Source: Collinsella sp. TM09-10AT
Lineage (GTDB): Bacteria > Actinomycetota > Coriobacteriia > Coriobacteriales > Coriobacteriaceae
NCBI RefSeq assembly: GCF_003436275.1
Contig: NZ_QSOP01000003.1
Span: forward strand, 109,114-173,113
DNA length: 64,000 nucleotides
Direction: 5' to 3'
The position numbers and the translations under genes are program-made. Positions 1 to 64,000 of the stretch are shown here, in pieces. A model generated the notes under the pieces. That model searched no databases. It was not told the DNA's origin and saw only the letters and a program-made list of their open reading frames with translations. How positions within the stretch are numbered: the first letter of the stretch is position 1; the number at the start of each line of letters is the position of its first letter.

Positions 1-856
1 TGACCATGCCGGCAATCTGTCCACACAAAAACGAGCCCTCTTCGTAATTGCCGTCCTTGGCGGCCTTGCGAAGGGCGCCCGTGCCCATGGCCCCGAGCTC
101 CTCGACGCTTACGCCCGCCGCCTCGCTCTTGGCGTAGGCGTTGGTGAAGGGGCTCTTGAGGGCACGCACCGGGTGTCCCGTCGAGCGGCCGGTCGCACGC
201 GTCGAGGTGTCGTTGGCCTTCAGGACCATCTCCTTGTACTGCTCCGATACGGTGCACTCATCTGCGATCAGAAAGCGCGTACCCACCTGCACGCCGGCGG
301 CGCCCAGCATAAAGGCGGCCGCCACGCCGCGGCCATCGGCGATACCGCCAGCCGCAACCACGGGAATATCGACCGCATCGACAACCTGCGGCACCAGTAC
401 CATCGTCGAGGTCTCGCCAATATGGCCGCCTGATTCGGTACCCTCGGCAACCACGGCAGTGGCTCCACGACGCGCCACGAGGCGCGCCAGCGCCACCGAG
501 GCAACGACCGGGATGACCTTGATGCCCGCCTCGTTCCACGCCTTCATGTACTTGGTGGGATTGCCGGCACCCGTCACGACGACCGGCACCCGCTCGTCAA
601 TCACGACCCGCGCGACCTCGTCGGCAAACGGGCTCATGAGCATGACGTTGACGCCAAAGGGCTTATCCGTCCTGGCGCGCAGCTCATGAATCTGGTCGCG
701 CAGCCAGTTGGCGTCGGCGTTCATGGCCGCGATAATCCCTAAGCCGCCCGCCTCGGACACTGCGGACGCCAGCGAGGCGTCGGCGATCCAGGCCATACCG
801 CCCTGGAACACGGGCTTTTCGATGCCGAGCAGATCGCAGAGAGGAGTCTTGAGCAT
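1..856 (-). CDS. fabK: Enoyl-ACP reductase FabK / nitronate monooxygenase family (3' end cut by window edge)
   Basis: FMN-dependent enoyl-ACP reductase, the last step of type II fatty-acid elongation. About 285 codons are visible; the family usually has 310-320, so only a short C-terminal piece is missing. The protein begins MLKTPLCDLLGIEKPVFQGG, the typical FabK opening, followed by the flavin-barrel segment with GGLGIIAA, then VVVTGAGNP, the GGHIGE motif and the phosphate-binding VVAAGGIADGRGVAAA and GAAGVQVGTRF. The ATG lies 2 bases after the acpP stop, so it is co-transcribed with acpP and fabH and fits a fatty-acid role better than nitronate oxidation. The operon probably continues beyond the window. 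Confidence 0.9.
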   Translation of the reverse strand, partial: MLKTPLCDLLGIEKPVFQGGMAWIADASLASAVSEAGGLGIIAAMNADANWLRDQIHELRARTDKPFGVNVMLMSPFADEVARVVIDERVPVVVTGAGNPTKYMKAWNEAGIKVIPVVASVALARLVARRGATAVVAEGTESGGHIGETSTMVLVPQVVDAVDIPVVAAGGIADGRGVAAAFMLGAAGVQVGTRFLIADECTVSEQYKEMVLKANDTSTRATGRSTGHPVRALKSPFTNAYAKSEAAGVSVEELGAMGTGALRKAAKDGNYEEGSFLCGQIAGMV

Positions 857-858
857 CT

Positions 859-1095
859 CTACTTCTCCAATGCCGCCTCGACCGTATCGGCGAACTCGCC
901 GACCGTCTTGGGGTTCTCCTCGGTATCGAGCTGGATGCCAAACTCGTCCTCAACGGCGACGAGGATCTCGACGGTGCCCAGACTGTCGAGACCAATCTCC
1001 TCGAGCGTGGACTCGGGCTTCATCTCGACGTCGTCAAGACCGGCGGTCTCGCGGATAACATCGCAAACGCGCTCGAAGGTCTTCTGATCTGCCAT
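859..1095 (-). CDS. acpP: Acyl carrier protein
   Basis: 78-residue acidic four-helix carrier that holds acyl chains on a phosphopantetheine arm. The modification site is Ser38 in the motif GLDSLGTVE; the residues around it (EEIGLDSLG, DEFGIQLD) are diagnostic. Length is normal. Start ATG at 1095 has an AAGGAGAA Shine-Dalgarno just upstream. It sits between fabH and fabK in a minus-strand operon, which makes fatty-acid synthesis, rather than polyketide or other carrier use, the best reading. Confidence 0.95.
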   Translation of the reverse strand: MADQKTFERVCDVIRETAGLDDVEMKPESTLEEIGLDSLGTVEILVAVEDEFGIQLDTEENPKTVGEFADTVEAALEK

Positions 1096-1147
1096 GGTAG
1101 TTCTCCTTTGTTTGTGCCCTAGGGGCGTTTTTATTTCCTATGTGCGA

Positions 1148-2107
1148 CTACTTCCAACGAAGTAGATAGCCACCTATATCCAGACCGGCGCCAAATCCAA
1201 CGAGGGCGATGGTATCGCCCGCATTCAGTGCGTCGGTGCGTGCCAGCCGGTCAAGCGCAAAGGGAATGCAGGCGCTCGAAATGTTGCCGGTCTCGCGCAG
1301 CGTTCGAACCACGCGCTCGCCTGGCACGCCGAGGCGCTTGACCGCCTGACTCAGGATTCGTTCGTTAGCCTGATGGAATACAAAATGGTCGATGCCCTCG
1401 ACCGAAATGCCCGCATCGCTCGCAAGCTTATGGACCGTGTCGCAGATGGCGTTGACGCCGAACTTGAACACGCGGCGGCCATTCATGGACAGCACGCTCT
1501 CGCTATCTGCGGAGGCCTTAAACGGCGAGGTGCCGACCAGACCGGGAACGCACAACGTCTCGACGTCGGGCGCCGTCGAAAGCTCAACGGCAAGGGGGCT
1601 GTCTCCCCCAGCCTCAATCACCGCGGCGCCTGCCCCATCGCCAAAGAGCACACAGGTGGCGCGGTCGGTCCAGTCGAGCGCGCGCGTCATCTGCTCGGCG
1701 GCAACGACAAGCACATGCTTGGCTCGTCCTCGGGCGATATAGCCCTCGGCAACATCGAGCGCAAATACGAAGCCGGCGCAGGCAGCCGAGACATCGAAGG
1801 CAGGGCACGTCGCGCCCAGTCGCTCAGCAACGGCACACGCCTCGGCGGGAACAAGGTGGTCACCCGTCGTCGTCGAGCAGACGATCAAATCCAGCTGGCT
1901 CGCGTCGATTCCGGACACCTGGAGTGCCCGCTCGCTCGCTGCCACGGCAAGGTCGTCGAGCGACTCGGTGGTGCACACATGACGGCTCTTGATGCCTGTG
2001 CGGGTAAAAATCCACTCATCCGAGGTATCGAGGAACTCGGACAGCTCGTCATTGGAAACACTGCGCTTGGGAAGCGCCGAGCCTGTTCCAAGAATCGTGA
2101 AACCCAT
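1148..2107 (-). CDS. fabH: Beta-ketoacyl-ACP synthase III
   Basis: Condenses an acyl-CoA primer with malonyl-ACP to start fatty-acid synthesis. 319 residues from the chosen start. The thiolase-fold catalytic triad is visible: Cys110 in SAACAGF, His245 in FVFHQAN and Asn275 in RETGNISS. I prefer the ATG at 2107 (MGFTILGTGSALP) because an AAAGGAGG box lies 6-7 bases upstream and the family starts there; an in-frame ATG at 2164 would add 19 unrelated residues and lie within the upstream regulatory palindromes. First gene of fabH-acpP-fabK. Confidence 0.95.
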   Translation of the reverse strand: MGFTILGTGSALPKRSVSNDELSEFLDTSDEWIFTRTGIKSRHVCTTESLDDLAVAASERALQVSGIDASQLDLIVCSTTTGDHLVPAEACAVAERLGATCPAFDVSAACAGFVFALDVAEGYIARGRAKHVLVVAAEQMTRALDWTDRATCVLFGDGAGAAVIEAGGDSPLAVELSTAPDVETLCVPGLVGTSPFKASADSESVLSMNGRRVFKFGVNAICDTVHKLASDAGISVEGIDHFVFHQANERILSQAVKRLGVPGERVVRTLRETGNISSACIPFALDRLARTDALNAGDTIALVGFGAGLDIGGYLLRWK

Positions 2108-2124
2108 CACTAACCTCCTTTGAG

Positions 2125-2190
2125 TTGTTGACGTGTTTACATCGACCAAGAGAGGATAGCGCATTCTTCGCCTTGTTGACGTGTTAACAT
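2125..2190. promoter_or_regulatory. Two copies of an 18-bp near-palindrome between fabH and birA
   Basis: TTGTTGACGTGTTTACAT at 2125-2142 and TTGTTGACGTGTTAACAT at 2173-2190 differ at one base and start 48 bp apart. The core TGTTGACGTGTTAACA is a near-perfect palindrome (TGTTrAC-GT-GTyAACA). On the minus strand a TATCCT hexamer (2154-2159) lies between them, so the copies flank the probable fabH promoter; on the plus strand each copy contains TTGACG, a possible -35. This looks like a paired operator for a fatty-acid regulator, but no regulator gene is in view. Confidence 0.5.
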
Positions 2191-2283
2191 TAAATTGTCC
2201 AAATGCGACAAAGGCTTCACATTGTGTCTATCTATCGACACCATTGCGCCATTCACTTATTCATTAGGGAGGTAGCAGCCGCT

Positions 2284-3060
2284 ATGGATGCCCAATTAAC
2301 GATAGTCGACGTAACCGGATCGACCAACGATGACCTGCTCGAAGCAGGAAAACAGGGAGCGCCGCACGGCACAGGACTTGCCGCCCGGACTCAGACAGCA
2401 GGACGCGGCCGACGCGGCCACAAGTGGGATTCAACCGCCGGCAATCTGTTACTCTCGATTGTCCTACGTCCTCGTGTTGATCCCGCCAAGTACTCTGGCC
2501 TTGCCGCCGTCAGCGGCCTAGCGGTGCTCGAGGCGCTCGAAAAGCAGGGTCTTGCAAACGAGATTGGCCTCAAATGGCCCAACGACCTGGTCGCGCGAGG
2601 ACGCAAGCTCGGCGGCATTCTGGTCGAAGCCGCACGCGATAACGAAGGCAACCCCTTTGCGGTCTGTGGCATCGGCGTCAACGTGAACTATGTGCCCACG
2701 GAGGTGCCCGATGGCGGCCTGCCGGCAATCGGTCTCTCGGACCTTAACGAGAACGTTCCTGCTGTCGACATGCTCCTCGATGAGGTCTATCACGCAGTTA
2801 TAGACGCTGTAGATGCCTGGGCAGAACGCCTCAACGCCATGGAAGAAAACACCGGATCGCTCGCGCCCGTCCACGGCGAATATGTCGCTCACCTCAATTG
2901 GGTTGGAAAGCACGTTATCGCCCGCTCCCCTGCCGGTGACGAGCAGGCGCGAGGCATCTTTAAAACCGTCGATACCTTTGGACGCGCGTGCATCGAAACA
3001 GAAGACGGCTTGCGATCCTTCCATTTTGAGGAGGCGTCGCTGCGCCCCTTGGGCGAATAG
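2284..3060 (+). CDS. birA: Biotin--[acetyl-CoA-carboxylase] ligase (single-domain BirA)
   Basis: Attaches biotin to the carboxyl-carrier subunit of biotin enzymes, including acetyl-CoA carboxylase of the fatty-acid pathway encoded next door. 258 residues from ATG 2284, chosen because AGGGAGG sits 11 bases upstream; an upstream in-frame ATG at 2203 overlaps the operator region. The biotinyl-AMP loop GRGRRGHKW (about 40-48), KWPND (97-101) and GRKLGGILVE (biotin-binding Lys) are clear, and a C-terminal SH3-like segment follows. There is no N-terminal helix-turn-helix domain, so it should be an enzyme only, not a repressor. Confidence 0.93.
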   Translation: MDAQLTIVDVTGSTNDDLLEAGKQGAPHGTGLAARTQTAGRGRRGHKWDSTAGNLLLSIVLRPRVDPAKYSGLAAVSGLAVLEALEKQGLANEIGLKWPNDLVARGRKLGGILVEAARDNEGNPFAVCGIGVNVNYVPTEVPDGGLPAIGLSDLNENVPAVDMLLDEVYHAVIDAVDAWAERLNAMEENTGSLAPVHGEYVAHLNWVGKHVIARSPAGDEQARGIFKTVDTFGRACIETEDGLRSFHFEEASLRPLGE

Positions 3061-3112
3061 GGCGCCGCAGCCACCTACTCAGCAGCATTACCAGGCGGTC
3101 AAAACCCATCAT

Positions 3113-3155
3113 GCAAAACAAAAGAGCCCCGCTACCGTAATGGCAGCGGGGCTCT
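3113..3155 (-). terminator. Intrinsic terminator after rpsJ
   Basis: Perfect 11-bp stem AGAGCCCCGCT (3123-3133) / AGCGGGGCTCT (3145-3155). On the minus strand it is followed by TTTTGTTTTG, so it ends the str operon; on the plus strand no T-run follows, although it may also stop birA transcription. Confidence 0.85.
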
Positions 3156-3176
3156 GTAAGCTATGAGCGATATCGC

Positions 3177-3485
3177 TTAGAGCTTGATGTCGATGTCGAC
3201 GCCAGCGGGGAGGTCGAGACGCATGAGCGAATCAACGGTGCCCGAGGTGGGGTCGAGGATGTCGATGAGGCGCTTGTGGGTGCGCATCTCGAACTGCTCA
3301 CGGGAGTCCTTGTTCACGTGCGGCGAGCGGATAACCGTGTACAGGTTGCGTTCGGTGGGCAGGGGGACAGGACCGGAAACGCGAGCACCGGTCTTCTGAG
3401 CGGTCTCGACGATGAGCTTCGCGGACTGATCGACGACCTCGTGATCATAGCCCTTGAGGCGAATGCGGATCTTCTGGGTAGCCAA
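3177..3485 (-). CDS. rpsJ: 30S ribosomal protein S10
   Basis: 102 residues, normal length, with the family opening [16 protein letters not shown] and the segment [13 protein letters not shown]. It starts with TTG at 3485, preceded by GGAGG 6 bases upstream; no nearer ATG or GTG exists. S10 is part of the small-subunit head and also serves as NusE in antitermination. It is the last gene of rpsL-rpsG-fusA-rpsJ; tuf, which usually lies between fusA and rpsJ or ends this operon, is absent here and found at 44.5 kb. Confidence 0.96.
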
Positions 3486-3545
3486 CTTAAACCTCCAAAG
3501 AGTGCGAGAGATGTTCTCGCGGATTACGTAACAGGGAGCTCGAAC

Positions 3546-5645
3546 TTAGGCGTTCTTGCTCATGACCTCGTCCACGATGGACTTGGGCGCGGGCTCATAA
3601 GAGTCGAACTGCATCGTGTAGGATGCACGGCCCTGGGTCTGGGAGCGAAGGTCGGTAGCGTAACCGAACATCTCGCCCAGCGGCACCTTGGCACGGATGA
3701 GCTTGCTGTTCTTGCGATCCTCCATGCCCTCGATCTTGCCGCGGCGACCGGAGAGGTTGCCCATAACGTCGCCCATGTACTGCTCGGGGGTCTCGACCTC
3801 GACAGCCATGATCGGCTCGAGCAGCTGCGGATCGGACTTCTTGAGAGCGTCCTTGATAGCCATGGAACCGGCGATCTTGAAGGCGGCCTCGGAGGAGTCG
3901 ACCTCGTGGTAAGAACCGTCGAACAGGGTGACCTTAACGTCGAGGACCGGGAAGCCGGCGATAACACCGGTGTTCAGGGCCTCCTGGATGCCCTTGTCGA
4001 TGGACGGGATGTACTCCTTGGGCACGACGCCGCCGACGATAGCGTTGACGAACTCGTAGCCGAAGCCCTCCTCCATCTTCTCGAGCTTGATGACGGCGTG
4101 GCCGTACTGACCGCGACCGCCGGACTGACGGACGAACTTGCCCTCAGCCTTCTCGACGTCGTGACCGGCGGTCTCGCGGTAGGCAACCTGGGGCTTACCG
4201 ACGTTAGCGTCAACCTTGAACTCGCGGAGCAGACGGTCGACGATGATCTCGAGGTGCAGCTCGCCCATGCCGGCGATGATGGTCTGGCCGGTCTCGTGGT
4301 TGGTGGACACCTGGAAGGTCGGGTCCTCCTCGGCGAGCTTGGTCAGAGCCAGGGACATCTTGTCCTGCTCGGCCTTGGTCTTGGGCTCGATGGCAACGTC
4401 GATAACGGGCTTAGCGAACTCGATCTTCTCGAGGACGATCTCCTTGCCCTCGGCGCACAGGGTGTCACCGGTGGTGGAGTTCTTGAAGCCGACGCAAGCG
4501 ACGATGTCGCCGGCGGCAGCGTCGTCACGGTCGATACGCTCGGCGGCGTTCATCTCGAGGATGCGGCCGAGACGCTCGCGCTGACCGTTGGAAGCGTTGA
4601 CCACGTAGGAGCCGGACTCGGCGCGGCCGGAGTAAACGCGGACGTAGGTGAGCTTACCGACGAACGGGTCGGTCATGATCTTGAAGACCAGGCCGGAGAA
4701 AGGCTCGTCGAAGGAAGGATGACGCTGGATCTCCTCGCCGGTGTCCGGATCGGTACCGGTGACGGCCTCAACGTCGAGCGGGCTGGGCAGGTAGTCGACG
4801 ACAGCGTCGAGCAGCTCCTGAACGCCCTTGTTCTTGTAGGCGGAGCCCACGAAGACGAGGTTGAGCTCGTTGGCCAGAACGCCCTTGCGCAGAGCAGCCT
4901 TGAGCTCCTCGACGGTGAAGTCCTCCTCCATGAGGATCTTCTCCATGAGCTCGTCGTCAAAGCTGGCAGCAGCGTCGAGGAGCTCCTCGCGCTTGGTGGC
5001 AGCGATGTCGGCAAACTCAGCCGGGATCTCGTCCATCGGCTCGGGGTAGGTCATGCCCTTCTCGTCGGCCTTGAAGTCCCATGCAGTCATGGTAACGAGG
5101 TCGATGACGCCCCAGAAGTTGTCCTCGGCGCCCATCGGGACCTGAGCGGCCACGGCGTTGGCGTCGAGACGATCCTTCATGGTCTCGATAGCGTTGAAGA
5201 AGTCAGCGCCCACGCGGTCATACTTGTTGATGAAGGCGATGCGGGGGACGTTGAAGGTAGAAGCCTGACGCCAAACGGTCTCAGACTGGGGCTGAACGCC
5301 GGCAACGGCGTCGAAGACGGCGACAGCGCCATCGAGGACGCGCAGGCAGCGCTCGACCTCGGCGGTGAAGTCAACGTGGCCCGGGGTGTCGATGATCTGG
5401 ATGCGGTAGTCCTTACCGTCCTTGTTCCAGAAGCACGTGGTAGCAGCGGAGGTAATGGTTACGCCGCGCTCCTGCTCCTGAACCATCCAGTCCATGGTGG
5501 CAGCGCCCTCATGGACCTCACCGATCTTGTGGGTCTTACCGGTGTAGTAAAGAATACGCTCGGTCGTGGTGGTCTTACCGGCATCGATGTGGGCCATGAT
5601 GCCGATGTTACGGGTATCGGAAAGCTTGTACTTAGGCTTAGCCAT
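3546..5645 (-). CDS. fusA: Elongation factor G
   Basis: 699-residue translocation GTPase, full length. G1 is [15 protein letters not shown] near the N-terminus, G3 DTPGHVDF, G4 NKYD (canonical NKxD). Domain IV and V signatures such as [22 protein letters not shown] and [15 protein letters not shown] are present. ATG at 5645 has AAGGA upstream. It lies 20 bases downstream of rpsG and is followed by rpsJ, so translation of the four genes is likely coordinated by the promoter in front of rpsL. Confidence 0.97.
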
Positions 5646-5664
5646 GTTAGTTCCTTACCTTAAC

Positions 5665-6138
5665 TTACCAACGATAGTGAGAGAACGCGCGGTTGGCCTC
5701 GGCCATCTTGAAGACGTCCTCACGCTTCTTGACGGAAGCGCCAAGACCGTTGGAGGCGTCGAGGATCTCGTTAGCGAGACGCTCGGCCATGGTCTTCTCC
5801 TTGCGAGCGCGGGAGAAGTTGACGATCCAGCGGATGCCCAGAGCGGTGGAACGACGGGAGTTGACCTCCATCGGGACCTGATAGGTAGCGCCACCGACAC
5901 GCTTGGGCTTAACCTCGAGCGTGGGCTTGACGTTGTCCATAGCCTTCTTGAAGGTAGCGAGAGCGTCGCCACCCTCGGACTTCTCGGCAACGATCTCGAA
6001 AGCGGTGTAAACGATGCGCTCAGCGGTGGCCTTCTTGCCGTCAAGAAGGACCTTGTTGATGAGCTGAGTCACCAGGCGGTTGTTGTAAACGGCGTCAGGC
6101 TGAACCTCACGACGATTAGCTGCTGCACGACGCGGCAT
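5665..6138 (-). CDS. rpsG: 30S ribosomal protein S7
   Basis: 157 residues, normal length, starting [20 protein letters not shown]. Contains the conserved segments [20 protein letters not shown] and [14 protein letters not shown]7 nucleates assembly of the 16S rRNA 3' domain and in other bacteria represses its own operon. ATG 6138 is preceded by AAGGAG. Second gene of the str operon. Confidence 0.97.
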
Positions 6139-6211
6139 GTGAAATCTCCTTAAGTGTCTACCGTGCGGCGCTTAGGCGGCGCACGACGAAAGTATCAAAA
6201 CGTTATCTGGC

Positions 6212-6589
6212 TTATTTAGCCTTGGGGCGCTTAGCACCGTACTTGGAACGGGCCTGCATACGGTTCTGGACCGGAGCAGCGTCGTAGGCGCCACGGATGA
6301 CGTGATAACGGACACCAGGGAGGTCACGGACACGACCGCCGCGGACGAGCACGATGGAGTGCTCCTGCAGGTTGTGGCCCTCACCCGGGATGTAAGCAGT
6401 AACTTCGATGCCGTTGACAAGGCGAACACGGGCAACCTTACGAAGAGCCGAGTTCGGCTTCTTGGGGCTCGTGGTGAAGACGCGGGTGCACACGCCGCGC
6501 TTCTGGGAGTTGTGCTGCAGAGCAGCGTTCTTGGACTTCTTGGGCACGGAACGACGGCCCTGGCGAACCAGCTGGTTAATAGTAGGCAA
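6212..6589 (-). CDS. rpsL: 30S ribosomal protein S12, with Arg88
   Basis: 125 residues of the decoding-centre protein, starting [14 protein letters not shown] with TTG at 6589 and AAGGAG 6 bases upstream. [11 protein letters not shown] (41-51) and GEGHNLQEH are intact. Residue 88, in [10 protein letters not shown], is Arg (codon CGT, 6326-6328), where most bacteria have Lys. Lys-to-Arg at this position is a known streptomycin-resistance change in Escherichia coli and Mycobacterium tuberculosis. Lys43 is unchanged. First gene of the operon. Confidence 0.97.
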
Positions 6590-6682
6590 AGCGTACTCCT
6601 TCTCGAATGATTCCAGCTTTCTGTAAAGTGCAACGGCTTGAATCGAGGGGTCAGCATCCCCCTACGAAACACGCAGTTCGAT

Positions 6683-6711
6683 AGGATACGTGGCGTTAGC
6701 TGTGCCGTCAA
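6683..6711 (-). promoter_or_regulatory. Probable promoter of the str operon
   Basis: On the minus strand TTGACG is followed after 17 bases by TATCCT, giving an untranslated leader of roughly 90 bases before rpsL. The promoter sits inside an imperfect long hairpin whose outer arms are TAGGATACG (6682-6690) and CGTATCCTA (about 6729-6737). I saw no better candidate in the 6590-6790 gap. Confidence 0.6.
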
Positions 6712-6794
6712 CAGACCACGCCGCCGGGCGTATCCTAAAATAGGCACATTTCCGCAAAGCCTACACAAAAGGAATCCCCTCCTGTGCACGGGGG

Positions 6795-6935
6795 CGGATT
6801 CCCGGACCGGGCGGCGCGGGGGTTAAGTTTGCTGCTCTACAGTCCTGGCTCGCACGGAGGCCACATTAAGTGGCCTCCGGCTCGTGCGGAACTCGCGACA
6901 AACTTAACCCCCGCGCCGCCCGGGCCGGGAATCCG
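6795..6935. repeat. Long inverted repeat E1 with conserved central hairpin
   Basis: Outer arms 6795-6831 and 6899-6935 are complementary at 36 of 37 positions. Between them is a second hairpin: CGCACG (6851-6856), a perfect 8-bp stem GAGGCCAC (6857-6864) / GTGGCCTC (6870-6877), loop ATTAA, a five-base bulge CGGCT and CGTGCG (6883-6888). The central part, GTCCTGGCTCGCACG on the left and CGGCTCGTGCGGAA on the right, recurs in E2 at 19.9 kb, whereas the outer arms do not. It lies between the 3' end of the 7.0-kb gene and the rpsL promoter. ORFs crossing it are a by-product of its symmetry. Confidence 0.9.
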
Positions 6936-6957
6936 ACGCGCTCGTCGGGGCAACGTT

Positions 6958-7000
6958 ACCTGCCAAAAAGGGACAGGTTTGTTTTGGCAGGTTTTATCTG
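6958..7000 (+). repeat. GGGACAGG-loop hairpin, copy 1
   Basis: Perfect 11-bp stem ACCTGCCAAAA (6958-6968) / TTTTGGCAGGT (6982-6992) with loop AGGGACAGGTTTG and a T-rich plus-strand tail. Bases 6959-7000 match 35693-35734 at 40 of 42 positions. There is no plus-strand gene upstream for it to terminate, so it looks like a dispersed element as much as a terminator. Confidence 0.8.
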
Positions 7001-7002
7001 GG

Positions 7003-7034
7003 AAAAGGCCGCTTCCCCTAGTGGGAAGCGGCCT
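7003..7034 (-). terminator. Terminator after the sigma/membrane-protein pair
   Basis: Perfect stem GGCCGCTTCCC (7007-7017) / GGGAAGCGGCC (7023-7033), followed on the minus strand by TTTTCCC. It directly follows the stop of the 7041-8117 gene. Confidence 0.8.
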
Positions 7035-7040
7035 CAAGCC

Positions 7041-8117
7041 TTACGAGTAGACGATGGTAAAGGGTTCTTCCGTTTGAGTCTCCCCTGTTGATGTGCACCT
7101 CGTTCCCTCAAGGGTTACCGATACAACCTGATCGACATTGATGAGCCTTGTCGGAACCCAGATGTTCTCTCCGCTATTGCGTCCCATCGAAACATAGAAG
7201 TTGTACGCCCCTGCGTCGTCATCTTCGATAATCTGCTCCGATCCATCCTTGTAGCTGACGGTCAGTTTATGATCAACTGCTTCATAGCCCAGATCATCGA
7301 TGTGCGTCTGGATGGAAAACGGGCTGATCTCGAGAGGCGAGTCGTCGGAGCGGAGCTCCTTTGTATCGACGTGCGCTCCGACGTTAAACTCTGGCGTCGA
7401 TACCTCGATCACCTTCGCATCCTCACCTTTGCCCTCCGTCCAACTGATATTCCAGGTGACCGCATGTCGTAAATCTCGATCGCGATTCCAAGATGCAAAG
7501 TACATCGTGCCGTTAATGACCGTGTCGCTTGATGTGTCTTTATCAATGGTGCAGCGTGTATCAGCCCATTCCTCGCCGAAGTTCATGCTGGGTGTACTGA
7601 CGCCCCCTTCTTCTTCACCATAGAGAACAAGTTCGCCAAGCTCTGCCGCCGGCTTGTAGTAGCTAACGCCATTCGGATTGGACAATGTAAACGTCACAGC
7701 ACCGCAACCGTTCTCGTCGATTGCCATCTCATGAATGTCGAGCGTATAGCCGTTGCCCTCGACGGACAGATTGACCTTCTGGACTGCACCCTCCAGGCTT
7801 TGGGGCGCGATACCATCACCAAACTCTCTGGTGTAGGTATATTTCGTCCCCGACGAGCCGCCATTTGTCCAGGTAACGGACTCTCCGTTGCCATGGTTTC
7901 CCCAGGCAGAGGCAAAATAACTGGAATTGACAACAGCGTAGGCGACCCCTCCGGTCGCCAGCACTCCGGCAAGACATCCGATTACGGCAACATACAGAGG
8001 CTTCGCGTGACCCTTTCGGCGAAGCGGCTCGCCAGCAGCGGCATAAAGAACACGGTCAGCAAGATCGCTATCGGCTTGGACGGACTCGAAGGCCTGCTTG
8101 ATCTGGTTGGATTTCAC
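7041..8117 (-). CDS. Single-pass membrane protein, probable anti-sigma factor or sigma-linked regulator
   Basis: 358 residues. A short N-terminal cytoplasmic part (about 1-38: MKSNQIKQAFESVQADSDLA) is followed by one membrane segment (about 41-62, YVAVIGCLAGVLATGGVAYAV) and a beta-rich extracellular part of nearly 300 residues. This is the architecture of the DUF4179-like anti-sigma proteins encoded next to ECF sigma factors in Firmicutes and Actinobacteria; I recognise the arrangement rather than a catalytic motif. It starts with GTG at 8117, with GGAGGG upstream, inside the last 50 bases of the sigma gene, which points to coupled translation. The signal sensed is unknown. Confidence 0.6.
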   Translation of the reverse strand: MKSNQIKQAFESVQADSDLADRVLYAAAGEPLRRKGHAKPLYVAVIGCLAGVLATGGVAYAVVNSSYFASAWGNHGNGESVTWTNGGSSGTKYTYTREFGDGIAPQSLEGAVQKVNLSVEGNGYTLDIHEMAIDENGCGAVTFTLSNPNGVSYYKPAAELGELVLYGEEEGGVSTPSMNFGEEWADTRCTIDKDTSSDTVINGTMYFASWNRDRDLRHAVTWNISWTEGKGEDAKVIEVSTPEFNVGAHVDTKELRSDDSPLEISPFSIQTHIDDLGYEAVDHKLTVSYKDGSEQIIEDDDAGAYNFYVSMGRNSGENIWVPTRLINVDQVVSVTLEGTRCTSTGETQTEEPFTIVYS

Positions 8118-8586
8118 GGTCGCCCTCCTCTAGGATGAACTTGAGCTTCGATCTGCCGCGAGCTAAACGCGTTCGAACGGTCGCGGCTGGCACATGCAGT
8201 AACTCGGCAATTTCTGAAGTCGAGAAGCCCAGATAGTAATAGAGCACGATGGAGATACGGAATCGTTCCGGAAGCCGCATGACGTCTAATAGGACGGCCT
8301 TGGTCTCGTCCTGCGCCGTCAAGAGCGAATCGGTCAGACTTTCAATATCCTCCACGCGCCTCCACGGCTTTCGAAAGAGAGATTTGCATTCATTGATCGT
8401 GACCCGGATGAGCCATCGACGAAGATGCTCCCAGCTTTCAAAATGCGTATCGCTTTTGAGTAACTTTAGAAAGACGTCTTGAGCGACATCGTCGGCGTCA
8501 GCGCGATCACGCAGATACGTCAAGGCGATTCGGAACACGACATCTCGGTGATCCTCGACCGCCTGTCTAAAAGCTTGTTCTTCCAT
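8068..8586 (-). CDS. RNA polymerase sigma factor, ECF / sigma-70 family
   Basis: 172 residues from ATG 8586, chosen for the GGGAGGTGATT box just upstream; an in-frame ATG at 8778 would reach back into the rpoC terminator. Region 2 is visible as VVFRIALTYLRDRADADDVAQDVFLKLL (about 15-42), followed by LRRWLIRVTINECKSLFR. Region 4 contains LPERFRISIVLYYYLGFSTSEIAELLHVPAATVRTRLARGRSKLK, a clear helix-turn-helix. Region 3 is missing, as in ECF sigma factors. Its stop overlaps the start of the membrane protein by 50 bases, the usual sigma/anti-sigma order. Confidence 0.9.
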   Translation of the reverse strand: MEEQAFRQAVEDHRDVVFRIALTYLRDRADADDVAQDVFLKLLKSDTHFESWEHLRRWLIRVTINECKSLFRKPWRRVEDIESLTDSLLTAQDETKAVLLDVMRLPERFRISIVLYYYLGFSTSEIAELLHVPAATVRTRLARGRSKLKFILEEGDREIQPDQAGLRVRPSR

Positions 8587-8750
8587 AATCACCTCCCGGT
8601 GACACTGATGGTTCTTGATGGGGCCCTCACCATAGATACGCTTTGACCAAACGGAATGTTTCAAATTCAAGCAGGAAAAACTACCAAAATAAACCTGTCC
8701 TTTTTTGCAAGTGATCAACGGAACGCAACAAGTTGAGCATACGCAAGCGA

Positions 8751-8851
8751 GCGGCCCCCAGAGCGTACAAGGTGGCATGAAAAAGGCAGGGCATTGACCT
8801 TTTGGTCATGCCCTGCCTTTTGAATGACAGATTGTAGCTCTGGGGGCCGCG
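8751..8851 (-). terminator. Nested double-stem terminator after rpoC
   Basis: Inner hairpin GGCAGGGCATTGACC (8786-8800) / GGTCATGCCCTGCC (8805-8818) with A-run and T-run on opposite sides, so it can work in both directions. It sits within an outer inverted repeat: GCGGCCCCCAGAGC (8751-8764) pairs perfectly with GCTCTGGGGGCCGC (8838-8851), and TACAA (8766-8770) with TTGTA (8833-8837). A further hairpin CCGCCGTTC/GAACGGCGG lies at about 8869-8889 beside the rpoC stop. Confidence 0.8.
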
Positions 8852-8894
8852 CAGCGACGGAGGTCGCCGCCGTTCGTTAGAACGGCGGAACTAA

Positions 8895-13370
<4,476 letters not shown>

Positions 13371-13376
13371 AGTCAA

Positions 13377-16868
<3,492 letters not shown>

Positions 16869-16941
16869 CAGGTTTTTCCTCCTTCACGGAAATGCTCGGT
16901 GGATTGGCGAGGCATAGCTTCGCCAGTTATCGCAACCTAAT

Positions 16942-16969
16942 AGTTTATCAGGTACCGACCGTTGAGCAA
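16942..16969 (-). promoter_or_regulatory. Candidate rpoB promoter
   Basis: Minus-strand TTGCTC, 16-base spacer, TAAACT, about 75 bases before the rpoB start. The rest of the 16969-17131 gap is AT-richer than its surroundings and shows no gene. Confidence 0.4.
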
Positions 16970-17131
16970 GAAAAGCCTTGACGCAATTGAGTTTTTGGAG
17001 TAGCAAAGTTTTTCGACAGAAAATACGCAGGTAGATGTATGTGTATCGAACATCTGTTCATATATTTTCTGTGAACGAGCCTGCTGATACGGACAGCTGA
17101 ATGGCGGAATGGCGGTGAGGGTTGGCCGGAC

Positions 17132-17301
17132 GGAAATTACATCCCGTTTTGAGGCCTCAAACTGGGTCGCAGTTTCCGGTTGAGCCCTGTTTGGGAAAGC
17201 ATATCCCGTTCTGAGCCGAAATTCCGGGTCGCAGTTTCCGCTAGGGGCTCCAACCGGAAAGTGCGTCCCAGAATTCGACCAAATTGTGGGACGCACTTTC
17301 C
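17132..17301. repeat. Array of three 46-nt palindromes with exact 62-bp period
   Basis: Units at 17132-17177, 17194-17239 and 17256-17301 are each 46 nt and begin exactly 62 bp apart. Each follows GGAAA-N6-CCC ... GGG-N6-TTTCC. In unit 3 the N6 arms pair perfectly (GTGCGT/ACGCAC), giving a 17-bp stem when CCGG ends are counted (17254-17270/17287-17303); units 1 and 2 share GGGTCGCAGTTTCCG but pair imperfectly. The 16-nt spacers are also related, in opposite orientation (GGGCTCAACC against GGGGCTCCAACC). The array lies between the galU terminator and the rpoB promoter. Confidence 0.85.
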
Positions 17302-17322
17302 GGGGCTAAGCTGTTGCCCGAA

Positions 17323-17355
17323 TAAAAAACGGGTGCAGACCGAAGTCCGCACCCG
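17323..17355 (-). terminator. Terminator after galU
   Basis: Stem CGGGTGCAGAC (17330-17340) / GTCCGCACCCG (17345-17355) with one mismatch, a four-base loop and a minus-strand TTTTTTATT tail. Confidence 0.85.
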
Positions 17356-17376
17356 CAAATGTCGATGACCGAAGGC

Positions 17377-18285
17377 TTACTTGCGCATCAAACCGCCGCG
17401 CTCGTCGATGGCGTCCCAGAAGGCGCCAGCAAAGCGAGGATCGCTTGCGGCCATGAGGGCGTTGGTGGCCATCCAGCCAGACGGGGTGCCGGTGTCGTAG
17501 CCCGAAAGCGGATCGATGACGACGGCGTACATGGCCTCGCGGTCGAGCGAGCGGGCCATGGCGTCGGTCAGCTGAATCTCGCCGCCCTTGCCGGCCTGCT
17601 GATCAGCCAGGAGGTCCATGACCAGCGGGCTCAGCAGGTAGCGACCGACGATGTACAGGTTGGACGGAGCCGCCTCGGGAGCGGGCTTCTCAACCAGGCC
17701 GCCGATGCGCCACACAGCACCCGGCTCGCCATCGGCAACATCCTCGGCGCCCTCGAGCGAACCCACGCGCTCGCCGGCGATCACGCCGTAGCGGCTGACC
17801 TCCTCGGGAGCGCACGCGGCAACGGCGATAACAGAAGCGCCGCCGTGCTCCTTGGAGACAGCAAGCATCTTGTCGCAGATGTCACGGTTGGGCACAACGT
17901 AGTCGCCCAGAAGAACCAGGAAGTTCTCCCCTGCCACGGCGTCGGCAGCAGAGCGAATGGCGTGACCGAGGCCCTTGGGCTCGTACTGATAACGGAAGTC
18001 GACCGGCATACCGCCCGCATGGGCGACAGCGTCGGCGTAGGCGTCCTTACCGCGCTCGCGCAGCAGGTTCTCGAGCGAACGGTCGGGCTGGAAGTAGTTC
18101 AGCAGCTCCGGCTTGCCAGGCGAGGTAACGATGATGGCGTCGTCGACCTCCTCGGGGTCGAGCGCCTCCTCAACGACATACTGGATGACCGGCTTATCGA
18201 GAACCGGCAGCATCTCTTTTGGCGTGCACTTGGTGCCAGGCAGAAAACGCGTACCAAGACCGGCGGCGGGGATGATTGCCTTCAT
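17377..18285 (-). CDS. galU: UTP--glucose-1-phosphate uridylyltransferase
   Basis: Makes UDP-glucose from UTP and glucose-1-phosphate. 302 residues starting MKAIIPAAGLGTRFLPGT, the nucleotide-binding loop, followed by KEMLPVLDKPVIQYVVEEA. The LLGDYVVPN metal-binding segment and GYDTGTPSGWMATN near the C-terminus are typical. I chose ATG 18285; an in-frame TTG at 18294 is 3-4 bases from the AAAGGA box and less likely. It stands alone between rplL and rpoB, breaking the usual rplJL-rpoBC order. Confidence 0.93.
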   Translation of the reverse strand: MKAIIPAAGLGTRFLPGTKCTPKEMLPVLDKPVIQYVVEEALDPEEVDDAIIVTSPGKPELLNYFQPDRSLENLLRERGKDAYADAVAHAGGMPVDFRYQYEPKGLGHAIRSAADAVAGENFLVLLGDYVVPNRDICDKMLAVSKEHGGASVIAVAACAPEEVSRYGVIAGERVGSLEGAEDVADGEPGAVWRIGGLVEKPAPEAAPSNLYIVGRYLLSPLVMDLLADQQAGKGGEIQLTDAMARSLDREAMYAVVIDPLSGYDTGTPSGWMATNALMAASDPRFAGAFWDAIDERGGLMRK

Positions 18286-18537
18286 ATTATTCAAGGATCC
18301 TTTCGCAGGCGCAGGATGCGCCCTGTGCGTGCGGCACGGCGGCCGCAGACCAAATTGCGATACCGAAGTATCTTACCGCCGGGACCAGGCGCTACCGCTA
18401 GGCAAACGCCATTCTTCAGCAGGTCAACGCAAATTATTGCTCGAACGGTGCAATTTTATCGCCCAACGGTAGTGACCCCAAAGCACTGCAAACGGCAGTA
18501 ATTTGCATGCCGAGCCAGCAAAAAAGAGGGGTCATAA

Positions 18538-18572
18538 CAAAAAAGACGGGGCTCGCAATGCGAACCCCGTCT
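18538..18572 (-). terminator. Terminator after rplL
   Basis: Stem AGACGGGGCTCGC (18544-18556) / GCGAACCCCGTCT (18560-18572) with one mismatch and a three-base loop, followed on the minus strand by TTTTTTGTT. It separates rplJL from galU and rpoBC. Confidence 0.88.
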
Positions 18573-18599
18573 GCAAAGAAATCTGGCGAGAAAGCCTGA

Positions 18600-18977
18600 T
18601 TACTTGAGGGTGACAGCAGCGCCAGCAGCCTCGAGCTTCTCCTTGGCAGCCTCGGCGTCCTCCTTCTTGGCACCCTCGAGAACAGCCTTGGGAGCGCCCT
18701 CGACGACCTCCTTGGCCTCCTTCAGGCCAAGGTTGGTGAGCTCACGGACGGCCTTGATGACCTGGATCTTGTTGTCGCCGAAGCCCTCGAGCACGACGTC
18801 AAACTCGGTCTTCTCCTCGGCCTCAGCAGCGCCAGCAGCGGGAGCGGCGACAACGGCGGCAGGAGCAGCGGCGGAAACGCCGAAGGTGTCCTCGATAGCC
18901 TTAACGAGCTCGGAAGCCTCGAGAAGGGTCATTTCCTTAAGAGCATCGATGATCTCATCGGTGGTAAGCTTAGCCAT
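18600..18977 (-). CDS. rplL: 50S ribosomal protein L7/L12
   Basis: 125 residues starting [20 protein letters not shown], with an alanine/proline hinge near residues 39-55 and the factor-binding C-terminal domain ([39 protein letters not shown]). Start ATG 18977 has AAAGGA upstream; 11 additional in-frame codons back to 19010 look like leader. It forms the ribosomal stalk with L10, encoded just upstream. Confidence 0.96.
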
Positions 18978-19079
18978 TTCTAAGTCCTTTCGGTTTCCGT
19001 GTCTGTGCACGGAGATCAGTTAAAACACGGCGCGAATGCGCCAGGGGTGCGGCGTTGCCGCCGCGGGTGAAAACAGCGA

Positions 19080-19601
19080 CTAGGCTGCCTTCTGCTCGGA
19101 GACCTGCTGGATCGAACGAGCGAGACCAGAGGAAACGCCGTTGACGCAGACAGCGATGTCGCGAGCGAAACCGGAGATGAGACCGGCGATCTGGCCGAGA
19201 AGCTGATCCTTGGTGGGCAGCTCGGCAATAGCCTTAACATCATCAGCGGAAACGGCCTTGCCGTCGGAGATACCGCCCTTGATCTCAAGGACGCCCTTGG
19301 ACTTAGCAGAGAAGTCCTTGAGGGCCTTAGCGGCCTCGACCGGCTCGGTCTCGTAGAACACATAAGCGACGGGGCCGGCGAGGATCTCGTCGAGCTCGGG
19401 CTGCTCCTGGTTCTTGAGAGCGATCTTGACCAGGTTGTTCTTGTAGACCTTCATCTCGGCGCCGCACTCGCGAAGCTGATGACGCAGCTCCTGAGCCTGC
19501 TTAACCGTCAGACCGTTGTAGTTGACGACGAACAGACCGGCGTTCTCGGCGATACGGGACTCGATCTCTGCAACCTTGTCGATTTTGTACTGCTGGGGCA
19601 T
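19080..19601 (-). CDS. rplJ: 50S ribosomal protein L10
   Basis: 173 residues, normal length: MPQQYKIDKVAEIESRIAEN, then GLFVVNYNGLTVKQAQELRHQLRE and VYKNNLVKIAL. L10 anchors L7/L12 dimers to 23S rRNA and represses its own operon by binding the leader. GAGGAGG precedes ATG 19601. rplK and rplA, usually upstream in the same cluster, are 23 kb away here. Confidence 0.96.
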   Translation of the reverse strand: MPQQYKIDKVAEIESRIAENAGLFVVNYNGLTVKQAQELRHQLRECGAEMKVYKNNLVKIALKNQEQPELDEILAGPVAYVFYETEPVEAAKALKDFSAKSKGVLEIKGGISDGKAVSADDVKAIAELPTKDQLLGQIAGLISGFARDIAVCVNGVSSGLARSIQQVSEQKAA

Positions 19602-19812
19602 GAATTACACCTCCTCGAATTCTTTCCGGGCACGGTCCGCCACAAGGACGTGACGGGGGCATGTCCAAAAAGAAAGCCCCCGCGCTGCATGAGCGACGGG
19701 GGCGAGAAGACATATCTACTCGACCACCTCGGCTGGCGGGATATCCCATTAAGCTCGCGGGCGATGCCCGTTTGCACCGGCTGTCTCTGGCAGCGGATTC
19801 GTGCGTGAACCG
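19602..19812 (-). promoter_or_regulatory. rplJ leader with attenuator hairpin (L10 leader type)
   Basis: About 210 bases of transcribed leader without a gene. On the minus strand GCCCCCG ... CGGGGGC (19676-19703) followed by TTTCTTTTT is an intrinsic terminator placed inside the leader, before rplJ. Just downstream a second GC-rich segment (GCCCCCGTCACGTCC) repeats one arm and could compete with it. This is the layout of the L10-binding leaders known from Bacillus and enterobacteria; the kink-turn itself I cannot confirm by eye. Confidence 0.6.
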
Positions 19813-19817
19813 AAAGT

Positions 19818-19846
19818 ATTATGGCGGGGACCCCGGCGTCGGTCAA
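19818..19846 (-). promoter_or_regulatory. Promoter of rplJ-rplL
   Basis: Minus-strand TTGACC (19841-19846), 17-base spacer, CATAAT (19818-19823). The -35 box lies in the outer left arm of inverted repeat E2; the arm's only mismatch with its partner (TTGACC against TTGGCC) falls in this hexamer. Confidence 0.6.
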
Positions 19847-20051
19847 CGGGAAACCGGGCTGCACACAATTCCACCATCCGGCCGCGCCGCCGAAGGCCAG
19901 GCGCAAGGTTTTCGCTCGGTCAGGTCCTGGGCTCGCACGAAGAGCACATTAAGTGCTCTTCGGCTCGTGCGGAATCTACGAAAACCTTGCGCCTGGCCTT
20001 CGGCGGCGCGGCCTGCGGTGACTTTGGGGCAGCCCGGTTTCCCGTTGGCCG
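19840..20051. repeat. Long inverted repeat E2 with conserved central hairpin
   Basis: Inner arms 19880-19914 and 19979-20013 are perfectly complementary over 35 bp. After asymmetric internal loops of 17 and 15 bases, outer arms 19840-19862 and 20029-20051 pair with one mismatch. The central hairpin is CGCACG, AAGAGCAC / GTGCTCTT with loop ATTAA, bulge CGGCT and CGTGCG. It is the same as in E1 except for three base pairs, each changed on both sides. The arms share no long match with E1. Lies between the aminotransferase 3' end and the rplJ promoter, in the same orientation relative to the ribosomal operon as E1. Confidence 0.9.
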
Positions 20052-20106
20052 GCGCCCCCACTCATAAGCCTTAAGTCGGTGGGCTGATATGTTGCGTCCC
20101 TGATGG

Positions 20107-21243
20107 CTACAAGGTTGAAAGGAAGGTGGACAGGCGGCGGAGGCCTTCGTCTAGGTCTTTGTCGGAGACGCAGTAGCTTAGGCGGATATGACCTTCGGTG
20201 CCGAAACAGTCGCCTGGGACTAGGGCTACGTTGGCCTCTTCGATGGCTTTAATGCAGAAGTCTTCGCTGGTTAGGCCGTACTGTTTAATGCTGGGGAAGG
20301 CGTAGAAGGCGCCGGCTGGTTCCACTACGTCGAGATCCATGGCGTCTAAGGCTGCGAGTACGCGTTCGCGGCGGGCTCGGTAGACTTTGAGCATGGGGGT
20401 TGGGTCGACGGTGAGGGCTCGGGCTGCGGCGTCCATTTCGAAGGAGACAGCACTCGATACTAAGTATTGGTGAGCCTTTGCGATCTCGGCGATGACGGGT
20501 GCCGCTGCTGCGAGCCAACCCAGGCGCCAGCCGGTCATAGCCCATGGCTTGGAGAAGCTCTCGATGACTACTGTCTGCTCACGCAGCTCCGGGTGGCGCT
20601 GGGCAAAGCGCTCGTAGCCATCCGCATAGACCAGACGGTTGTACACGTCGTCGCAGATCACGTAGATACCCGCCCGCTCTGCCACGCGCGCCACGGCATC
20701 GAGTGAGGCCGCGTTGAGAATGCAGCCCGTGGGATTGTTGGGCGAGCAGATAACGACGGCCTTGGTCGCCGGGGTCACACAGGCGCGAAGCGCATCCTCG
20801 TCAATCTGGAATTGCGCAGGCTCCGTATCCAAGAAGACCGCCTTGGCGTGGTTGGCCACGACGATGCTCTCGTACAGGCCAAAGGCCGGCGTGGGAATGA
20901 TGACCTCGTCGCCGGGGTTGAGCATAGCCATGAATGTTGCCGACAGGGCCTCGGTCGCGCCGTCGGTCAGGATGACCTCGTCGGCCGAAAACGCAAGGCC
21001 CGCGTCCCCCATGTAGGCAGACAGCGCCTCGCGCAGGGCGGGGCGACCGTTGTTGGGCGGATAATGCGTGTCGCCGCGGCCCAGCGCGGCGGTCACCTCG
21101 GCGCTAATCACATCGGGTGTAGGAAAATCGGGCTCGCCGAGCGCGAGCGCAATGCATCCTGGGTGCTGGGCAGCGAGCGCGTTAATCCGACGGATGCCGG
21201 AGGGCTTGAGCGTGGCAAGCGAGGTATTCATGGGCAGGCGCAT
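20107..21243 (-). CDS. Pyridoxal-phosphate aminotransferase, class I/II (aspartate aminotransferase family)
   Basis: 378 residues. Begins MRLPMNTSLATLKPSGIRRINALA with AAAGGAA upstream; LALGEPDFPTPDVI, YPPNNGRPALREALSAYMG and NNPTG(C) are family markers. The PLP-binding Lys is in SFSKPWAMTGWRLGW and the carboxylate-binding Arg in HIRLSYC near the C-terminus. The exact amino donor cannot be read from sequence. It is monocistronic on the minus strand, and E2 follows its 3' end. Confidence 0.88.
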   Translation of the reverse strand: MRLPMNTSLATLKPSGIRRINALAAQHPGCIALALGEPDFPTPDVISAEVTAALGRGDTHYPPNNGRPALREALSAYMGDAGLAFSADEVILTDGATEALSATFMAMLNPGDEVIIPTPAFGLYESIVVANHAKAVFLDTEPAQFQIDEDALRACVTPATKAVVICSPNNPTGCILNAASLDAVARVAERAGIYVICDDVYNRLVYADGYERFAQRHPELREQTVVIESFSKPWAMTGWRLGWLAAAAPVIAEIAKAHQYLVSSAVSFEMDAAARALTVDPTPMLKVYRARRERVLAALDAMDLDVVEPAGAFYAFPSIKQYGLTSEDFCIKAIEEANVALVPGDCFGTEGHIRLSYCVSDKDLDEGLRRLSTFLSTL

Positions 21244-21336
21244 GGCGTTCCTTTCGTAAGGGTTGCACTAGGATAGCGCGCCCGCGCGCCGCCAGACGGT
21301 GTAACCTAAACGGAAACGAACCGGAAAGGAGATGGT

Positions 21337-22008
21337 ATGGAGGCGAACCAGCAGGCCAATAAGCCAAAAACGTTGCGAACCATTGCGTATATCAGCATTC
21401 CCGATAGCGCCGATCTTGAGTTTTTGCTCTGGGACCTGCAGGATGCCATCGCGGCCTATGCTCAGCTTTCTGGCACCACGCTCCCCCGCCCGGTCGTTTT
21501 GGAGGCGGATGATTCCGGCAGCGTTGCCGGTGCCGCCGATGGCATTGTGTTCGCCATTGAAGACGCACCCAATGATGAAGCGATGGCGCCCATTAAGCAG
21601 ATGCTCGACCGCTTTGGCGGCGCAGGGACGCGTGCCTATGTTGTTGTCCAGGCCGACGTCGGCGGCCTCGAGCGAGCACACGGGCTCGTCGTGCGTCTGC
21701 GAGCGACGTGCGACCTTCGTGGGCTGTCATGGTGCGGCGGCGTTGTCGTCTGTACCGGCAGCGGCTTCGCGGCGCTTCGTCACTCACCGCGCATGGGACT
21801 CTTGCGGCGACCGTTTTCGGAAGCGATGGACAAGCTCGTAGGCGCCGTTCGTATGGGCTGTTCGGTTGAGCATGCGCAGCGACTTGGTGGTGGTAATGCC
21901 GAGGACGTCGACGCCGACGGCATGATTTGCACCGAGCCAGCCGTGCCCGCGCCGATCTGGCGAGGCGTTCTGAAACGTCTGGGCGCCCACGCTCAAACAA
22001 AAATCTAA
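21337..22008 (+). CDS. Hypothetical protein, possibly flavodoxin-like
   Basis: 223 residues with GGAAAGGAGA just before the ATG. I do not recognise the family. An alternating beta/alpha pattern is visible: TIAYISIPDSADLEFLL, RPVVLEADDSG, DGIVFAIED, TRAYVVVQADVGG, LSWCGGVVVCTGSGFAALRHSPRMGLLRRPFSEAMDKLVGAVRMG. The last part resembles the end of NADPH-dependent FMN reductase-like proteins, but the N-terminal flavin loop is not clear, so this is only a suggestion. It converges on the DNA glycosylase gene with a single base between stop codons. Confidence 0.6.
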   Translation: MEANQQANKPKTLRTIAYISIPDSADLEFLLWDLQDAIAAYAQLSGTTLPRPVVLEADDSGSVAGAADGIVFAIEDAPNDEAMAPIKQMLDRFGGAGTRAYVVVQADVGGLERAHGLVVRLRATCDLRGLSWCGGVVVCTGSGFAALRHSPRMGLLRRPFSEAMDKLVGAVRMGCSVEHAQRLGGGNAEDVDADGMICTEPAVPAPIWRGVLKRLGAHAQTKI

Positions 22009-22009
22009 A

Positions 22010-22573
22010 TTAAATAACAGCCCAGTCAACGGCTTCACTCCAACGCTCGACAAGCCGCTCCAAACGCCACGCCGCGTTGGCAGGACTCGTCGACGGCAGC
22101 ACGATGGCGGGTAGCCCCGTCCGCTCTTGTAGATAGCGTTTGTAGAGCCGCCCGGCCGCGCCGCCGTTGCAGATAACGACCTCAATCGGCGTGACATCGG
22201 TAATGCGCTCGACATGCGCCGGAACGACGTTTTTGATGCTCGCGTCGCTTGAGCCCTTGATGTCACAGCTCTCGATCACGTCCCACAGGGCCACGCCGCC
22301 GTTGAGCAGCATAGCCCGCTTGGCGGCAATCGAGGCGTCGAGCGTCGCTGGCTCGTTACCTGCCAAAGCGTCGCCCTCGTTGGGCGGCACAGGCGAACCG
22401 AGGCACGCGGCCATCACGCGCCAAAAGCGATTCTGAGGGTTGCCGTAATAAAAGGCATTGGCGCGCGAAAGCACCGAGGGAAACGACCCCAGCAGCAAAA
22501 CGCGCGAGTGCTCGTCAAACACGGGTTCAAACCCATGCTCAATATGTTGATAGCCCTCGTCCGGCGCGGCCAC
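22010..22573 (-). CDS. DNA glycosylase of the uracil-DNA glycosylase superfamily (hypoxanthine/deoxyinosine type)
   Basis: 187 residues. LLLGSFPSVLSRANAFYYGNPQNRFWRVM (about 26-54) is the first active-site block of the family 6 (hypoxanthine-DNA glycosylase) branch, and LPSTSPANAAW is the second conserved block near the C-terminus. VVICNGGAAGRLYKRY matches the central strand. It excises deaminated bases. It starts with GTG at 22573, three bases after the stop of the glycosidase gene, so the two are co-transcribed although their functions seem unrelated. Confidence 0.8.
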   Translation of the reverse strand: MAAPDEGYQHIEHGFEPVFDEHSRVLLLGSFPSVLSRANAFYYGNPQNRFWRVMAACLGSPVPPNEGDALAGNEPATLDASIAAKRAMLLNGGVALWDVIESCDIKGSSDASIKNVVPAHVERITDVTPIEVVICNGGAAGRLYKRYLQERTGLPAIVLPSTSPANAAWRLERLVERWSEAVDWAVI

Positions 22574-22576
22574 GAG

Positions 22577-23953
22577 CTAAGCCCTCAGCAGATAGCGCAC
22601 CTCGTAGGGCGCAAGCTCAAGGGAGCCCGCCAGCTCGACCGTGGGCACGCCGTCGGCCAGCAGGTCGGCAAAGGACCCATTGAGCTCGCCGGCGCCAAAG
22701 GTGTAAGGCTCGCCCACGGCATTGACCGCCACGAGCACCGTCGCGTCGTCGCAGGCGCGCTCGAACAGCAGCTGCTTGTTCTGAATCACCACGTTGCGAT
22801 AGGCACCATAGTTGAGGGCACGGGCCGCCGCGTCGTCTGCTGAGCGCAGGTGCGCGAGCTGCTTGATGAAGGCCGTCAGCTCGTTGGGCGCAGGCTCATC
22901 GAGCGCAGGTCGCAGCGCCCAGTCACCATCGGGGCCGCCCTTTTCGCCAGGAATCCCCCACTCGCTGCCATAGTAGACGCACGGAATGCCCGGCATGCCA
23001 AAGAGCATGCCATAAGCGGGGCGCAGACAGGACTTGTCGGTAAGGATGCTCGCCAGGCGCGGCACATCGTGGTTGTCGACAAACGACAGCAGATGCTTGC
23101 CGCGATAAATGCACCACGGGTCACCGCCAAACTGGCGGTGCAGCGAGTGCGCGATCTCGAACATATTGACCGAGTTAAAGCTGGAGTACAGGCCCTTGTA
23201 GCACTCGTAGTTGGTGCAGGAGTCGAGCATCTCGTCGTTGACGATCTGGTTGTAGTCGCCGTGGAGCGTCTCGCCAATCAGCACAAAGTCGGGCTTGAGC
23301 TCACGGGCAAAGGCGTGCAGGCGGCGCATAAAGTCGCGGTCGAGCATATAGGCAACGTCCAGGCGCAGGCCGTCGACGCCAAAGACCTCGGCCCAACGGC
23401 GCACGGACTCGAGCAGGTAATCGACCACGGCGGGGTTTTGCAGGTTGAGCTTCACGAGCTCAAAATGGCCTTCCCAGCCCTCGTACCAAAAGCCATCGCC
23501 ATAGCAGGAGTCGCCGTCAAAGCTGATGTGGAACCAATCCTTGTAGGGCGAGTCCCACTTGCGCTCCTGCACATCGCGGAAGGCCCAAAAGCCACGGCCC
23601 ACATGGTTGAAGACCGCATCGAGCACCACGCGGATGCCATGGGCGTGCAGCGTCTCGCACACGGCGGCAAAATCGGCATCCCCACCCAGGCGACGGTCGA
23701 TATGGCGCAGGCTGCGCGTGTCGTAGCCATGGCTGTCGGATTCGAGCGGCGGGTTAATGAGCACAGCACCGATGCCGAGCTCTTGCAGGTAGTCGGCCCA
23801 TTGGGCGATCTTCATGATGGGCGCATCGGGGTTGGGCGCTGCGTTGGCAGCCTGGGCGAGCTCATCTTCGGCAACGGGCGCGGCGTTTTCGCGCGGAGCT
23901 CCGCAAAAGCCCAGCGGATAGATCTGATAGAACGTCGTCTCGTATGCCCACAT
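22577..23953 (-). CDS. Glycoside hydrolase family 13 (alpha-amylase / maltodextrin hydrolase type)
   Basis: 458 residues, cytoplasmic (no signal peptide). The four GH13 regions are visible: VVLDAVFNHVG (109-119), GLRLDVAY with nucleophile Asp199, LIGETLHG with acid/base Glu228, and FVDNHDVPR with Asp296. A beta-sandwich C-terminal domain follows. It likely splits small alpha-glucans or maltodextrins; the compact N-terminus argues against a neopullulanase with an extra N-domain. ATG 23953 is preceded by GGGAGG. First gene of a two-gene unit with the DNA glycosylase. Confidence 0.88.
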   Translation of the reverse strand: MWAYETTFYQIYPLGFCGAPRENAAPVAEDELAQAANAAPNPDAPIMKIAQWADYLQELGIGAVLINPPLESDSHGYDTRSLRHIDRRLGGDADFAAVCETLHAHGIRVVLDAVFNHVGRGFWAFRDVQERKWDSPYKDWFHISFDGDSCYGDGFWYEGWEGHFELVKLNLQNPAVVDYLLESVRRWAEVFGVDGLRLDVAYMLDRDFMRRLHAFARELKPDFVLIGETLHGDYNQIVNDEMLDSCTNYECYKGLYSSFNSVNMFEIAHSLHRQFGGDPWCIYRGKHLLSFVDNHDVPRLASILTDKSCLRPAYGMLFGMPGIPCVYYGSEWGIPGEKGGPDGDWALRPALDEPAPNELTAFIKQLAHLRSADDAAARALNYGAYRNVVIQNKQLLFERACDDATVLVAVNAVGEPYTFGAGELNGSFADLLADGVPTVELAGSLELAPYEVRYLLRA

Positions 23954-24003
23954 AGCAACCTCCCGGTAAGCTCAACACAACGACATCCATTGTATGCCCA
24001 GCA

Positions 24004-24040
24004 GGGTAGCTATTTTGGGACGGGGCTCTTTTAGCTACCC
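24004..24040. repeat. GGGACGGG-loop hairpin
   Basis: GGGTAGCTA (24004-24012) / TAGCTACCC (24032-24040), perfect 9-bp stem, loop of 19 containing GGGACGGGG. It resembles the GGGACAG-loop hairpins elsewhere in the window, with a different stem. It lies between the 5' end of the GH13 gene and the 3' end of the MFS gene. Confidence 0.6.
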
Positions 24041-24053
24041 CAGCCCCTTTCTA

Positions 24054-24120
24054 AGTTGCGGTGAAATACGGACTGTTTGCCGGGTTTATTGGGCTCAGCA
24101 GTCCGTATTTCACCGCAACT
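24054..24120. repeat. 22-bp perfect inverted repeat after the MFS gene
   Basis: Arms 24054-24075 and 24099-24120 are perfectly complementary over 22 bp, around a 23-base loop. Read on the minus strand the loop is CTGAGCCCAATAAACC then CGGCAAA, similar to the loop of the 62.1-kb palindrome (TTGAGCCCGTAAACAAGCC). It may serve as a terminator for the MFS gene, but no T-run follows in that direction. Confidence 0.75.
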
Positions 24121-24135
24121 GATGAGGAGACGTGA

Positions 24136-25332
24136 TTAGGCGACAGGCTTTGCGCGGTGTATGGCCGGGAATAGCACCGTGATAGCGAGAATGACACCCA
24201 CGACGGCAATCGCCCCGCCCGCACAACCGATCCAGGCGATGCCGGGACCCGACACCACGGCGCCGCCGACCGCGGTGCCCGTGCCGATACCGAGGTTAAA
24301 CAGGCCCGAGAAGATCGACATGGCGACGGCCGACGAGTCTGCCGGCGTGTACTTGATGAGCTCGGCCTGGAACGCCACGTTAAAGGCCGTGGAGCAGCAG
24401 CCCCATAGCGCGCAGACGGCAAGCACTGCTACGAGCGACGATGCGACCGGACCCACGAGCAGCAGAGCCACCGGCACGCCGGAGAGCGTGATAGCCAAGA
24501 ACGGGAAGCGATGCCCATCGAACAGGCGGCCAAACAGCCAGCTTCCGAGCAGACCAGAACAGCCAAACGCCGTCAGCGTCATGGTAATAGCGCTTGCGTC
24601 GACGTGCGCGACCTGCGCCAGGAACGGCTCGATATAGCTGTAACCCGCATAATAGCCGGTCGCCATAAAGACCGTGACCGCGTAGAGCGCTATCAGGAAC
24701 GGGTTCTTGAGCAGCTCGGGCAGCTGTTTGACGGTAAAGCGCTCGCCCGCCGGCATGGCCGGGAGCACCGCGGCCTGGTAGACAACCGCGACAGCCGAGA
24801 GGGCCCCGACCACGGCGAATGTCATGCGCCAGCCCACGGCCAGTCCGATGGCGCGGCCGATCGGCAGGCCAAAGATCTGCGCGATGGACGAGCCCGTGGC
24901 AATCATGCTGATGGCGAGCGCCCCGTGGCGGGTATCGACCAGGCGCGAGGCCATAATCGAGGCGACCGACCAGAACACGGCATGCGCGCAGGCGACCACC
25001 AGGCGCGCGCAGACCAAAATAGGATAGGTGGGCGCCACGGCGGACAGGAACTGGCCCAGCGAAAACACGGCAAGCACGCCCAACAGCATCCGTTTGAACT
25101 CAAAACGTGAGGCAAACACCATGAGCGGCAGCGACAGCAGCATGACGCCCCAAGCATAGACCGAGATCATGATGCCTGCCTGGGCCTCGGTGAGCGAGAA
25201 CGATGCGGCAATATCAATCAGAAGGCCAATGGGCATGAATTCCGACGTGTTGAATACGAACGCGCAACAGGCGAGCCCGATAAGCGGGAGCCACTGCCTG
25301 AGCGTGATGCCGTCTTGCCTTGCCTGAGTCAT
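24136..25332 (-). CDS. MFS transporter, sugar/drug efflux (SotB/AraJ-like)
   Basis: 398 residues from ATG 25332 (GAGAGG upstream); the in-frame ATG at 25422 lies within the preceding terminator and promoter region. Twelve hydrophobic segments are readable. FNTSEFMPIGLLIDIA after the first segment is typical of SotB/AraJ-type proton-driven exporters, and MISVYAWGVMLLSLPLMVFASRFEFKR holds the first cytoplasmic loop motif. Substrate is unknown; relatives export arabinose, IPTG or purine analogues. A TATAAT -10 (minus strand, 25369-25374) suggests its own promoter. Confidence 0.85.
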   Translation of the reverse strand: MTQARQDGITLRQWLPLIGLACCAFVFNTSEFMPIGLLIDIAASFSLTEAQAGIMISVYAWGVMLLSLPLMVFASRFEFKRMLLGVLAVFSLGQFLSAVAPTYPILVCARLVVACAHAVFWSVASIMASRLVDTRHGALAISMIATGSSIAQIFGLPIGRAIGLAVGWRMTFAVVGALSAVAVVYQAAVLPAMPAGERFTVKQLPELLKNPFLIALYAVTVFMATGYYAGYSYIEPFLAQVAHVDASAITMTLTAFGCSGLLGSWLFGRLFDGHRFPFLAITLSGVPVALLLVGPVASSLVAVLAVCALWGCCSTAFNVAFQAELIKYTPADSSAVAMSIFSGLFNLGIGTGTAVGGAVVSGPGIAWIGCAGGAIAVVGVILAITVLFPAIHRAKPVA

Positions 25333-25380
25333 ACAAAGAACCTCTCCGATTCGTTTTGAGCGGGGGCGATTATATAGCAA

Positions 25381-25415
25381 CGGCCCCGCATCCGTCAGCA
25401 ACAGATGCGAGGCCG
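25381..25415 (-). terminator. Hairpin after feoB
   Basis: CGGCCCCGCATC (25381-25392) / GATGCGAGGCCG (25404-25415), 12-bp stem with one mismatch. The T-run is weak, so efficiency is uncertain; the MFS -10 box lies just beyond it. Confidence 0.5.
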
Positions 25416-25456
25416 AAATCAACTCGATGCGCAGAGGTTACGCCATCAATAAATAG

Positions 25457-27817
25457 CTAAGCCAACCCCAGCAATATACCCGCCGAATGCACGACAAACG
25501 CGACAATCCAGGCGACTGCCACCTGAAACGCGAACACGGCAACGGCATAGCGCGCGCCCAGCTCGCTCTTGACGGCGCCGATGGACGCCACGCAGGGCGG
25601 GTACAGCAGCGTAAAGACCAGGAACACGTAAGCGGTAAACGGCGAAAACATGGTTGACAGCACCGCGGGCGACGTTGCGCCCAAAAGCACCGTGAGGGTC
25701 GAAATGACGCTCTCCTTGGCGATAAGTCCGGTGACGAGCGCCGTCGAGGCGCGCCAGTCGCCGAAGCCGAGCGGCGCCAGCAGCGGAGCGATAATGCTGC
25801 CCAGACCGGCAAGCAGACTCTGCGACTGATCGGCGACCACATTAAAGCGGATGTCGAACGTCTGAAGGAACCAAATGACCACCGTAGCGGCAAAGATAAT
25901 GGTGAAGGCCTTGGTGATGAAGTCCTTGGCCTTATCCCATGCCAGCATCACCGTCGTCTTAACGCTCGGCAGGCGGTAATTGGGGAGCTCCATGATAAAC
26001 GGCACCGGGTCGCCCTTAAATGCCGTGCGGTTGAGCACCAAAGCCGCTATGCATCCGACCGTAATGCCAATCAGATAGAGCGAGACCATGGCGGGAACTG
26101 TCGCCTGCGAGAAAAACGCCCCGCACAGCAGACCGTAGACCGGCAACTTGGCCGAACAGCTCATGAACGGCGTGAGCATGACCGTCATCTTGCGGTCGTG
26201 CTCGGATGGGAGCGTACGGGTCGACATGATAGCCGGCACGGTGCAGCCAAAACCGACGAGCATGGGCACAAAGCTGCGGCCCGACAGGCCAAAGCGACGC
26301 AATACCTTATCCATGACAAAGGCCACGCGCGCCATGTAGCCCGAGTCTTCCAGAATGGAGAGGAACAAGAAGAGCACGACGATGATCGGCAGGAAGGTCA
26401 GCACGCTGCCCACGCCCGTGAGAACACCGTCGACGGCCAGCGAGCGCACCACGTCGTTGGTGCCGAACGCCTTGAGACCCGCATCGGTCGAGGCGATGAT
26501 GGCAGCGATGCCGTCCTCCATAAGTCCCTGCAACGCCGCGCCGATCACGCCAAACGTCAGCCAAAAGACGAGGCCCATGATCACCAGGAACGCCGGAATG
26601 GCTGTGTAACGACCTGTCAGGATGCGGTCAATCTTGACGGAGCGCACGTGCTCGCGGCTCTCGTGCGGCTTTACGACGCAGCGCCCGCACACGTGGCCGA
26701 TAAAGCCGAAGCGCATGTCGGCCAGCGCAGATAGACGGTCGGTGCCGGCCTCGCCCTCCATCTGGGTAATGATGTGCTCGATGGCGTCAAGCTCGTTGCG
26801 ATCCAGATGAAGTGCCTCGGTCACCAGCTCGTCGCCCTCAACCAGCTTGGTCGCCGCAAAACGCACGGGAATGTGCGCCGTCGCGGCATGGTCCTCGATC
26901 AGGTTGGCAATGCCGTGGATGCAGCGATGCAGTGCACCGCCGTCTGGACCATCGGGCGCACAGAAGTCCAGGCGACCGGGGCGCTCACGGAACCGCGCCA
27001 CGTGCAAGGCATGATCCACCAGCTCGCCGATACCCTCGTTGCGGGCAGCGCTAATGGGGACAACGGGCACGCCCAACAGGCTCTCGAGCAGGTTGACGTC
27101 CACGGCGCCGCCGTTGGCCGTCACCTCGTCCATCATGTTGAGCGCGATGACCATGGGACGATCGAGCTCCATAAGCTGCAGCGTCAGGTACAGGTTACGC
27201 TCGATGTTGGTGGCGTCGATGATGTCGATGATGGCGTCGGGGTCTTCGTCCAAGATGAATTGGCGGCTGACGATTTCTTCGCCCGTGTACGGCGACAACG
27301 AGTAAATACCGGGCAAGTCGGTAACGCTCGCCTCGGGGTGGTTACGGATAGTGCCGTCCTTGCGGTCGACCGTCACGCCGGGAAAGTTACCGACATGCTG
27401 GTTGGAGCCCGTCAGCTGGTTGAATAACGTGGTCTTGCCGCAGTTTTGGTTGCCGGCGAGGGCAAAGTGCAGCGGCGCGCCCTCGGGCACGGCCGTCTTT
27501 GCCGCACGGGGCGAATACGTCCCCTCGCCCAGGGCCGGATGCTCCGTCGTGCCGATTGCAGCGTTAGCGCGCGGACCCGTATCGGTGTCGTGAATACCCA
27601 CAAGCTCGATGCGAGCGGCATCGTCCTTGCGCAGTGTCAACTCGTAGCCACGCAGGCGGATCTCGAGCGGGTCGCCCATGGGGGCGCACTTCATCATGGT
27701 GACTTCGGTGCCCGGCGTTAGGCCCATGTCCAAAATATGCTGTCGGAGTGCCTGATCGTCCGATGCCACCGATGCGACAACGGCGTCCTTTCCAATCTCG
27801 AGTGTATCGAGCTTCAC
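25457..27817 (-). CDS. feoB: Ferrous iron transporter, FeoA-FeoB fusion
   Basis: 786 residues. Residues 1-75 form a FeoA-like SH3 domain (LRQHILDMGLTPGTEVTMMKCAPMGDPLEIRLRGYELTLRKDDA), joined by a linker to the FeoB G domain with the G1 loop GNQNCGKT (122-129; most FeoB have GNPNxGKT), switch FPGVTVDRKDG and DLPGIYSLSPYTGEE. The membrane part contains the paired Gate motifs, e.g. GCTVPAIMSTRTLPSEHDRK and PPCVASIGAVKSE. It imports Fe2+ across the cytoplasmic membrane. GTG start at 27817 with AAGGATGA upstream. The upstream gap holds GGTTAGCC and GGTTAACC, which might belong to a metal-regulator site. Confidence 0.93.
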   Translation of the reverse strand: MKLDTLEIGKDAVVASVASDDQALRQHILDMGLTPGTEVTMMKCAPMGDPLEIRLRGYELTLRKDDAARIELVGIHDTDTGPRANAAIGTTEHPALGEGTYSPRAAKTAVPEGAPLHFALAGNQNCGKTTLFNQLTGSNQHVGNFPGVTVDRKDGTIRNHPEASVTDLPGIYSLSPYTGEEIVSRQFILDEDPDAIIDIIDATNIERNLYLTLQLMELDRPMVIALNMMDEVTANGGAVDVNLLESLLGVPVVPISAARNEGIGELVDHALHVARFRERPGRLDFCAPDGPDGGALHRCIHGIANLIEDHAATAHIPVRFAATKLVEGDELVTEALHLDRNELDAIEHIITQMEGEAGTDRLSALADMRFGFIGHVCGRCVVKPHESREHVRSVKIDRILTGRYTAIPAFLVIMGLVFWLTFGVIGAALQGLMEDGIAAIIASTDAGLKAFGTNDVVRSLAVDGVLTGVGSVLTFLPIIVVLFLFLSILEDSGYMARVAFVMDKVLRRFGLSGRSFVPMLVGFGCTVPAIMSTRTLPSEHDRKMTVMLTPFMSCSAKLPVYGLLCGAFFSQATVPAMVSLYLIGITVGCIAALVLNRTAFKGDPVPFIMELPNYRLPSVKTTVMLAWDKAKDFITKAFTIIFAATVVIWFLQTFDIRFNVVADQSQSLLAGLGSIIAPLLAPLGFGDWRASTALVTGLIAKESVISTLTVLLGATSPAVLSTMFSPFTAYVFLVFTLLYPPCVASIGAVKSELGARYAVAVFAFQVAVAWIVAFVVHSAGILLGLA

Positions 27818-27938
27818 GCGCTCATCCTTTCGTTAGACGCGGTTAACCGTTTACCGGGGCTAACCAACTCGTAACGACAAATGATAGCGCTCTGAACTAT
27901 TTTATAAAGTCAAATACCGATGTTTACCTGCGCAAACT

Positions 27939-28259
27939 TTATGCGGTGCGCCCCGAAAGCTCTTTGCGCATACCGCTCAGCGAGATCGAAATGGAACCCG
28001 ACCGCGCGGTAGCAGTGAGTCGATCACCCTCAACCGACCCCGTGCATGTAAAGGGCGCCTTGCCCATCAAGACGTGGGAGATAGTACCCGAGAGCTCAAA
28101 GAAATCGCCCTCAGCGCGGGCACCCGAGAGAGCGATATTGAGACCCCTGACGTTTAGTACTGCCCTGAGCGCGCCGTTCACCCCATGTGAAAACGTCACC
28201 TCGCCGCGTTTGCTCCCCACCGGCGTCTGGGCCAAAACCACATACGTACCCTCAAGCAT
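27939..28259 (-). CDS. Small hypothetical beta-rich protein
   Basis: 106 residues from ATG 28259, with GAGGAGGAGCC directly upstream; a longer frame to 28349 has no ribosome site. I do not recognise it. The sequence alternates short beta-like stretches: GTYVVLAQTPVGSKRGEVTFSHG, GALRAVLNVRGLNIALSG, GDFFELSGTISHVLMGKAPFTCTGSVEGDRLTATARSGSISISLSG. This suggests one compact beta-barrel that might bind a small ligand. It lies 47 bases downstream of the esterase gene and is probably co-transcribed with it. Confidence 0.65.
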   Translation of the reverse strand: MLEGTYVVLAQTPVGSKRGEVTFSHGVNGALRAVLNVRGLNIALSGARAEGDFFELSGTISHVLMGKAPFTCTGSVEGDRLTATARSGSISISLSGMRKELSGRTA

Positions 28260-28306
28260 GGCTCCTCCTCTAAGCAGACTTTTTGAAACGGGCAAGTAGT
28301 CTACTT

Positions 28307-29206
28307 TTACATATGGCGCTCCAGGAAGCGGAAGGCCAGGCGGATCCAAGGACGGACTGCCACTTGCTTGTCCTCGTTGTCGACCGCGGTATTGGCGTTG
28401 CCGAGCGAAAGGCCGTGGCCACCCTGGTCAAAGACGTGCATCTCGCATGCGACCCCTTCCTCGGCCATGCGCTGCGCAAACGGATAGACCTGCGCAATCG
28501 GCGCCGTCTTGTCGTCCGAAACGCCCCACACAAAGGTCGGGGGCATCTGGCGCGAAACGTGCGTGGTAGGGCAAATGTCGGCCAGGTGCTCATCGGTCGC
28601 CTCGCCGCCCGTCACCATCGACAGATAGTCGTTGAGCAAATCGCGCCCCGTCTTGCCACCCGTCTTGGGCACGCGCAGGTCGATGCGCGGGTCGCGCGTC
28701 TGCATATCGCGCACATAGGCAAGGTCGAGCAACGGATAGCCCAGCACCACGGCGTCGGGACGAATATCCTCCGGACGAGCCCCGGCAAGGCCCGCGAAAG
28801 GTCCGGTCTTCCACTGCGTTGCCAACGAGGCGCAGATCATGCCGCCCGCCGAGAAACCCACGATGCACACGCGCTTGGGATCGACATGCCACTCGTCGGC
28901 GTTGGCGCGCACGGTAGCGACCATCTTGGCGAGGTCCGCCTGCGGGTGCGGAAAGCTCACGTCGCCCGTGGCGCTCGTCACATAGTTGAGCACAAAGGCC
29001 TGGTAGCCGCGGTCCAAAAACGCAAACGCCACCGGGTCCTGCTCGTGCGGAGCGATATGCGTAAACCCGCCTCCGCCGCAGATGATCACCGCGGGGCGGC
29101 GGCCATTGGGCTTGTCGGGCAGCGGCTCGGCACCCAGATACGTAAACGTCGCCGGATAATCCTCGGTCGGCTCCTCGCCCCACAGCGCATGGTTCTCAAT
29201 AATCAT
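28307..29206 (-). CDS. Alpha/beta hydrolase (acetyl-esterase / xylan-esterase-like)
   Basis: 299 residues from ATG 29206, preceded by GGGGGGAG. The frame stays open for another 320 codons across crr, but that part is antisense to a real gene. Catalytic Ser lies in GFSAGG, Asp is likely in VSDDKTAP, and His in GGHGLSLG. IICGGGGFTHIAPHEQDPVAFAF is the oxyanion region of acetyl-esterase-like hydrolases. No signal peptide, so cytoplasmic. Probable role: removing acetyl groups from imported oligosaccharides or similar small esters. Confidence 0.85.
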   Translation of the reverse strand: MIIENHALWGEEPTEDYPATFTYLGAEPLPDKPNGRRPAVIICGGGGFTHIAPHEQDPVAFAFLDRGYQAFVLNYVTSATGDVSFPHPQADLAKMVATVRANADEWHVDPKRVCIVGFSAGGMICASLATQWKTGPFAGLAGARPEDIRPDAVVLGYPLLDLAYVRDMQTRDPRIDLRVPKTGGKTGRDLLNDYLSMVTGGEATDEHLADICPTTHVSRQMPPTFVWGVSDDKTAPIAQVYPFAQRMAEEGVACEMHVFDQGGHGLSLGNANTAVDNEDKQVAVRPWIRLAFRFLERHM

Positions 29207-29380
29207 AGGTGCTCCCCCCGTGCGATTCGTGCGCACTCGTTTTTCGCACCTTAGCGTACCCCACTTGAGCCCGCGGCGCAGAAACACCCCCGCAATAAGT
29301 TGGCCTTCAACTGATATATCACAAAATCGCTGTTCAGAGGTATCGTTGGACAGCGTAAAATAGGAGCGCTGACCGTGCTG

Positions 29381-29403
29381 GGAAACACGTACGAAACGTT
29401 TCC
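29381..29403. promoter_or_regulatory. Possible operator upstream of crr
   Basis: GGAAAC (29381-29386) and GTTTCC (29398-29403) are inverted around an ACGT/CGTACG-rich centre, like a LacI/GalR-type operator. It lies 50 bases before crr. A second imperfect inverted pair, CGCTGTTC / GGACAGCG, is at about 29331-29355. Confidence 0.35.
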
Positions 29404-29452
29404 GGCAAACCACACGCGTGCAACATGCGCGCCTGATACGTTGGAGGCATCT

Positions 29453-30016
29453 ATGGGTCTGCTCGATTCGCTCAAGTCCACGTTCACTTCGTCGGGCGAG
29501 GCGTCCGTTCCGCCCGCAGCAAGCTTCGCCACCCGCGAAGGCGTCATCTACGCTCCTGTCAACGGCGTGCTCGTCAATCTGGGTGAGGTTCCCGACGAGA
29601 CCATCGCCTCGGGCATGCTCGGCCAGGGCTACGGCATCGAGCCCATTACCGGCACCATTTACGCCCCCGCTAACGGCCGTATCGGCGCCACCACCGTCAC
29701 CAACCACTCCATCGGCATGATCACCGAGGACGGTCTTCGCGTGTTCATCCATGTTGGCCTGGGCACCGTGGAAATGAACGGCAAGGGTTTTGCCCGCTTT
29801 GTCGAGATGGGTGACACGGTCAAGGCCGGCCAGCCGCTCATCAGCTTCGATCGCGAGGCCATCAAGGCCGCCGGCCACGAGGACATCGTGACCGTCATCA
29901 TCTCCGAGCTCGATCGTCTTAAGAGCATCGACCATGTCGGCGAGTCCGGAACGCTTATCGGCGGCAACCCGCTCGTCAAGCTGGGCGACCCGCTGCTGGT
30001 AGCCAAGACCAAGTAG
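29453..30016 (+). CDS. crr: PTS glucose-family EIIA component
   Basis: 187 residues from ATG 29453 with TTGGAGG 7 bases upstream. After a short amphipathic N-terminus comes the EIIA-Glc fold: YAPVNGVLVNLGEVPDETIASGMLGQGYGIEP, then NHSIGMI with His85 and FIHVGLGTVEMNGKGF with His100, the phosphorylated residue. FVEMGDTVKAGQPLISFD completes the domain. It accepts phosphate from HPr and passes it to EIIB domains that lack their own EIIA; the only EIIBC in the window, at 48.8 kb, is one of these. Confidence 0.93.
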   Translation: MGLLDSLKSTFTSSGEASVPPAASFATREGVIYAPVNGVLVNLGEVPDETIASGMLGQGYGIEPITGTIYAPANGRIGATTVTNHSIGMITEDGLRVFIHVGLGTVEMNGKGFARFVEMGDTVKAGQPLISFDREAIKAAGHEDIVTVIISELDRLKSIDHVGESGTLIGGNPLVKLGDPLLVAKTK

Positions 30017-30050
30017 CCAGGCCCCGCGCCACACAGCCAAAAGGCAACAC

Positions 30051-30090
30051 GAAAAGCGCCCACGAGCATTTGCCGTGGGCGCTTTTCGTT
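30051..30090 (+). terminator. Terminator after crr
   Basis: Perfect 14-bp stem GAAAAGCGCCCACG (30051-30064) / CGTGGGCGCTTTTC (30074-30087), followed by GTTTG. Confidence 0.85.
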
Positions 30091-30196
30091 TGAAAAACCA
30101 TCCCGCCAATGCCTTATCTGTATAGCCCAAATGAGCCGAGCTGCTAGAATATCGAACTGTATGGATAACTATCATTCAACCGTTATGGGAGGATAC

Positions 30197-31600
30197 GTGA
30201 ACCGCACCAAAATCGCGCAGCTTTACGCCGATGCCGAGTCGCTTGGCGGCCAGACCGTCACCGTCGCCGGCTGGGTCAAGTCCATCCGCGACATGAAGAA
30301 CTTTGGCTTTGTTACGCTCAACGACGGCAGCTGCTTCCGCGACCTGCAGGTCGTCATGAACCGCGAGGCACTCGACAACTACGACGAGATCGCCCATCAA
30401 AACGTCTCGGCCGCACTCATTTGCACCGGCACCGTCAAGCTGACCCCCGATGCGCCCCAACCTTTCGAGCTTTCTGCCACCTCCATCGAGGTCGAGGGCG
30501 TCAGCGCCCCGGATTACCCGCTGCAGAAGAAGCGCGCAACCGTCGAGTTCCTGCGCACCCAGCAGCACCTGCGCCCGCGCACTAACCTGTTCCGCGCCGT
30601 GTTCCGCATCCGCTCTGTCGCGGCTGCCGCCATCCACCGCTTCTTCCAGGAGCAAGGCTTTGTCTACGTCAACACCCCCATCATCACCACGAGTGACTGC
30701 GAGGGTGCCGGCGAGATGTTCCGCGTGACCACGCTTGACCCCAAAAACCCGCCCCTCACCGAGTCCGGCGAGGTCGACTGGAGCCAGGACTTCTTTGGCA
30801 AGCACGCGAGCCTTACCGTGTCCGGCCAGCTCAATGCCGAGAACTTTGCCATGGCCTTTGGCGACGTGTACACCTTTGGCCCCACCTTCCGCGCCGAAAA
30901 CTCCAACACCACGCGCCACGCCGCCGAGTTTTGGATGATCGAGCCCGAGATGGCCTTTGCCGACCTGAACGACTACATGGATAACGCCGAGGCCATGCTC
31001 AAGTACGTCCTTAAGGACGTTATGGCCACCTGCCCCGACGAGCTCAATATGCTCAACAAGTTTGTGGACAAGGGCCTGATCGAGCGCCTGGACCATGTGG
31101 CAAACTCCGACTTTGCCCGCGTTACCTACACCGAGGCTGTCGAAATCCTGGAGCAGGCAGTCGCTGCTGGCCACCAGTTTGATTACCCCGTCAGCTGGGG
31201 CATCGACCTGCAGACCGAGCACGAGCGCTTCCTGACCGAGGAGCACTTTAAGCGACCGACTTTTGTGACCGACTACCCGGCCGAGATCAAGGCGTTCTAC
31301 ATGCGCATGAACGAGGACGGCAAGACCGTCGCCGCCGCCGACTGCCTGGTGCCGGGCATCGGCGAGATTATCGGCGGCTCCCAGCGCGAGGAGCGCCTGG
31401 ATCTGCTCGAGGCCCGCATCAAGGATCTGGGTATGAATCCCGAGCAGTACAAGTACTACCTTGACCTGCGCCGCTACGGTTCCTGCAAGCACGCCGGCTA
31501 CGGTCTGGGCTTCGAGCGCTTGGTCATGTATCTGACCGGTGTGGGCAACATCCGCGACGTCCTGCCGCACCCGCGCACCGTGGGCAACGCCGACTTCTAA
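30197..31600 (+). CDS. asnS: Asparaginyl-tRNA synthetase
   Basis: 467 residues, normal length. Starts with GTG at 30197 ([10 protein letters not shown]) behind GGGAGG; an in-frame ATG at 30185 overlaps that box. The N-terminal OB fold ([25 protein letters not shown]) binds the anticodon, and the class II core shows motif 2 ([24 protein letters not shown]) and motif 3 ([15 protein letters not shown]). The DNA-level [14 protein letters not shown] ending is specific for AsnRS rather than AspRS. Own terminator follows. Confidence 0.96.
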
Positions 31601-31640
31601 TCGCCACAGCGCCACCAAACGCGTTCCAGCGCATCACGCC

Positions 31641-31673
31641 AGCGCCTCTCGGCAAGCCGAGGGGCGCTTTTTT
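31641..31673 (+). terminator. Terminator after asnS
   Basis: AGCGCCTCTCGG (31641-31652) / CCGAGGGGCGCT (31657-31668), one G-T pair, four-base loop, then TTTTTT. Confidence 0.88.
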
Positions 31674-31849
31674 CAACAGCATCCGTCAAGCTTTTGGCAA
31701 GTTTTTGGTCAGTTGGGCAGGGCTGTTGAAAACTCGACCCGCCGCTTGCCGACGGCTACCGACCGCCCAGGGCGTCCTGCGCCCCTGGGAAAGCCCCTCG
31801 TCCTAGGCTCCATACCGTCGCCACCCAAAACGGAAAGGACGTGGGCGCC

Positions 31850-32635
31850 ATGACCGAAACCGCTGTTGAAACTTACGAGACCACGACGAGGGGCGCCGCC
31901 TCGATGGCAGCCTATCGCGCCGTTCGCATCCTGCAACTATTGAGCGAAAACACCGGTGAGGACAAGGCCATGCTTTCCGATGAGTTGATCCGGCGCCTCG
32001 CCCATCCCGACGACCCCGCCCGCATGCCCATCTCGGCGGCGCGGCGCAGCATCTACACCGCCATCTCCGCACTTCGCCATGCTGGATACGAAATTGAGTA
32101 CAAGCGCGGCGTGGGGTATCGGCTCTTGACCCGTCCGCTCACCGACGAAGAAATCATCCGACTCCACGGCATGGTCATGCGCAACCGCTCTACGCCCATC
32201 GCCATTCGAAAAAGCATGGCGCAGCACCTGGTCGCCATGGCGAGTGCCGACGTTCGCGGCTACCTCGATGCACCCGAGCCTGCTCCAAGCGCAGGCGGCA
32301 AATCCACCAAGGCCACACGCACGCCCGTCAAGCGCATCGATGCCTGCGAGCTCATCGAGCAGGCCATCGACCACGGAACCACGGTGAGTTCTGATATTTC
32401 GAGTGTCACGGCACGCGGAGAGGTCGAAGTGGCGCGGATGACACTCCGGCCCTTTGCCATCAAGCAACGAGACGGCATCTCGTATTTGCTGGGAACGGTC
32501 TATGACGCGCGAGGCGCCGACGACACGCTGCGTACCGTTGAGATCGGCCGCATGAGAAACGTCACCACACGTCTCCTTGACGGCAAGAAGCTCTTCGCCG
32601 TCCTGGACGAGGACGATGCCTCCTCCGCCGCATAA
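31850..32635 (+). CDS. WYL-domain transcriptional regulator
   Basis: 261 residues. N-terminal winged helix-turn-helix at about 20-90 (AARRSIYTAISALRHAGYEIEYKRGVGYRLL), similar to DeoR/HTH_11 regulators. The C-terminal half holds a degenerate WYL-like domain: VARMTLRPFAIKQRDGISYLLGTVYD and RTVEIGRMRNV. ATG 31850 is chosen for its 10-base spacing from AAAGGA; GTG at 31841 is too close. The ligand and target are unknown. It lies upstream of, and in the same direction as, the ABC importer at 32.8 kb, but a promoter-like site separates them. Confidence 0.7.
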   Translation: MTETAVETYETTTRGAASMAAYRAVRILQLLSENTGEDKAMLSDELIRRLAHPDDPARMPISAARRSIYTAISALRHAGYEIEYKRGVGYRLLTRPLTDEEIIRLHGMVMRNRSTPIAIRKSMAQHLVAMASADVRGYLDAPEPAPSAGGKSTKATRTPVKRIDACELIEQAIDHGTTVSSDISSVTARGEVEVARMTLRPFAIKQRDGISYLLGTVYDARGADDTLRTVEIGRMRNVTTRLLDGKKLFAVLDEDDASSAA

Positions 32636-32704
32636 GACCCTCCGCCGCCCATTCGACTACCCGTACCGCCCATCCGATTCTGTATTAAAAAACCCGCCAG
32701 GCTG

Positions 32705-32732
32705 TTGTAAAAATGGACATCAGCGCTACTAT
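32705..32732 (+). promoter_or_regulatory. Candidate promoter of the ABC importer
   Basis: TTGTAA, 16-base spacer, TACTAT, about 60 bases before the binding-protein ATG. No T-box-like leader or other riboswitch is visible in the gap. Confidence 0.4.
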
Positions 32733-32795
32733 AGTTCCACTTGCACTTTGTCCCAGTGCAGTGTTTCCAGCCATTTTTATACTGGGGGTAATGAT

Positions 32796-33776
32796 ATGAA
32801 GGACATCACCATCAGCCGCAGGAGCCTTCTGGTCTCCGCCGGTCTGCTCGCGCTCGCCCCGCTCGCCGGATGCGGCGGCAACTCTGGTTCCGGCTCTGCT
32901 GCCGCCGGTTCCGACTACACCATCGGCGTTCTGCAACTCACCGAGCACTCCGCACTCGATGCCGCCAACGACGGCTTTGTCAAGGCCATCAAGGAGAGCG
33001 GCCTTAAGGTCAAGATCGACCAGAAGAACGCCCAGAACGACCAGTCCACGTGTAAGTCCATTGCCGACAAGTTTGTGGGCGACAACGTCAACCTGATTTA
33101 TGCCATCGCCACGCCCGCCGCGCAGGCTGCCGCCGGTGCCACGGCCGATATCCCCATCGTGGGCTGCGCCATCACCGACTACGCCGCCTCCGGCCTGGTC
33201 CAGGACAACGACAAGCCCGGCACCAACGTCACGGGCGCCTCCGACCTCACCCCGGTCGCCGAGCAGCTCGAGATGATGCAGAAGGTCCTGCCCGACGTTA
33301 AGAAGGTCGGCTTGCTCTACTGCACCGCTGAGTCCAACTCCGACGTCCAGATCAAGGCCGCCAAGAAGGAACTCGACAAGCTGGGCCTCGAGTACACCGA
33401 TTTCACCGTCTCGAGCTCCAACGAGATTCAGTCCGTCGTCGAGTCCGCCGTGGGCAAGGTCGACGCGCTGTACTCCCCCACCGACAACACGATTGCCGCG
33501 GGTGCCTCGCAGGTGGGCCAGATCTGCAAGGAGAATAAGCTCCCCTTCGTGACCGGCGAGGAGGGTATGTGCATGGCCGGCGGCCTGTTCACCCTCTCCA
33601 TCAACTATAAGGACCTGGGCTACGCCGCGGGCGAGATGGCCGTTAAGATCCTGAAGGGCGAGGCCAAGCCCGAGGATATGCCGATCAAGCACCTCTCGAG
33701 CAAGGACCTGGTCGTCGTCAAGAACGACGAGACGGCCGAGGCCCTGGGCATCGACCTTTCCGCTCTGGACGAGTAG
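32796..33776 (+). CDS. ABC transporter substrate-binding lipoprotein (TrpX-like family)
   Basis: 326 residues. Signal peptide with Arg-Arg (SRRSLLVSAGLLALAPLAGC) and lipobox LAGC, so attached to the outer face of the membrane. The rest is a two-lobe periplasmic-binding fold of the ABC_sub_bind type: YTIGVLQLTEHSALDAANDGF, NLIYAIATPAAQAA, GTNVTGASDLTPVAEQLEMM, VDALYSPTDNTIAAG. Relatives (TrpX) bind aromatic amino acids in Firmicutes; the substrate here is not proved. GGGGGT precedes ATG 32796. Followed by permease and ATPase genes. Confidence 0.85.
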   Translation: MKDITISRRSLLVSAGLLALAPLAGCGGNSGSGSAAAGSDYTIGVLQLTEHSALDAANDGFVKAIKESGLKVKIDQKNAQNDQSTCKSIADKFVGDNVNLIYAIATPAAQAAAGATADIPIVGCAITDYAASGLVQDNDKPGTNVTGASDLTPVAEQLEMMQKVLPDVKKVGLLYCTAESNSDVQIKAAKKELDKLGLEYTDFTVSSSNEIQSVVESAVGKVDALYSPTDNTIAAGASQVGQICKENKLPFVTGEEGMCMAGGLFTLSINYKDLGYAAGEMAVKILKGEAKPEDMPIKHLSSKDLVVVKNDETAEALGIDLSALDE

Positions 33777-33847
33777 CGCCATGCGCGGTAACGCGTCTAG
33801 GGCCCGCACGCGCGCCACAGCCGCGTTATTCAATATCTGAGTCCTTG

Positions 33848-33876
33848 GGGCGAACGCTAAAGACCGGCGTTCGCCC
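33848..33876 (+). terminator. Hairpin between binding protein and permease genes
   Basis: Perfect 10-bp stem GGGCGAACGC (33848-33857) / GCGTTCGCCC (33867-33876), with only a weak T tail. In ABC operons such a hairpin often limits read-through so that more binding protein than permease is made. Confidence 0.5.
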
Positions 33877-33980
33877 TGCTTGTTTCGGATGAGACAAAAC
33901 ATCCGTCCGCAGCTCTTTTATGCATTGGTACCGCTATTATGGAAAATCACGTGTCCACCCTATCCTAGGAGGTATGAAGC

Positions 33981-34904
33981 ATGCTCATTGCATTGCAGGG
34001 CGCCGTTTCGCAGGGCGTCCTCTGGGGCATTATGGTGCTTGGCGTGTTTATCACGTTCCGCCTGCTCGACATCCCCGATATGACCTGCGACGGCAGCTTT
34101 GCCCTCGGCGGCTGTGTCTGCGCCGTGCTCATCGTCAACAATAACGTCGACCCCTTGCTCGCCGTGCTGGCCGGCATGTGCGCCGGCGCCATCGCGGGCG
34201 CCGTCACGGGCATCTTGACCACCGTCTTTGAGATTCCCGCAATCCTCGCCGGAATCCTTACGCAGATCAGTCTGTGGTCCATCAACCTGCGCATCATGGG
34301 CAAGTCCAACACGCCCATCCTTGCCAAGGGCACTATCTTCTCATCCGTCAGCAACATGACGGGCCTGCCGCAGTCCACTGTTGCCATTATCCTAGGCATT
34401 GTGCTGGCCGTGGCCATCGTCGCCATCCTGTACTGGTTCTTTGGCACCGAGATCGGCTCGGCGCTGCGTGCCACCGGCAACAACGAGTACATGATCCGCG
34501 CCCTGGGCGTTAACACCAACACCACCAAAATGATCGCCCTCGTGCTCTCCAACGCCCTCATTGGCCTTTCGGGTGCGCTCATCTGCCAGAGCCAGAAGTA
34601 TGCCGACATTGGCATGGGCACCGGCGCCATCGTTATCGGTCTTGCCGCCATCGTCATCGGCGAGGTGCTCGGTCGCCTGCTGCCCGGCGGTCTCACGCAG
34701 TTTAGCGTCCGTCTTGCCTCCGCCGTCTTTGGCTCCGTGGTGTACTTCCTTATCCGCGCCATCGTGCTGCAGCTGGGCATGGACGCCAACGACATGAAGC
34801 TGCTCTCCGCCGTGATTGTCGCCGTGGCCCTGTGCGTGCCTGTGGTTTGGGAGCGCTATAAGCTCCGCAGCTCCTACACGAAGGGAGATGAGGCAGATGC
34901 TTAA
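33981..34904 (+). CDS. ABC transporter permease (TrpY-like)
   Basis: 307 residues with eight to nine hydrophobic segments in the branched-chain-type permease family (BPD_transp_2). FRLLDIPDMTCDGSFALGG, TGILTTVFEIPAILAGILTQISLWSINLRIMG and GTEIGSALRATGNNEYMIRALGVNTNTTKMIAL are characteristic of the TrpY group. AGGAGG precedes ATG 33981. Its last eight bases overlap the start of the ATPase gene. Confidence 0.87.
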   Translation: MLIALQGAVSQGVLWGIMVLGVFITFRLLDIPDMTCDGSFALGGCVCAVLIVNNNVDPLLAVLAGMCAGAIAGAVTGILTTVFEIPAILAGILTQISLWSINLRIMGKSNTPILAKGTIFSSVSNMTGLPQSTVAIILGIVLAVAIVAILYWFFGTEIGSALRATGNNEYMIRALGVNTNTTKMIALVLSNALIGLSGALICQSQKYADIGMGTGAIVIGLAAIVIGEVLGRLLPGGLTQFSVRLASAVFGSVVYFLIRAIVLQLGMDANDMKLLSAVIVAVALCVPVVWERYKLRSSYTKGDEADA

Positions 34905-35691
34905 GCTCTCGCACGTCAAGAAGACCTTTAACAAGGGCACCGTCACCGAGAAGCGCGCGCTCACCGGCGTCGACCTCACCCTGAATGACGGCGACTTTGT
35001 AACCGTGATTGGCGGCAACGGCGCCGGCAAGTCCACGCTGCTCAATATGATCGCCGGCGTGTATCCGCTCGATTCGGGCGTTATCGAGCTCGACGGCACC
35101 GACATCTCGCGTCTGAGCGAGTCGCAGCGCGCCAAGTACCTGGGCCGCGTGTTTCAGGACCCCATGCGCGGCACCGCTGCCGATATGCAGATCGCCGAGA
35201 ACCTGGCCCTCGCCAAGCGTCGCGGCCAGCGTCGCGGCCTTTCGTGGGGCGTCACCAAGGCCGAGAAGGACGAGTACGTTGAGCTGCTCAAGCGCCTGGA
35301 CCTTGGCCTGGACACACGCCTCAACGCCAAGGTCGGCCTGCTCTCGGGCGGCCAGCGTCAGGCACTCACCCTGCTGATGGCCACGCTCACCAAGCCGCGC
35401 CTGCTGCTGCTCGACGAGCACACGGCGGCCCTCGACCCCAAGACGGCCTCTAAGGTGCTCAGCCTGACCGAGGAGATCGTCGACGAGAACCGCCTGACCA
35501 CGCTCATGGTCACGCACAACATGAACGACGCCATCCGTCTGGGCAACCGTCTGATCATGATGCACGAGGGCCATGTGATCTACGACGTGGCCGGCGACGA
35601 GAAGAAGTCGCTCACCGTGGCCGACCTGCTGCAGAAGTTCGAGGAGGTCTCGGGCGGCGAGCTCGCCAACGACCGCATGCTGCTGAGCTAA
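34897..35691 (+). CDS. ABC transporter ATP-binding protein (TrpZ-like)
   Basis: 264 residues. Walker A GGNGAGKSTLL, Q-loop FQDPMRGTAADM, signature LSGGQRQ, Walker B LLLLDEHTAALD and H-loop VTHNMND are all intact. ATG 34897 is chosen because AAGGGAG lies 9 bases upstream; it overlaps the permease stop (ATGCTTAA). Third gene of the importer with the lipoprotein and permease. A GGGACAG-loop hairpin starts at its stop codon. Confidence 0.92.
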   Translation: MLKLSHVKKTFNKGTVTEKRALTGVDLTLNDGDFVTVIGGNGAGKSTLLNMIAGVYPLDSGVIELDGTDISRLSESQRAKYLGRVFQDPMRGTAADMQIAENLALAKRRGQRRGLSWGVTKAEKDEYVELLKRLDLGLDTRLNAKVGLLSGGQRQALTLLMATLTKPRLLLLDEHTAALDPKTASKVLSLTEEIVDENRLTTLMVTHNMNDAIRLGNRLIMMHEGHVIYDVAGDEKKSLTVADLLQKFEEVSGGELANDRMLLS

Positions 35692-35731
35692 ACCTACCAA
35701 AAAGGGACAGGTTTATTTTGGCAGGTTTTAT
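35691..35731 (+). terminator. GGGACAGG-loop terminator, copy 2
   Basis: AACCTACCAAAA (35691-35702) / TTTTGGCAGGTT (35716-35727), one mismatch, followed by TTA. Nearly identical to the hairpin at 6958-7000, although the surrounding genes are unrelated. Confidence 0.8.
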
Positions 35732-35744
35732 CTGCGCAAACGTC

Positions 35745-35784
35745 AAAACCGCCGCAAAGGGACAGACGCCCTTGCGGCGGTTTT
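35745..35784 (+). terminator. GGGACAG-loop terminator, copy 3
   Basis: AAAACCGCCGCAA-A-GGG / CCCTTGCGGCGGTTTT, a 16-bp stem with one bulged A and loop ACAGACG. It is placed in tandem 14 bases after copy 2, giving the importer operon two terminators. Confidence 0.85.
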
Positions 35785-35848
35785 CGCATATTATGTCGAT
35801 AATCCGATATTCAACCAGACTTTCTGGCTAAGGACTAAGGAAACTGCC

Positions 35849-37867
35849 ATGAAAAGACTCCCCCGCCTTGCGTTAGCCGCCGCGTTGTTTGCCGGCTCGC
35901 TCGCAGGCATCCCAAGCCTCGCTTTCGCGGGGAACCTGCCCGCCGCTATTGACGGCTCTGTGACCGTCATGCACACCAACGATATCCACGGCAGCTACAA
36001 GTACAGCTACAACGCGGGCACTGTGGGCTTTGACGGACTGGCGGTTCTCTACAGCGCCCAGGGCAACGGCCCAGATCTTTTGCTCGATGCAGGCGACACC
36101 TTCCACGGGCAGTCCTTTGCCACCATGAGCGAGGGCAAGAGCATCGCCGAGCTCATGGACACCTTCTACGCCGACGGCTACGATGCGACCACACCGGGCA
36201 ACCACGACTGGAGCTATGGCGCAGACAAGCTCCGCACCATGACCGGCTACAGCACCACCGGCACGCCCTTCGCCATGCTCTGCGCGAACGCGAAGTCTAC
36301 GAGCGGCGTATGGAGCTCGAGCATCACCAAGACGCTCAACCGCACTTGGAAGGACGACGAGGGCAGTTCCACGTTTGATTACAAGATTAAGGTCGGTGTC
36401 GTCGGAGCCATGGATGAGTCGCTGGGCTCCTCGCTGCGCGCGGACCTGATCGAGGGCACGTCGTTCTCGGGTGCGGTGGACGCCATCAATGCCGAGGCCA
36501 AGCGACTGCGCGAGGACGAGGACTGCAACGTTATCGTCTGCATCGCGCACACGCTCAACGCCAAGACCTTTGCCGCACAGCTCAATGGCGTCGATGCTCT
36601 GGTCGCGGGCCACGAGCACATCAACTTAGACGAAAACGTGACGGGGGCTGACGGCAAGTCGGTCCGCGTCGTCGAGGCGGGCAGCGCCTTTGCCGAGGTG
36701 GGACTGCTTTCCGTCCCCTACGAGTACGACACCAAGGGCACCGAAAGCACCGACGATGACACGGTGGCAGTATACGCAGACAAAAGCGACGAGAAGCTCT
36801 ATACCGCCAAGGATGTAAACGTTCTTTTGACCGATCCCAACAAGGGCTCCACCTATCAGAGCATCCTTGATGAGGTCCACGACAACAAGATCAAGCCGCT
36901 CGACGATGCCTTTAGCGCCGCATCGAGCGAGGTGATCGGCACGAGCTCTACCAATTATTTCTACGGCGAGAACGCATCTGGCACGCACGGCTGGGAAATG
37001 GTGCGCACCACCGATTTCCGCCCCAGCAAGGAGGGCGACACCACCAAGGCCCAGACCATCGGCCATGTGATCTGCGGCTCCTATCTTGACCTGACGGGCG
37101 CAGACCTTGCCATCGAGAACGCGGGTGGCATCCGCGGCGGCATCGCTGCAGGCGATGTGACCGCAGGCAACGTCATCGCTATCTCGCCCTACGGCAACAC
37201 CGTGGAGACCTGGACCATGACCGGTGCGGACTTCCTGGCAGCGCTCGAGCACTCGCTGCAGATCAGCGACGAGTGCAATCACAGCTACGAGCTTCAGCAA
37301 GCCTACGTAGCGGCCGGCCACACCGAGCAGGAGGCGCAAGACATGTACAAGTGGCGCGACGACTCCGGCAGCGTCCTTTCCTTCGGCGGAATCAACGTGA
37401 CAATCGATTGGACGCAGCCCGAAGGCAAGCGCATCGTGAGCGCCACGCTCACCAAGGATGGCAGCACGCTCGACCCCGCCAAGACCTACACCGTCGCCAC
37501 CAACAACTACATCATCACCAACACGACCGACTTCCCCACCTTCGCAAACGCCACCAAGCACACCGAGTGGGGTACCTGCGAGTCAGCGCTAAGGGCGCTA
37601 ATTGGGCAGAACGGCTGGGAGAGCAAGATGGCCTCGCTCGCGGGCACCATCAGCTTTGGCTCCGCTGCCGTGGACCCCACGCCCACACCGGCCCCGACGC
37701 CTGAACCCTCGCCTAAGACGGACGCGACGACCACGAAGGTCATCACCAAGAAGACGACCGGCAAGCTCGCCGCAACGGGAGACCGCACGCTAGCCGTGAT
37801 CGGCGCATGCCTCATCGGCGGTATCGTCATCATCATTCTCGGCATTATCTGGAAGCGTCGACGCTAA
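35849..37867 (+). CDS. Cell-wall-anchored 5'-nucleotidase / metallophosphatase
   Basis: 672 residues. Signal peptide at 1-27 (MKRLPRLALAAALFAGSLAG). Metallophosphatase domain about 38-320: MHTNDIHGSY, DAGDTFHGQ, GNHDWSYG, AGHEHIN bind two metals. The 5'-nucleotidase C-terminal domain follows with NAGGIRGGI and SPYGNTVETWTMTGADFL. A Pro/Thr-rich linker leads to LAATGD, a hydrophobic segment and KRRR, a sortase sorting signal of the LAxTG type. So it is secreted, fixed to the wall, and likely hydrolyses extracellular nucleotides or cyclic nucleotides to nucleosides and phosphate. Confidence 0.9.
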   Translation: MKRLPRLALAAALFAGSLAGIPSLAFAGNLPAAIDGSVTVMHTNDIHGSYKYSYNAGTVGFDGLAVLYSAQGNGPDLLLDAGDTFHGQSFATMSEGKSIAELMDTFYADGYDATTPGNHDWSYGADKLRTMTGYSTTGTPFAMLCANAKSTSGVWSSSITKTLNRTWKDDEGSSTFDYKIKVGVVGAMDESLGSSLRADLIEGTSFSGAVDAINAEAKRLREDEDCNVIVCIAHTLNAKTFAAQLNGVDALVAGHEHINLDENVTGADGKSVRVVEAGSAFAEVGLLSVPYEYDTKGTESTDDDTVAVYADKSDEKLYTAKDVNVLLTDPNKGSTYQSILDEVHDNKIKPLDDAFSAASSEVIGTSSTNYFYGENASGTHGWEMVRTTDFRPSKEGDTTKAQTIGHVICGSYLDLTGADLAIENAGGIRGGIAAGDVTAGNVIAISPYGNTVETWTMTGADFLAALEHSLQISDECNHSYELQQAYVAAGHTEQEAQDMYKWRDDSGSVLSFGGINVTIDWTQPEGKRIVSATLTKDGSTLDPAKTYTVATNNYIITNTTDFPTFANATKHTEWGTCESALRALIGQNGWESKMASLAGTISFGSAAVDPTPTPAPTPEPSPKTDATTTKVITKKTTGKLAATGDRTLAVIGACLIGGIVIIILGIIWKRRR

Positions 37868-37919
37868 GCTACACCGCCGGGCCTTGCAGCCCCGCCGCGT
37901 AAACCTTATATCGAGCACA

Positions 37920-37955
37920 GAAGCCCGTCCGAATTTGATCGGACGGGCTTCTTGG
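37920..37955 (+). terminator. Terminator after the 5'-nucleotidase gene
   Basis: Perfect 13-bp stem GAAGCCCGTCCGA (37920-37932) / TCGGACGGGCTTC (37939-37951), then TTGG. Confidence 0.8.
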
Positions 37956-37995
37956 TGGGTATCATGGTTGGATGATCATGAGGAGGTTTCCCTAC

Positions 37996-38763
37996 ATGGA
38001 ATTGTTTGAGCCAATTCTTCATTTCTTTGCACAACGATGGGTCCACAACATCATCTGGGCCGGTATCTTGGCCATCGGCACCGCCGTTGCCGCCAAAATC
38101 GCGTCCAAGACCCTGCACCACCTGCTTAACCGCGATGATAACCCGCTCCCAGCATCGAGCATCTTCATCAACATCGCGCGCGCCGTCATCTGGATGATCG
38201 GCGGCAGCTTTATCCTAGACAACTGTTTTGGCATCAACGCAAACGCCCTCGTCGCCGCTCTTGGCGTCGGCGGCATCGCCATCTCGCTCGGCTTTCAGGA
38301 CACGCTGTCGAACCTTATCGGCGGTATGCAGGTGACCTTCATGGGCATCATCAAGCCCGGCGACAATATCGAGGTCGGCGGCGTGTCGGGCGTGATCCAA
38401 GACATCACCTGGCGCCACACGACCATCGAGGATGCCTGCGGGCAGACCATCATTGTGCCCAACTCCAACATCTCCAAGAACACGCTCGTGCATCTGATGC
38501 CCTTTGGGCGTGTGGCCGTGCCCGTTGCCGTAAAGGACACGTCTAAGTGGGCCTCGCTGGACGCGCTGGCAGATGAGCTTACCGACGCCACCAAGGCCGC
38601 GGTGCTTCCCATCTCTGGCTTTGACAAGGAGCCGTACGTGCTCTTTAGCGAGATCGGCGACTTTGGCGTCAAGGGCAAAATCATCTTTATCGTCAGCGAC
38701 GATAGCACCACCTTCACGGCAGCCGACGCCTGCATTCGTGCCATCGCCCCCATCATCGCCTAA
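37996..38763 (+). CDS. mscS: Small-conductance mechanosensitive channel (MscS family)
   Basis: 255 residues from ATG 37996 with GAGGAGG 9 bases upstream. Three membrane segments; the pore helix region reads LVAALGVGGIAISLGFQDTLSNLIGGM, the MscS signature. The beta domain (GDNIEVGGVSGVIQDITWRHTTIEDACGQTIIVPNSNI) and a short C-terminal alpha/beta part follow. It releases solutes on hypo-osmotic shock. Shorter than E. coli MscS (286), mainly at the N-terminus. Confidence 0.92.
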   Translation: MELFEPILHFFAQRWVHNIIWAGILAIGTAVAAKIASKTLHHLLNRDDNPLPASSIFINIARAVIWMIGGSFILDNCFGINANALVAALGVGGIAISLGFQDTLSNLIGGMQVTFMGIIKPGDNIEVGGVSGVIQDITWRHTTIEDACGQTIIVPNSNISKNTLVHLMPFGRVAVPVAVKDTSKWASLDALADELTDATKAAVLPISGFDKEPYVLFSEIGDFGVKGKIIFIVSDDSTTFTAADACIRAIAPIIA

Positions 38764-38800
38764 ACTACCACAAAGGGGACAGGCACCTTTGTGGTAGTTT
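38762..38800 (+). terminator. GGGGACAG-loop terminator, copy 4
   Basis: Perfect 15-bp stem AAACTACCACAAAGG (38762-38776) / CCTTTGTGGTAGTTT (38786-38800), loop GGACAGGCA. The left arm starts within the mscS stop codon. Confidence 0.85.
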
Positions 38801-38856
38801 CGCATCGTGGTACCATGGTTCATATCGTTGTTTAAACGACTAAGGGAGTAGACACC

Positions 38857-40773
38857 ATGGAAGAGGCCTATCGTCAAGCACGCAAGCGCGGCGAGCAGGG
38901 ACGCCGTCGCGCCATCAGCCAAAGCGAGCACCCGTACCTTACGGACCTCGACAGCTTGGTTGCCCAGCTCCCCTTAGGTCAGCGAGAGAGCGTCGGCCTG
39001 CGGGATATTCCGCTCGAAATGGTCGTCGGCACGGTTACCAAGGGCCGTCAGTCTGCCTTTTCGTGCAACTTTATGCCCCTGTTGCCATTTAGCACCGAGT
39101 TCGCCCGCAAGTGGTCCAACCTCTACGACATCCAGGTAACCGAGGGCTATCGCGACCCCATCATCGTCACCGAGTTCATGCATCGTTTCTACGTCCAAGA
39201 GGGCAACAAGCGCGTCAGCGTCCTCAAATTCCTGGACGCCCCGACGGTTTCGGCCAAGGTCACCCGCCTCTACCCCGGAAAATGGGATTCCGTCGAAAGC
39301 CGCCTCTATGGCGAGTTCTGCGCGTTTTGGCGCGTCTGCCCCCTATACGAGATCGAGTTCTCGCGTGAGGGAAGCTACGAAACGCTCGCCAAGATGCTCG
39401 GTCAGAACCTTATCGAAAAATGGCCGCAGAAAAAGGTCGACTACCTGCGCCACACCTTCCTGCTCTTTAAGCGCGCCTACCTGCGCGCCGGCGGCGACCA
39501 TCTGGACATTACGCCCGCCGACGCTATGCTCGTCTACCTCAATGTGTACAACCAGGACCGCCTGCTGGATACGCCGACGGATATCGTCGTAAACCGCCTG
39601 TGCAAGATTTGGCGCGAGTTGGTCATTGCCGGCAAAAGTGATGAGGAGAAGGTCGATCTTGTCGAGGCACCGAGTGTCGATGAGGAAGAGGCGCCCGCCA
39701 AGTCCACCTCCGGCGTGCTCAACTTCTTTATGGGCAAGACCGTCTACTCGGCGGCCAGCCCCCTGCGCATCGCCTTTATCCATGAGTTCCCCTGTGCGAC
39801 GTCGAGCTGGGACAGCCTGCACGACCAAGGGCGTCAGTATCTCGATGAGCACTTTGGCGGTATCGTGCGCACCGAGGCGTTCGAGGACTGTCATAATCCG
39901 GATGTGTTCTACGCCGCCGTGGAAACGGCTGTCAAACATGGAGCTAACGTCATCTTCTCGACCTCGCACCGCCTGATGGAATACACGCTCAGAGCTGCCG
40001 TTGAGTATCCCCAGGTGCGGTTCCTTAACTGCTCTATCGGCCTTCCCCACCAAAGCGTCCGTTCGTACTTTGGCAAGATGTACGAGGCCAAGTTCCTCCT
40101 GGGCGCCCTTGCCGCCAGCATGGCGGACAACCACCGCATCGGCTACCACGCGTCGGTCTTCGCCTCGGGCGCACTCAGCGAGATCAACGCCTTTGCGATT
40201 GGCGCCTCGCTGCTCGACCCCCGTGCGCAAATTATCCTGACCTGGGGCGATGTGCCCGCTGGAGGTCTTGCCGAAGCCATGTGTCGCGAAGGCGTGAGCG
40301 TCATGACCGGCGCTGACATGTCAAAGTCGCTCGTAGACCCTACGGCCTACGGACTCCATCGCCTGGTCGATGGCAAGGTCGTCGGCATCGCCATGCCGGT
40401 CTGGAACTGGGGCCGATACTACGAGCTTATCGTTCGCAGCCTTCTGCACGGCACGTGGGACGAGACCAGCGACGACAACCAAGTGCGCGCCGTCAACTAC
40501 TGGTACGGAATGAGTTCCGGCGTTATCGACATCCGTTACGCTCCGGGCCTACCCTACCAGACGCGCAAACTCGTGCAGTTGCTCCGCAACGGCATTGTCG
40601 AGGGCTCCATCAACCCCTTTGGCGGCGAGCTCCACAGCCAGAACGGCGTGGTACAGATCGAAGGCTTCCCTCCGCTGCCGAGCACGCAGATTGTCGAGAT
40701 GAATTGGCTGGCGGACAACGTGGTGGGCACCATTCCGCAGCTCGACGATGAGCCGAAAGTCCCTGCCCTATGA
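38857..40773 (+). CDS. Cytoplasmic fusion: ParB-like N-terminal domain plus BMP (basic membrane protein) binding domain
   Basis: 638 residues with AAGGGAG before the ATG and no signal peptide or lipobox. Residues about 60-145 look ParB/sulfiredoxin-like: YRDPIIVTEFMHRFYVQEGNKRVSVLKFLDAP, where GNKRVSVLK resembles the ParB GERR box. A helical middle leads to a BMP/PBP1 nucleoside-binding fold from about 300: LRIAFIHEFP, ANVIFSTSHRLMEYTLRAA, VRFLNCSIGLP, NHRIGYHASVFASGALSEINAFAIGA. BMP proteins are normally secreted lipoproteins; an intracellular one fused to a ParB-like part suggests sensing of a nucleoside-like ligand. The function is not known. Overlaps the phosphoesterase gene by 4 bases. 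Confidence 0.75.
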   Translation: MEEAYRQARKRGEQGRRRAISQSEHPYLTDLDSLVAQLPLGQRESVGLRDIPLEMVVGTVTKGRQSAFSCNFMPLLPFSTEFARKWSNLYDIQVTEGYRDPIIVTEFMHRFYVQEGNKRVSVLKFLDAPTVSAKVTRLYPGKWDSVESRLYGEFCAFWRVCPLYEIEFSREGSYETLAKMLGQNLIEKWPQKKVDYLRHTFLLFKRAYLRAGGDHLDITPADAMLVYLNVYNQDRLLDTPTDIVVNRLCKIWRELVIAGKSDEEKVDLVEAPSVDEEEAPAKSTSGVLNFFMGKTVYSAASPLRIAFIHEFPCATSSWDSLHDQGRQYLDEHFGGIVRTEAFEDCHNPDVFYAAVETAVKHGANVIFSTSHRLMEYTLRAAVEYPQVRFLNCSIGLPHQSVRSYFGKMYEAKFLLGALAASMADNHRIGYHASVFASGALSEINAFAIGASLLDPRAQIILTWGDVPAGGLAEAMCREGVSVMTGADMSKSLVDPTAYGLHRLVDGKVVGIAMPVWNWGRYYELIVRSLLHGTWDETSDDNQVRAVNYWYGMSSGVIDIRYAPGLPYQTRKLVQLLRNGIVEGSINPFGGELHSQNGVVQIEGFPPLPSTQIVEMNWLADNVVGTIPQLDDEPKVPAL

Positions 40774-41480
40774 AAATCCTTGCCATAGCCGATACCGAAG
40801 AACGATGCCTTTGGGAGTGCTTTCGCAAGGAACGCTTTGAGGGTGTCGACCTGATTTTGTCCGCCGGCGATCTGGACCCGGACTATCTTGAGTTTTTGGT
40901 TACGGTCATCAACAAACCGCTCATCTACGTGCGCGGCAATCACGATGACCGCTACGCACGTCATGCACCGGGCGGATGTATCTGCGTGGAAGACAGCGTG
41001 TACACGTACCGAGGGATTCGCATTGCGGGCCTTGGCGGGTCCATGCGTTATCGCGACGGCGCCAACATGTACACCGAACGCGAGATGTCCAAGCGCATGC
41101 GTAAGCTGTCGCGTAAGGTTAGGATGGTCGGCGGGTGCGACATTCTGCTTACCCATGCACCCGCCGCCGGTATGGGTGATCTGGACGATCTGCCGCATCG
41201 AGGGTTTGAGTGCTTTAACACGGCGCTTGAGTCCTGGGGGGCCGACTACATGGTGCATGGGCATGTACACCAAAGCTACGGTTACGATTTTCAGCGCGAG
41301 CGGCAGCATGTGTGTGGAACGACGATCATCAACGCCTGCGGCTATACGCAGTTTGAGCTCGACCAGACGCGCTACCCCATCCGTGGCTGGCAGGCAGCCT
41401 GGCTCAATTCGCAAACCATGCGCCGCGAGCTCAAACGCCACGAGGCCATCGAGTCCTCGACCGCCAGAACCCCCTGGTAA
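40770..41480 (+). CDS. Calcineurin-like metallophosphoesterase
   Basis: 236 residues. Metal-binding motifs: IADTEER (the usual DxH is DTE here), SAGDLD, VRGNHDD, LTHAP and HGHVHQ. Start ATG overlaps the stop of the preceding gene (ATGA), so the two proteins are probably made in a fixed ratio and act together. Substrate is unknown; the partner's ligand-binding fold and ParB-like domain make a nucleotide or nucleic-acid substrate possible. The first motif lacks the His of DxH, but many members vary here. Confidence 0.85.
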   Translation: MKILAIADTEERCLWECFRKERFEGVDLILSAGDLDPDYLEFLVTVINKPLIYVRGNHDDRYARHAPGGCICVEDSVYTYRGIRIAGLGGSMRYRDGANMYTEREMSKRMRKLSRKVRMVGGCDILLTHAPAAGMGDLDDLPHRGFECFNTALESWGADYMVHGHVHQSYGYDFQRERQHVCGTTIINACGYTQFELDQTRYPIRGWQAAWLNSQTMRRELKRHEAIESSTARTPW

Positions 41481-41519
41481 CCGCCACAAAGGGGACACTG
41501 TCCCCTTTGTGGTGGTTTT
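41479..41519 (+). terminator. GGGGACA-loop terminator, copy 5
   Basis: AACCGCCACAAAGGGGAC (41479-41496) / GTCCCCTTTGTGGTGGTT (41500-41517), 18 bp with one G-T pair and a three-base loop, then TT. It starts in the stop codon of the phosphoesterase gene. Confidence 0.85.
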
Positions 41520-41530
41520 GACGCGATAGC

Positions 41531-41569
41531 AAGAAACCCGGTCCTGCGCAGGGCAGAACCGGGTTTCTT
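41531..41569 (-). terminator. Terminator after rplA
   Basis: Perfect 12-bp stem AAGAAACCCGGT (41531-41542) / ACCGGGTTTCTT (41558-41569). Weak T tails on both sides; together with copy 5 it separates two converging units. Confidence 0.75.
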
Positions 41570-41605
41570 TAGCAATGCTTGCTTTGCTCAGGCAGTAACT
41601 AGCAG

Positions 41606-42313
41606 TTACTCAGCCAGGAAGTCACGCTGGACAGCGGGATCGACCTTGACGCCAGGGCCCATGGTGGAAGACACGGAGATGGACTTGACGTACTTGCCCT
41701 TAGCAGAAGAGGGCTTGACGCGCAGGATCTCGGTGTACAGGGCAGCGTAGTTCTCAACGAGCTGCTGCTCAGAGAAGGACTTCTTGCCCAGGGGCACGTG
41801 GCAGATGCCGTAGCGGTCAGCGCGATACTCAACGCGGCCGGCCTTGAGCTCGGAGACCATCTTGGCGACGTCCATGGTCACGGTGCCGAGCTTGGGGTTC
41901 GGCATAAGGCCACGGGGACCAAGGATCTTACCGATGCGGCCAACCTTGGCCATCATGTTCGGCGTAGCGATAGCGGCGTCGAAGTTGATCTCGCCCTTCT
42001 GGATCTGGGCGACGAGCTCGTCGGAACCGATGATGTCGGCGCCGGCGGCCTCGGCCTCGCGGGCCTTCTCGCCCTCGGCGAAGACGGCAACACGAACGGT
42101 CTTGCCGGTGCCGTGGGGCAGGGAGATGGAACCACGGATGTTCTGGTCAGCCTTACGAGTATCGATGCCCAGACGGAAGTGGGCCTCGACGGTCTCGTCG
42201 AACTTGGCGGTGTCGAGCTCCTTGATGAGCTTGGCAGCCTGAAGGGGGGTGTAGAGCGTGGCGCGGTCGATCTTCTCGGCAGCGGCGTTATAGCTCTTAC
42301 CATGCTTAGCCAT
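41606..42313 (-). CDS. rplA: 50S ribosomal protein L1
   Basis: 235 residues from ATG 42313 ([16 protein letters not shown]), with GGAGG 8 bases upstream; ATG 42319 is only 2 bases from the box. Contains [34 protein letters not shown] and [15 protein letters not shown], the L1 signature. L1 binds the 23S stalk base and in other bacteria represses the L11 operon. Last gene of the secE-nusG-rplK-rplA unit. Confidence 0.97.
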
Positions 42314-42430
42314 GTGCATTACCTCCTGTGGTTAAACGGGCGTGAGCCCTCCCACATCGTATCGTGTGCCCTATTGCACACATATAACGGTCGCCCCGGT
42401 CGGAGCACCCGTCATTACCTAAAGAAATCG

Positions 42431-42859
42431 CTACTCAGCGATGGTGACGCCCATGGAACGGGCGGTACCGGCGATGATCTTCTTGGCGGCGTCAATGTCG
42501 TTGGCATTGAGGTCCGGCATCTTGATCTCGGCGATCTTGGTGAGCTGCTCCTGGGAGAGCTGACCGACCTTGTCGGCCTGAGGCTTAGCGGAACCAGACT
42601 TGAGGTTCAGCTCCTTCTTGATGAGGTGAGCCGCCGGCGGGGTCTTGGTGATGAAGGAGAAGGACTTGTCCTCGTAGACAGAAATCTCAACGGGGATGAT
42701 GTCGCCCTTCTTGTCCTGCGTCTCGGCGTTAAAGGCCTGGCAGAACTGCATGATGTTCACGCCAGCAGCGCCCAGGGCGGGGCCGACGGGAGGAGCGGGG
42801 TTAGCTGCACCAGCAGGAATCTGGAGCTTAATGACGTTGGCAACCTTCTTCTCAGCCAT
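42431..42859 (-). CDS. rplK: 50S ribosomal protein L11
   Basis: 142 residues from ATG 42859 ([20 protein letters not shown]), AAAGGA upstream. [22 protein letters not shown] and the C-terminal ARSMGVTI are family hallmarks. It forms the GTPase-associated centre with 23S rRNA. The proline-rich N-terminus that contacts thiopeptides is intact. Confidence 0.97.
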
Positions 42860-42979
42860 GGTCATTCCTTTCGAATCACGAGTGTGAAGTACTTGCTATA
42901 TCGTAAGCACGCACGTGTTAGAAGCACTCCTGAGATGAGCAGTCACAGAAGAAGCACGCTCGCGCGAACGTACGAAAAC

Positions 42980-43516
42980 TTAAGCGATGACAGCGACCTG
43001 GTTAAAGTCGAGCTCGACCGGCGTCTCGCGGCCAAAGATCATCAGCGTGACCTTGAGCTTGCCAGCCTCGGTGTTAACCTCGGAGACCTTGCCATCAAAG
43101 TCGGTAAGCGGGCCATCGGTGACGCGGACGGACGTGCCGACCTGAATATCAACCGAGGTGCGCTTGGGCGAATCACCCTTACCGGGACGACGAGTCATCT
43201 TGTTGTACTCGTCGCGGGAAAGCGGAGCGGGCTTGCCGTTGCCGCCCAGGAAACCGGTGACGCCAGGCGTGTTACGAACGCACGTCCAAGCATCGTCATC
43301 CATCTCCATGCGGACCAGGACATAACCCGGGAAGATCTTGGAATCCTTGGTCTCACGCTTGCCACCCTCTTTAATCTCGGTGACGCGCTCCATAGGAATC
43401 TCGATATCAAAGATACGGTCCTGCATGCCCATAGTCTCGATGCGATGCTCGAGATCGGACTTAACGCGGTTCTCGTATCCAGAGTAAGTGTGAACGACGT
43501 ACCAACGCTTAGACAT
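42980..43516 (-). CDS. nusG: Transcription termination/antitermination protein NusG
   Basis: 178 residues. NGN domain begins MSKRWYVVHTYSGYENRVKSDL and contains GYVLVRMEMDDDAWTCVRNTPGVTGFLG; the KOW domain at the C-terminus has VRVTDGPLTDFDGKVSEVN. It binds the RNA polymerase clamp and the Rho/S10 surface; both rpoB-rpoC and rpsJ are in this window. Start lies 3 bases after the secE stop. Confidence 0.96.
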   Translation of the reverse strand: MSKRWYVVHTYSGYENRVKSDLEHRIETMGMQDRIFDIEIPMERVTEIKEGGKRETKDSKIFPGYVLVRMEMDDDAWTCVRNTPGVTGFLGGNGKPAPLSRDEYNKMTRRPGKGDSPKRTSVDIQVGTSVRVTDGPLTDFDGKVSEVNTEAGKLKVTLMIFGRETPVELDFNQVAVIA

Positions 43517-43519
43517 GGT

Positions 43520-43858
43520 TTAGCCCCTCAATCCAGAGAACAGAGCAAGAGCCTCGCCAAAGCCAGCATCGAGCAGAGCGATGACGACGCCGACGACGAT
43601 CAGAGAAGCGCAAACGACGACCGAGTAGTTCACGAGCTCCTTCTTATCGGGCCACGTGACACGCTTCATCTCGGACTTCACCGAAGCGAAATACTTCTTG
43701 GTGCGGGCGAAGAAACCAGGCTTCTCGTTCTTCTTAGACTTCGCAGCCTTCTCGCTCTTCTTGGCAACGGCCTTCTTGGCCTCAACCTTGGAGTTGGCGG
43801 CAGCGTTGTTGGCAGGCGCCTGCTGCTGTGCCTTCTTCTTGTTCTTCTTGTTGGCCAT
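43520..43858 (-). CDS. secE: Preprotein translocase subunit SecE
   Basis: 112 residues: a Lys/Ala-rich cytoplasmic N-terminus of about 50 residues, the conserved amphipathic VKSEMKRVTWPDKKEL, and one membrane segment (YSVVVCASLIVVGVVIALL). SecE clamps SecY in the translocon. Position between tRNA-Trp and nusG is the classical one. GGAGGTAACC precedes ATG 43858. Confidence 0.93.
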   Translation of the reverse strand: MANKKNKKKAQQQAPANNAAANSKVEAKKAVAKKSEKAAKSKKNEKPGFFARTKKYFASVKSEMKRVTWPDKKELVNYSVVVCASLIVVGVVIALLDAGFGEALALFSGLRG

Positions 43859-43934
43859 TTGGGTTACCTCCGCGCAATGCGCTTATACATGAGTAAACCG
43901 TAAGCCCCCAACTGGGAGCTTACGGAATAATGAC

Positions 43935-44010
43935 TGGCACGCCAGGAAGGACTCGAACCCTCAACACTCGGTTTTGGAGACCGATGCTCTACCAATTGAA
44001 CTACTGGCGT
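43935..44010 (-). tRNA. trnW: tRNA-Trp (CCA anticodon)
   Basis: Acceptor ACGCCAG/CTGGCGT, anticodon loop CTCCAAA with anticodon CCA, T-arm GGGTTCGAGTCC. Discriminator G and an encoded CCA end (43935-43937). Lies between rpmG and secE, its usual place in actinobacteria. Confidence 0.95.
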
Positions 44011-44023
44011 ATATGACTAGAGA

Positions 44024-44173
44024 CTAGCGAGTCTCTTTGTGCAGCGTGTGGTGACGGCACCAGGGGCAATACTTCTTGATCTCCATACGATCAGGCATGG
44101 TCGACTTGTTCTTGGTGGTCGTATAGTTGCGGCGCTTGCACTCAGTGCACGCAAGAGTAACTAGAGTACGCAT
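44024..44173 (-). CDS. rpmG: 50S ribosomal protein L33 (zinc-ribbon type)
   Basis: 49 residues: [20 protein letters not shown] at the start and [15 protein letters not shown] at the end. The two Cys pairs (CTEC and CPWC) show the zinc-binding C+ form. ATG at 44173, TAG at 44024. First coding gene of the unit rpmG-tRNA-Trp-secE-nusG-rplK-rplA. A cysteine-free L33 paralogue, if any, is not in the window. Confidence 0.95.
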
Positions 44174-44218
44174 GTATCCTGAACCTTTCATTTCCGCCCC
44201 GTACGGGCACGAGTTGTT

Positions 44219-44248
44219 ACTTTATCAGCTCCACGTAAGTGCTGTCAA
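44219..44248 (-). promoter_or_regulatory. Promoter of rpmG-secE-nusG-rplKA
   Basis: Minus-strand TTGACA, 18-base spacer, TAAAGT, 46 bases before rpmG. The consensus -35 makes this one of the best promoters in the window. It lies downstream of the tuf terminator, so tuf and rpmG are separate units. Confidence 0.65.
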
Positions 44249-44387
44249 TGAAAACCTCGAGTCAATTGGTTCTCGGTGGATCCATTCATATTAGGAACAC
44301 ATCAATGAAGCCATCGAAAGCTAATCGACGGTGCATCCAGGACCATTATCGATCCTCTCGACACCAGCAACGGCTCAATATCCATTG

Positions 44388-44424
44388 CAGAAAAGAACCC
44401 GGCACCCATATAAGTGCCGGGTTC
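44388..44424 (-). terminator. Terminator after tuf
   Basis: Perfect 11-bp stem GAACCCGGCAC (44395-44405) / GTGCCGGGTTC (44414-44424), followed on the minus strand by TTTTCTGC. The 140 bases between it and the rpmG promoter show no gene. Confidence 0.85.
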
Positions 44425-44452
44425 TCTAAGTCAACTATATCAGAGAGCTAAT

Positions 44453-45643
44453 TTACTCAATGATCGTGGAGACGATGCCCGAACCGACGGTGTGGCCACC
44501 CTCGCGGATAGCGAAGCGCAGGCCCTCCTCCATGGCGATCGGGTGGATGAGGTCGCCCTCGATGGTGATGTGGTCACCAGGCATAGCCATCTCGGTGCCC
44601 TCGGGGAGCTTGACCGTACCGGTAACGTCGGTGGTACGGAAGTAGAACTGAGGACGATAACCATCGAAGAACGGGGTGTGACGGCCGCCCTCCTCCTTGG
44701 TCAGAACGTAGATCTCACCGGTGAACTTGGTGTGCGGGGTAACCGAACCGGGCTTGCAGAGAACCTGGCCGCGCTCGATGTCCTCGCGCTTGATGCCGCG
44801 GAGCAGCAGACCGACGTTGTCGCCAGCCTCGCAGAAGTCCATGGACTTACGGAACATCTCGATACCGGTAACGACGGTGTTCTGGGTATCCTTGATGCCG
44901 ACGATCTCGACGGGCTCGTTGAGCTTGAGCTCACCGCGCTCGACACGGCCGGTAGCAACGGTACCACGGCCGGAGATGGTCATAACGTCCTCAACGGCCA
45001 TCAGGAACGGGAGGTCGTTGTTACGAGCAGGCGTCGGGATGTACTCGTCGACGGCGTTCATGAGCTCGCGGATAGCGTCCATCCACTTGGCGTCGCCCTC
45101 GAGAGCGCCCAGAGCGGAACCACGGATGACGGGGATGTCGTCGCCGGGGAAATCGTACTCGGAGAGGAGCTCACGGGTCTCCATCTCGACGAGGTCGATG
45201 AGCTCGTCATCGTCAACCATGTCGCACTTGTTCAGGAAGACGACGATGTAGGGAACGCCGACCTGACGGGCGAGCAGGATGTGCTCGCGGGTCTGAGCCA
45301 TGGGGCCGTCGGTAGCGGCGATGACCAGGATAGCGCCGTCCATCTGAGCAGCACCGGAGATCATGTTCTTGACGTAGTCAGCGTGGCCCGGGCAGTCAAC
45401 GTGAGCGTAGTGACGGGCAGCAGTCTCGTACTCGACGTGGGAGACGGAGATCGTAATGCCGCGCTCGCGCTCCTCGGGAGCCTTGTCGATGTTCTCGAAC
45501 GCAGTGAAGTCAGCCTTGCAGCCCTCGGTCTCGGAGAGAACCTTGGTGATGGCAGCGGTCAGCGTGGTCTTGCCGTGGTCGACGTGACCAATGGTGCCGA
45601 TGTTAACATGCGGCTTAGTGCGCTCAAACTTCTCTTTGGCCAT
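44453..45643 (-). CDS. tuf: Elongation factor Tu
   Basis: 396 residues from ATG 45643 ([20 protein letters not shown]), GAGGAGG upstream. G1 [10 protein letters not shown]3 DCPGHADY, G4 NKCD, and the C-terminal [17 protein letters not shown] are normal. It delivers aminoacyl-tRNA to the ribosome. Placed behind tRNA-Tyr, tRNA-Thr and tRNA-Met, as in the E. coli tufB operon, instead of after fusA. Confidence 0.97.
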
Positions 45644-45739
45644 AAAGCCCTCCTCTAAACAGGTCGTCCCCGGACGGGACTTTGCCTTTATACCATAGTG
45701 GCCTCTCAACATACTATTGAGAAGCCACCGTGTTACCTA

Positions 45740-45816
45740 TGGTAGCGGTGACTGGATTCGAACCAGTGACGCCACGGGTATGAACCGTGTGCTCTAACCA
45801 ACTGAGCTACACCGCC
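45740..45816 (-). tRNA. tRNA-Met-like (CAT anticodon)
   Basis: Anticodon loop TTCATAC, T-arm TGGTTCGAATCCA, encoded CCA. The anticodon stem (CACGG/CCGTG) lacks the three G-C pairs of initiator tRNA, so it is elongator tRNA-Met, or possibly tRNA-Ile with a modified CAT anticodon. Confidence 0.92.
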
Positions 45817-45819
45817 GGA

Positions 45820-45895
45820 TGGAGCCTGCAACCAGACTTGAACTGGTGACCTCTTCGTTACCAACGAAGTGCTCTACCGACTGAGCTATACAGGC
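45820..45895 (-). tRNA. tRNA-Thr (GGT anticodon)
   Basis: Acceptor GCCTGTA/TGCAGGC, anticodon stem CTTCG/CGAAG with loop TTGGTAA, encoded CCA. Three bases separate it from tRNA-Met. Confidence 0.94.
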
Positions 45896-45905
45896 ACTTG
45901 ACGGG

Positions 45906-45987
45906 TGGGAGCTATAGGATTCGAACCTATGTAGGCAGAGCCAACGGGTTTACAGCCCGTCCCCATTAACCACTCGGGCAAACTCCC
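45906..45987 (-). tRNA. tRNA-Tyr (GTA anticodon)
   Basis: 82 nt with the long variable arm of type II tRNAs. Anticodon stem ACGGG/CCCGT, loop CTGTAAA; acceptor GGGAGTT/AGCTCCC. CCA is not encoded. First gene of the tRNA-Tyr/Thr/Met-tuf unit. Confidence 0.93.
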
Positions 45988-46049
45988 AATCGTTCAAGTA
46001 TCCGCAGGTTCTTTGGTCTTTTGGACCGCCGCCCCCGCGAACGAAAAAG

Positions 46050-46079
46050 ATAATACGATGCAACCTTGGGGGCTGTCAA
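46050..46079 (-). promoter_or_regulatory. Promoter of tRNA-Tyr/Thr/Met-tuf
   Basis: Minus-strand TTGACA, 18-base spacer, TATTAT, about 60 bases before tRNA-Tyr. Confidence 0.6.
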
Positions 46080-46293
46080 CGAAAACCTCTAGATACACGG
46101 TTCCGGGCGTATCTATATAGCCGTGACCTGCGGTTTTATTGAGTTTGGATGTGAAGGACAGTGGTTTTGGATACAGAGGTGACATTTCCCAAGGTAACAC
46201 TTTGGCGTAGTGGAGTACGCCTACAGCATCGACCTTCGATACCGGCTTATTTACACCTATATATAGGTCGAGATCGGGCTTCCGCGGCAGATT

Positions 46294-46383
46294 CGATCGT
46301 GGATTTTCTTCCGTTTGAAATCGAGCGTGGACAATCTCCCACTTTTGGCGTGTCTCCAAGGCCAAAGTGGCAGATTTTCCACG
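46294..46383. repeat. Composite palindromic repeat (GTGGA-AATCTCCC family), copy 1
   Basis: CGATCGTGGATTTTC at 46294-46308, then a 52-nt palindrome (46329-46380): left arm CGTGGACAATCTCCC with ACTTTTGGC (46326-46349) and right arm GCCAAAGTGGCAG with ATTTTCCACG (46361-46383), pairing with three irregularities. The same composite is found at 62077-62177 and in part, reversed, at 50437-50502. The remaining gap 46080-46290 contains a small hairpin GGCGTA/TACGCC and no gene. Confidence 0.8.
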
Positions 46384-46417
46384 ATCATTCACTAAGCGGG
46401 AGAACTATAGAGCCGAA

Positions 46418-47251
46418 CTACTCGGGCCAGGCCAAAGTAGACCCATAGAGCGGCTCCCCCTTGGTGCAGGGGTAGCGACTCAAGTAACACGACGATAGCA
46501 AGTCGAAGAAATAAGTCATGGCATATTTCGAATAAACGCCGAGTCGGTCAATTCCGTTTCCCGCATTACCAAGACGATATACACGGTCAAAAGAGCTCGA
46601 TTTGTCATCGTTGCTAAACGCAGTAATTAGAATCTTCCTGCCCGAACGGCAATCAAGATACTCACGCGCCTGTGACGCAAATAGCCCGGAGACCGATACG
46701 AGAATTATCAATGACTGCGAAGCGTCTCCCATGTTTTTCAATTCCGCGACGTTAGCCCCAGCAACTATGCGAACTATCTTGCCCGCATAAAACATTTCCT
46801 GCTGAAATCGTACGAGATTGGCGCTCACATTATTGGTGCACCAGATTTCAACGTTTTTATGGCCATCAATTTCGTCGGCAAGGTGCTTAATAGCGATATC
46901 GGACACGCCGCTTTCAACCTCAGCGAACATCTCGATCATGCGAACGTCGAGCTCTGCCCTGTACTCCTCGTAGCCAAATTCCTCCTCTCGATGGCTTAAG
47001 TCGCTTGGAAAGACTGATTGAGTAAATGATTCTTTCAAATCGCTAAGAGACTGGTAGCCCAATCGATTGCAGAAACGACGAACAGCGGAACGGGTCACGA
47101 ATGCATCGCGGGTTATAGCGGCAACATTGATTTCGCTCGAACGCCTAATGTGAGCGATGAGATATCGAGCGATGGCGGCATCGTTTGACCCAAACTCGCT
47201 GTTGATGATGGAGCTAATGCGATTGAGCACATCGAAGTCATTGATATTCAC
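46418..47251 (-). CDS. RpiR/MurR-family transcriptional regulator
   Basis: 277 residues from GTG 47251 (AAAGAGGG 5-6 bases upstream); ATG 47290 would add 13 residues but has no close ribosome site. N-terminal helix-turn-helix: VAAITRDAFVTRSAVRRFCNRLGYQSLSDLK. C-terminal SIS sugar-phosphate domain: NVEIWCTNNVSANLVRFQQEM, SQSLIILVSVSGLFASQAREYL, KILITAFSN. It is divergent from the phospho-beta-glucosidase and EIIBC genes and probably controls them in response to a sugar phosphate. Confidence 0.85.
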   Translation of the reverse strand: MNINDFDVLNRISSIINSEFGSNDAAIARYLIAHIRRSSEINVAAITRDAFVTRSAVRRFCNRLGYQSLSDLKESFTQSVFPSDLSHREEEFGYEEYRAELDVRMIEMFAEVESGVSDIAIKHLADEIDGHKNVEIWCTNNVSANLVRFQQEMFYAGKIVRIVAGANVAELKNMGDASQSLIILVSVSGLFASQAREYLDCRSGRKILITAFSNDDKSSSFDRVYRLGNAGNGIDRLGVYSKYAMTYFFDLLSSCYLSRYPCTKGEPLYGSTLAWPE

Positions 47252-47293
47252 ATGATCCCTCTTTCCGCTCTCCTCGAAATCATGGTTCATTTA

Positions 47294-47331
47294 TTGAATC
47301 AAACAGCTTTGGTCGTTCTCCTATGATTCAA
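47294..47331. promoter_or_regulatory. Inverted pair TTGAATCA / TGATTCAA between regulator and bgl operon
   Basis: TTGAATCA at 47294-47301 and TGATTCAA at 47324-47331 form an inverted repeat with a 22-base spacer in the divergent control region. TGATTCAAATCA (47324-47335) is itself nearly palindromic. Likely target of the adjacent RpiR-family protein. Confidence 0.5.
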
Positions 47332-47402
47332 ATCAGTTGACGTCATCTTAATCGTAATTCCGCCACACGTATCCACCGTGTTGAATGATGGAAAGGGGAT
47401 TC

Positions 47403-48821
47403 ATGGGCAACGTGAACAACATGCCGTTTCTCTGGGGTTCCGCCACAGCGTCTTATCAGTGCGAGGGTGCCTGGAACGAAGACGGCAAAGGCCTTGGCGA
47501 GTGGGATTTCTTTAGCCACACAAGCAATAAGAACATCAACCATGTTGACGGTGATGTATCTTGCGACTTCTACCATCGCTATGAAGAAGATATCCGCATG
47601 ATGAAAGAAGGCGGACAAAACACCTATCGCTTCTCTCTTTCATGGAGTCGAATCATCCCCACGGGTATCGGCGAAGTGAATGAAGAGGGCATCGATTTTT
47701 ATAATCGGGTCATTGATTGTTGCCTCGAAAATGGCATAGAGCCCAACGTTACGCTGTTCCATTACGATCTACCATTCACGCTTGCTTGCAAAGGCGGATG
47801 GCTGAACAACGACATGGCAGAGTGGTTCTGCAAATACGCCAAGATTTGCTTTGAGCGCTTTGGAGACCGCGTCAAAATCTGGGCTACCGTTAACGAGCCG
47901 CATTTCTACAGCTACTGCGTAAACATGTTGGGCAACTATCCCCCCAATCGATCGCTCGACGTTCAGTCGTACATGCAGTTTCAGTACAACCTGATGCGCG
48001 CAAGCGCACTCGCAGTCCGAACATATCGTCAAATGGGCTACGACGGCATCATCGGCGCCGTCCACGATGGCGGCGTTGTCGAACTCGACCCGGCAACCGA
48101 GCAACCTGATGACGTATTTCGATACGCAGACTTTTTCGCCAATCGCATGATTCTGGCACCAGCGCTTCAGGGTCAACTGCCGCCAGAAATGGACGAAATC
48201 CTTGAAAAACTTGGCGTCTCGCTCTATCGATCCCCAAATGACGTAGAAGAATTCAGAGACGGTAAAGTCGATTTTATTGGACTCAACGTGTATTGCCGAG
48301 AGTATGTAACCGACTGGCACGGTGGAGAGCTTGCCGTTTCGGCGAACAATAAGGGCGGTTCGAGCAAAAAGGTCGAAGGAAAATGCATTGCGCCCTTGTT
48401 TGAAAGCGCCCGCGACAGCAATGTTCCCCGCAATAAATGGGGCCGCGAAATACTCCCAGGTTGCATGTATTCAACCATCATGGATGTCCACGAGCGCTAT
48501 GACGCGCCCCGCATCTTTATTACGGAAAACGGACATGGCGCCTATGAGCAACCAGACGCAGACGGAATGATCCACGATGATGACCGCATCGAGCTTCTAG
48601 GCCAGTTCATCGAGCACATGATGAGGGCTAAGCGCGACGGCGCGCGCGTTGAGGGCTACTACCTCTGGTCGACGATGGATCTGTATAGCTGGATCAACGG
48701 CTACGAAAAACGATACGGACTTGTCCATATCGACTTCGAGAACAATCTGGAGCGCACCCCCAAAAAGAGCTGGTATTGGTACCGAGACCTTATCTCGAAG
48801 TATCAGGAGCAGGAAGGTTAG
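47403..48821 (+). CDS. 6-phospho-beta-glucosidase (GH1)
   Basis: 472 residues from ATG 47403 with AAAGGGGA upstream. Acid/base Glu165 in TVNEPH and nucleophile Glu375 in FITENGHG. The S-x6-K-x-Y phosphate-binding motif is present as SWINGYEKRY (Ser429, Lys436, Tyr438), which favours 6-phosphoglycosides over free ones. It hydrolyses the phosphorylated beta-glucosides delivered by the EIIBC encoded 9 bases downstream. Cytoplasmic. Confidence 0.92.
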   Translation: MGNVNNMPFLWGSATASYQCEGAWNEDGKGLGEWDFFSHTSNKNINHVDGDVSCDFYHRYEEDIRMMKEGGQNTYRFSLSWSRIIPTGIGEVNEEGIDFYNRVIDCCLENGIEPNVTLFHYDLPFTLACKGGWLNNDMAEWFCKYAKICFERFGDRVKIWATVNEPHFYSYCVNMLGNYPPNRSLDVQSYMQFQYNLMRASALAVRTYRQMGYDGIIGAVHDGGVVELDPATEQPDDVFRYADFFANRMILAPALQGQLPPEMDEILEKLGVSLYRSPNDVEEFRDGKVDFIGLNVYCREYVTDWHGGELAVSANNKGGSSKKVEGKCIAPLFESARDSNVPRNKWGREILPGCMYSTIMDVHERYDAPRIFITENGHGAYEQPDADGMIHDDDRIELLGQFIEHMMRAKRDGARVEGYYLWSTMDLYSWINGYEKRYGLVHIDFENNLERTPKKSWYWYRDLISKYQEQEG

Positions 48822-48830
48822 GAGAAAGAG

Positions 48831-50231
48831 ATGAAATATCAGGCAATGTCCGAAACAGTCCTAAAGGCTGTTGGCGGCAAAGAGAACATTACATCGGTAA
48901 CTCATTGTGCGACGCGCCTTCGCATCGACGCACGAGACACCTCGATCATCGATCTCCAGCTCGCCAAATCGGCCGATCAGGCGCTCGGGGCAGTAGTCAG
49001 CGGTGGCCAGCTTCAGGTGATCATCGGCCCCAACGTCACCGAGGCTTACAACGACTTCCTCGACTTCGCGGGAATCGAAGTCGGCGGTGGCACGGTTGCC
49101 GACGATGCCCAAACCGCCAAAGACCTTGCAGAAGGCATTAAAAGCGGTAACACCGCCATGGGCTTGATTGAGAAATTCGGGAACGTCTCTGCACAGGTAT
49201 TCATGCCCATCGTCCCGGCGCTCATCGTTGGCGGACTCATTCTTTCGATCAAGAATCTCCTGGTCAATTATTGCGGATTGAGCACCGATAGCGGAACCGC
49301 CCAGGTCCTGTTGGCCATCTTTAGCGCTTCGTTTAGCTTCTTGCCCGTTTATCTTGGTTATCAGCTCGCAGCCGTCATGAAGATGCAGCCCATCATGGGC
49401 GCATTGCTGGGCGCGATCATGATCAGCTCGTCCATTAGCGGTGCCGAGGGTCTCGACTTTCTTGGTATTCCCATCCCGACGAACGACTATTCGAGTACGG
49501 TAGCGCCCATCGTGCTGGGCGTTGTATTCATGTACTTTGTCGACCGCGGCCTTCAGAAGATCATTCCCGACGTTACCAAACTGTTCTTGAAGCCGCTGCT
49601 CACCATGATCATCGTCGTGCCCGTCGAGCTGATTATCCTTGGCCCCGCCGGCAGCATGATGGGCTACGCGCTGAGCGATGCCGTCACGTGGCTTATGGAC
49701 AACGTGGCATTTATCGCTACTCCGATCCTGGCAGCCCTTAACCCCTATTTCGTCATGCTCGGTCTCGATAAGGCTTACATCGCAATCGAAGTTACGAGCC
49801 TGGCGCAGCTCGGTTGGGCACCCATTATCTTTGGATTCATCTCGAACCTCTGCATTGGCGGCACGAGCCTCGCCCTGGCAACTGCCATGAAGGGAAACAA
49901 AGAGAAGAGGGGTATGGTCACCACGGTTGCCGTCACCGCACTCTGTGGCGTAACCGAGCCCGCGTTCTACGGTTGCCTCATCGAGCGTCCCCGCCTGCTT
50001 GTCGGCACGGCAATCGGCGCGCTCTGCGCTGGACTCCCTGCAGGCATCTTTGTTCTGAAAGAGTATGTTGCGGGAGCATGCCCCGGCCTTCTTTCGGCAC
50101 TCATCTTTATCGCTCCCGATGGGTCCATGGGCAACTTCGTGCTGGCATGCGTTGTCGCCATCATCGCCATCGTCGTCTCCTTCATCGCTGCACGCGTGAT
50201 CATCAAGAAGAACCCCAGCTATATTGAGTAA
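48831..50231 (+). CDS. PTS beta-glucoside-type EIIBC component without EIIA
   Basis: 466 residues. EIIB domain 1-85 with the phosphorylated Cys26 in VTHCATRLR; EIIC from about 105 with about ten membrane segments (VFMPIVPALIVGGLILSIKNLL, GVTEPAFYGCLIERPR near the end). No EIIA domain is attached, so it depends on a free EIIA such as the one at 29.5 kb. AGGAGAAAGAG precedes the ATG. It takes up and phosphorylates a beta-glucoside; cellobiose, salicin or arbutin cannot be distinguished. Confidence 0.92.
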   Translation: MKYQAMSETVLKAVGGKENITSVTHCATRLRIDARDTSIIDLQLAKSADQALGAVVSGGQLQVIIGPNVTEAYNDFLDFAGIEVGGGTVADDAQTAKDLAEGIKSGNTAMGLIEKFGNVSAQVFMPIVPALIVGGLILSIKNLLVNYCGLSTDSGTAQVLLAIFSASFSFLPVYLGYQLAAVMKMQPIMGALLGAIMISSSISGAEGLDFLGIPIPTNDYSSTVAPIVLGVVFMYFVDRGLQKIIPDVTKLFLKPLLTMIIVVPVELIILGPAGSMMGYALSDAVTWLMDNVAFIATPILAALNPYFVMLGLDKAYIAIEVTSLAQLGWAPIIFGFISNLCIGGTSLALATAMKGNKEKRGMVTTVAVTALCGVTEPAFYGCLIERPRLLVGTAIGALCAGLPAGIFVLKEYVAGACPGLLSALIFIAPDGSMGNFVLACVVAIIAIVVSFIAARVIIKKNPSYIE

Positions 50232-50332
50232 ATGCCCGCTGTTTGCATTGGGGACATCCTCGGCAGACCATTAGCAAGAACCCAAGAAGTTCCTTAGGAG
50301 CTCGATTAATCCATTCGGATTCCTGAGGCACA

Positions 50333-50371
50333 AACGACCCCGATTCCACAATGAAATCGGGGTCGTTGTTT
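50333..50371 (+). terminator. Terminator after the beta-glucoside operon
   Basis: Perfect 13-bp stem AACGACCCCGATT (50333-50345) / AATCGGGGTCGTT (50355-50367), then GTTTC. Confidence 0.85.
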
Positions 50372-50436
50372 CTAAAGCCGTCGATAGACAATGGTCGATA
50401 GACAATCGGTGTTTACCTTAGCTCCCTATCCAAGTT

Positions 50437-50502
50437 AATTATCCACGCTCGTTCTCCGGTCGGGAGATTTTCTTCGCTCGCGTGTCCAGAAATCCACGCT
50501 CG
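50437..50502. repeat. Partial, reversed copy of the GTGGA-AATCTCCC composite repeat
   Basis: AATTATCCACGCTCG at 50437-50451, TCGGGAGATTTTC at 50460-50472 and ATCCACGCTCG at 50492-50502. Read on the minus strand it gives CGAGCGTGGATTTCTGGACAC then ACGAGCGTGGATAATT, the order seen at 62077-62116. The palindrome itself is incomplete. Confidence 0.65.
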
Positions 50503-50537
50503 AGCAGGACATCCAGATCCGCGCCCACCCTTGTCTC

Positions 50538-50664
50538 GATCTGTAACAGCAAGAGGCCTATTCCGCTTCTACATGTTACAGATCAAGATATTCCTAAAAC
50601 ACCCTAAGTTTCATCTCAATCTGTAACAGTTAGATGCCGAATATCGGTCTTGGTGTTACAGATT
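50538..50664. repeat. Two tandem ATCTGTAACA palindromes, 80-bp period
   Basis: GATCTGTAACA (50538-50548) / TGTTACAGATC (50574-50584) and AATCTGTAACA (50618-50628) / TGTTACAGATT (50654-50664). Arms are 11 bp, both loops exactly 25 bases with unrelated sequence, and starts are exactly 80 bp apart. The outer pair is G-C in one and A-T in the other. Pairing resumes as TCT/AGA outside a single mismatch in both. There is no gene between 50232 and 50778. Confidence 0.85.
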
Positions 50665-50778
50665 TAGACAAACTGGAGGACGAGACAAACCAAAAACGGG
50701 ATGGGCGCTAACCCGATGGCGCACCACCTAAATAGAAACGGGCCCTGTCCCTCTTGGAGACAGAGCCCGAAACTCTCA

Positions 50779-50853
50779 TGGAGCCAGTGACAGGAATCGA
50801 ACCCGCAACCCACTGATTACAAATCAGTTGCGCTACCGTTGCGCCACACTGGC
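50779..50853 (-). tRNA. tRNA-Thr (TGT anticodon)
   Basis: Acceptor GCCAGTG/CACTGGC, anticodon stem ACTGA/TCAGT with loop TTTGTAA, T-arm GCGGGTTCGATTCCTGT, encoded CCA. A decayed copy of its anticodon region lies 155 bases upstream. Confidence 0.95.
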
Positions 50854-50883
50854 ACGCTTGGCGCTCTCGCGCGAAGCCTGTTA

Positions 50884-50912
50884 AGAATAAAGGAATTACG
50901 GACGGGGCGCAA
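50884..50912 (-). promoter_or_regulatory. Promoter of tRNA-Thr (TGT)
   Basis: Minus-strand TTGCGC, 17-base spacer, TATTCT, about 30 bases before the tRNA. Confidence 0.5.
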
Positions 50913-50937
50913 CAGACCCTTCGACCTACCACATCTC

Positions 50938-50965
50938 AAAACTATTCGTCAGAACGAATAGTTTT
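50938..50965. repeat. 12-bp perfect hairpin with repeated AAACTATTCGT
   Basis: AAAACTATTCGT (50938-50949) / ACGAATAGTTTT (50954-50965) around CAGA. AAACTATTCGT occurs a third time at 50985-50995, inside a TCGCCA ... TGGCGA stem. It may terminate the NYN-gene operon on the minus strand. Confidence 0.6.
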
Positions 50966-51007
50966 ATCTGTTCGCCAGAACCAAAAACTATTCGTTTTGG
51001 CGATGCC

Positions 51008-51038
51008 GACCCGCAACCCATTGATTACAAACCGGTTG
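51008..51038 (-). pseudogene. Remnant of a tRNA-Thr
   Basis: About 31 bases match the anticodon-to-T-arm part of tRNA-Thr (TGT) at 50779-50853 with a handful of differences (CCCGCAACCCATTGATTACA on the plus strand). The anticodon stem no longer pairs and there is no acceptor stem, so it is not a working tRNA. Confidence 0.6.
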
Positions 51039-51076
51039 TTGGTCAATCGAGAAAGCAGCCCCCATAGAAGGTCTAC

Positions 51077-51754
51077 CTATCGACCGCGCAGGGCCTTGAG
51101 CTTGGCCAAGGCCTCGGGGCTCAGGCGGCTGCCCAGGGTCATCTTGATCTGCGGAGCTTCCTCGGCCTCGTGTACGTCGTTGTCGATCTGCTTAAGCTCG
51201 TCCACCAGCATGCGGCTCGAAATGCGCGTGACGCCCTTGCCCATCACGACGGCCTGAATCGTGCCGTCGCTCGACACCACCGAGCACGCACGGCCTTCCT
51301 CACGCGCTTCGATGCAGAGCTTTTGCACCACGGTATCGGCCGATACGCCCGTCGGAGAAAACTCGATGCGCACGCCGCGGGCCGGTAGGTTGGGGCGCTC
51401 GTTGGAGATGTTGCCCGCGCCGTCGAACACGATCACGGCCTCGTAACGGCCCTGGGCAAACGCCGCGACATCGTTGATAAGCGCAGTACGAGCCATATCG
51501 TGGACGTCGCTGGAATATGGATCGTCGGAATGGTCGTAGACGAGCTTTTCGTAGCGCGGCGTGCAGTGAATCACGTTGTAGCCGTCGACCACCAAAAGCT
51601 CAGGCTTATTGGAGTGCACCGTCGAGACCGGGTCGGCGATAGCCTGCGCAAACGCATTGCCGCCCACGCCATAGGTCGCGGCCGAAACAATTGGCTTGGC
51701 CGAGCCCTCGCCAAAGCGCTTGGCCTTGGACTTGGCGCGGTTCTTCTTGGACAT
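51077..51754 (-). CDS. NYN-domain RNA-binding / ribonuclease protein (YacP/Rae1 family)
   Basis: 225 residues. Basic N-terminus MSKKNRAKSKAKRFGEG, then the NYN (PIN-like) fold from about 52: LLVVDGYNVIHCTP, EAVIVFDGAG, GVSADTVVQKLCIEAREEGRACSVVSSDGTIQAVVMGKGVTRISSRML. The acidic residues DGYN, FDGAG and SADT form the metal site. B. subtilis Rae1 is a ribosome-associated mRNA endonuclease. Start lies 3 bases after the rlmB-like gene, its usual neighbour. Confidence 0.88.
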   Translation of the reverse strand: MSKKNRAKSKAKRFGEGSAKPIVSAATYGVGGNAFAQAIADPVSTVHSNKPELLVVDGYNVIHCTPRYEKLVYDHSDDPYSSDVHDMARTALINDVAAFAQGRYEAVIVFDGAGNISNERPNLPARGVRIEFSPTGVSADTVVQKLCIEAREEGRACSVVSSDGTIQAVVMGKGVTRISSRMLVDELKQIDNDVHEAEEAPQIKMTLGSRLSPEALAKLKALRGR

Positions 51755-51757
51755 GCG

Positions 51758-52678
51758 CTACTCCTCCCCCATGAGCTCGCCGGCATTGCGGCGCAGCCAC
51801 TCAAAGCACAGCGCGGTGGTCGCCTGGGCCACATTGAGACTCTCGGTCATGCCGCGCTGGGGAAGCTTGGTCAAAAAGTCGCATTTCTCGAGCACCAGGC
51901 GCGAGATGCCGTCGCCCTCGGAGCCCATGACGAGCGCAACGCGGCCCTCAAAGGGAGCATCCCAGCAGCTGCCCTTGGCGTGCTCGGAAGCACCGCTCAC
52001 CCAAAAGCCGGCGGCCTTGAGGTCGTCAAGCGCTCGGGCGATATTGGGAACCTGCGCGATGGGCAGGTGCATGACGGCACCAGCAGAGGTTTTGTAGCTG
52101 CCCACGGTCACACCGGCGGCGCGCTTGTTTGCAATGATGACGCCCGCCGCGCCCACGACCTCGGCGGAGCGCACGATCGCACCAAAGTTGCCATCGTCGG
52201 TCACATGGTCGAGCACGACGACGAGCGCCGGGCCCTCGCCTGCGCGGTCGAGGATATCGGCGACATCGGCATAGGGGAAGTTGCCAACCTCGAGCGCAAT
52301 ACCCTGGTGAGCGCCATGGCTCGACAGCACATCGAGCTGCGCGCGCGGCACATACTTAATGCGGACACCCGCGGCGTTGAGGTCATCAACCAGACGAGAC
52401 AAAGCAGCATCGCGCTCCCCGCCCTCGGCGATGAGCGCGCACTTGATGGGAAAACCAGTGCGCAGCGCCTCGGCGGCAGCACGACGACCTTCGATAAACT
52501 CGCCCTTGGGAGCCTGGACAGTGTCGCGGTTACGATCTCGCTGCGGACGCGCAGCCTGGGCTTGGGAGCGCTCGCGCTGGCCCTTGGAAGCGGCAGCGCG
52601 GTCATTGCGGCGAATCGGGCGCGAGCCAGAAGCAGCCTGTTTGCCACCACGAGGCGCACGCTTGCGATTGTCGGCCAT
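51758..52678 (-). CDS. rlmB: 23S rRNA 2'-O-methyltransferase, TrmH/RlmB family
   Basis: 306 residues. A low-complexity basic N-terminus (about 1-55, Arg/Ala/Gln-rich) precedes the RNA-binding substrate domain (GEFIEGRRAAAEALRTGFPIKCALIAEGG) and the SpoU knot domain with the three motifs: DHVTDDGNFGAIVRSAEVVGA, ALVMGSEGDGISRLVLEKCD and LNVAQATTALCFEW. It methylates a ribose in rRNA, probably G2251. Located between cysS and the NYN gene, the standard order in Firmicutes and actinobacteria. Confidence 0.9.
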   Translation of the reverse strand: MADNRKRAPRGGKQAASGSRPIRRNDRAAASKGQRERSQAQAARPQRDRNRDTVQAPKGEFIEGRRAAAEALRTGFPIKCALIAEGGERDAALSRLVDDLNAAGVRIKYVPRAQLDVLSSHGAHQGIALEVGNFPYADVADILDRAGEGPALVVVLDHVTDDGNFGAIVRSAEVVGAAGVIIANKRAAGVTVGSYKTSAGAVMHLPIAQVPNIARALDDLKAAGFWVSGASEHAKGSCWDAPFEGRVALVMGSEGDGISRLVLEKCDFLTKLPQRGMTESLNVAQATTALCFEWLRRNAGELMGEE

Positions 52679-52821
52679 AAAGCGACCTCCTTAAATAGAT
52701 AACGAACAAGAATCGACCGTCCGAGCCACGGCGCTTTGCCTTTCAATCGTCGGGCATGACCACCAGGTCTATGCCCTCCTCTTTCAAGGCAATCTGCCGC
52801 ACCTCGAACGGTCGACAAATA

Positions 52822-54288
52822 CTAGAGACTCTTAATACGAGTACCCGCGGCAGTATCTTCAATCGTCAGGCCCAGGTCCTTGAGCTGGTCGCGGATGGCG
52901 TCGGCCAGATCCCAGTTCTTGGCGGCACGGGCCTCGGCGCGGGCCTCGAGAATCTTGGCAGCGGCCTCGTCCACGTCGTCGCCCGTGTAGGCGACCAGGC
53001 CGGCGGCAACGCCCAGCAGACCCAGCGGCAGCTCGACCTTGGGCTCGGGGAGCTCAACGCCAAACGTATCGAGCAGCTCGGCCAGCGTATCGGCGGCAGC
53101 CAGGACTGCGGCCTTGTCGGCAGCATCGCCCGCCTGCTCCAGGTACTGGTTGCACTCGGTCACAAAGCCAAAGACAGCACCCATGGCACCGGCAGTGTTA
53201 AAGTCGTCGTCCATGCACTCCTTAAAGGTGGCACGGGTCTCGGCGGCCTTGGCGGCAAACGCCTCGGATGCTGCCTCATCGGCATCGGCCGTCGCATGGT
53301 TCGCGGCCCAGCGCAGGTTCTCGACCGTACCGGCGATACGCGTGAGCGAGTTCTCGGCACCCTCCAGGCGCTCCCAAGAAAAGTCGAGCGGCGAGCGATA
53401 GCTCGTCTGCAGCATCAGCAGGCGCAGGGCAGCAGCGGAGTGCTGCTCGAGGACCTCGGCCAGCGTAAAGAAGTTTCCGAGCGACTTGGACATCTTCTCG
53501 CCGTCGACCAGCAGCATGCCCGTGTGCATCCAGGTGTTGGAGAAGCCCTGGTGCCAGGCGCAGGTGGCCTGGGCGCACTCGTTCTCGTGATGCGGGAAGG
53601 CAAGGTCGGAGCCGCCGCCGTGGATGTCGATCGGGGTGCCCAGGTAGCGATGCACCATGGCGGCGCACTCGGTGTGCCAACCGGGACGGCCTTCGCCCCA
53701 GGGGCTCGGCCAGCTGGGTTCGCCGGGCTTAGCGGCCTTCCACAGGGCAAAGTCGAGCGGGTCGTTCTTGTCCTCGTTCTCCTCGATGCGCGCGCCAACC
53801 ATAAGGTCGTCGATGTTGCGGCCCGAGACCTGACCATAGTTGGGATCGCTGCGCACGGCAAAGTACACATCGCCGTTATCGGCTGCGTAAGCGTGGCCCT
53901 GCTCGATAAGCGTCTTGATCATAGCGATCATGGGGCCGATCTCCTTGGTGGCGCGGGGGCGCACATCGGGATCGAGCACGTTGGCGGCGCGCATGACGCC
54001 GATGAACTTGTCAGAGAACTCCGTCGCGACCTCGGCGGCCGTTCGGCCCTGCTCGTTGGCGCGCTTGATGATCTTGTCATCGACATCGGTGAGGTTCTGG
54101 GCGAACGTGACCTCGTAGCCGCTCGCGATGAGCCAGCGACGAATCACGTCAAAGCTGATGAACGTGCGGGCATTGCCGATGTGGATGTTGTCGTAGACCG
54201 TGGGGCCGCACACGTACATGCGGACCTTGCCGGACTCGATGGGCTGGAACTCTTCCTTTTTATGGGTAGCGCTGTTGTAGATACGCAT
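52822..54288 (-). CDS. cysS: Cysteinyl-tRNA synthetase
   Basis: 488 residues. Zinc Cys27 in YVCGPTVYDNIHIGNART, with HIGN at 36-39; KMSKSLGNF in the second half; zinc ligands in WHTECAAM and HHENECAQ. Class I fold with a helical C-terminal anticodon domain (AKNWDLADAIRDQLKDLGLTIEDTAAGT). ATG 54288 has AAGGAG upstream and lies 3 bases after ispF. Confidence 0.96.
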   Translation of the reverse strand: MRIYNSATHKKEEFQPIESGKVRMYVCGPTVYDNIHIGNARTFISFDVIRRWLIASGYEVTFAQNLTDVDDKIIKRANEQGRTAAEVATEFSDKFIGVMRAANVLDPDVRPRATKEIGPMIAMIKTLIEQGHAYAADNGDVYFAVRSDPNYGQVSGRNIDDLMVGARIEENEDKNDPLDFALWKAAKPGEPSWPSPWGEGRPGWHTECAAMVHRYLGTPIDIHGGGSDLAFPHHENECAQATCAWHQGFSNTWMHTGMLLVDGEKMSKSLGNFFTLAEVLEQHSAAALRLLMLQTSYRSPLDFSWERLEGAENSLTRIAGTVENLRWAANHATADADEAASEAFAAKAAETRATFKECMDDDFNTAGAMGAVFGFVTECNQYLEQAGDAADKAAVLAAADTLAELLDTFGVELPEPKVELPLGLLGVAAGLVAYTGDDVDEAAAKILEARAEARAAKNWDLADAIRDQLKDLGLTIEDTAAGTRIKSL

Positions 54289-54291
54289 TCG

Positions 54292-54786
54292 TTACTCCTT
54301 AACAGTTTTCTGTAGCAGGCAGACGGCCCAGGCGCCAATTCCCTCGCCTTGACCTTCCCAACCGAGCTTTTCGGTCGTAGTGGCGGCGACGCCCACGTTT
54401 TCGACGTCGACGCCCAGGGCATGGGCAAGGTTGGCGCGCATGGCATCGCGGTGCGGGGTGATCTTGGGTTGCTGACAGGCAATGGTGCAATCGGCATCGA
54501 CAAACTCGAAGCCCAGTTCGCGCGCGTAGTCCATCACGCGAGCGAGCAGCACCATCGAATCGGCACCCTCATAGGCGGGGTCGGTATCGGGGAATAGCTT
54601 GCCGATGTCTCCCCCGCGGCAGGCGCCCAGAATGGCGTCGGCCAAGGCATGCGCGAGCACATCGGCATCCGAGTGGCCCAGCAGGCCGCGCTCGTAGGGA
54701 ATGTCAACCCCGCCGATGATACATCGACGCCCCTCCACCAAACGGTGGACGTCGTAGCCGTGGCCAATGCGCAGGTTACTGAACAT
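54292..54786 (-). CDS. ispF: 2-C-methyl-D-erythritol 2,4-cyclodiphosphate synthase
   Basis: 164 residues from ATG 54786 (MFSNLRIGHGYDVHRLVEGR). RIGHGYDVHR and LLGHSDADVLAHALADAILGA hold the Asp/His zinc ligands. It makes the cyclic intermediate of the MEP isoprenoid pathway. Its start overlaps the last 11 bases of ispD, so the two consecutive pathway enzymes are translationally linked. Confidence 0.95.
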   Translation of the reverse strand: MFSNLRIGHGYDVHRLVEGRRCIIGGVDIPYERGLLGHSDADVLAHALADAILGACRGGDIGKLFPDTDPAYEGADSMVLLARVMDYARELGFEFVDADCTIACQQPKITPHRDAMRANLAHALGVDVENVGVAATTTEKLGWEGQGEGIGAWAVCLLQKTVKE

Positions 54787-55504
54787 GGGGAAGGTCCTCT
54801 CCCTCGGCCATGCGACCAAGCAGAATCGCGGTTACGGGACGCAGGTCCTCGGGCACCGTCACCTTAAGGTTATCGCGCGGGCTCTGGACACAGCGGACGC
54901 GCCCGCCCATGCGCTCGACCAGCGAAGAATCGTCGGTCCCGATAAAGCCCTCGGCGATAGCTGCGGTGTGGGCGCGCTTCATGGCGTCGACGCTAAAGAT
55001 CTGCGGTGTCTGCGCGGCCCAGTAGAGCTCACGCGGCGGCGTCTCGACGATATTGTCGCCGTCGACGATCTTGAGCGTGTCGATCGCGGGCTGACCGCAT
55101 ACGACACCGTCGAGGGCGCGGTCGTCCACAAGCACGTCGATCGCATGATCGATGGCCTCGGTCGTGATGAGCGGACGGGCGCCGTCGTGGATGGCGACAT
55201 ATTCGAAACCCGCCGGAACCGCATGCACGCCGGCACGGGTGGAATCCTGACGGGTATCGCCGGCATCGGCGAAGCTGATGGGCGTGTTATACGAATACGG
55301 GTCGATGGCCAGGCGGCGCATCTCGGCGCGACGCTCGGCAGGGCAAACCACGACGATGTGGCCGACCTTATTGCTACGGTCAAATGCGCGGATGGACCAG
55401 CTCATAAGCGGACGGCCCGCTACATTGACGAGCTGCTTACCACCGGGGTTACCAAAGCGCTGGCCGCTGCCACCGGCAACGACCACGGCGCATACGGGCG
55501 CCAT
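54776..55504 (-). CDS. ispD: 2-C-methyl-D-erythritol 4-phosphate cytidylyltransferase
   Basis: 242 residues. Nucleotide loop VVVAGGSGQRFGNPGGKQLV, substrate segment VAIHDGARPLITTEAIDHAI, and TDDSSLVERMG. It transfers CMP to MEP in isoprenoid synthesis. Its ATG overlaps the disA stop (TAATG). Confidence 0.95.
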   Translation of the reverse strand: MAPVCAVVVAGGSGQRFGNPGGKQLVNVAGRPLMSWSIRAFDRSNKVGHIVVVCPAERRAEMRRLAIDPYSYNTPISFADAGDTRQDSTRAGVHAVPAGFEYVAIHDGARPLITTEAIDHAIDVLVDDRALDGVVCGQPAIDTLKIVDGDNIVETPPRELYWAAQTPQIFSVDAMKRAHTAAIAEGFIGTDDSSLVERMGGRVRCVQSPRDNLKVTVPEDLRPVTAILLGRMAEGEDLPHVQ

Positions 55505-56571
55505 TATGCGTTCCCCTGTTTGGTACCCTTCATGCGGTACAGGGAGTCCGCAAGAATGGCAGGGTTGTTGACGCCAAAGTCGCCCAGGCGCTCCGGATCC
55601 TCGCTGATGTCATCCATGAGCTCCTGCAGCGAGCCGTACTCGTCGACGATCTTCTCGGCCACGCCGTCGCGCACGACGGACACGCGCGAAAGCGTGCGCA
55701 GGCCCAGCGGCGTCATGACGGAGTCCTCGTCCAGGTCGTCGTAACCCAGAACCGCCGCCACATGCTGTGGGTCGGACAGGTCCTTAGGCGTCATACGGCT
55801 CAGGTTGGCGCGGATCTTTTCGGCATTGGCCTCGGAGGAATCACTCGCATAGTCGCGAATCATCAGGTCGTACTCGGTATCCATGCTGGAGCCGGCGAGC
55901 TGCTCGAGCTGCATCTGCACGAGCTTGCCCTGGTTGCCCAGCTTGACAATGCAATCCTTAAGTTCGGTCTTTGCCTGCTGCATGATCTCGAAGCTCGAGA
56001 AAATCCCGGTAATGTCGGCGAGCGTAACGTAGTCGTCGAGCTCGAGGGCCGTCAGGCGCAGTAGGGAGCGGTCGAGCGACTGACGGGTAGTCTGGAGCGT
56101 GGCGACGAGCTGGTTGACCGAGCTCATGATGGTGGTGACGGGCTGGATCTCATAGCTCTTGCCGTGAACGTACACGTTGACGACGGCACGACGGGCCGAG
56201 ACCGAGATCACGATGGCATCGGTGAGCACCGACATGCGAGCGGCAGTGCGGTGACGCATGCCCGTCTCGCTCGTGGCAAGCGAGGGATCGGGATTGAGGT
56301 GGAAGTTGGCGCGCAGGATCTGGGTGAGGTCGCCGTCGATAACGATGGCACCGTCCATCTTGGAGAGCTCGAACAGGCGGTTCGAGGTGAACGAAATGTT
56401 GAGTGGGAAGCCGTCGTTACCGGCAGCGAGCACGTTTTCGGTGTCGCCGACGCAGATAAGGGCACCCAGGTGACCGGCGATGATCATGTCGAGGGCGGTG
56501 CGGATCGGCTGACCAGGTGCCGTCAGGCGGATGGCCTGTTCCATACGCTTTTGCAGCTCGTTCTTATCCAA
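55504..56571 (-). CDS. disA: DNA integrity scanning protein, diadenylate cyclase
   Basis: 355 residues starting with TTG at 56571 (GGGAG 7 bases upstream). DAC domain with DGA (73-75, MDGAIVIDG) and RHR (106-108, GMRHRTAAR), the catalytic pair for c-di-AMP synthesis. A helical spine and a C-terminal helix-hairpin-helix DNA-binding domain (LGLRTLSRVSVVRDGVAEKIVDEYGSLQELMD) follow. It makes c-di-AMP and slows at branched DNA. First gene of disA-ispD-ispF-cysS. Confidence 0.95.
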   Translation of the reverse strand: MDKNELQKRMEQAIRLTAPGQPIRTALDMIIAGHLGALICVGDTENVLAAGNDGFPLNISFTSNRLFELSKMDGAIVIDGDLTQILRANFHLNPDPSLATSETGMRHRTAARMSVLTDAIVISVSARRAVVNVYVHGKSYEIQPVTTIMSSVNQLVATLQTTRQSLDRSLLRLTALELDDYVTLADITGIFSSFEIMQQAKTELKDCIVKLGNQGKLVQMQLEQLAGSSMDTEYDLMIRDYASDSSEANAEKIRANLSRMTPKDLSDPQHVAAVLGYDDLDEDSVMTPLGLRTLSRVSVVRDGVAEKIVDEYGSLQELMDDISEDPERLGDFGVNNPAILADSLYRMKGTKQGNA

Positions 56572-56743
56572 GGCATCGCTCCCATCGTATACGCTCCATA
56601 AACGCTAAATAGTTTCTCACGGTTTGCCCCCGCAGCGCTTGCGAAATCCGATGCTTACAGAATGAGCGAACACCGCTGGGGTAGTCAAAAGAGCCCCAAC
56701 CCAAATGAGCTGCTTATGTGGTAGCATCGGGATTCGCATAAAT

Positions 56744-56887
56744 GAGGGAGTAGTCGCGTGATCGGGTTCGCCTCCGGTGACGCGGCAAGTCAACACACTG
56801 GCCGATGCGGCCTGGCTTGCCTTAATGAACGAGACTCGTGGCTGTGCGCGCAACGCGTACGCCACGGGTCTTTTTTGTTACTCCCCC
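56744..56887 (+). promoter_or_regulatory. yybP-ykoY (manganese) riboswitch with terminator, upstream of mntP
   Basis: Closing stem GGGAGTA (56746-56752) / TACTCCC (about 56879-56885). Inside are GTCAACAC, GGCC ... GGCCTGGC and TTAATGAACGAGAC, typical of this class. GACTCGTGGC (56831-56840) pairs with GCCACGGGTC (56861-56870) and is followed by six T, an intrinsic terminator serving as expression platform. Mn2+ binding would prevent termination and switch on the exporter gene. Confidence 0.75.
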
Positions 56888-56929
56888 AAGAGGTACACGC
56901 GGGCCCGCCCGCAGAGAGGGAGTCAGACT

Positions 56930-57508
56930 ATGGGACTCGCAGAGCTCGTGCTGCTCGCCGTTGGCCTTTCGATGGACGCCTTTGCCGTATCCATCTGCAA
57001 GGGCCTTGGCATGAAGAAGATCGACCTTAAAGTCGCCGCGGTGCTCGGCCTGTTCTTTGGCGGCTTTCAGGCCGGCATGCCCGTAATCGGATGGGCGCTT
57101 GGCAGTCAATTCATGGGCATCATCGGACCCATCGACCATTGGATCGCCTTTATCCTTTTGGCCTTTATCGGCGGCAAAATGCTGTGGGAAGCCTTTACCG
57201 AGGACGAGAATGAAGGCGACGGCAAGGATGCCGAAAAGATTGACCTGGGCGAGTACCTGATCCTCGCCATCGCCACCTCAATCGACGCCCTAGCCGTAGG
57301 CATCTCATTTGCGGCGCTCTCGGTTGACATCGTTCCCGCTGTATCGCTTATCGGCGTCACAACGTTTATCTTCTCCGTCGCCGGCGTAGCGATCGGCCAC
57401 ACCTTTGGCGCGCGCTACGAAAAACCTGCCACCATCGTGGGCGGCATCGTGCTCATCCTCATCGGGCTTAAGATCTTGCTTGAGCACCTTGGGATCCTCG
57501 CACTGTAG
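56930..57508 (+). CDS. mntP: Manganese efflux pump MntP
   Basis: 192 residues from ATG 56930 (AGAGGGAG upstream); an in-frame ATG at 56777 lies inside the riboswitch. Six membrane segments in two repeats, with the paired Asp motifs GLSMDAFAVSICKGLGM and ATSIDALAVGISFAAL. It exports Mn2+. The riboswitch in front gives direct feedback from manganese. Confidence 0.93.
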   Translation: MGLAELVLLAVGLSMDAFAVSICKGLGMKKIDLKVAAVLGLFFGGFQAGMPVIGWALGSQFMGIIGPIDHWIAFILLAFIGGKMLWEAFTEDENEGDGKDAEKIDLGEYLILAIATSIDALAVGISFAALSVDIVPAVSLIGVTTFIFSVAGVAIGHTFGARYEKPATIVGGIVLILIGLKILLEHLGILAL

Positions 57509-57513
57509 CGAAT

Positions 57514-57550
57514 AACGGCCGCCCGGCATTACGCCAGGCGGCCGTTTTCA
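57514..57550 (+). terminator. Terminator after mntP
   Basis: AACGGCCGCC (57514-57523) / GGCGGCCGTT (57537-57546) with an inner GGC/GCC pair and TT following. Confidence 0.8.
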
Positions 57551-57588
57551 TAGCCAGCCGTTTTAGAGCGGCTTAGCCAAAGCAACCT

Positions 57589-59046
57589 TTACGCAGCGAG
57601 GCGCTTGAGGACGTCGATGAGCAGCTCGTAGAAGCGCTCGGCAGAAGCGAGCTCCATGCTCTCGTCCGGGGTGTGGACATCGGAGAGCGTCGGGCCCACG
57701 GCGATGGCGTCCAGGCCGTGCAGGGCCTCAGCAAACAGGCCGCACTCAAGGCCGGCGTGAATGGACTCGATGCGCAGCTCGGAGCCAAAGAGCTCGCGAT
57801 AGCTCTCGACAAAAACGTCGCGGACCGGCGAATGCTCGGCATAGCTCCAGCCGGGATACTCGAACTCGAACTTGGCGTCGAAGCCCAAGACATCGGCCAG
57901 CGTCTGCAGGCGGTCCTTGAACTCGTTCTGCAGCGAGGTGATCGAGGAGCGCGGGGACAGCATGATCTTGACCTGGTCGTCGGAAGTGGCGACCACGCCG
58001 ATGTTGGAGGAAACCTCGACGGAGCCGTCGGTGGCGACGTTGCGGCGAATCACGCCGTTAGGGGCAAGACGCAGGGCGCGGATGAGGGCAAGCGCGGACT
58101 TCTGATCCATGGCCTCGACCTCGGCGTCGTCGGCAATCTCGACGGTGCAGGTAAAGCCGGGGTCGAAGACCTCGAGCTCGGCAGTGACGTCGGCGATGAT
58201 GTCCTTTGCGATCTGGGCCGCGGCCTCGGCGGCAGCGTGGTCGGCGTAAACCAGCTCGGCCTTGCACTCACGGTTGATGGCGTTGTCCTTAGTGCCGCCG
58301 TTAAAGCTAACGATGGCGGGCTCGCCGGCGACCATCAGGCGGTCGATGATGCGGGCCATGATGAGGTTGCCGTTGCCGCGCTCCAGGTTGATATCGTTGC
58401 CGGAATGACCACCCAGTAGGCCGGAGATGTCGAGCGTGAGGGTGCTGCCGGTCTTGTGCTCGCGCACGATGGGGCAGGTGTAGGTAACAACGACGCCGCC
58501 GGCGCAGCTGACGGTGGCAACGCCCTCTTCCTCGGAGTCAAGGTTAATCATGGTGCGGGCGCTAATCTGGGACTTGTCGAGCGTCTCGGCGCCGACCAGG
58601 CCAGTCTCCTCGTCGGTGGTGAATACGCACTCGAGGGCGGGGTGAGCAATCGAATCGTCGTTGAGCACAGTAAGCATCAGAGCGACAGCAATACCGTTGT
58701 CGGCGCCCAGGGTGGTGCCGTTAGCGGTGAGGACGCCGTCCTTGACGACCAGGTCGATACCGTCGGTCGTAAAGTCGTGCTCAACAGAGCCCAACTTGTC
58801 GCACACCATATCGATGTGGCCCTGCAGCATCACGGTCGGGGCATTCTCGGCGCCGGCAGAAGCGGGCTTGCGAATGATGACGTTGTAGACCTCGTCCTGG
58901 TACACATCGAGGCCGCGCTCCTTGGCAAACGCAACCAGGAAATCGCTGATGCCCTTCTCGTTGCCAGACCCACGGGGGATCGCGCTGACCTCCTCAAAGA
59001 AATGGAACAGCTGGGCGGGCTCGTAGCCGGTGATCTTGTAATCCAT
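57589..59046 (-). CDS. pepD: Aminoacyl-histidine dipeptidase (M20 family)
   Basis: 485 residues from ATG 59046 with AAGGAGG upstream. Metal ligands: His in LQGHIDMVCDK, Asp in GADNGIA, Glu-Glu in TDEETGLVGA, and His near the C-terminus in SIHAGLECGLF. The lid domain GLLGGHSGNDINLERGN is characteristic of the PepD/Xaa-His branch. It releases amino acids from dipeptides in the cytoplasm. Monocistronic. Confidence 0.92.
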   Translation of the reverse strand: MDYKITGYEPAQLFHFFEEVSAIPRGSGNEKGISDFLVAFAKERGLDVYQDEVYNVIIRKPASAGAENAPTVMLQGHIDMVCDKLGSVEHDFTTDGIDLVVKDGVLTANGTTLGADNGIAVALMLTVLNDDSIAHPALECVFTTDEETGLVGAETLDKSQISARTMINLDSEEEGVATVSCAGGVVVTYTCPIVREHKTGSTLTLDISGLLGGHSGNDINLERGNGNLIMARIIDRLMVAGEPAIVSFNGGTKDNAINRECKAELVYADHAAAEAAAQIAKDIIADVTAELEVFDPGFTCTVEIADDAEVEAMDQKSALALIRALRLAPNGVIRRNVATDGSVEVSSNIGVVATSDDQVKIMLSPRSSITSLQNEFKDRLQTLADVLGFDAKFEFEYPGWSYAEHSPVRDVFVESYRELFGSELRIESIHAGLECGLFAEALHGLDAIAVGPTLSDVHTPDESMELASAERFYELLIDVLKRLAA

Positions 59047-59203
59047 GGTGCCTCCTTGGCGCAACTGGTTAGACAGTAAGACATGCGCCTTGTATATTCC
59101 CAGACTTTGCGTGCATAAACCAGTCGAAAACGCCGAGCGCCCTTGCATCATCGGCTAACGGTGGACCGCATAGCGTAACGGTCACAACTACCGCAGCTCT
59201 ACA

Positions 59204-59235
59204 AATCGAGGCGCCCTTTCCGGAGCGCCTCGATT
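59204..59235 (-). terminator. Hairpin after clpC
   Basis: Perfect 11-bp stem AATCGAGGCGC (59204-59214) / GCGCCTCGATT (59225-59235), 10-base loop, weak T tail on the minus strand. Confidence 0.65.
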
Positions 59236-59260
59236 GCGCGTATCAAATTGTCGCCACGCC

Positions 59261-61903
59261 CTACAGCGCGCCGGAACCGGCTTGCATCATGCCACCGGGG
59301 CCCGAGGTCACGCCGCCGCTCACGGGCGCGGCGTTGCCAGTGTGCGGTGCCGCCGGGGCGGTATCACCACCGAGCGTGCCCGCCAGACGCGGTGCCGGGA
59401 TCTCGCCCGTGCCGTGGCTAAAGACAAACTTGCCATCGGCCACGTCGCACAGGACGGTATCGCCCTCGCCCCACTCGCCGGCCAGCAGCTCCTCGGACAG
59501 CGGGTCCTCGATGAGCTTTTGAATAGCACGGCGCAGCGGACGCGCACCGTTGGTGAGGTCGGTGCCCTCGGCCACGATCTTGTCATAGGCCGCATCGGTG
59601 AGCTTGATGTTCATGCCGTTGGCAATCAGACGCTGGCGCAGGTCGTCCACCAGCAGGTGCGCGATCTTGGTGAGATTCTCGCCCGAGAGCTTCTGGAACA
59701 CCACGATGTCGTCGATGCGGTTGAGCAGCTCGGGGCGGAACAGGCGCTTGAGCTCGCCCATCGCGCGGCCGCGGATCTCACTCGACGTGAGACCCTGCTC
59801 GCCGGTGGTGCCAAAGCCCACGCTCGCATCCTGCGCAATCTCGCGGGCGCCCACATTGGACGTCATGATGATCACGGTGTTGCGGAAGTCGACCGTCTTG
59901 CCCTGGCTATCGGTCAGGCGGCCCTCCTCCAGCACCTGCAGCAAGATGTTGAAGATATCGGGGTGCGCCTTCTCGATCTCGTCGAACAGCACGACCGAGT
60001 ACGGGTGGCGACGAACGGCCTTGGTGAGCTGGCCGCCCTCGTCGTGACCGACGTAGCCCGGAGGGCTACCGATGAGCTTGGAGACCTCGAACTCGCTACC
60101 GAACTCGGACATGTCGAAGCTGATGAGCGCGTCCTTGCTGCCAAAGAGATACTCGGCGAGCGTCTTGGCGAGCTCGGTCTTGCCCGTGCCGGTGGGACCC
60201 AGGAAGATAAAGCTGCCGCCGGGACGACGCGGGTCCTTGAGCGGCGAGCGGCTGCGGCGCACGGCCTTGGCGACGGCCTCGACGGCCTCGTCCTGGCCGA
60301 TGATGCGCGTCTTGAGCACGCTTTCGGTCTGCAGCAGGCGCCGGCTCTCGCTCTCGGTAAGCGAGGATACCGGCACGCCCGAAGTCACGGACACAATATC
60401 GGCGATCTGACTCACATCGATGGTGAGCGGGCTGGCGTCGAGCTCGGCGGTCCAGGCAGCCTTGGCCTCGGCGAGTTCAATCTCGGCAGCCTTCTGCTGC
60501 TCGGTGATCTCGGCGGCCTTGTTCATGTCGTCGCTCTCGGTGGCCTCCTGCGCGGCGGCCTTGAGCTCCTCTATGCGATGCTCGGCCTCGCGCACCGGCT
60601 CGGGCGCGCGGTTGGCGGCGATTCGGGCGCGGGCACCGGCCTCGTCAATGAGGTCGATGGCCTTATCGGGCAGGAAGCGATCCTGAATGTAGCGGTTGGA
60701 AAGGTTCGCGGCGGCCTCGATAGCACCCTGCGTATAGCGCACATGGTGGTGCTCCTCGTAGCGCGGCTTGAGCGCGGTCAGGATCTTGACCGTGTCCTCG
60801 ACGCTCGGCTCCTCGACATCGATGGTCTGGAAGCGACGCTCGAAGGCCGGGTCCTTGGTGAGGTACTTGCGGAACTCCTCGGCCGTGGTGGCGCCGATAA
60901 TCTGGAAGGCACCGCGCGCGAGCACGGGCTTGAGCATGGAGCTCGCGTCGATGGAGCCCTCGGCAGAACCGGCACCGATGATGGTGTGCATCTCATCGAT
61001 AAACAAGATGACGTCGTCGGCCTCGGTTGCCTCCTGGATCACGTTCTTGAGGCGCTCCTCAAACTCACCGCGATACTTGGCACCCGCGACAAGACCCGGC
61101 AGATCGAGCGTCCAGATATTCTGGTTCATAAGATTCTCGGGCACATTGCCAGCAGCAATCTGCTGCGCCAGGCCCTCGACGATAGCCGTCTTGCCCACGC
61201 CGGGATCGCCCAGGATAAGCGGATTGTTCTTGGTGCGGCGCGAAAGGATCTCCATCATGCGCTGGACTTCCTTTTCGCGGCCAATCACGGGATCGAGCTC
61301 GCCGTCGCGCGCCTTCTGCGTGAGGTTGGTGGCGAACTGCTTGAGCGTGTCGGTGCCGCCCCCCCTTTGCTGAGAGGCATCCGAGCCGCTAAAGAACGGC
61401 AAGCCCGCACCGGGGCGACCGGCGCCGGCTCCGGCGAGCGGACGCTTCTTGTCCTGATCCTTGGCGGTGAGTTTCTCGATAGCCTTTTTGATGGAGGCGG
61501 ACGACACACCCAGGCGCATGAGGATGTCCATGGCCATGCCGCTGCCCTCTTCGACGATGCCGATCAGCAAGTGCTCGGTCGACACGTAGGTCTGGTTGTT
61601 CTCACGCGCCACGCGGAAGGAGCGCTCCATCACGCTAATGACGAGCGGCGTAAAGGCAAGCTTGGCAGCCTCGGTCTCCTCGCTGGGCTCGGGAACCGTG
61701 GTCTGGACCTCTTTGAGGGTATCCATGATGTCGTCGTAGGAGATATCGAGCGAGCGCAGCGCCTCAGCGGCAATGCCCTCGTCCTCCTTGGCGAGCGCGA
61801 GCAACAGATGCTCGGTACCCACCTTATTTGAATGAAGATCAAGCGCCTCCTGCTTGGCCATGGACATGACCTTGCGCGCGCGATCGGTAAAACGGTCTAA
61901 CAT
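59261..61903 (-). CDS. clpC: ATP-dependent Clp protease ATPase subunit ClpC
   Basis: 880 residues from ATG 61903 ([20 protein letters not shown]), AAGAGG upstream. Two N-terminal Clp-N repeats ([34 protein letters not shown]), AAA1 with GDPGVGKTA and LFIDEMHT, a middle coiled coil, AAA2 with [11 protein letters not shown] and [11 protein letters not shown]. It unfolds proteins for ClpP. The tail is unusually Gly/Ala/Pro-rich ([19 protein letters not shown]). No mcsA/mcsB/ctsR genes lie next to it. Confidence 0.95.
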
Positions 61904-62076
61904 GCTAGTTCCTCTTAGACGAGCTAGTTTTTTCAAACGCAAAGCGCCACTCGTGGCGGCGCTTTGGTCTCTTTACCCATATGGAGTATATGTTAACCGC
62001 TGGGGCCTTTTCCGCATGCAGCCATACGACAACGTCTACAAAAAAGGAATTGCCAGGTGCGTCTGCATCGGCCCAA

Positions 62077-62177
62077 CGAGCGTGGATTTTCGGACACCCA
62101 TTCCACGAGCGTGGATAATCTCCCGTTTTGAGCCCGTAAACAAGCCAAAAACGGGAGATTTTCCACGTTCATGTTTT
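62077..62177. repeat. Composite palindromic repeat (GTGGA-AATCTCCC family), copy 2
   Basis: ACGAGCGTGGAT occurs at 62077-62088 and 62105-62116. The second copy starts a 52-nt palindrome (62113-62164 core) with arms CGTGGATAATCTCCCGTTTT (62110-62129) and AAAACGGGAGATTTTCCACG (62158-62177), 19 of 20 bases paired. The loop TTGAGCCCGTAAACAAGCC resembles that of the 24.1-kb palindrome. Located between clpC (5' end) and the exporter gene (3' end); the rest of 61904-62076 shows no gene. Confidence 0.8.
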
Positions 62178-62201
62178 GCGGATCAGTTTCATTTGCACCA
62201 A

Positions 62202-63770
62202 TTAGCTGGTGTGGCGCCAGCGAGGGTCGGTGAGCGTACGCGCCACACCCAGGCCAACGGGCAAAAACGCCACGATGAGCACTGCACGCACAAACCAGCC
62301 GAGCATATTGACCGTGTCGAAGGTGCACATGTAATACATCGAGCGATACAGATACAAGCCCGGCACCATAATGACAATCGATGGCACCGTGAGGGCGATA
62401 CGTGGGTAGGTGAGCTTGATTTCGGCTAAGCTCGCGAGCAGCCCCGATACCAGCGCGCCAATAAACGCTGCCGCCTCGGGAGGCATACCTACGCTCAGGC
62501 CCAGGAAGGGAAACAGCGCCGGCGCATCGACGAGCGTAAGGCGCAAGGTATTGGACACGGCGCCGATCAGCCCAGCTGCCGCGGCCATCTTTACCGGGCT
62601 GTTGAACATCACCGAGAAGCCGAATACGCCAACGAAGCTCATCACCACGCGCAGGAGCGTAAGGGCAAGCGGCGAAAGGCCGAGCGGAGCAAAATCATCC
62701 GGTGCCAGCCCCACACACTCGGCAACCATCCAGCCCACAAGGGTCGCCATCACAATAATCGACACGGCATACGAAAGACGCTCAATGCCGCTTCGCATAT
62801 CGAGCTTAGCGATGTCGAGGCCTGCCGTAATGAGGGGAAAGCCGGGAATCACAAAGAGCATGGCGCCGATATAGCCTTCTTGGTGCGACATTGCCCCCGG
62901 TACGACCTGGCCAAGGCCGAGCAATGCCAGCAGATACGAAACGCAAGCGAGCGCAACGCCAATCGTCAGCGCGCTAAACTGGCCAAGACCCTGCTTGAGA
63001 ATATGAGAGCGAGCAAAGTTGCCAACACCAGCGCCTACGAATGCGCAGGCCATCTCGATAGGGCCGCCGCCGAGCAAAAAGACGAAGGCGCCGCAAGCAC
63101 AAGCTGCCGCAAGGCCCTGTTGCCAGGGAGAGTAATCGGGTTTTGAACTCTCAACGGTCTTGAGCATCTCGTGGTATTCGTGCACGGTAAACCGGCGCCC
63201 ATACGTCTCGATTTCCTTTAGGAAGCTCTCCATCATCCAAATGCGATGGGTATTGACTCCCGTTGTGGGCAGGCTGACAACCTCGTTAAAGCAGTGGCCA
63301 TCTTCGATGCAGGTGCACTCAAACGACAGAAGACTTAAGTCAACGTGGACGGTGACACCGAGTACGGCGGCAACGCGATTCATGGTATCGCGTACACGCC
63401 AGGCACCCGTTCCGCTCGCGAGCATAAGCATACCGGTGCGGCAGATGATGGATGACTTATCGGTGAGCGGCGCATCGACGGCAAGCTCATCGCCTGCCGT
63501 CACGATCTGGTGCCAGTCTGTTTTCATATGGAGTGCGCCGGCACGAACACCGTGGTGCATGGGGGCTCTCGAAAGCAGCGAGTCAAGGCGCGAAGACTGT
63601 GGGGGCTCCGTTGATTCGTCCTCAACCTCATCAGTCTCTTCATCGACCAGATCAAATGAGTCAAGCGATGCCGGCTCGCGACGATCGATTAGCTCCTCAT
63701 CCTCATCGTCAAAGTAATTGAACTGATCGAGCATGTCCTCTTCGATTGCACGCTCGCTCGCGTCGTCCAT
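62202..63770 (-). CDS. Threonine/serine exporter family protein (ThrE-type)
   Basis: 522 residues. An unusual acidic N-terminal extension (about 1-75, rich in Asp/Glu, DEDEELIDRREPASLDSFDL) precedes the ThrE domain: DKSSIICRTGMLMLASGTGAWRVRDTMNRVAAVLG and TGVNTHRIW. About ten membrane segments follow from residue 215, ending in the ThrE_2-like part (AAFIGALVSGLLASLAEIKL, PSIVIMVPGLYLYRSMYY). Likely exports small amino acids. GGAAGGGAG precedes ATG 63770. Confidence 0.88.
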   Translation of the reverse strand: MDDASERAIEEDMLDQFNYFDDEDEELIDRREPASLDSFDLVDEETDEVEDESTEPPQSSRLDSLLSRAPMHHGVRAGALHMKTDWHQIVTAGDELAVDAPLTDKSSIICRTGMLMLASGTGAWRVRDTMNRVAAVLGVTVHVDLSLLSFECTCIEDGHCFNEVVSLPTTGVNTHRIWMMESFLKEIETYGRRFTVHEYHEMLKTVESSKPDYSPWQQGLAAACACGAFVFLLGGGPIEMACAFVGAGVGNFARSHILKQGLGQFSALTIGVALACVSYLLALLGLGQVVPGAMSHQEGYIGAMLFVIPGFPLITAGLDIAKLDMRSGIERLSYAVSIIVMATLVGWMVAECVGLAPDDFAPLGLSPLALTLLRVVMSFVGVFGFSVMFNSPVKMAAAAGLIGAVSNTLRLTLVDAPALFPFLGLSVGMPPEAAAFIGALVSGLLASLAEIKLTYPRIALTVPSIVIMVPGLYLYRSMYYMCTFDTVNMLGWFVRAVLIVAFLPVGLGVARTLTDPRWRHTS

Positions 63771-64000
63771 ATAGACGCTCCCTTCCTACCGACTAACCCC
63801 CATCCTAGGCAGCGACGGCTAAAGGAAACATAAAAGAGACGGCTGTCATGCGAGCCATGTGCACAAACGTCGATTCATCGATGGACCACTCTCGTGTATT
63901 TGGTGCAAAGTAATGATCCCTTTTCCTCCGTCCCCAAGGGATCAAAGTGCCGGCAGAGACGATATGAGCAGGACATAAAAACATTGAGAGCCCCTGCTGC
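63771..64000. other. Non-coding end of window
   Basis: 230 bases upstream of the exporter gene. I see its ribosome-binding site and no clear gene, repeat or RNA. Confidence 0.4.

Follow-up and report, generated by a model that had tools for sequence, protein, structure and literature searches.

A dispersed intergenic hairpin repeat family in the Coriobacteriales with a conserved core and variable complementary arms

The long inverted repeat E2, found in the 64,000-nucleotide stretch of Collinsella sp. TM09-10AT analysed here (the window), belongs to an old family of hairpin repeats, roughly 130-220 bp long, that are dispersed between genes in the order Coriobacteriales. On balance, and with a little better than even confidence, the family is read as a dispersed REP/ERIC-like repeat, the arms of which are homogenised at the DNA level, the core cassettes of which are exchanged and, with less support, the sense copies of which may serve as 3'-end hairpins.

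Structure and distribution of the hairpin family

E2 (19835..20056, forward strand, as are all its parts) scores 88.4 bits at 19893-20000 with R1, a covariance model built from 27 copies. The element consists of an outer stem (19835..19871 and 20020..20056), a perfect inner stem of 35 bp (19880..19914 and 19979..20013, 100% complementary) and a core of 64 nt with two internal loops (19915..19978), which folds on its own. Within the core, GGTCC (19923-19927) and GTGCGGAA (19967-19974) are the counterparts of the best conserved stretches of the family, and the core stem GAAGAGCAC / GTGCTCTTC (19939..19961) encloses the loop ATTAA (19948-19952). The preliminary description of this DNA had proposed a genuine hairpin with a perfect 35-bp inner stem, and this is borne out by both the complementarity and the fold. 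The outer stem it reported also exists, but the element is slightly longer than described and this stem, 37 nt in each arm, is interrupted and 84% complementary. E1 (6795..6935, forward strand) is a related hairpin with the same plan as E2 and other arms (6795-6831 / 6899-6935, 97% complementary), scoring 115.8 bits with R1. Both fold well beyond chance; the RNA fold of E2 (19826-20066) has an energy of -184.7 kcal/mol, compared with -104.4 (sd 5.0) in 200 dinucleotide shuffles (z -16.0), none of which folds equally well, while z is -12.2 for E1.

With gene names taken from NZ_OY725717.1 (Collinsella aerofaciens TSDC17.2), the neighbours of E2 are rplJ (19080-19601, minus strand) and an aminotransferase gene (20107-21243, minus strand), and those of E1 are rpsL and a DUF4179 gene (7041-8117, minus strand), the product of which shares 96% identity with a protein named for C. 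aerofaciens. Orthologues of both E1 and E2 occur at the corresponding places in C. aerofaciens TSDC17.2. Directly beyond the 3' arm of E1 there is also a REP-like hairpin, CCTGCCAAAA...TTTTGGCAGG (6959-6991), the inner motif of which, GGGACAGGTTT, is found again at position 35704 of the window and in the nearest genome, G001.

Used as a query, E2 gives 33 matches in G001. R1 finds 28 distinct places there, its additional matches being the opposite strand of the same palindromes. R1 matches are present in 40 of the 43 genomes of the genus. A set of 183 copies was analysed, drawn from the window (2), G001 (28), G059 (31), G015 (26), G034 (34), G028 (27), G033 (23), G006 (6) and G025 (6), the last two contributing six copies each from 12 and 8 listed hits. 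A broader model, R2, with 13 candidates scored per genome, yields at least one hit at E<=1e-5 in 143 of 296 genomes of the class; 122 of these belong to the order, and most of the 21 outside it have just one hit (E 1e-6 to 6.5e-14). Three genomes from two other families of the order, G129, G240 and G292, have 25, 27 and 15 R2 hits, respectively. Copies in other families share the core and have different arms, with GCGGAA in 28 and GTCC in 26 of the 29 that were folded (30 fetched, one locus shortened). In a sample of 246 genomes of the phylum, 14 are positive, 13 in the order and one elsewhere in the class, with none outside the class. No match was found in phages, and none of 27 pattern matches in viral contigs fits R2.

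Searched against Rfam at the gathering cut-off, the whole window yields five tRNAs and nothing else, while relaxed searches (E up to 5 or 1) with E2 and the copies in loci L064 and L203 return only microRNA and sRNA models far below the cut-off. The Collinsella-1 RNA (RF01700, Rfam), which is reported from gut Actinobacteria and is named in PMC2864571, is not hit by any of these three. Between two elements in L064 (1646-1695), the Rfam model Ref55 (Enterococcus sRNA 55), the gathering score of which is 43, matches with 46.4 bits in what looks like a terminator hairpin. The retrieved passages of published work on repeats, palindromes, hairpins or structured RNA in Collinsella, Eggerthella and Coriobacteriia contain no description of the element. 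PMC8040213 mentions 20 candidate palindromes that are not predicted terminators, as well as a Collinsella candidate of 51 bp that precedes the L7/L12 gene, and this hairpin family is possibly among its unnamed entries.

Across the 183 copies, GTCC and GCGGAA, on the 5' and 3' sides of the inner hairpin, respectively, are each present in 174, and both in 166. The segments between them fall into a small number of discrete alleles, such as GCTCGCAC.../...GGCTCGTGC, GCGCAAGAC.../...TTTGCGTGC and GCTCACGAC.../...TGTTCGTGC. The arms have a median of 27 and a maximum of 70 paired bases; their columns comprise 5096 Watson-Crick pairs versus 309 mismatches, 72 of the latter G.T, and 60 copies have arms free of mismatch and gap. 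From site to site the arms are for the most part unrelated, with partial similarity in some cases and a few recent copies. Even at one orthologous site they often differ between genomes, yet remain complementary within each copy; at the E2 site in G059, the arms are largely different and the ends of the outer stem are conserved. In L087, L158 and L161 (G001, G059 and G015) the stem seemingly extends into the final codons of the gene upstream (CTGCATCTC ... GAGATGCAG), as though a piece of coding sequence had been copied inversely beyond the element.

Covariation and change between orthologous sites

Covariation within the family is very strong. In alignment A1, a free MAFFT alignment of 27 copies with a structure derived from those copies themselves, paired cells make up 93.2% and the score reaches 0.548, compared with 0.177 after shuffling and at most 0.183 in slid structures. 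Alignment A4 (94 copies) has 95.7% of cells paired and a score of 0.768, which is biased toward the R1 structure to which A4 was fitted, versus 0.193 shuffled and at most 0.154 slid. Both-sided changes occur in 28 of its 34 pairs, and its core stem has 209 cells with such changes versus about 6 G.U cells. Covariation had first been suggested from E1 and E2 alone, and this test over many copies, set beforehand, upholds it. The underlying comparison was likewise accurate: the two core stems have exactly three differences (G to A, G to A, C to G), the partners at all three have changed as well, and neither the loop ATTAA nor the segment CGGCTCGTGCGGAA differs. This covariation is real, but three independent compensations are less likely as its source than a single exchange of a core allele, since the family has a few discrete core alleles and a cassette swap is seen at the E1 site. 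There, the core cassette of C. aerofaciens TSDC17.2 differs as a whole and is flanked by similar arms, a change which, from the sequences, would be best explained by exchange between copies.

Orthologous sites were paired by their flanks, and the comparisons share genomes, so that they are not independent; the close ones were chosen by element identity. Among the 1903 pairs in 33 close comparisons, 62 show a one-sided and 18 a both-sided change; 13 of the 18 became Watson-Crick pairs, and only 1.3 both-sided changes would be expected if the arms changed independently. Transversions make up 25 of the 71 mirrored substitutions in gap-free comparisons. Of 91 pairs compared between E2 and its TSDC17.2 orthologue, 83 are the same, five have changed on both sides to Watson-Crick pairs, four of these by transversion, and three have changed on one side. 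Compared with G001 and G015, E2 differs by an identical one-base indel in both arms, and its one-sided differences (7 and 8, respectively) exceed its both-sided ones. Over 37 close comparisons there are 21 one-arm indels and 9 mirrored ones, the latter including repeats of one event and counted in a strict set, as those between strongly diverged arms are trivial. Homogenisation is therefore not immediate, one-sided changes outnumbering both-sided ones and one-arm indels outnumbering mirrored ones. Between G059_L122 and G001_L080 the core is inverted and the arms are unchanged, the only clear in-place inversion found. Faster mutation of the arms, considered as a further idea, is not borne out by the close comparisons, where median identity is 0.97 in the arms versus 0.88 in the 80 nt past the 3' arm.

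By our reckoning, G.T would make up about one third of broken pairs in the absence of selection, a share that selection for RNA pairing should increase. Among the 54 broken pairs of the close comparisons, 11 are G.T and 43 are other mismatches, and G.U is thus not favoured. This bears on the strongest alternative, in which the element is a selected structured RNA, either a 3'-UTR regulator or a non-coding RNA, with its pairing kept by ordinary compensatory mutation and no special copying. The strength of the covariation and the conserved unpaired stretches are what such an RNA would display, but G.U is not preferred, and the mirrored transversions and mirrored indels have no G.U path.

Under the favoured reading, arm homogenisation with cassette exchange, one arm would be copied from the other, either by conversion or by template switching when the hairpin is replicated, and complementarity would be kept in this way. 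Such copying would also account for the inverted core, while core cassettes would pass between copies by ectopic conversion. Passages of PMC8604942 describe template switching between inverted repeats as leading to arm homogenisation and spacer inversion, and the mirrored arm changes and the core inversion observed here would correspond to these two products; in passages of PMC8794818, template switching is proposed to create and maintain RNA hairpins. The preliminary description had left the choice between a fold that is selected and one copied by a hairpin-preserving mechanism. That pair of options is supported, and copying has the stronger evidence in the mirrored transversions, the mirrored indel, the in-place core inversion and the lack of a G.U preference. 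Selection on the transcript could yield part of the pattern.

Genomic position and turnover

Genes were predicted with a simple custom caller, and some of the long distances are caller errors. None of the 183 cores lies inside a predicted gene, and a few arms overlap a predicted gene end. A gene is found within 0-40 bp on the 5' side of 98 of the 183 copies and on the 3' side of 16 of 181. In 92 of the 183 copies the 5'-side gene reads toward the element in sense, and 70 of these copies are located 0-40 bp past the stop codon (median 15 bp). The 5' side of the other 91, including E1 and E2, faces a gene start, which is within 0-40 bp in 28 cases. Among 29 copies from beyond the genus, a sense gene lies on the 5' side in 23, and 15 of the 29 start 0-40 bp past its stop codon. 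Where neighbouring elements are less than 800 bp apart, 23 of 24 pairs point at each other.

A structured RNA would fit the half of the copies that lie in sense a median of 15 bp past a stop codon, and the 15 of 29 copies from other families that lie 0-40 bp past one, but not the 91 of 183 copies facing the start of an oppositely running gene, and the structured RNA is, taken together with the mutational pattern, considered unlikely. As half of the 183 copies follow a stop codon in sense, a role at mRNA 3' ends is plausible but unproven, being drawn from position only, and E1 and E2 are not among the sense copies. In the less supported parts of the proposed mechanism, sense copies just past a stop codon would act as mRNA 3'-end hairpins, as proposed for REP-type repeats, and a putative factor would bind the conserved internal loops. 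A binder or a structural requirement would be needed to explain these loops, and no factor binding them was found. A broader proposal, put forward tentatively and with more doubt than confidence, is that the family may represent a class of repeats with a factor-recognised constant core and arms fixed only in their complementarity, which would be renewed by template switching rather than by selection on each pair, and which would function as an mRNA 3'-end element throughout the order.

Counted in direct orientation and with both flanks required, 24 of the 28 sites of G001 are shared with G059, 22 with G015 and 1-2 with each more distant genome, and G028 and G034 have 16 sites in common. E1 is present in the window, G015, G059 and TSDC17.2 and absent from G001, where about 33 bp occur in place of about 215; from this distribution, loss in G001 appears likelier than gain elsewhere. 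A subfamily of six copies in G034 has arms and an adjacent REP-like hairpin in common and different flanks. The motifs ATTTAGGGTC/GACCCTAAAT, which flank a Y1 transposase gene in the same genome (L305, 2737-3608), are the motif of that adjacent hairpin. This element may thus have travelled with a REP. In G028, two near-identical stretches in opposite orientation (L176 and L178), each with a convergent element pair beside homologous genes, represent a large duplication that includes the element pair.

The possibility that the family is a mobile element proper, with non-autonomous copies moved by a Y1 transposase (IS200-like or REP-associated) recognising the folded strand, is regarded as improbable. 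The Y1_Tnp domain is found in 14 of 23 genomes, all with elements, and in none of the six element-free ones (Fisher p 0.0008, for 23 hand-chosen genomes that are not phylogenetically independent), and the six-copy subfamily has spread together with the hairpin whose motifs flank the G034 Y1 gene. The association within these 23 genomes is real. However, G033 (23 elements), G006 (at least 6) and G129 (25) have no Y1 match, which argues against a Y1 transposase as a required partner in the upkeep of the family. Furthermore, no R2 match (E<=0.01) occurs in any of 17 stretches, each about 5-7 kb long, that surround REP-type Y1 genes, and a strict search places the REP-like motif near only 4 of the 34 G034 copies. 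A Y1 transposase may bring an element along with a REP, and the family persists without it. The REP-like palindrome itself was discarded as a part of the element; it adjoins E1 and the six-copy subfamily, and the strict motif occurs near those four G034 copies and few others.

Ordinary transcription terminators, the least probable of these explanations, would agree with hairpins soon after stop codons and with the preference for convergent gene gaps (40 copies) over divergent ones (12), these gaps being nearly equally common in the loci (44 and 39). However, of the 79 sense copies with arms of at least 18 bp, only 19 have a T-rich stretch behind the 3' arm, and the conserved core far exceeds a terminator loop in size. 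A terminator of a tail-less kind is conceivable.

Loss of SbcCD as a permissive cause of long palindromes was also rejected. Elements occur in 19 of 54 class genomes with SbcD and in 124 of 242 without it (Fisher p 0.036 over the 296 genomes, with kinship ignored and 13 candidates per genome scored). SbcD (TIGR00619) is below the cut-off in 17 genomes of the genus and present in two element-free relatives. The two are not mutually exclusive, as G165, G219, G239, G254, G261, G273 and G279 have SbcD and 10-13 element hits each.

Relation to known systems and further repeats in the window

The ERIC (IRU) sequences of enterobacteria are imperfect palindromes of slightly more than 100 bp, dispersed between genes and with a conserved centre, and they are conserved over their full length. 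The Collinsella element is likewise a dispersed intergenic imperfect palindrome with many copies per genome (28 in G001), but its arms have no common sequence, whereas ERIC is conserved from end to end. REP/BIME repeats, which are associated with RAYT transposases, are also palindromes behind genes and are thought to serve as hairpins at mRNA 3' ends; by comparison, the Collinsella element is much longer, has a structured core, is kept without Y1 and has no copy near the 17 Y1 stretches. In the attC sites of integrons, structure is conserved over sequence and there are fixed unpaired bases in the folded strand. Structure is kept more than sequence in both systems, but the base of the stem is kept and the tip variable in attC, while here the tip is kept and the base varies. 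Quasipalindrome template switching, as presented in passages of PMC8604942 and PMC8794818, shares with this family the homogenisation of arms, multibase mirrored changes and spacer inversion (one here). Those papers treat it as a mutational process affecting scattered sites, whereas here it apparently acts on a repeat family with a conserved core.

An old question is whether long stems remain perfectly paired through stepwise compensation under selection or through double changes in a single copying event. With some 25-30 copies per genome, many sequenced strains and a constant centre by which orthologues are easily found, the family provides a natural test case, in which the numbers of mirrored transversions, mirrored indels and core inversions can be compared with those of one-sided changes. 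The family is also a warning that covariation, which usually serves as proof of RNA structure, can come from DNA-level processes and from the exchange of whole alleles. A core conserved across families of gut Actinobacteria, with no Rfam match, is of interest at the transcript level.

Several other repeats and mobile sequences were observed. A palindrome around AAAGGGGACA / TGTCCCCTTT at 41479-41517 of the window, which we take to be typical of the REP repeats of Y1 transposases, has its AAAGGGGACA motif also at 38772. In C. aerofaciens TSDC17.2 an IS30-family transposase is annotated at L297 1335-2627 (NZ_OY725717.1), between a uridylyltransferase gene and rplL, and no gene is called in the matching gap of the window. 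Near a tRNA gene, the window contains a further long inverted repeat (50531-50671) with 59-nt arms, 78% complementary and 23 nt apart.
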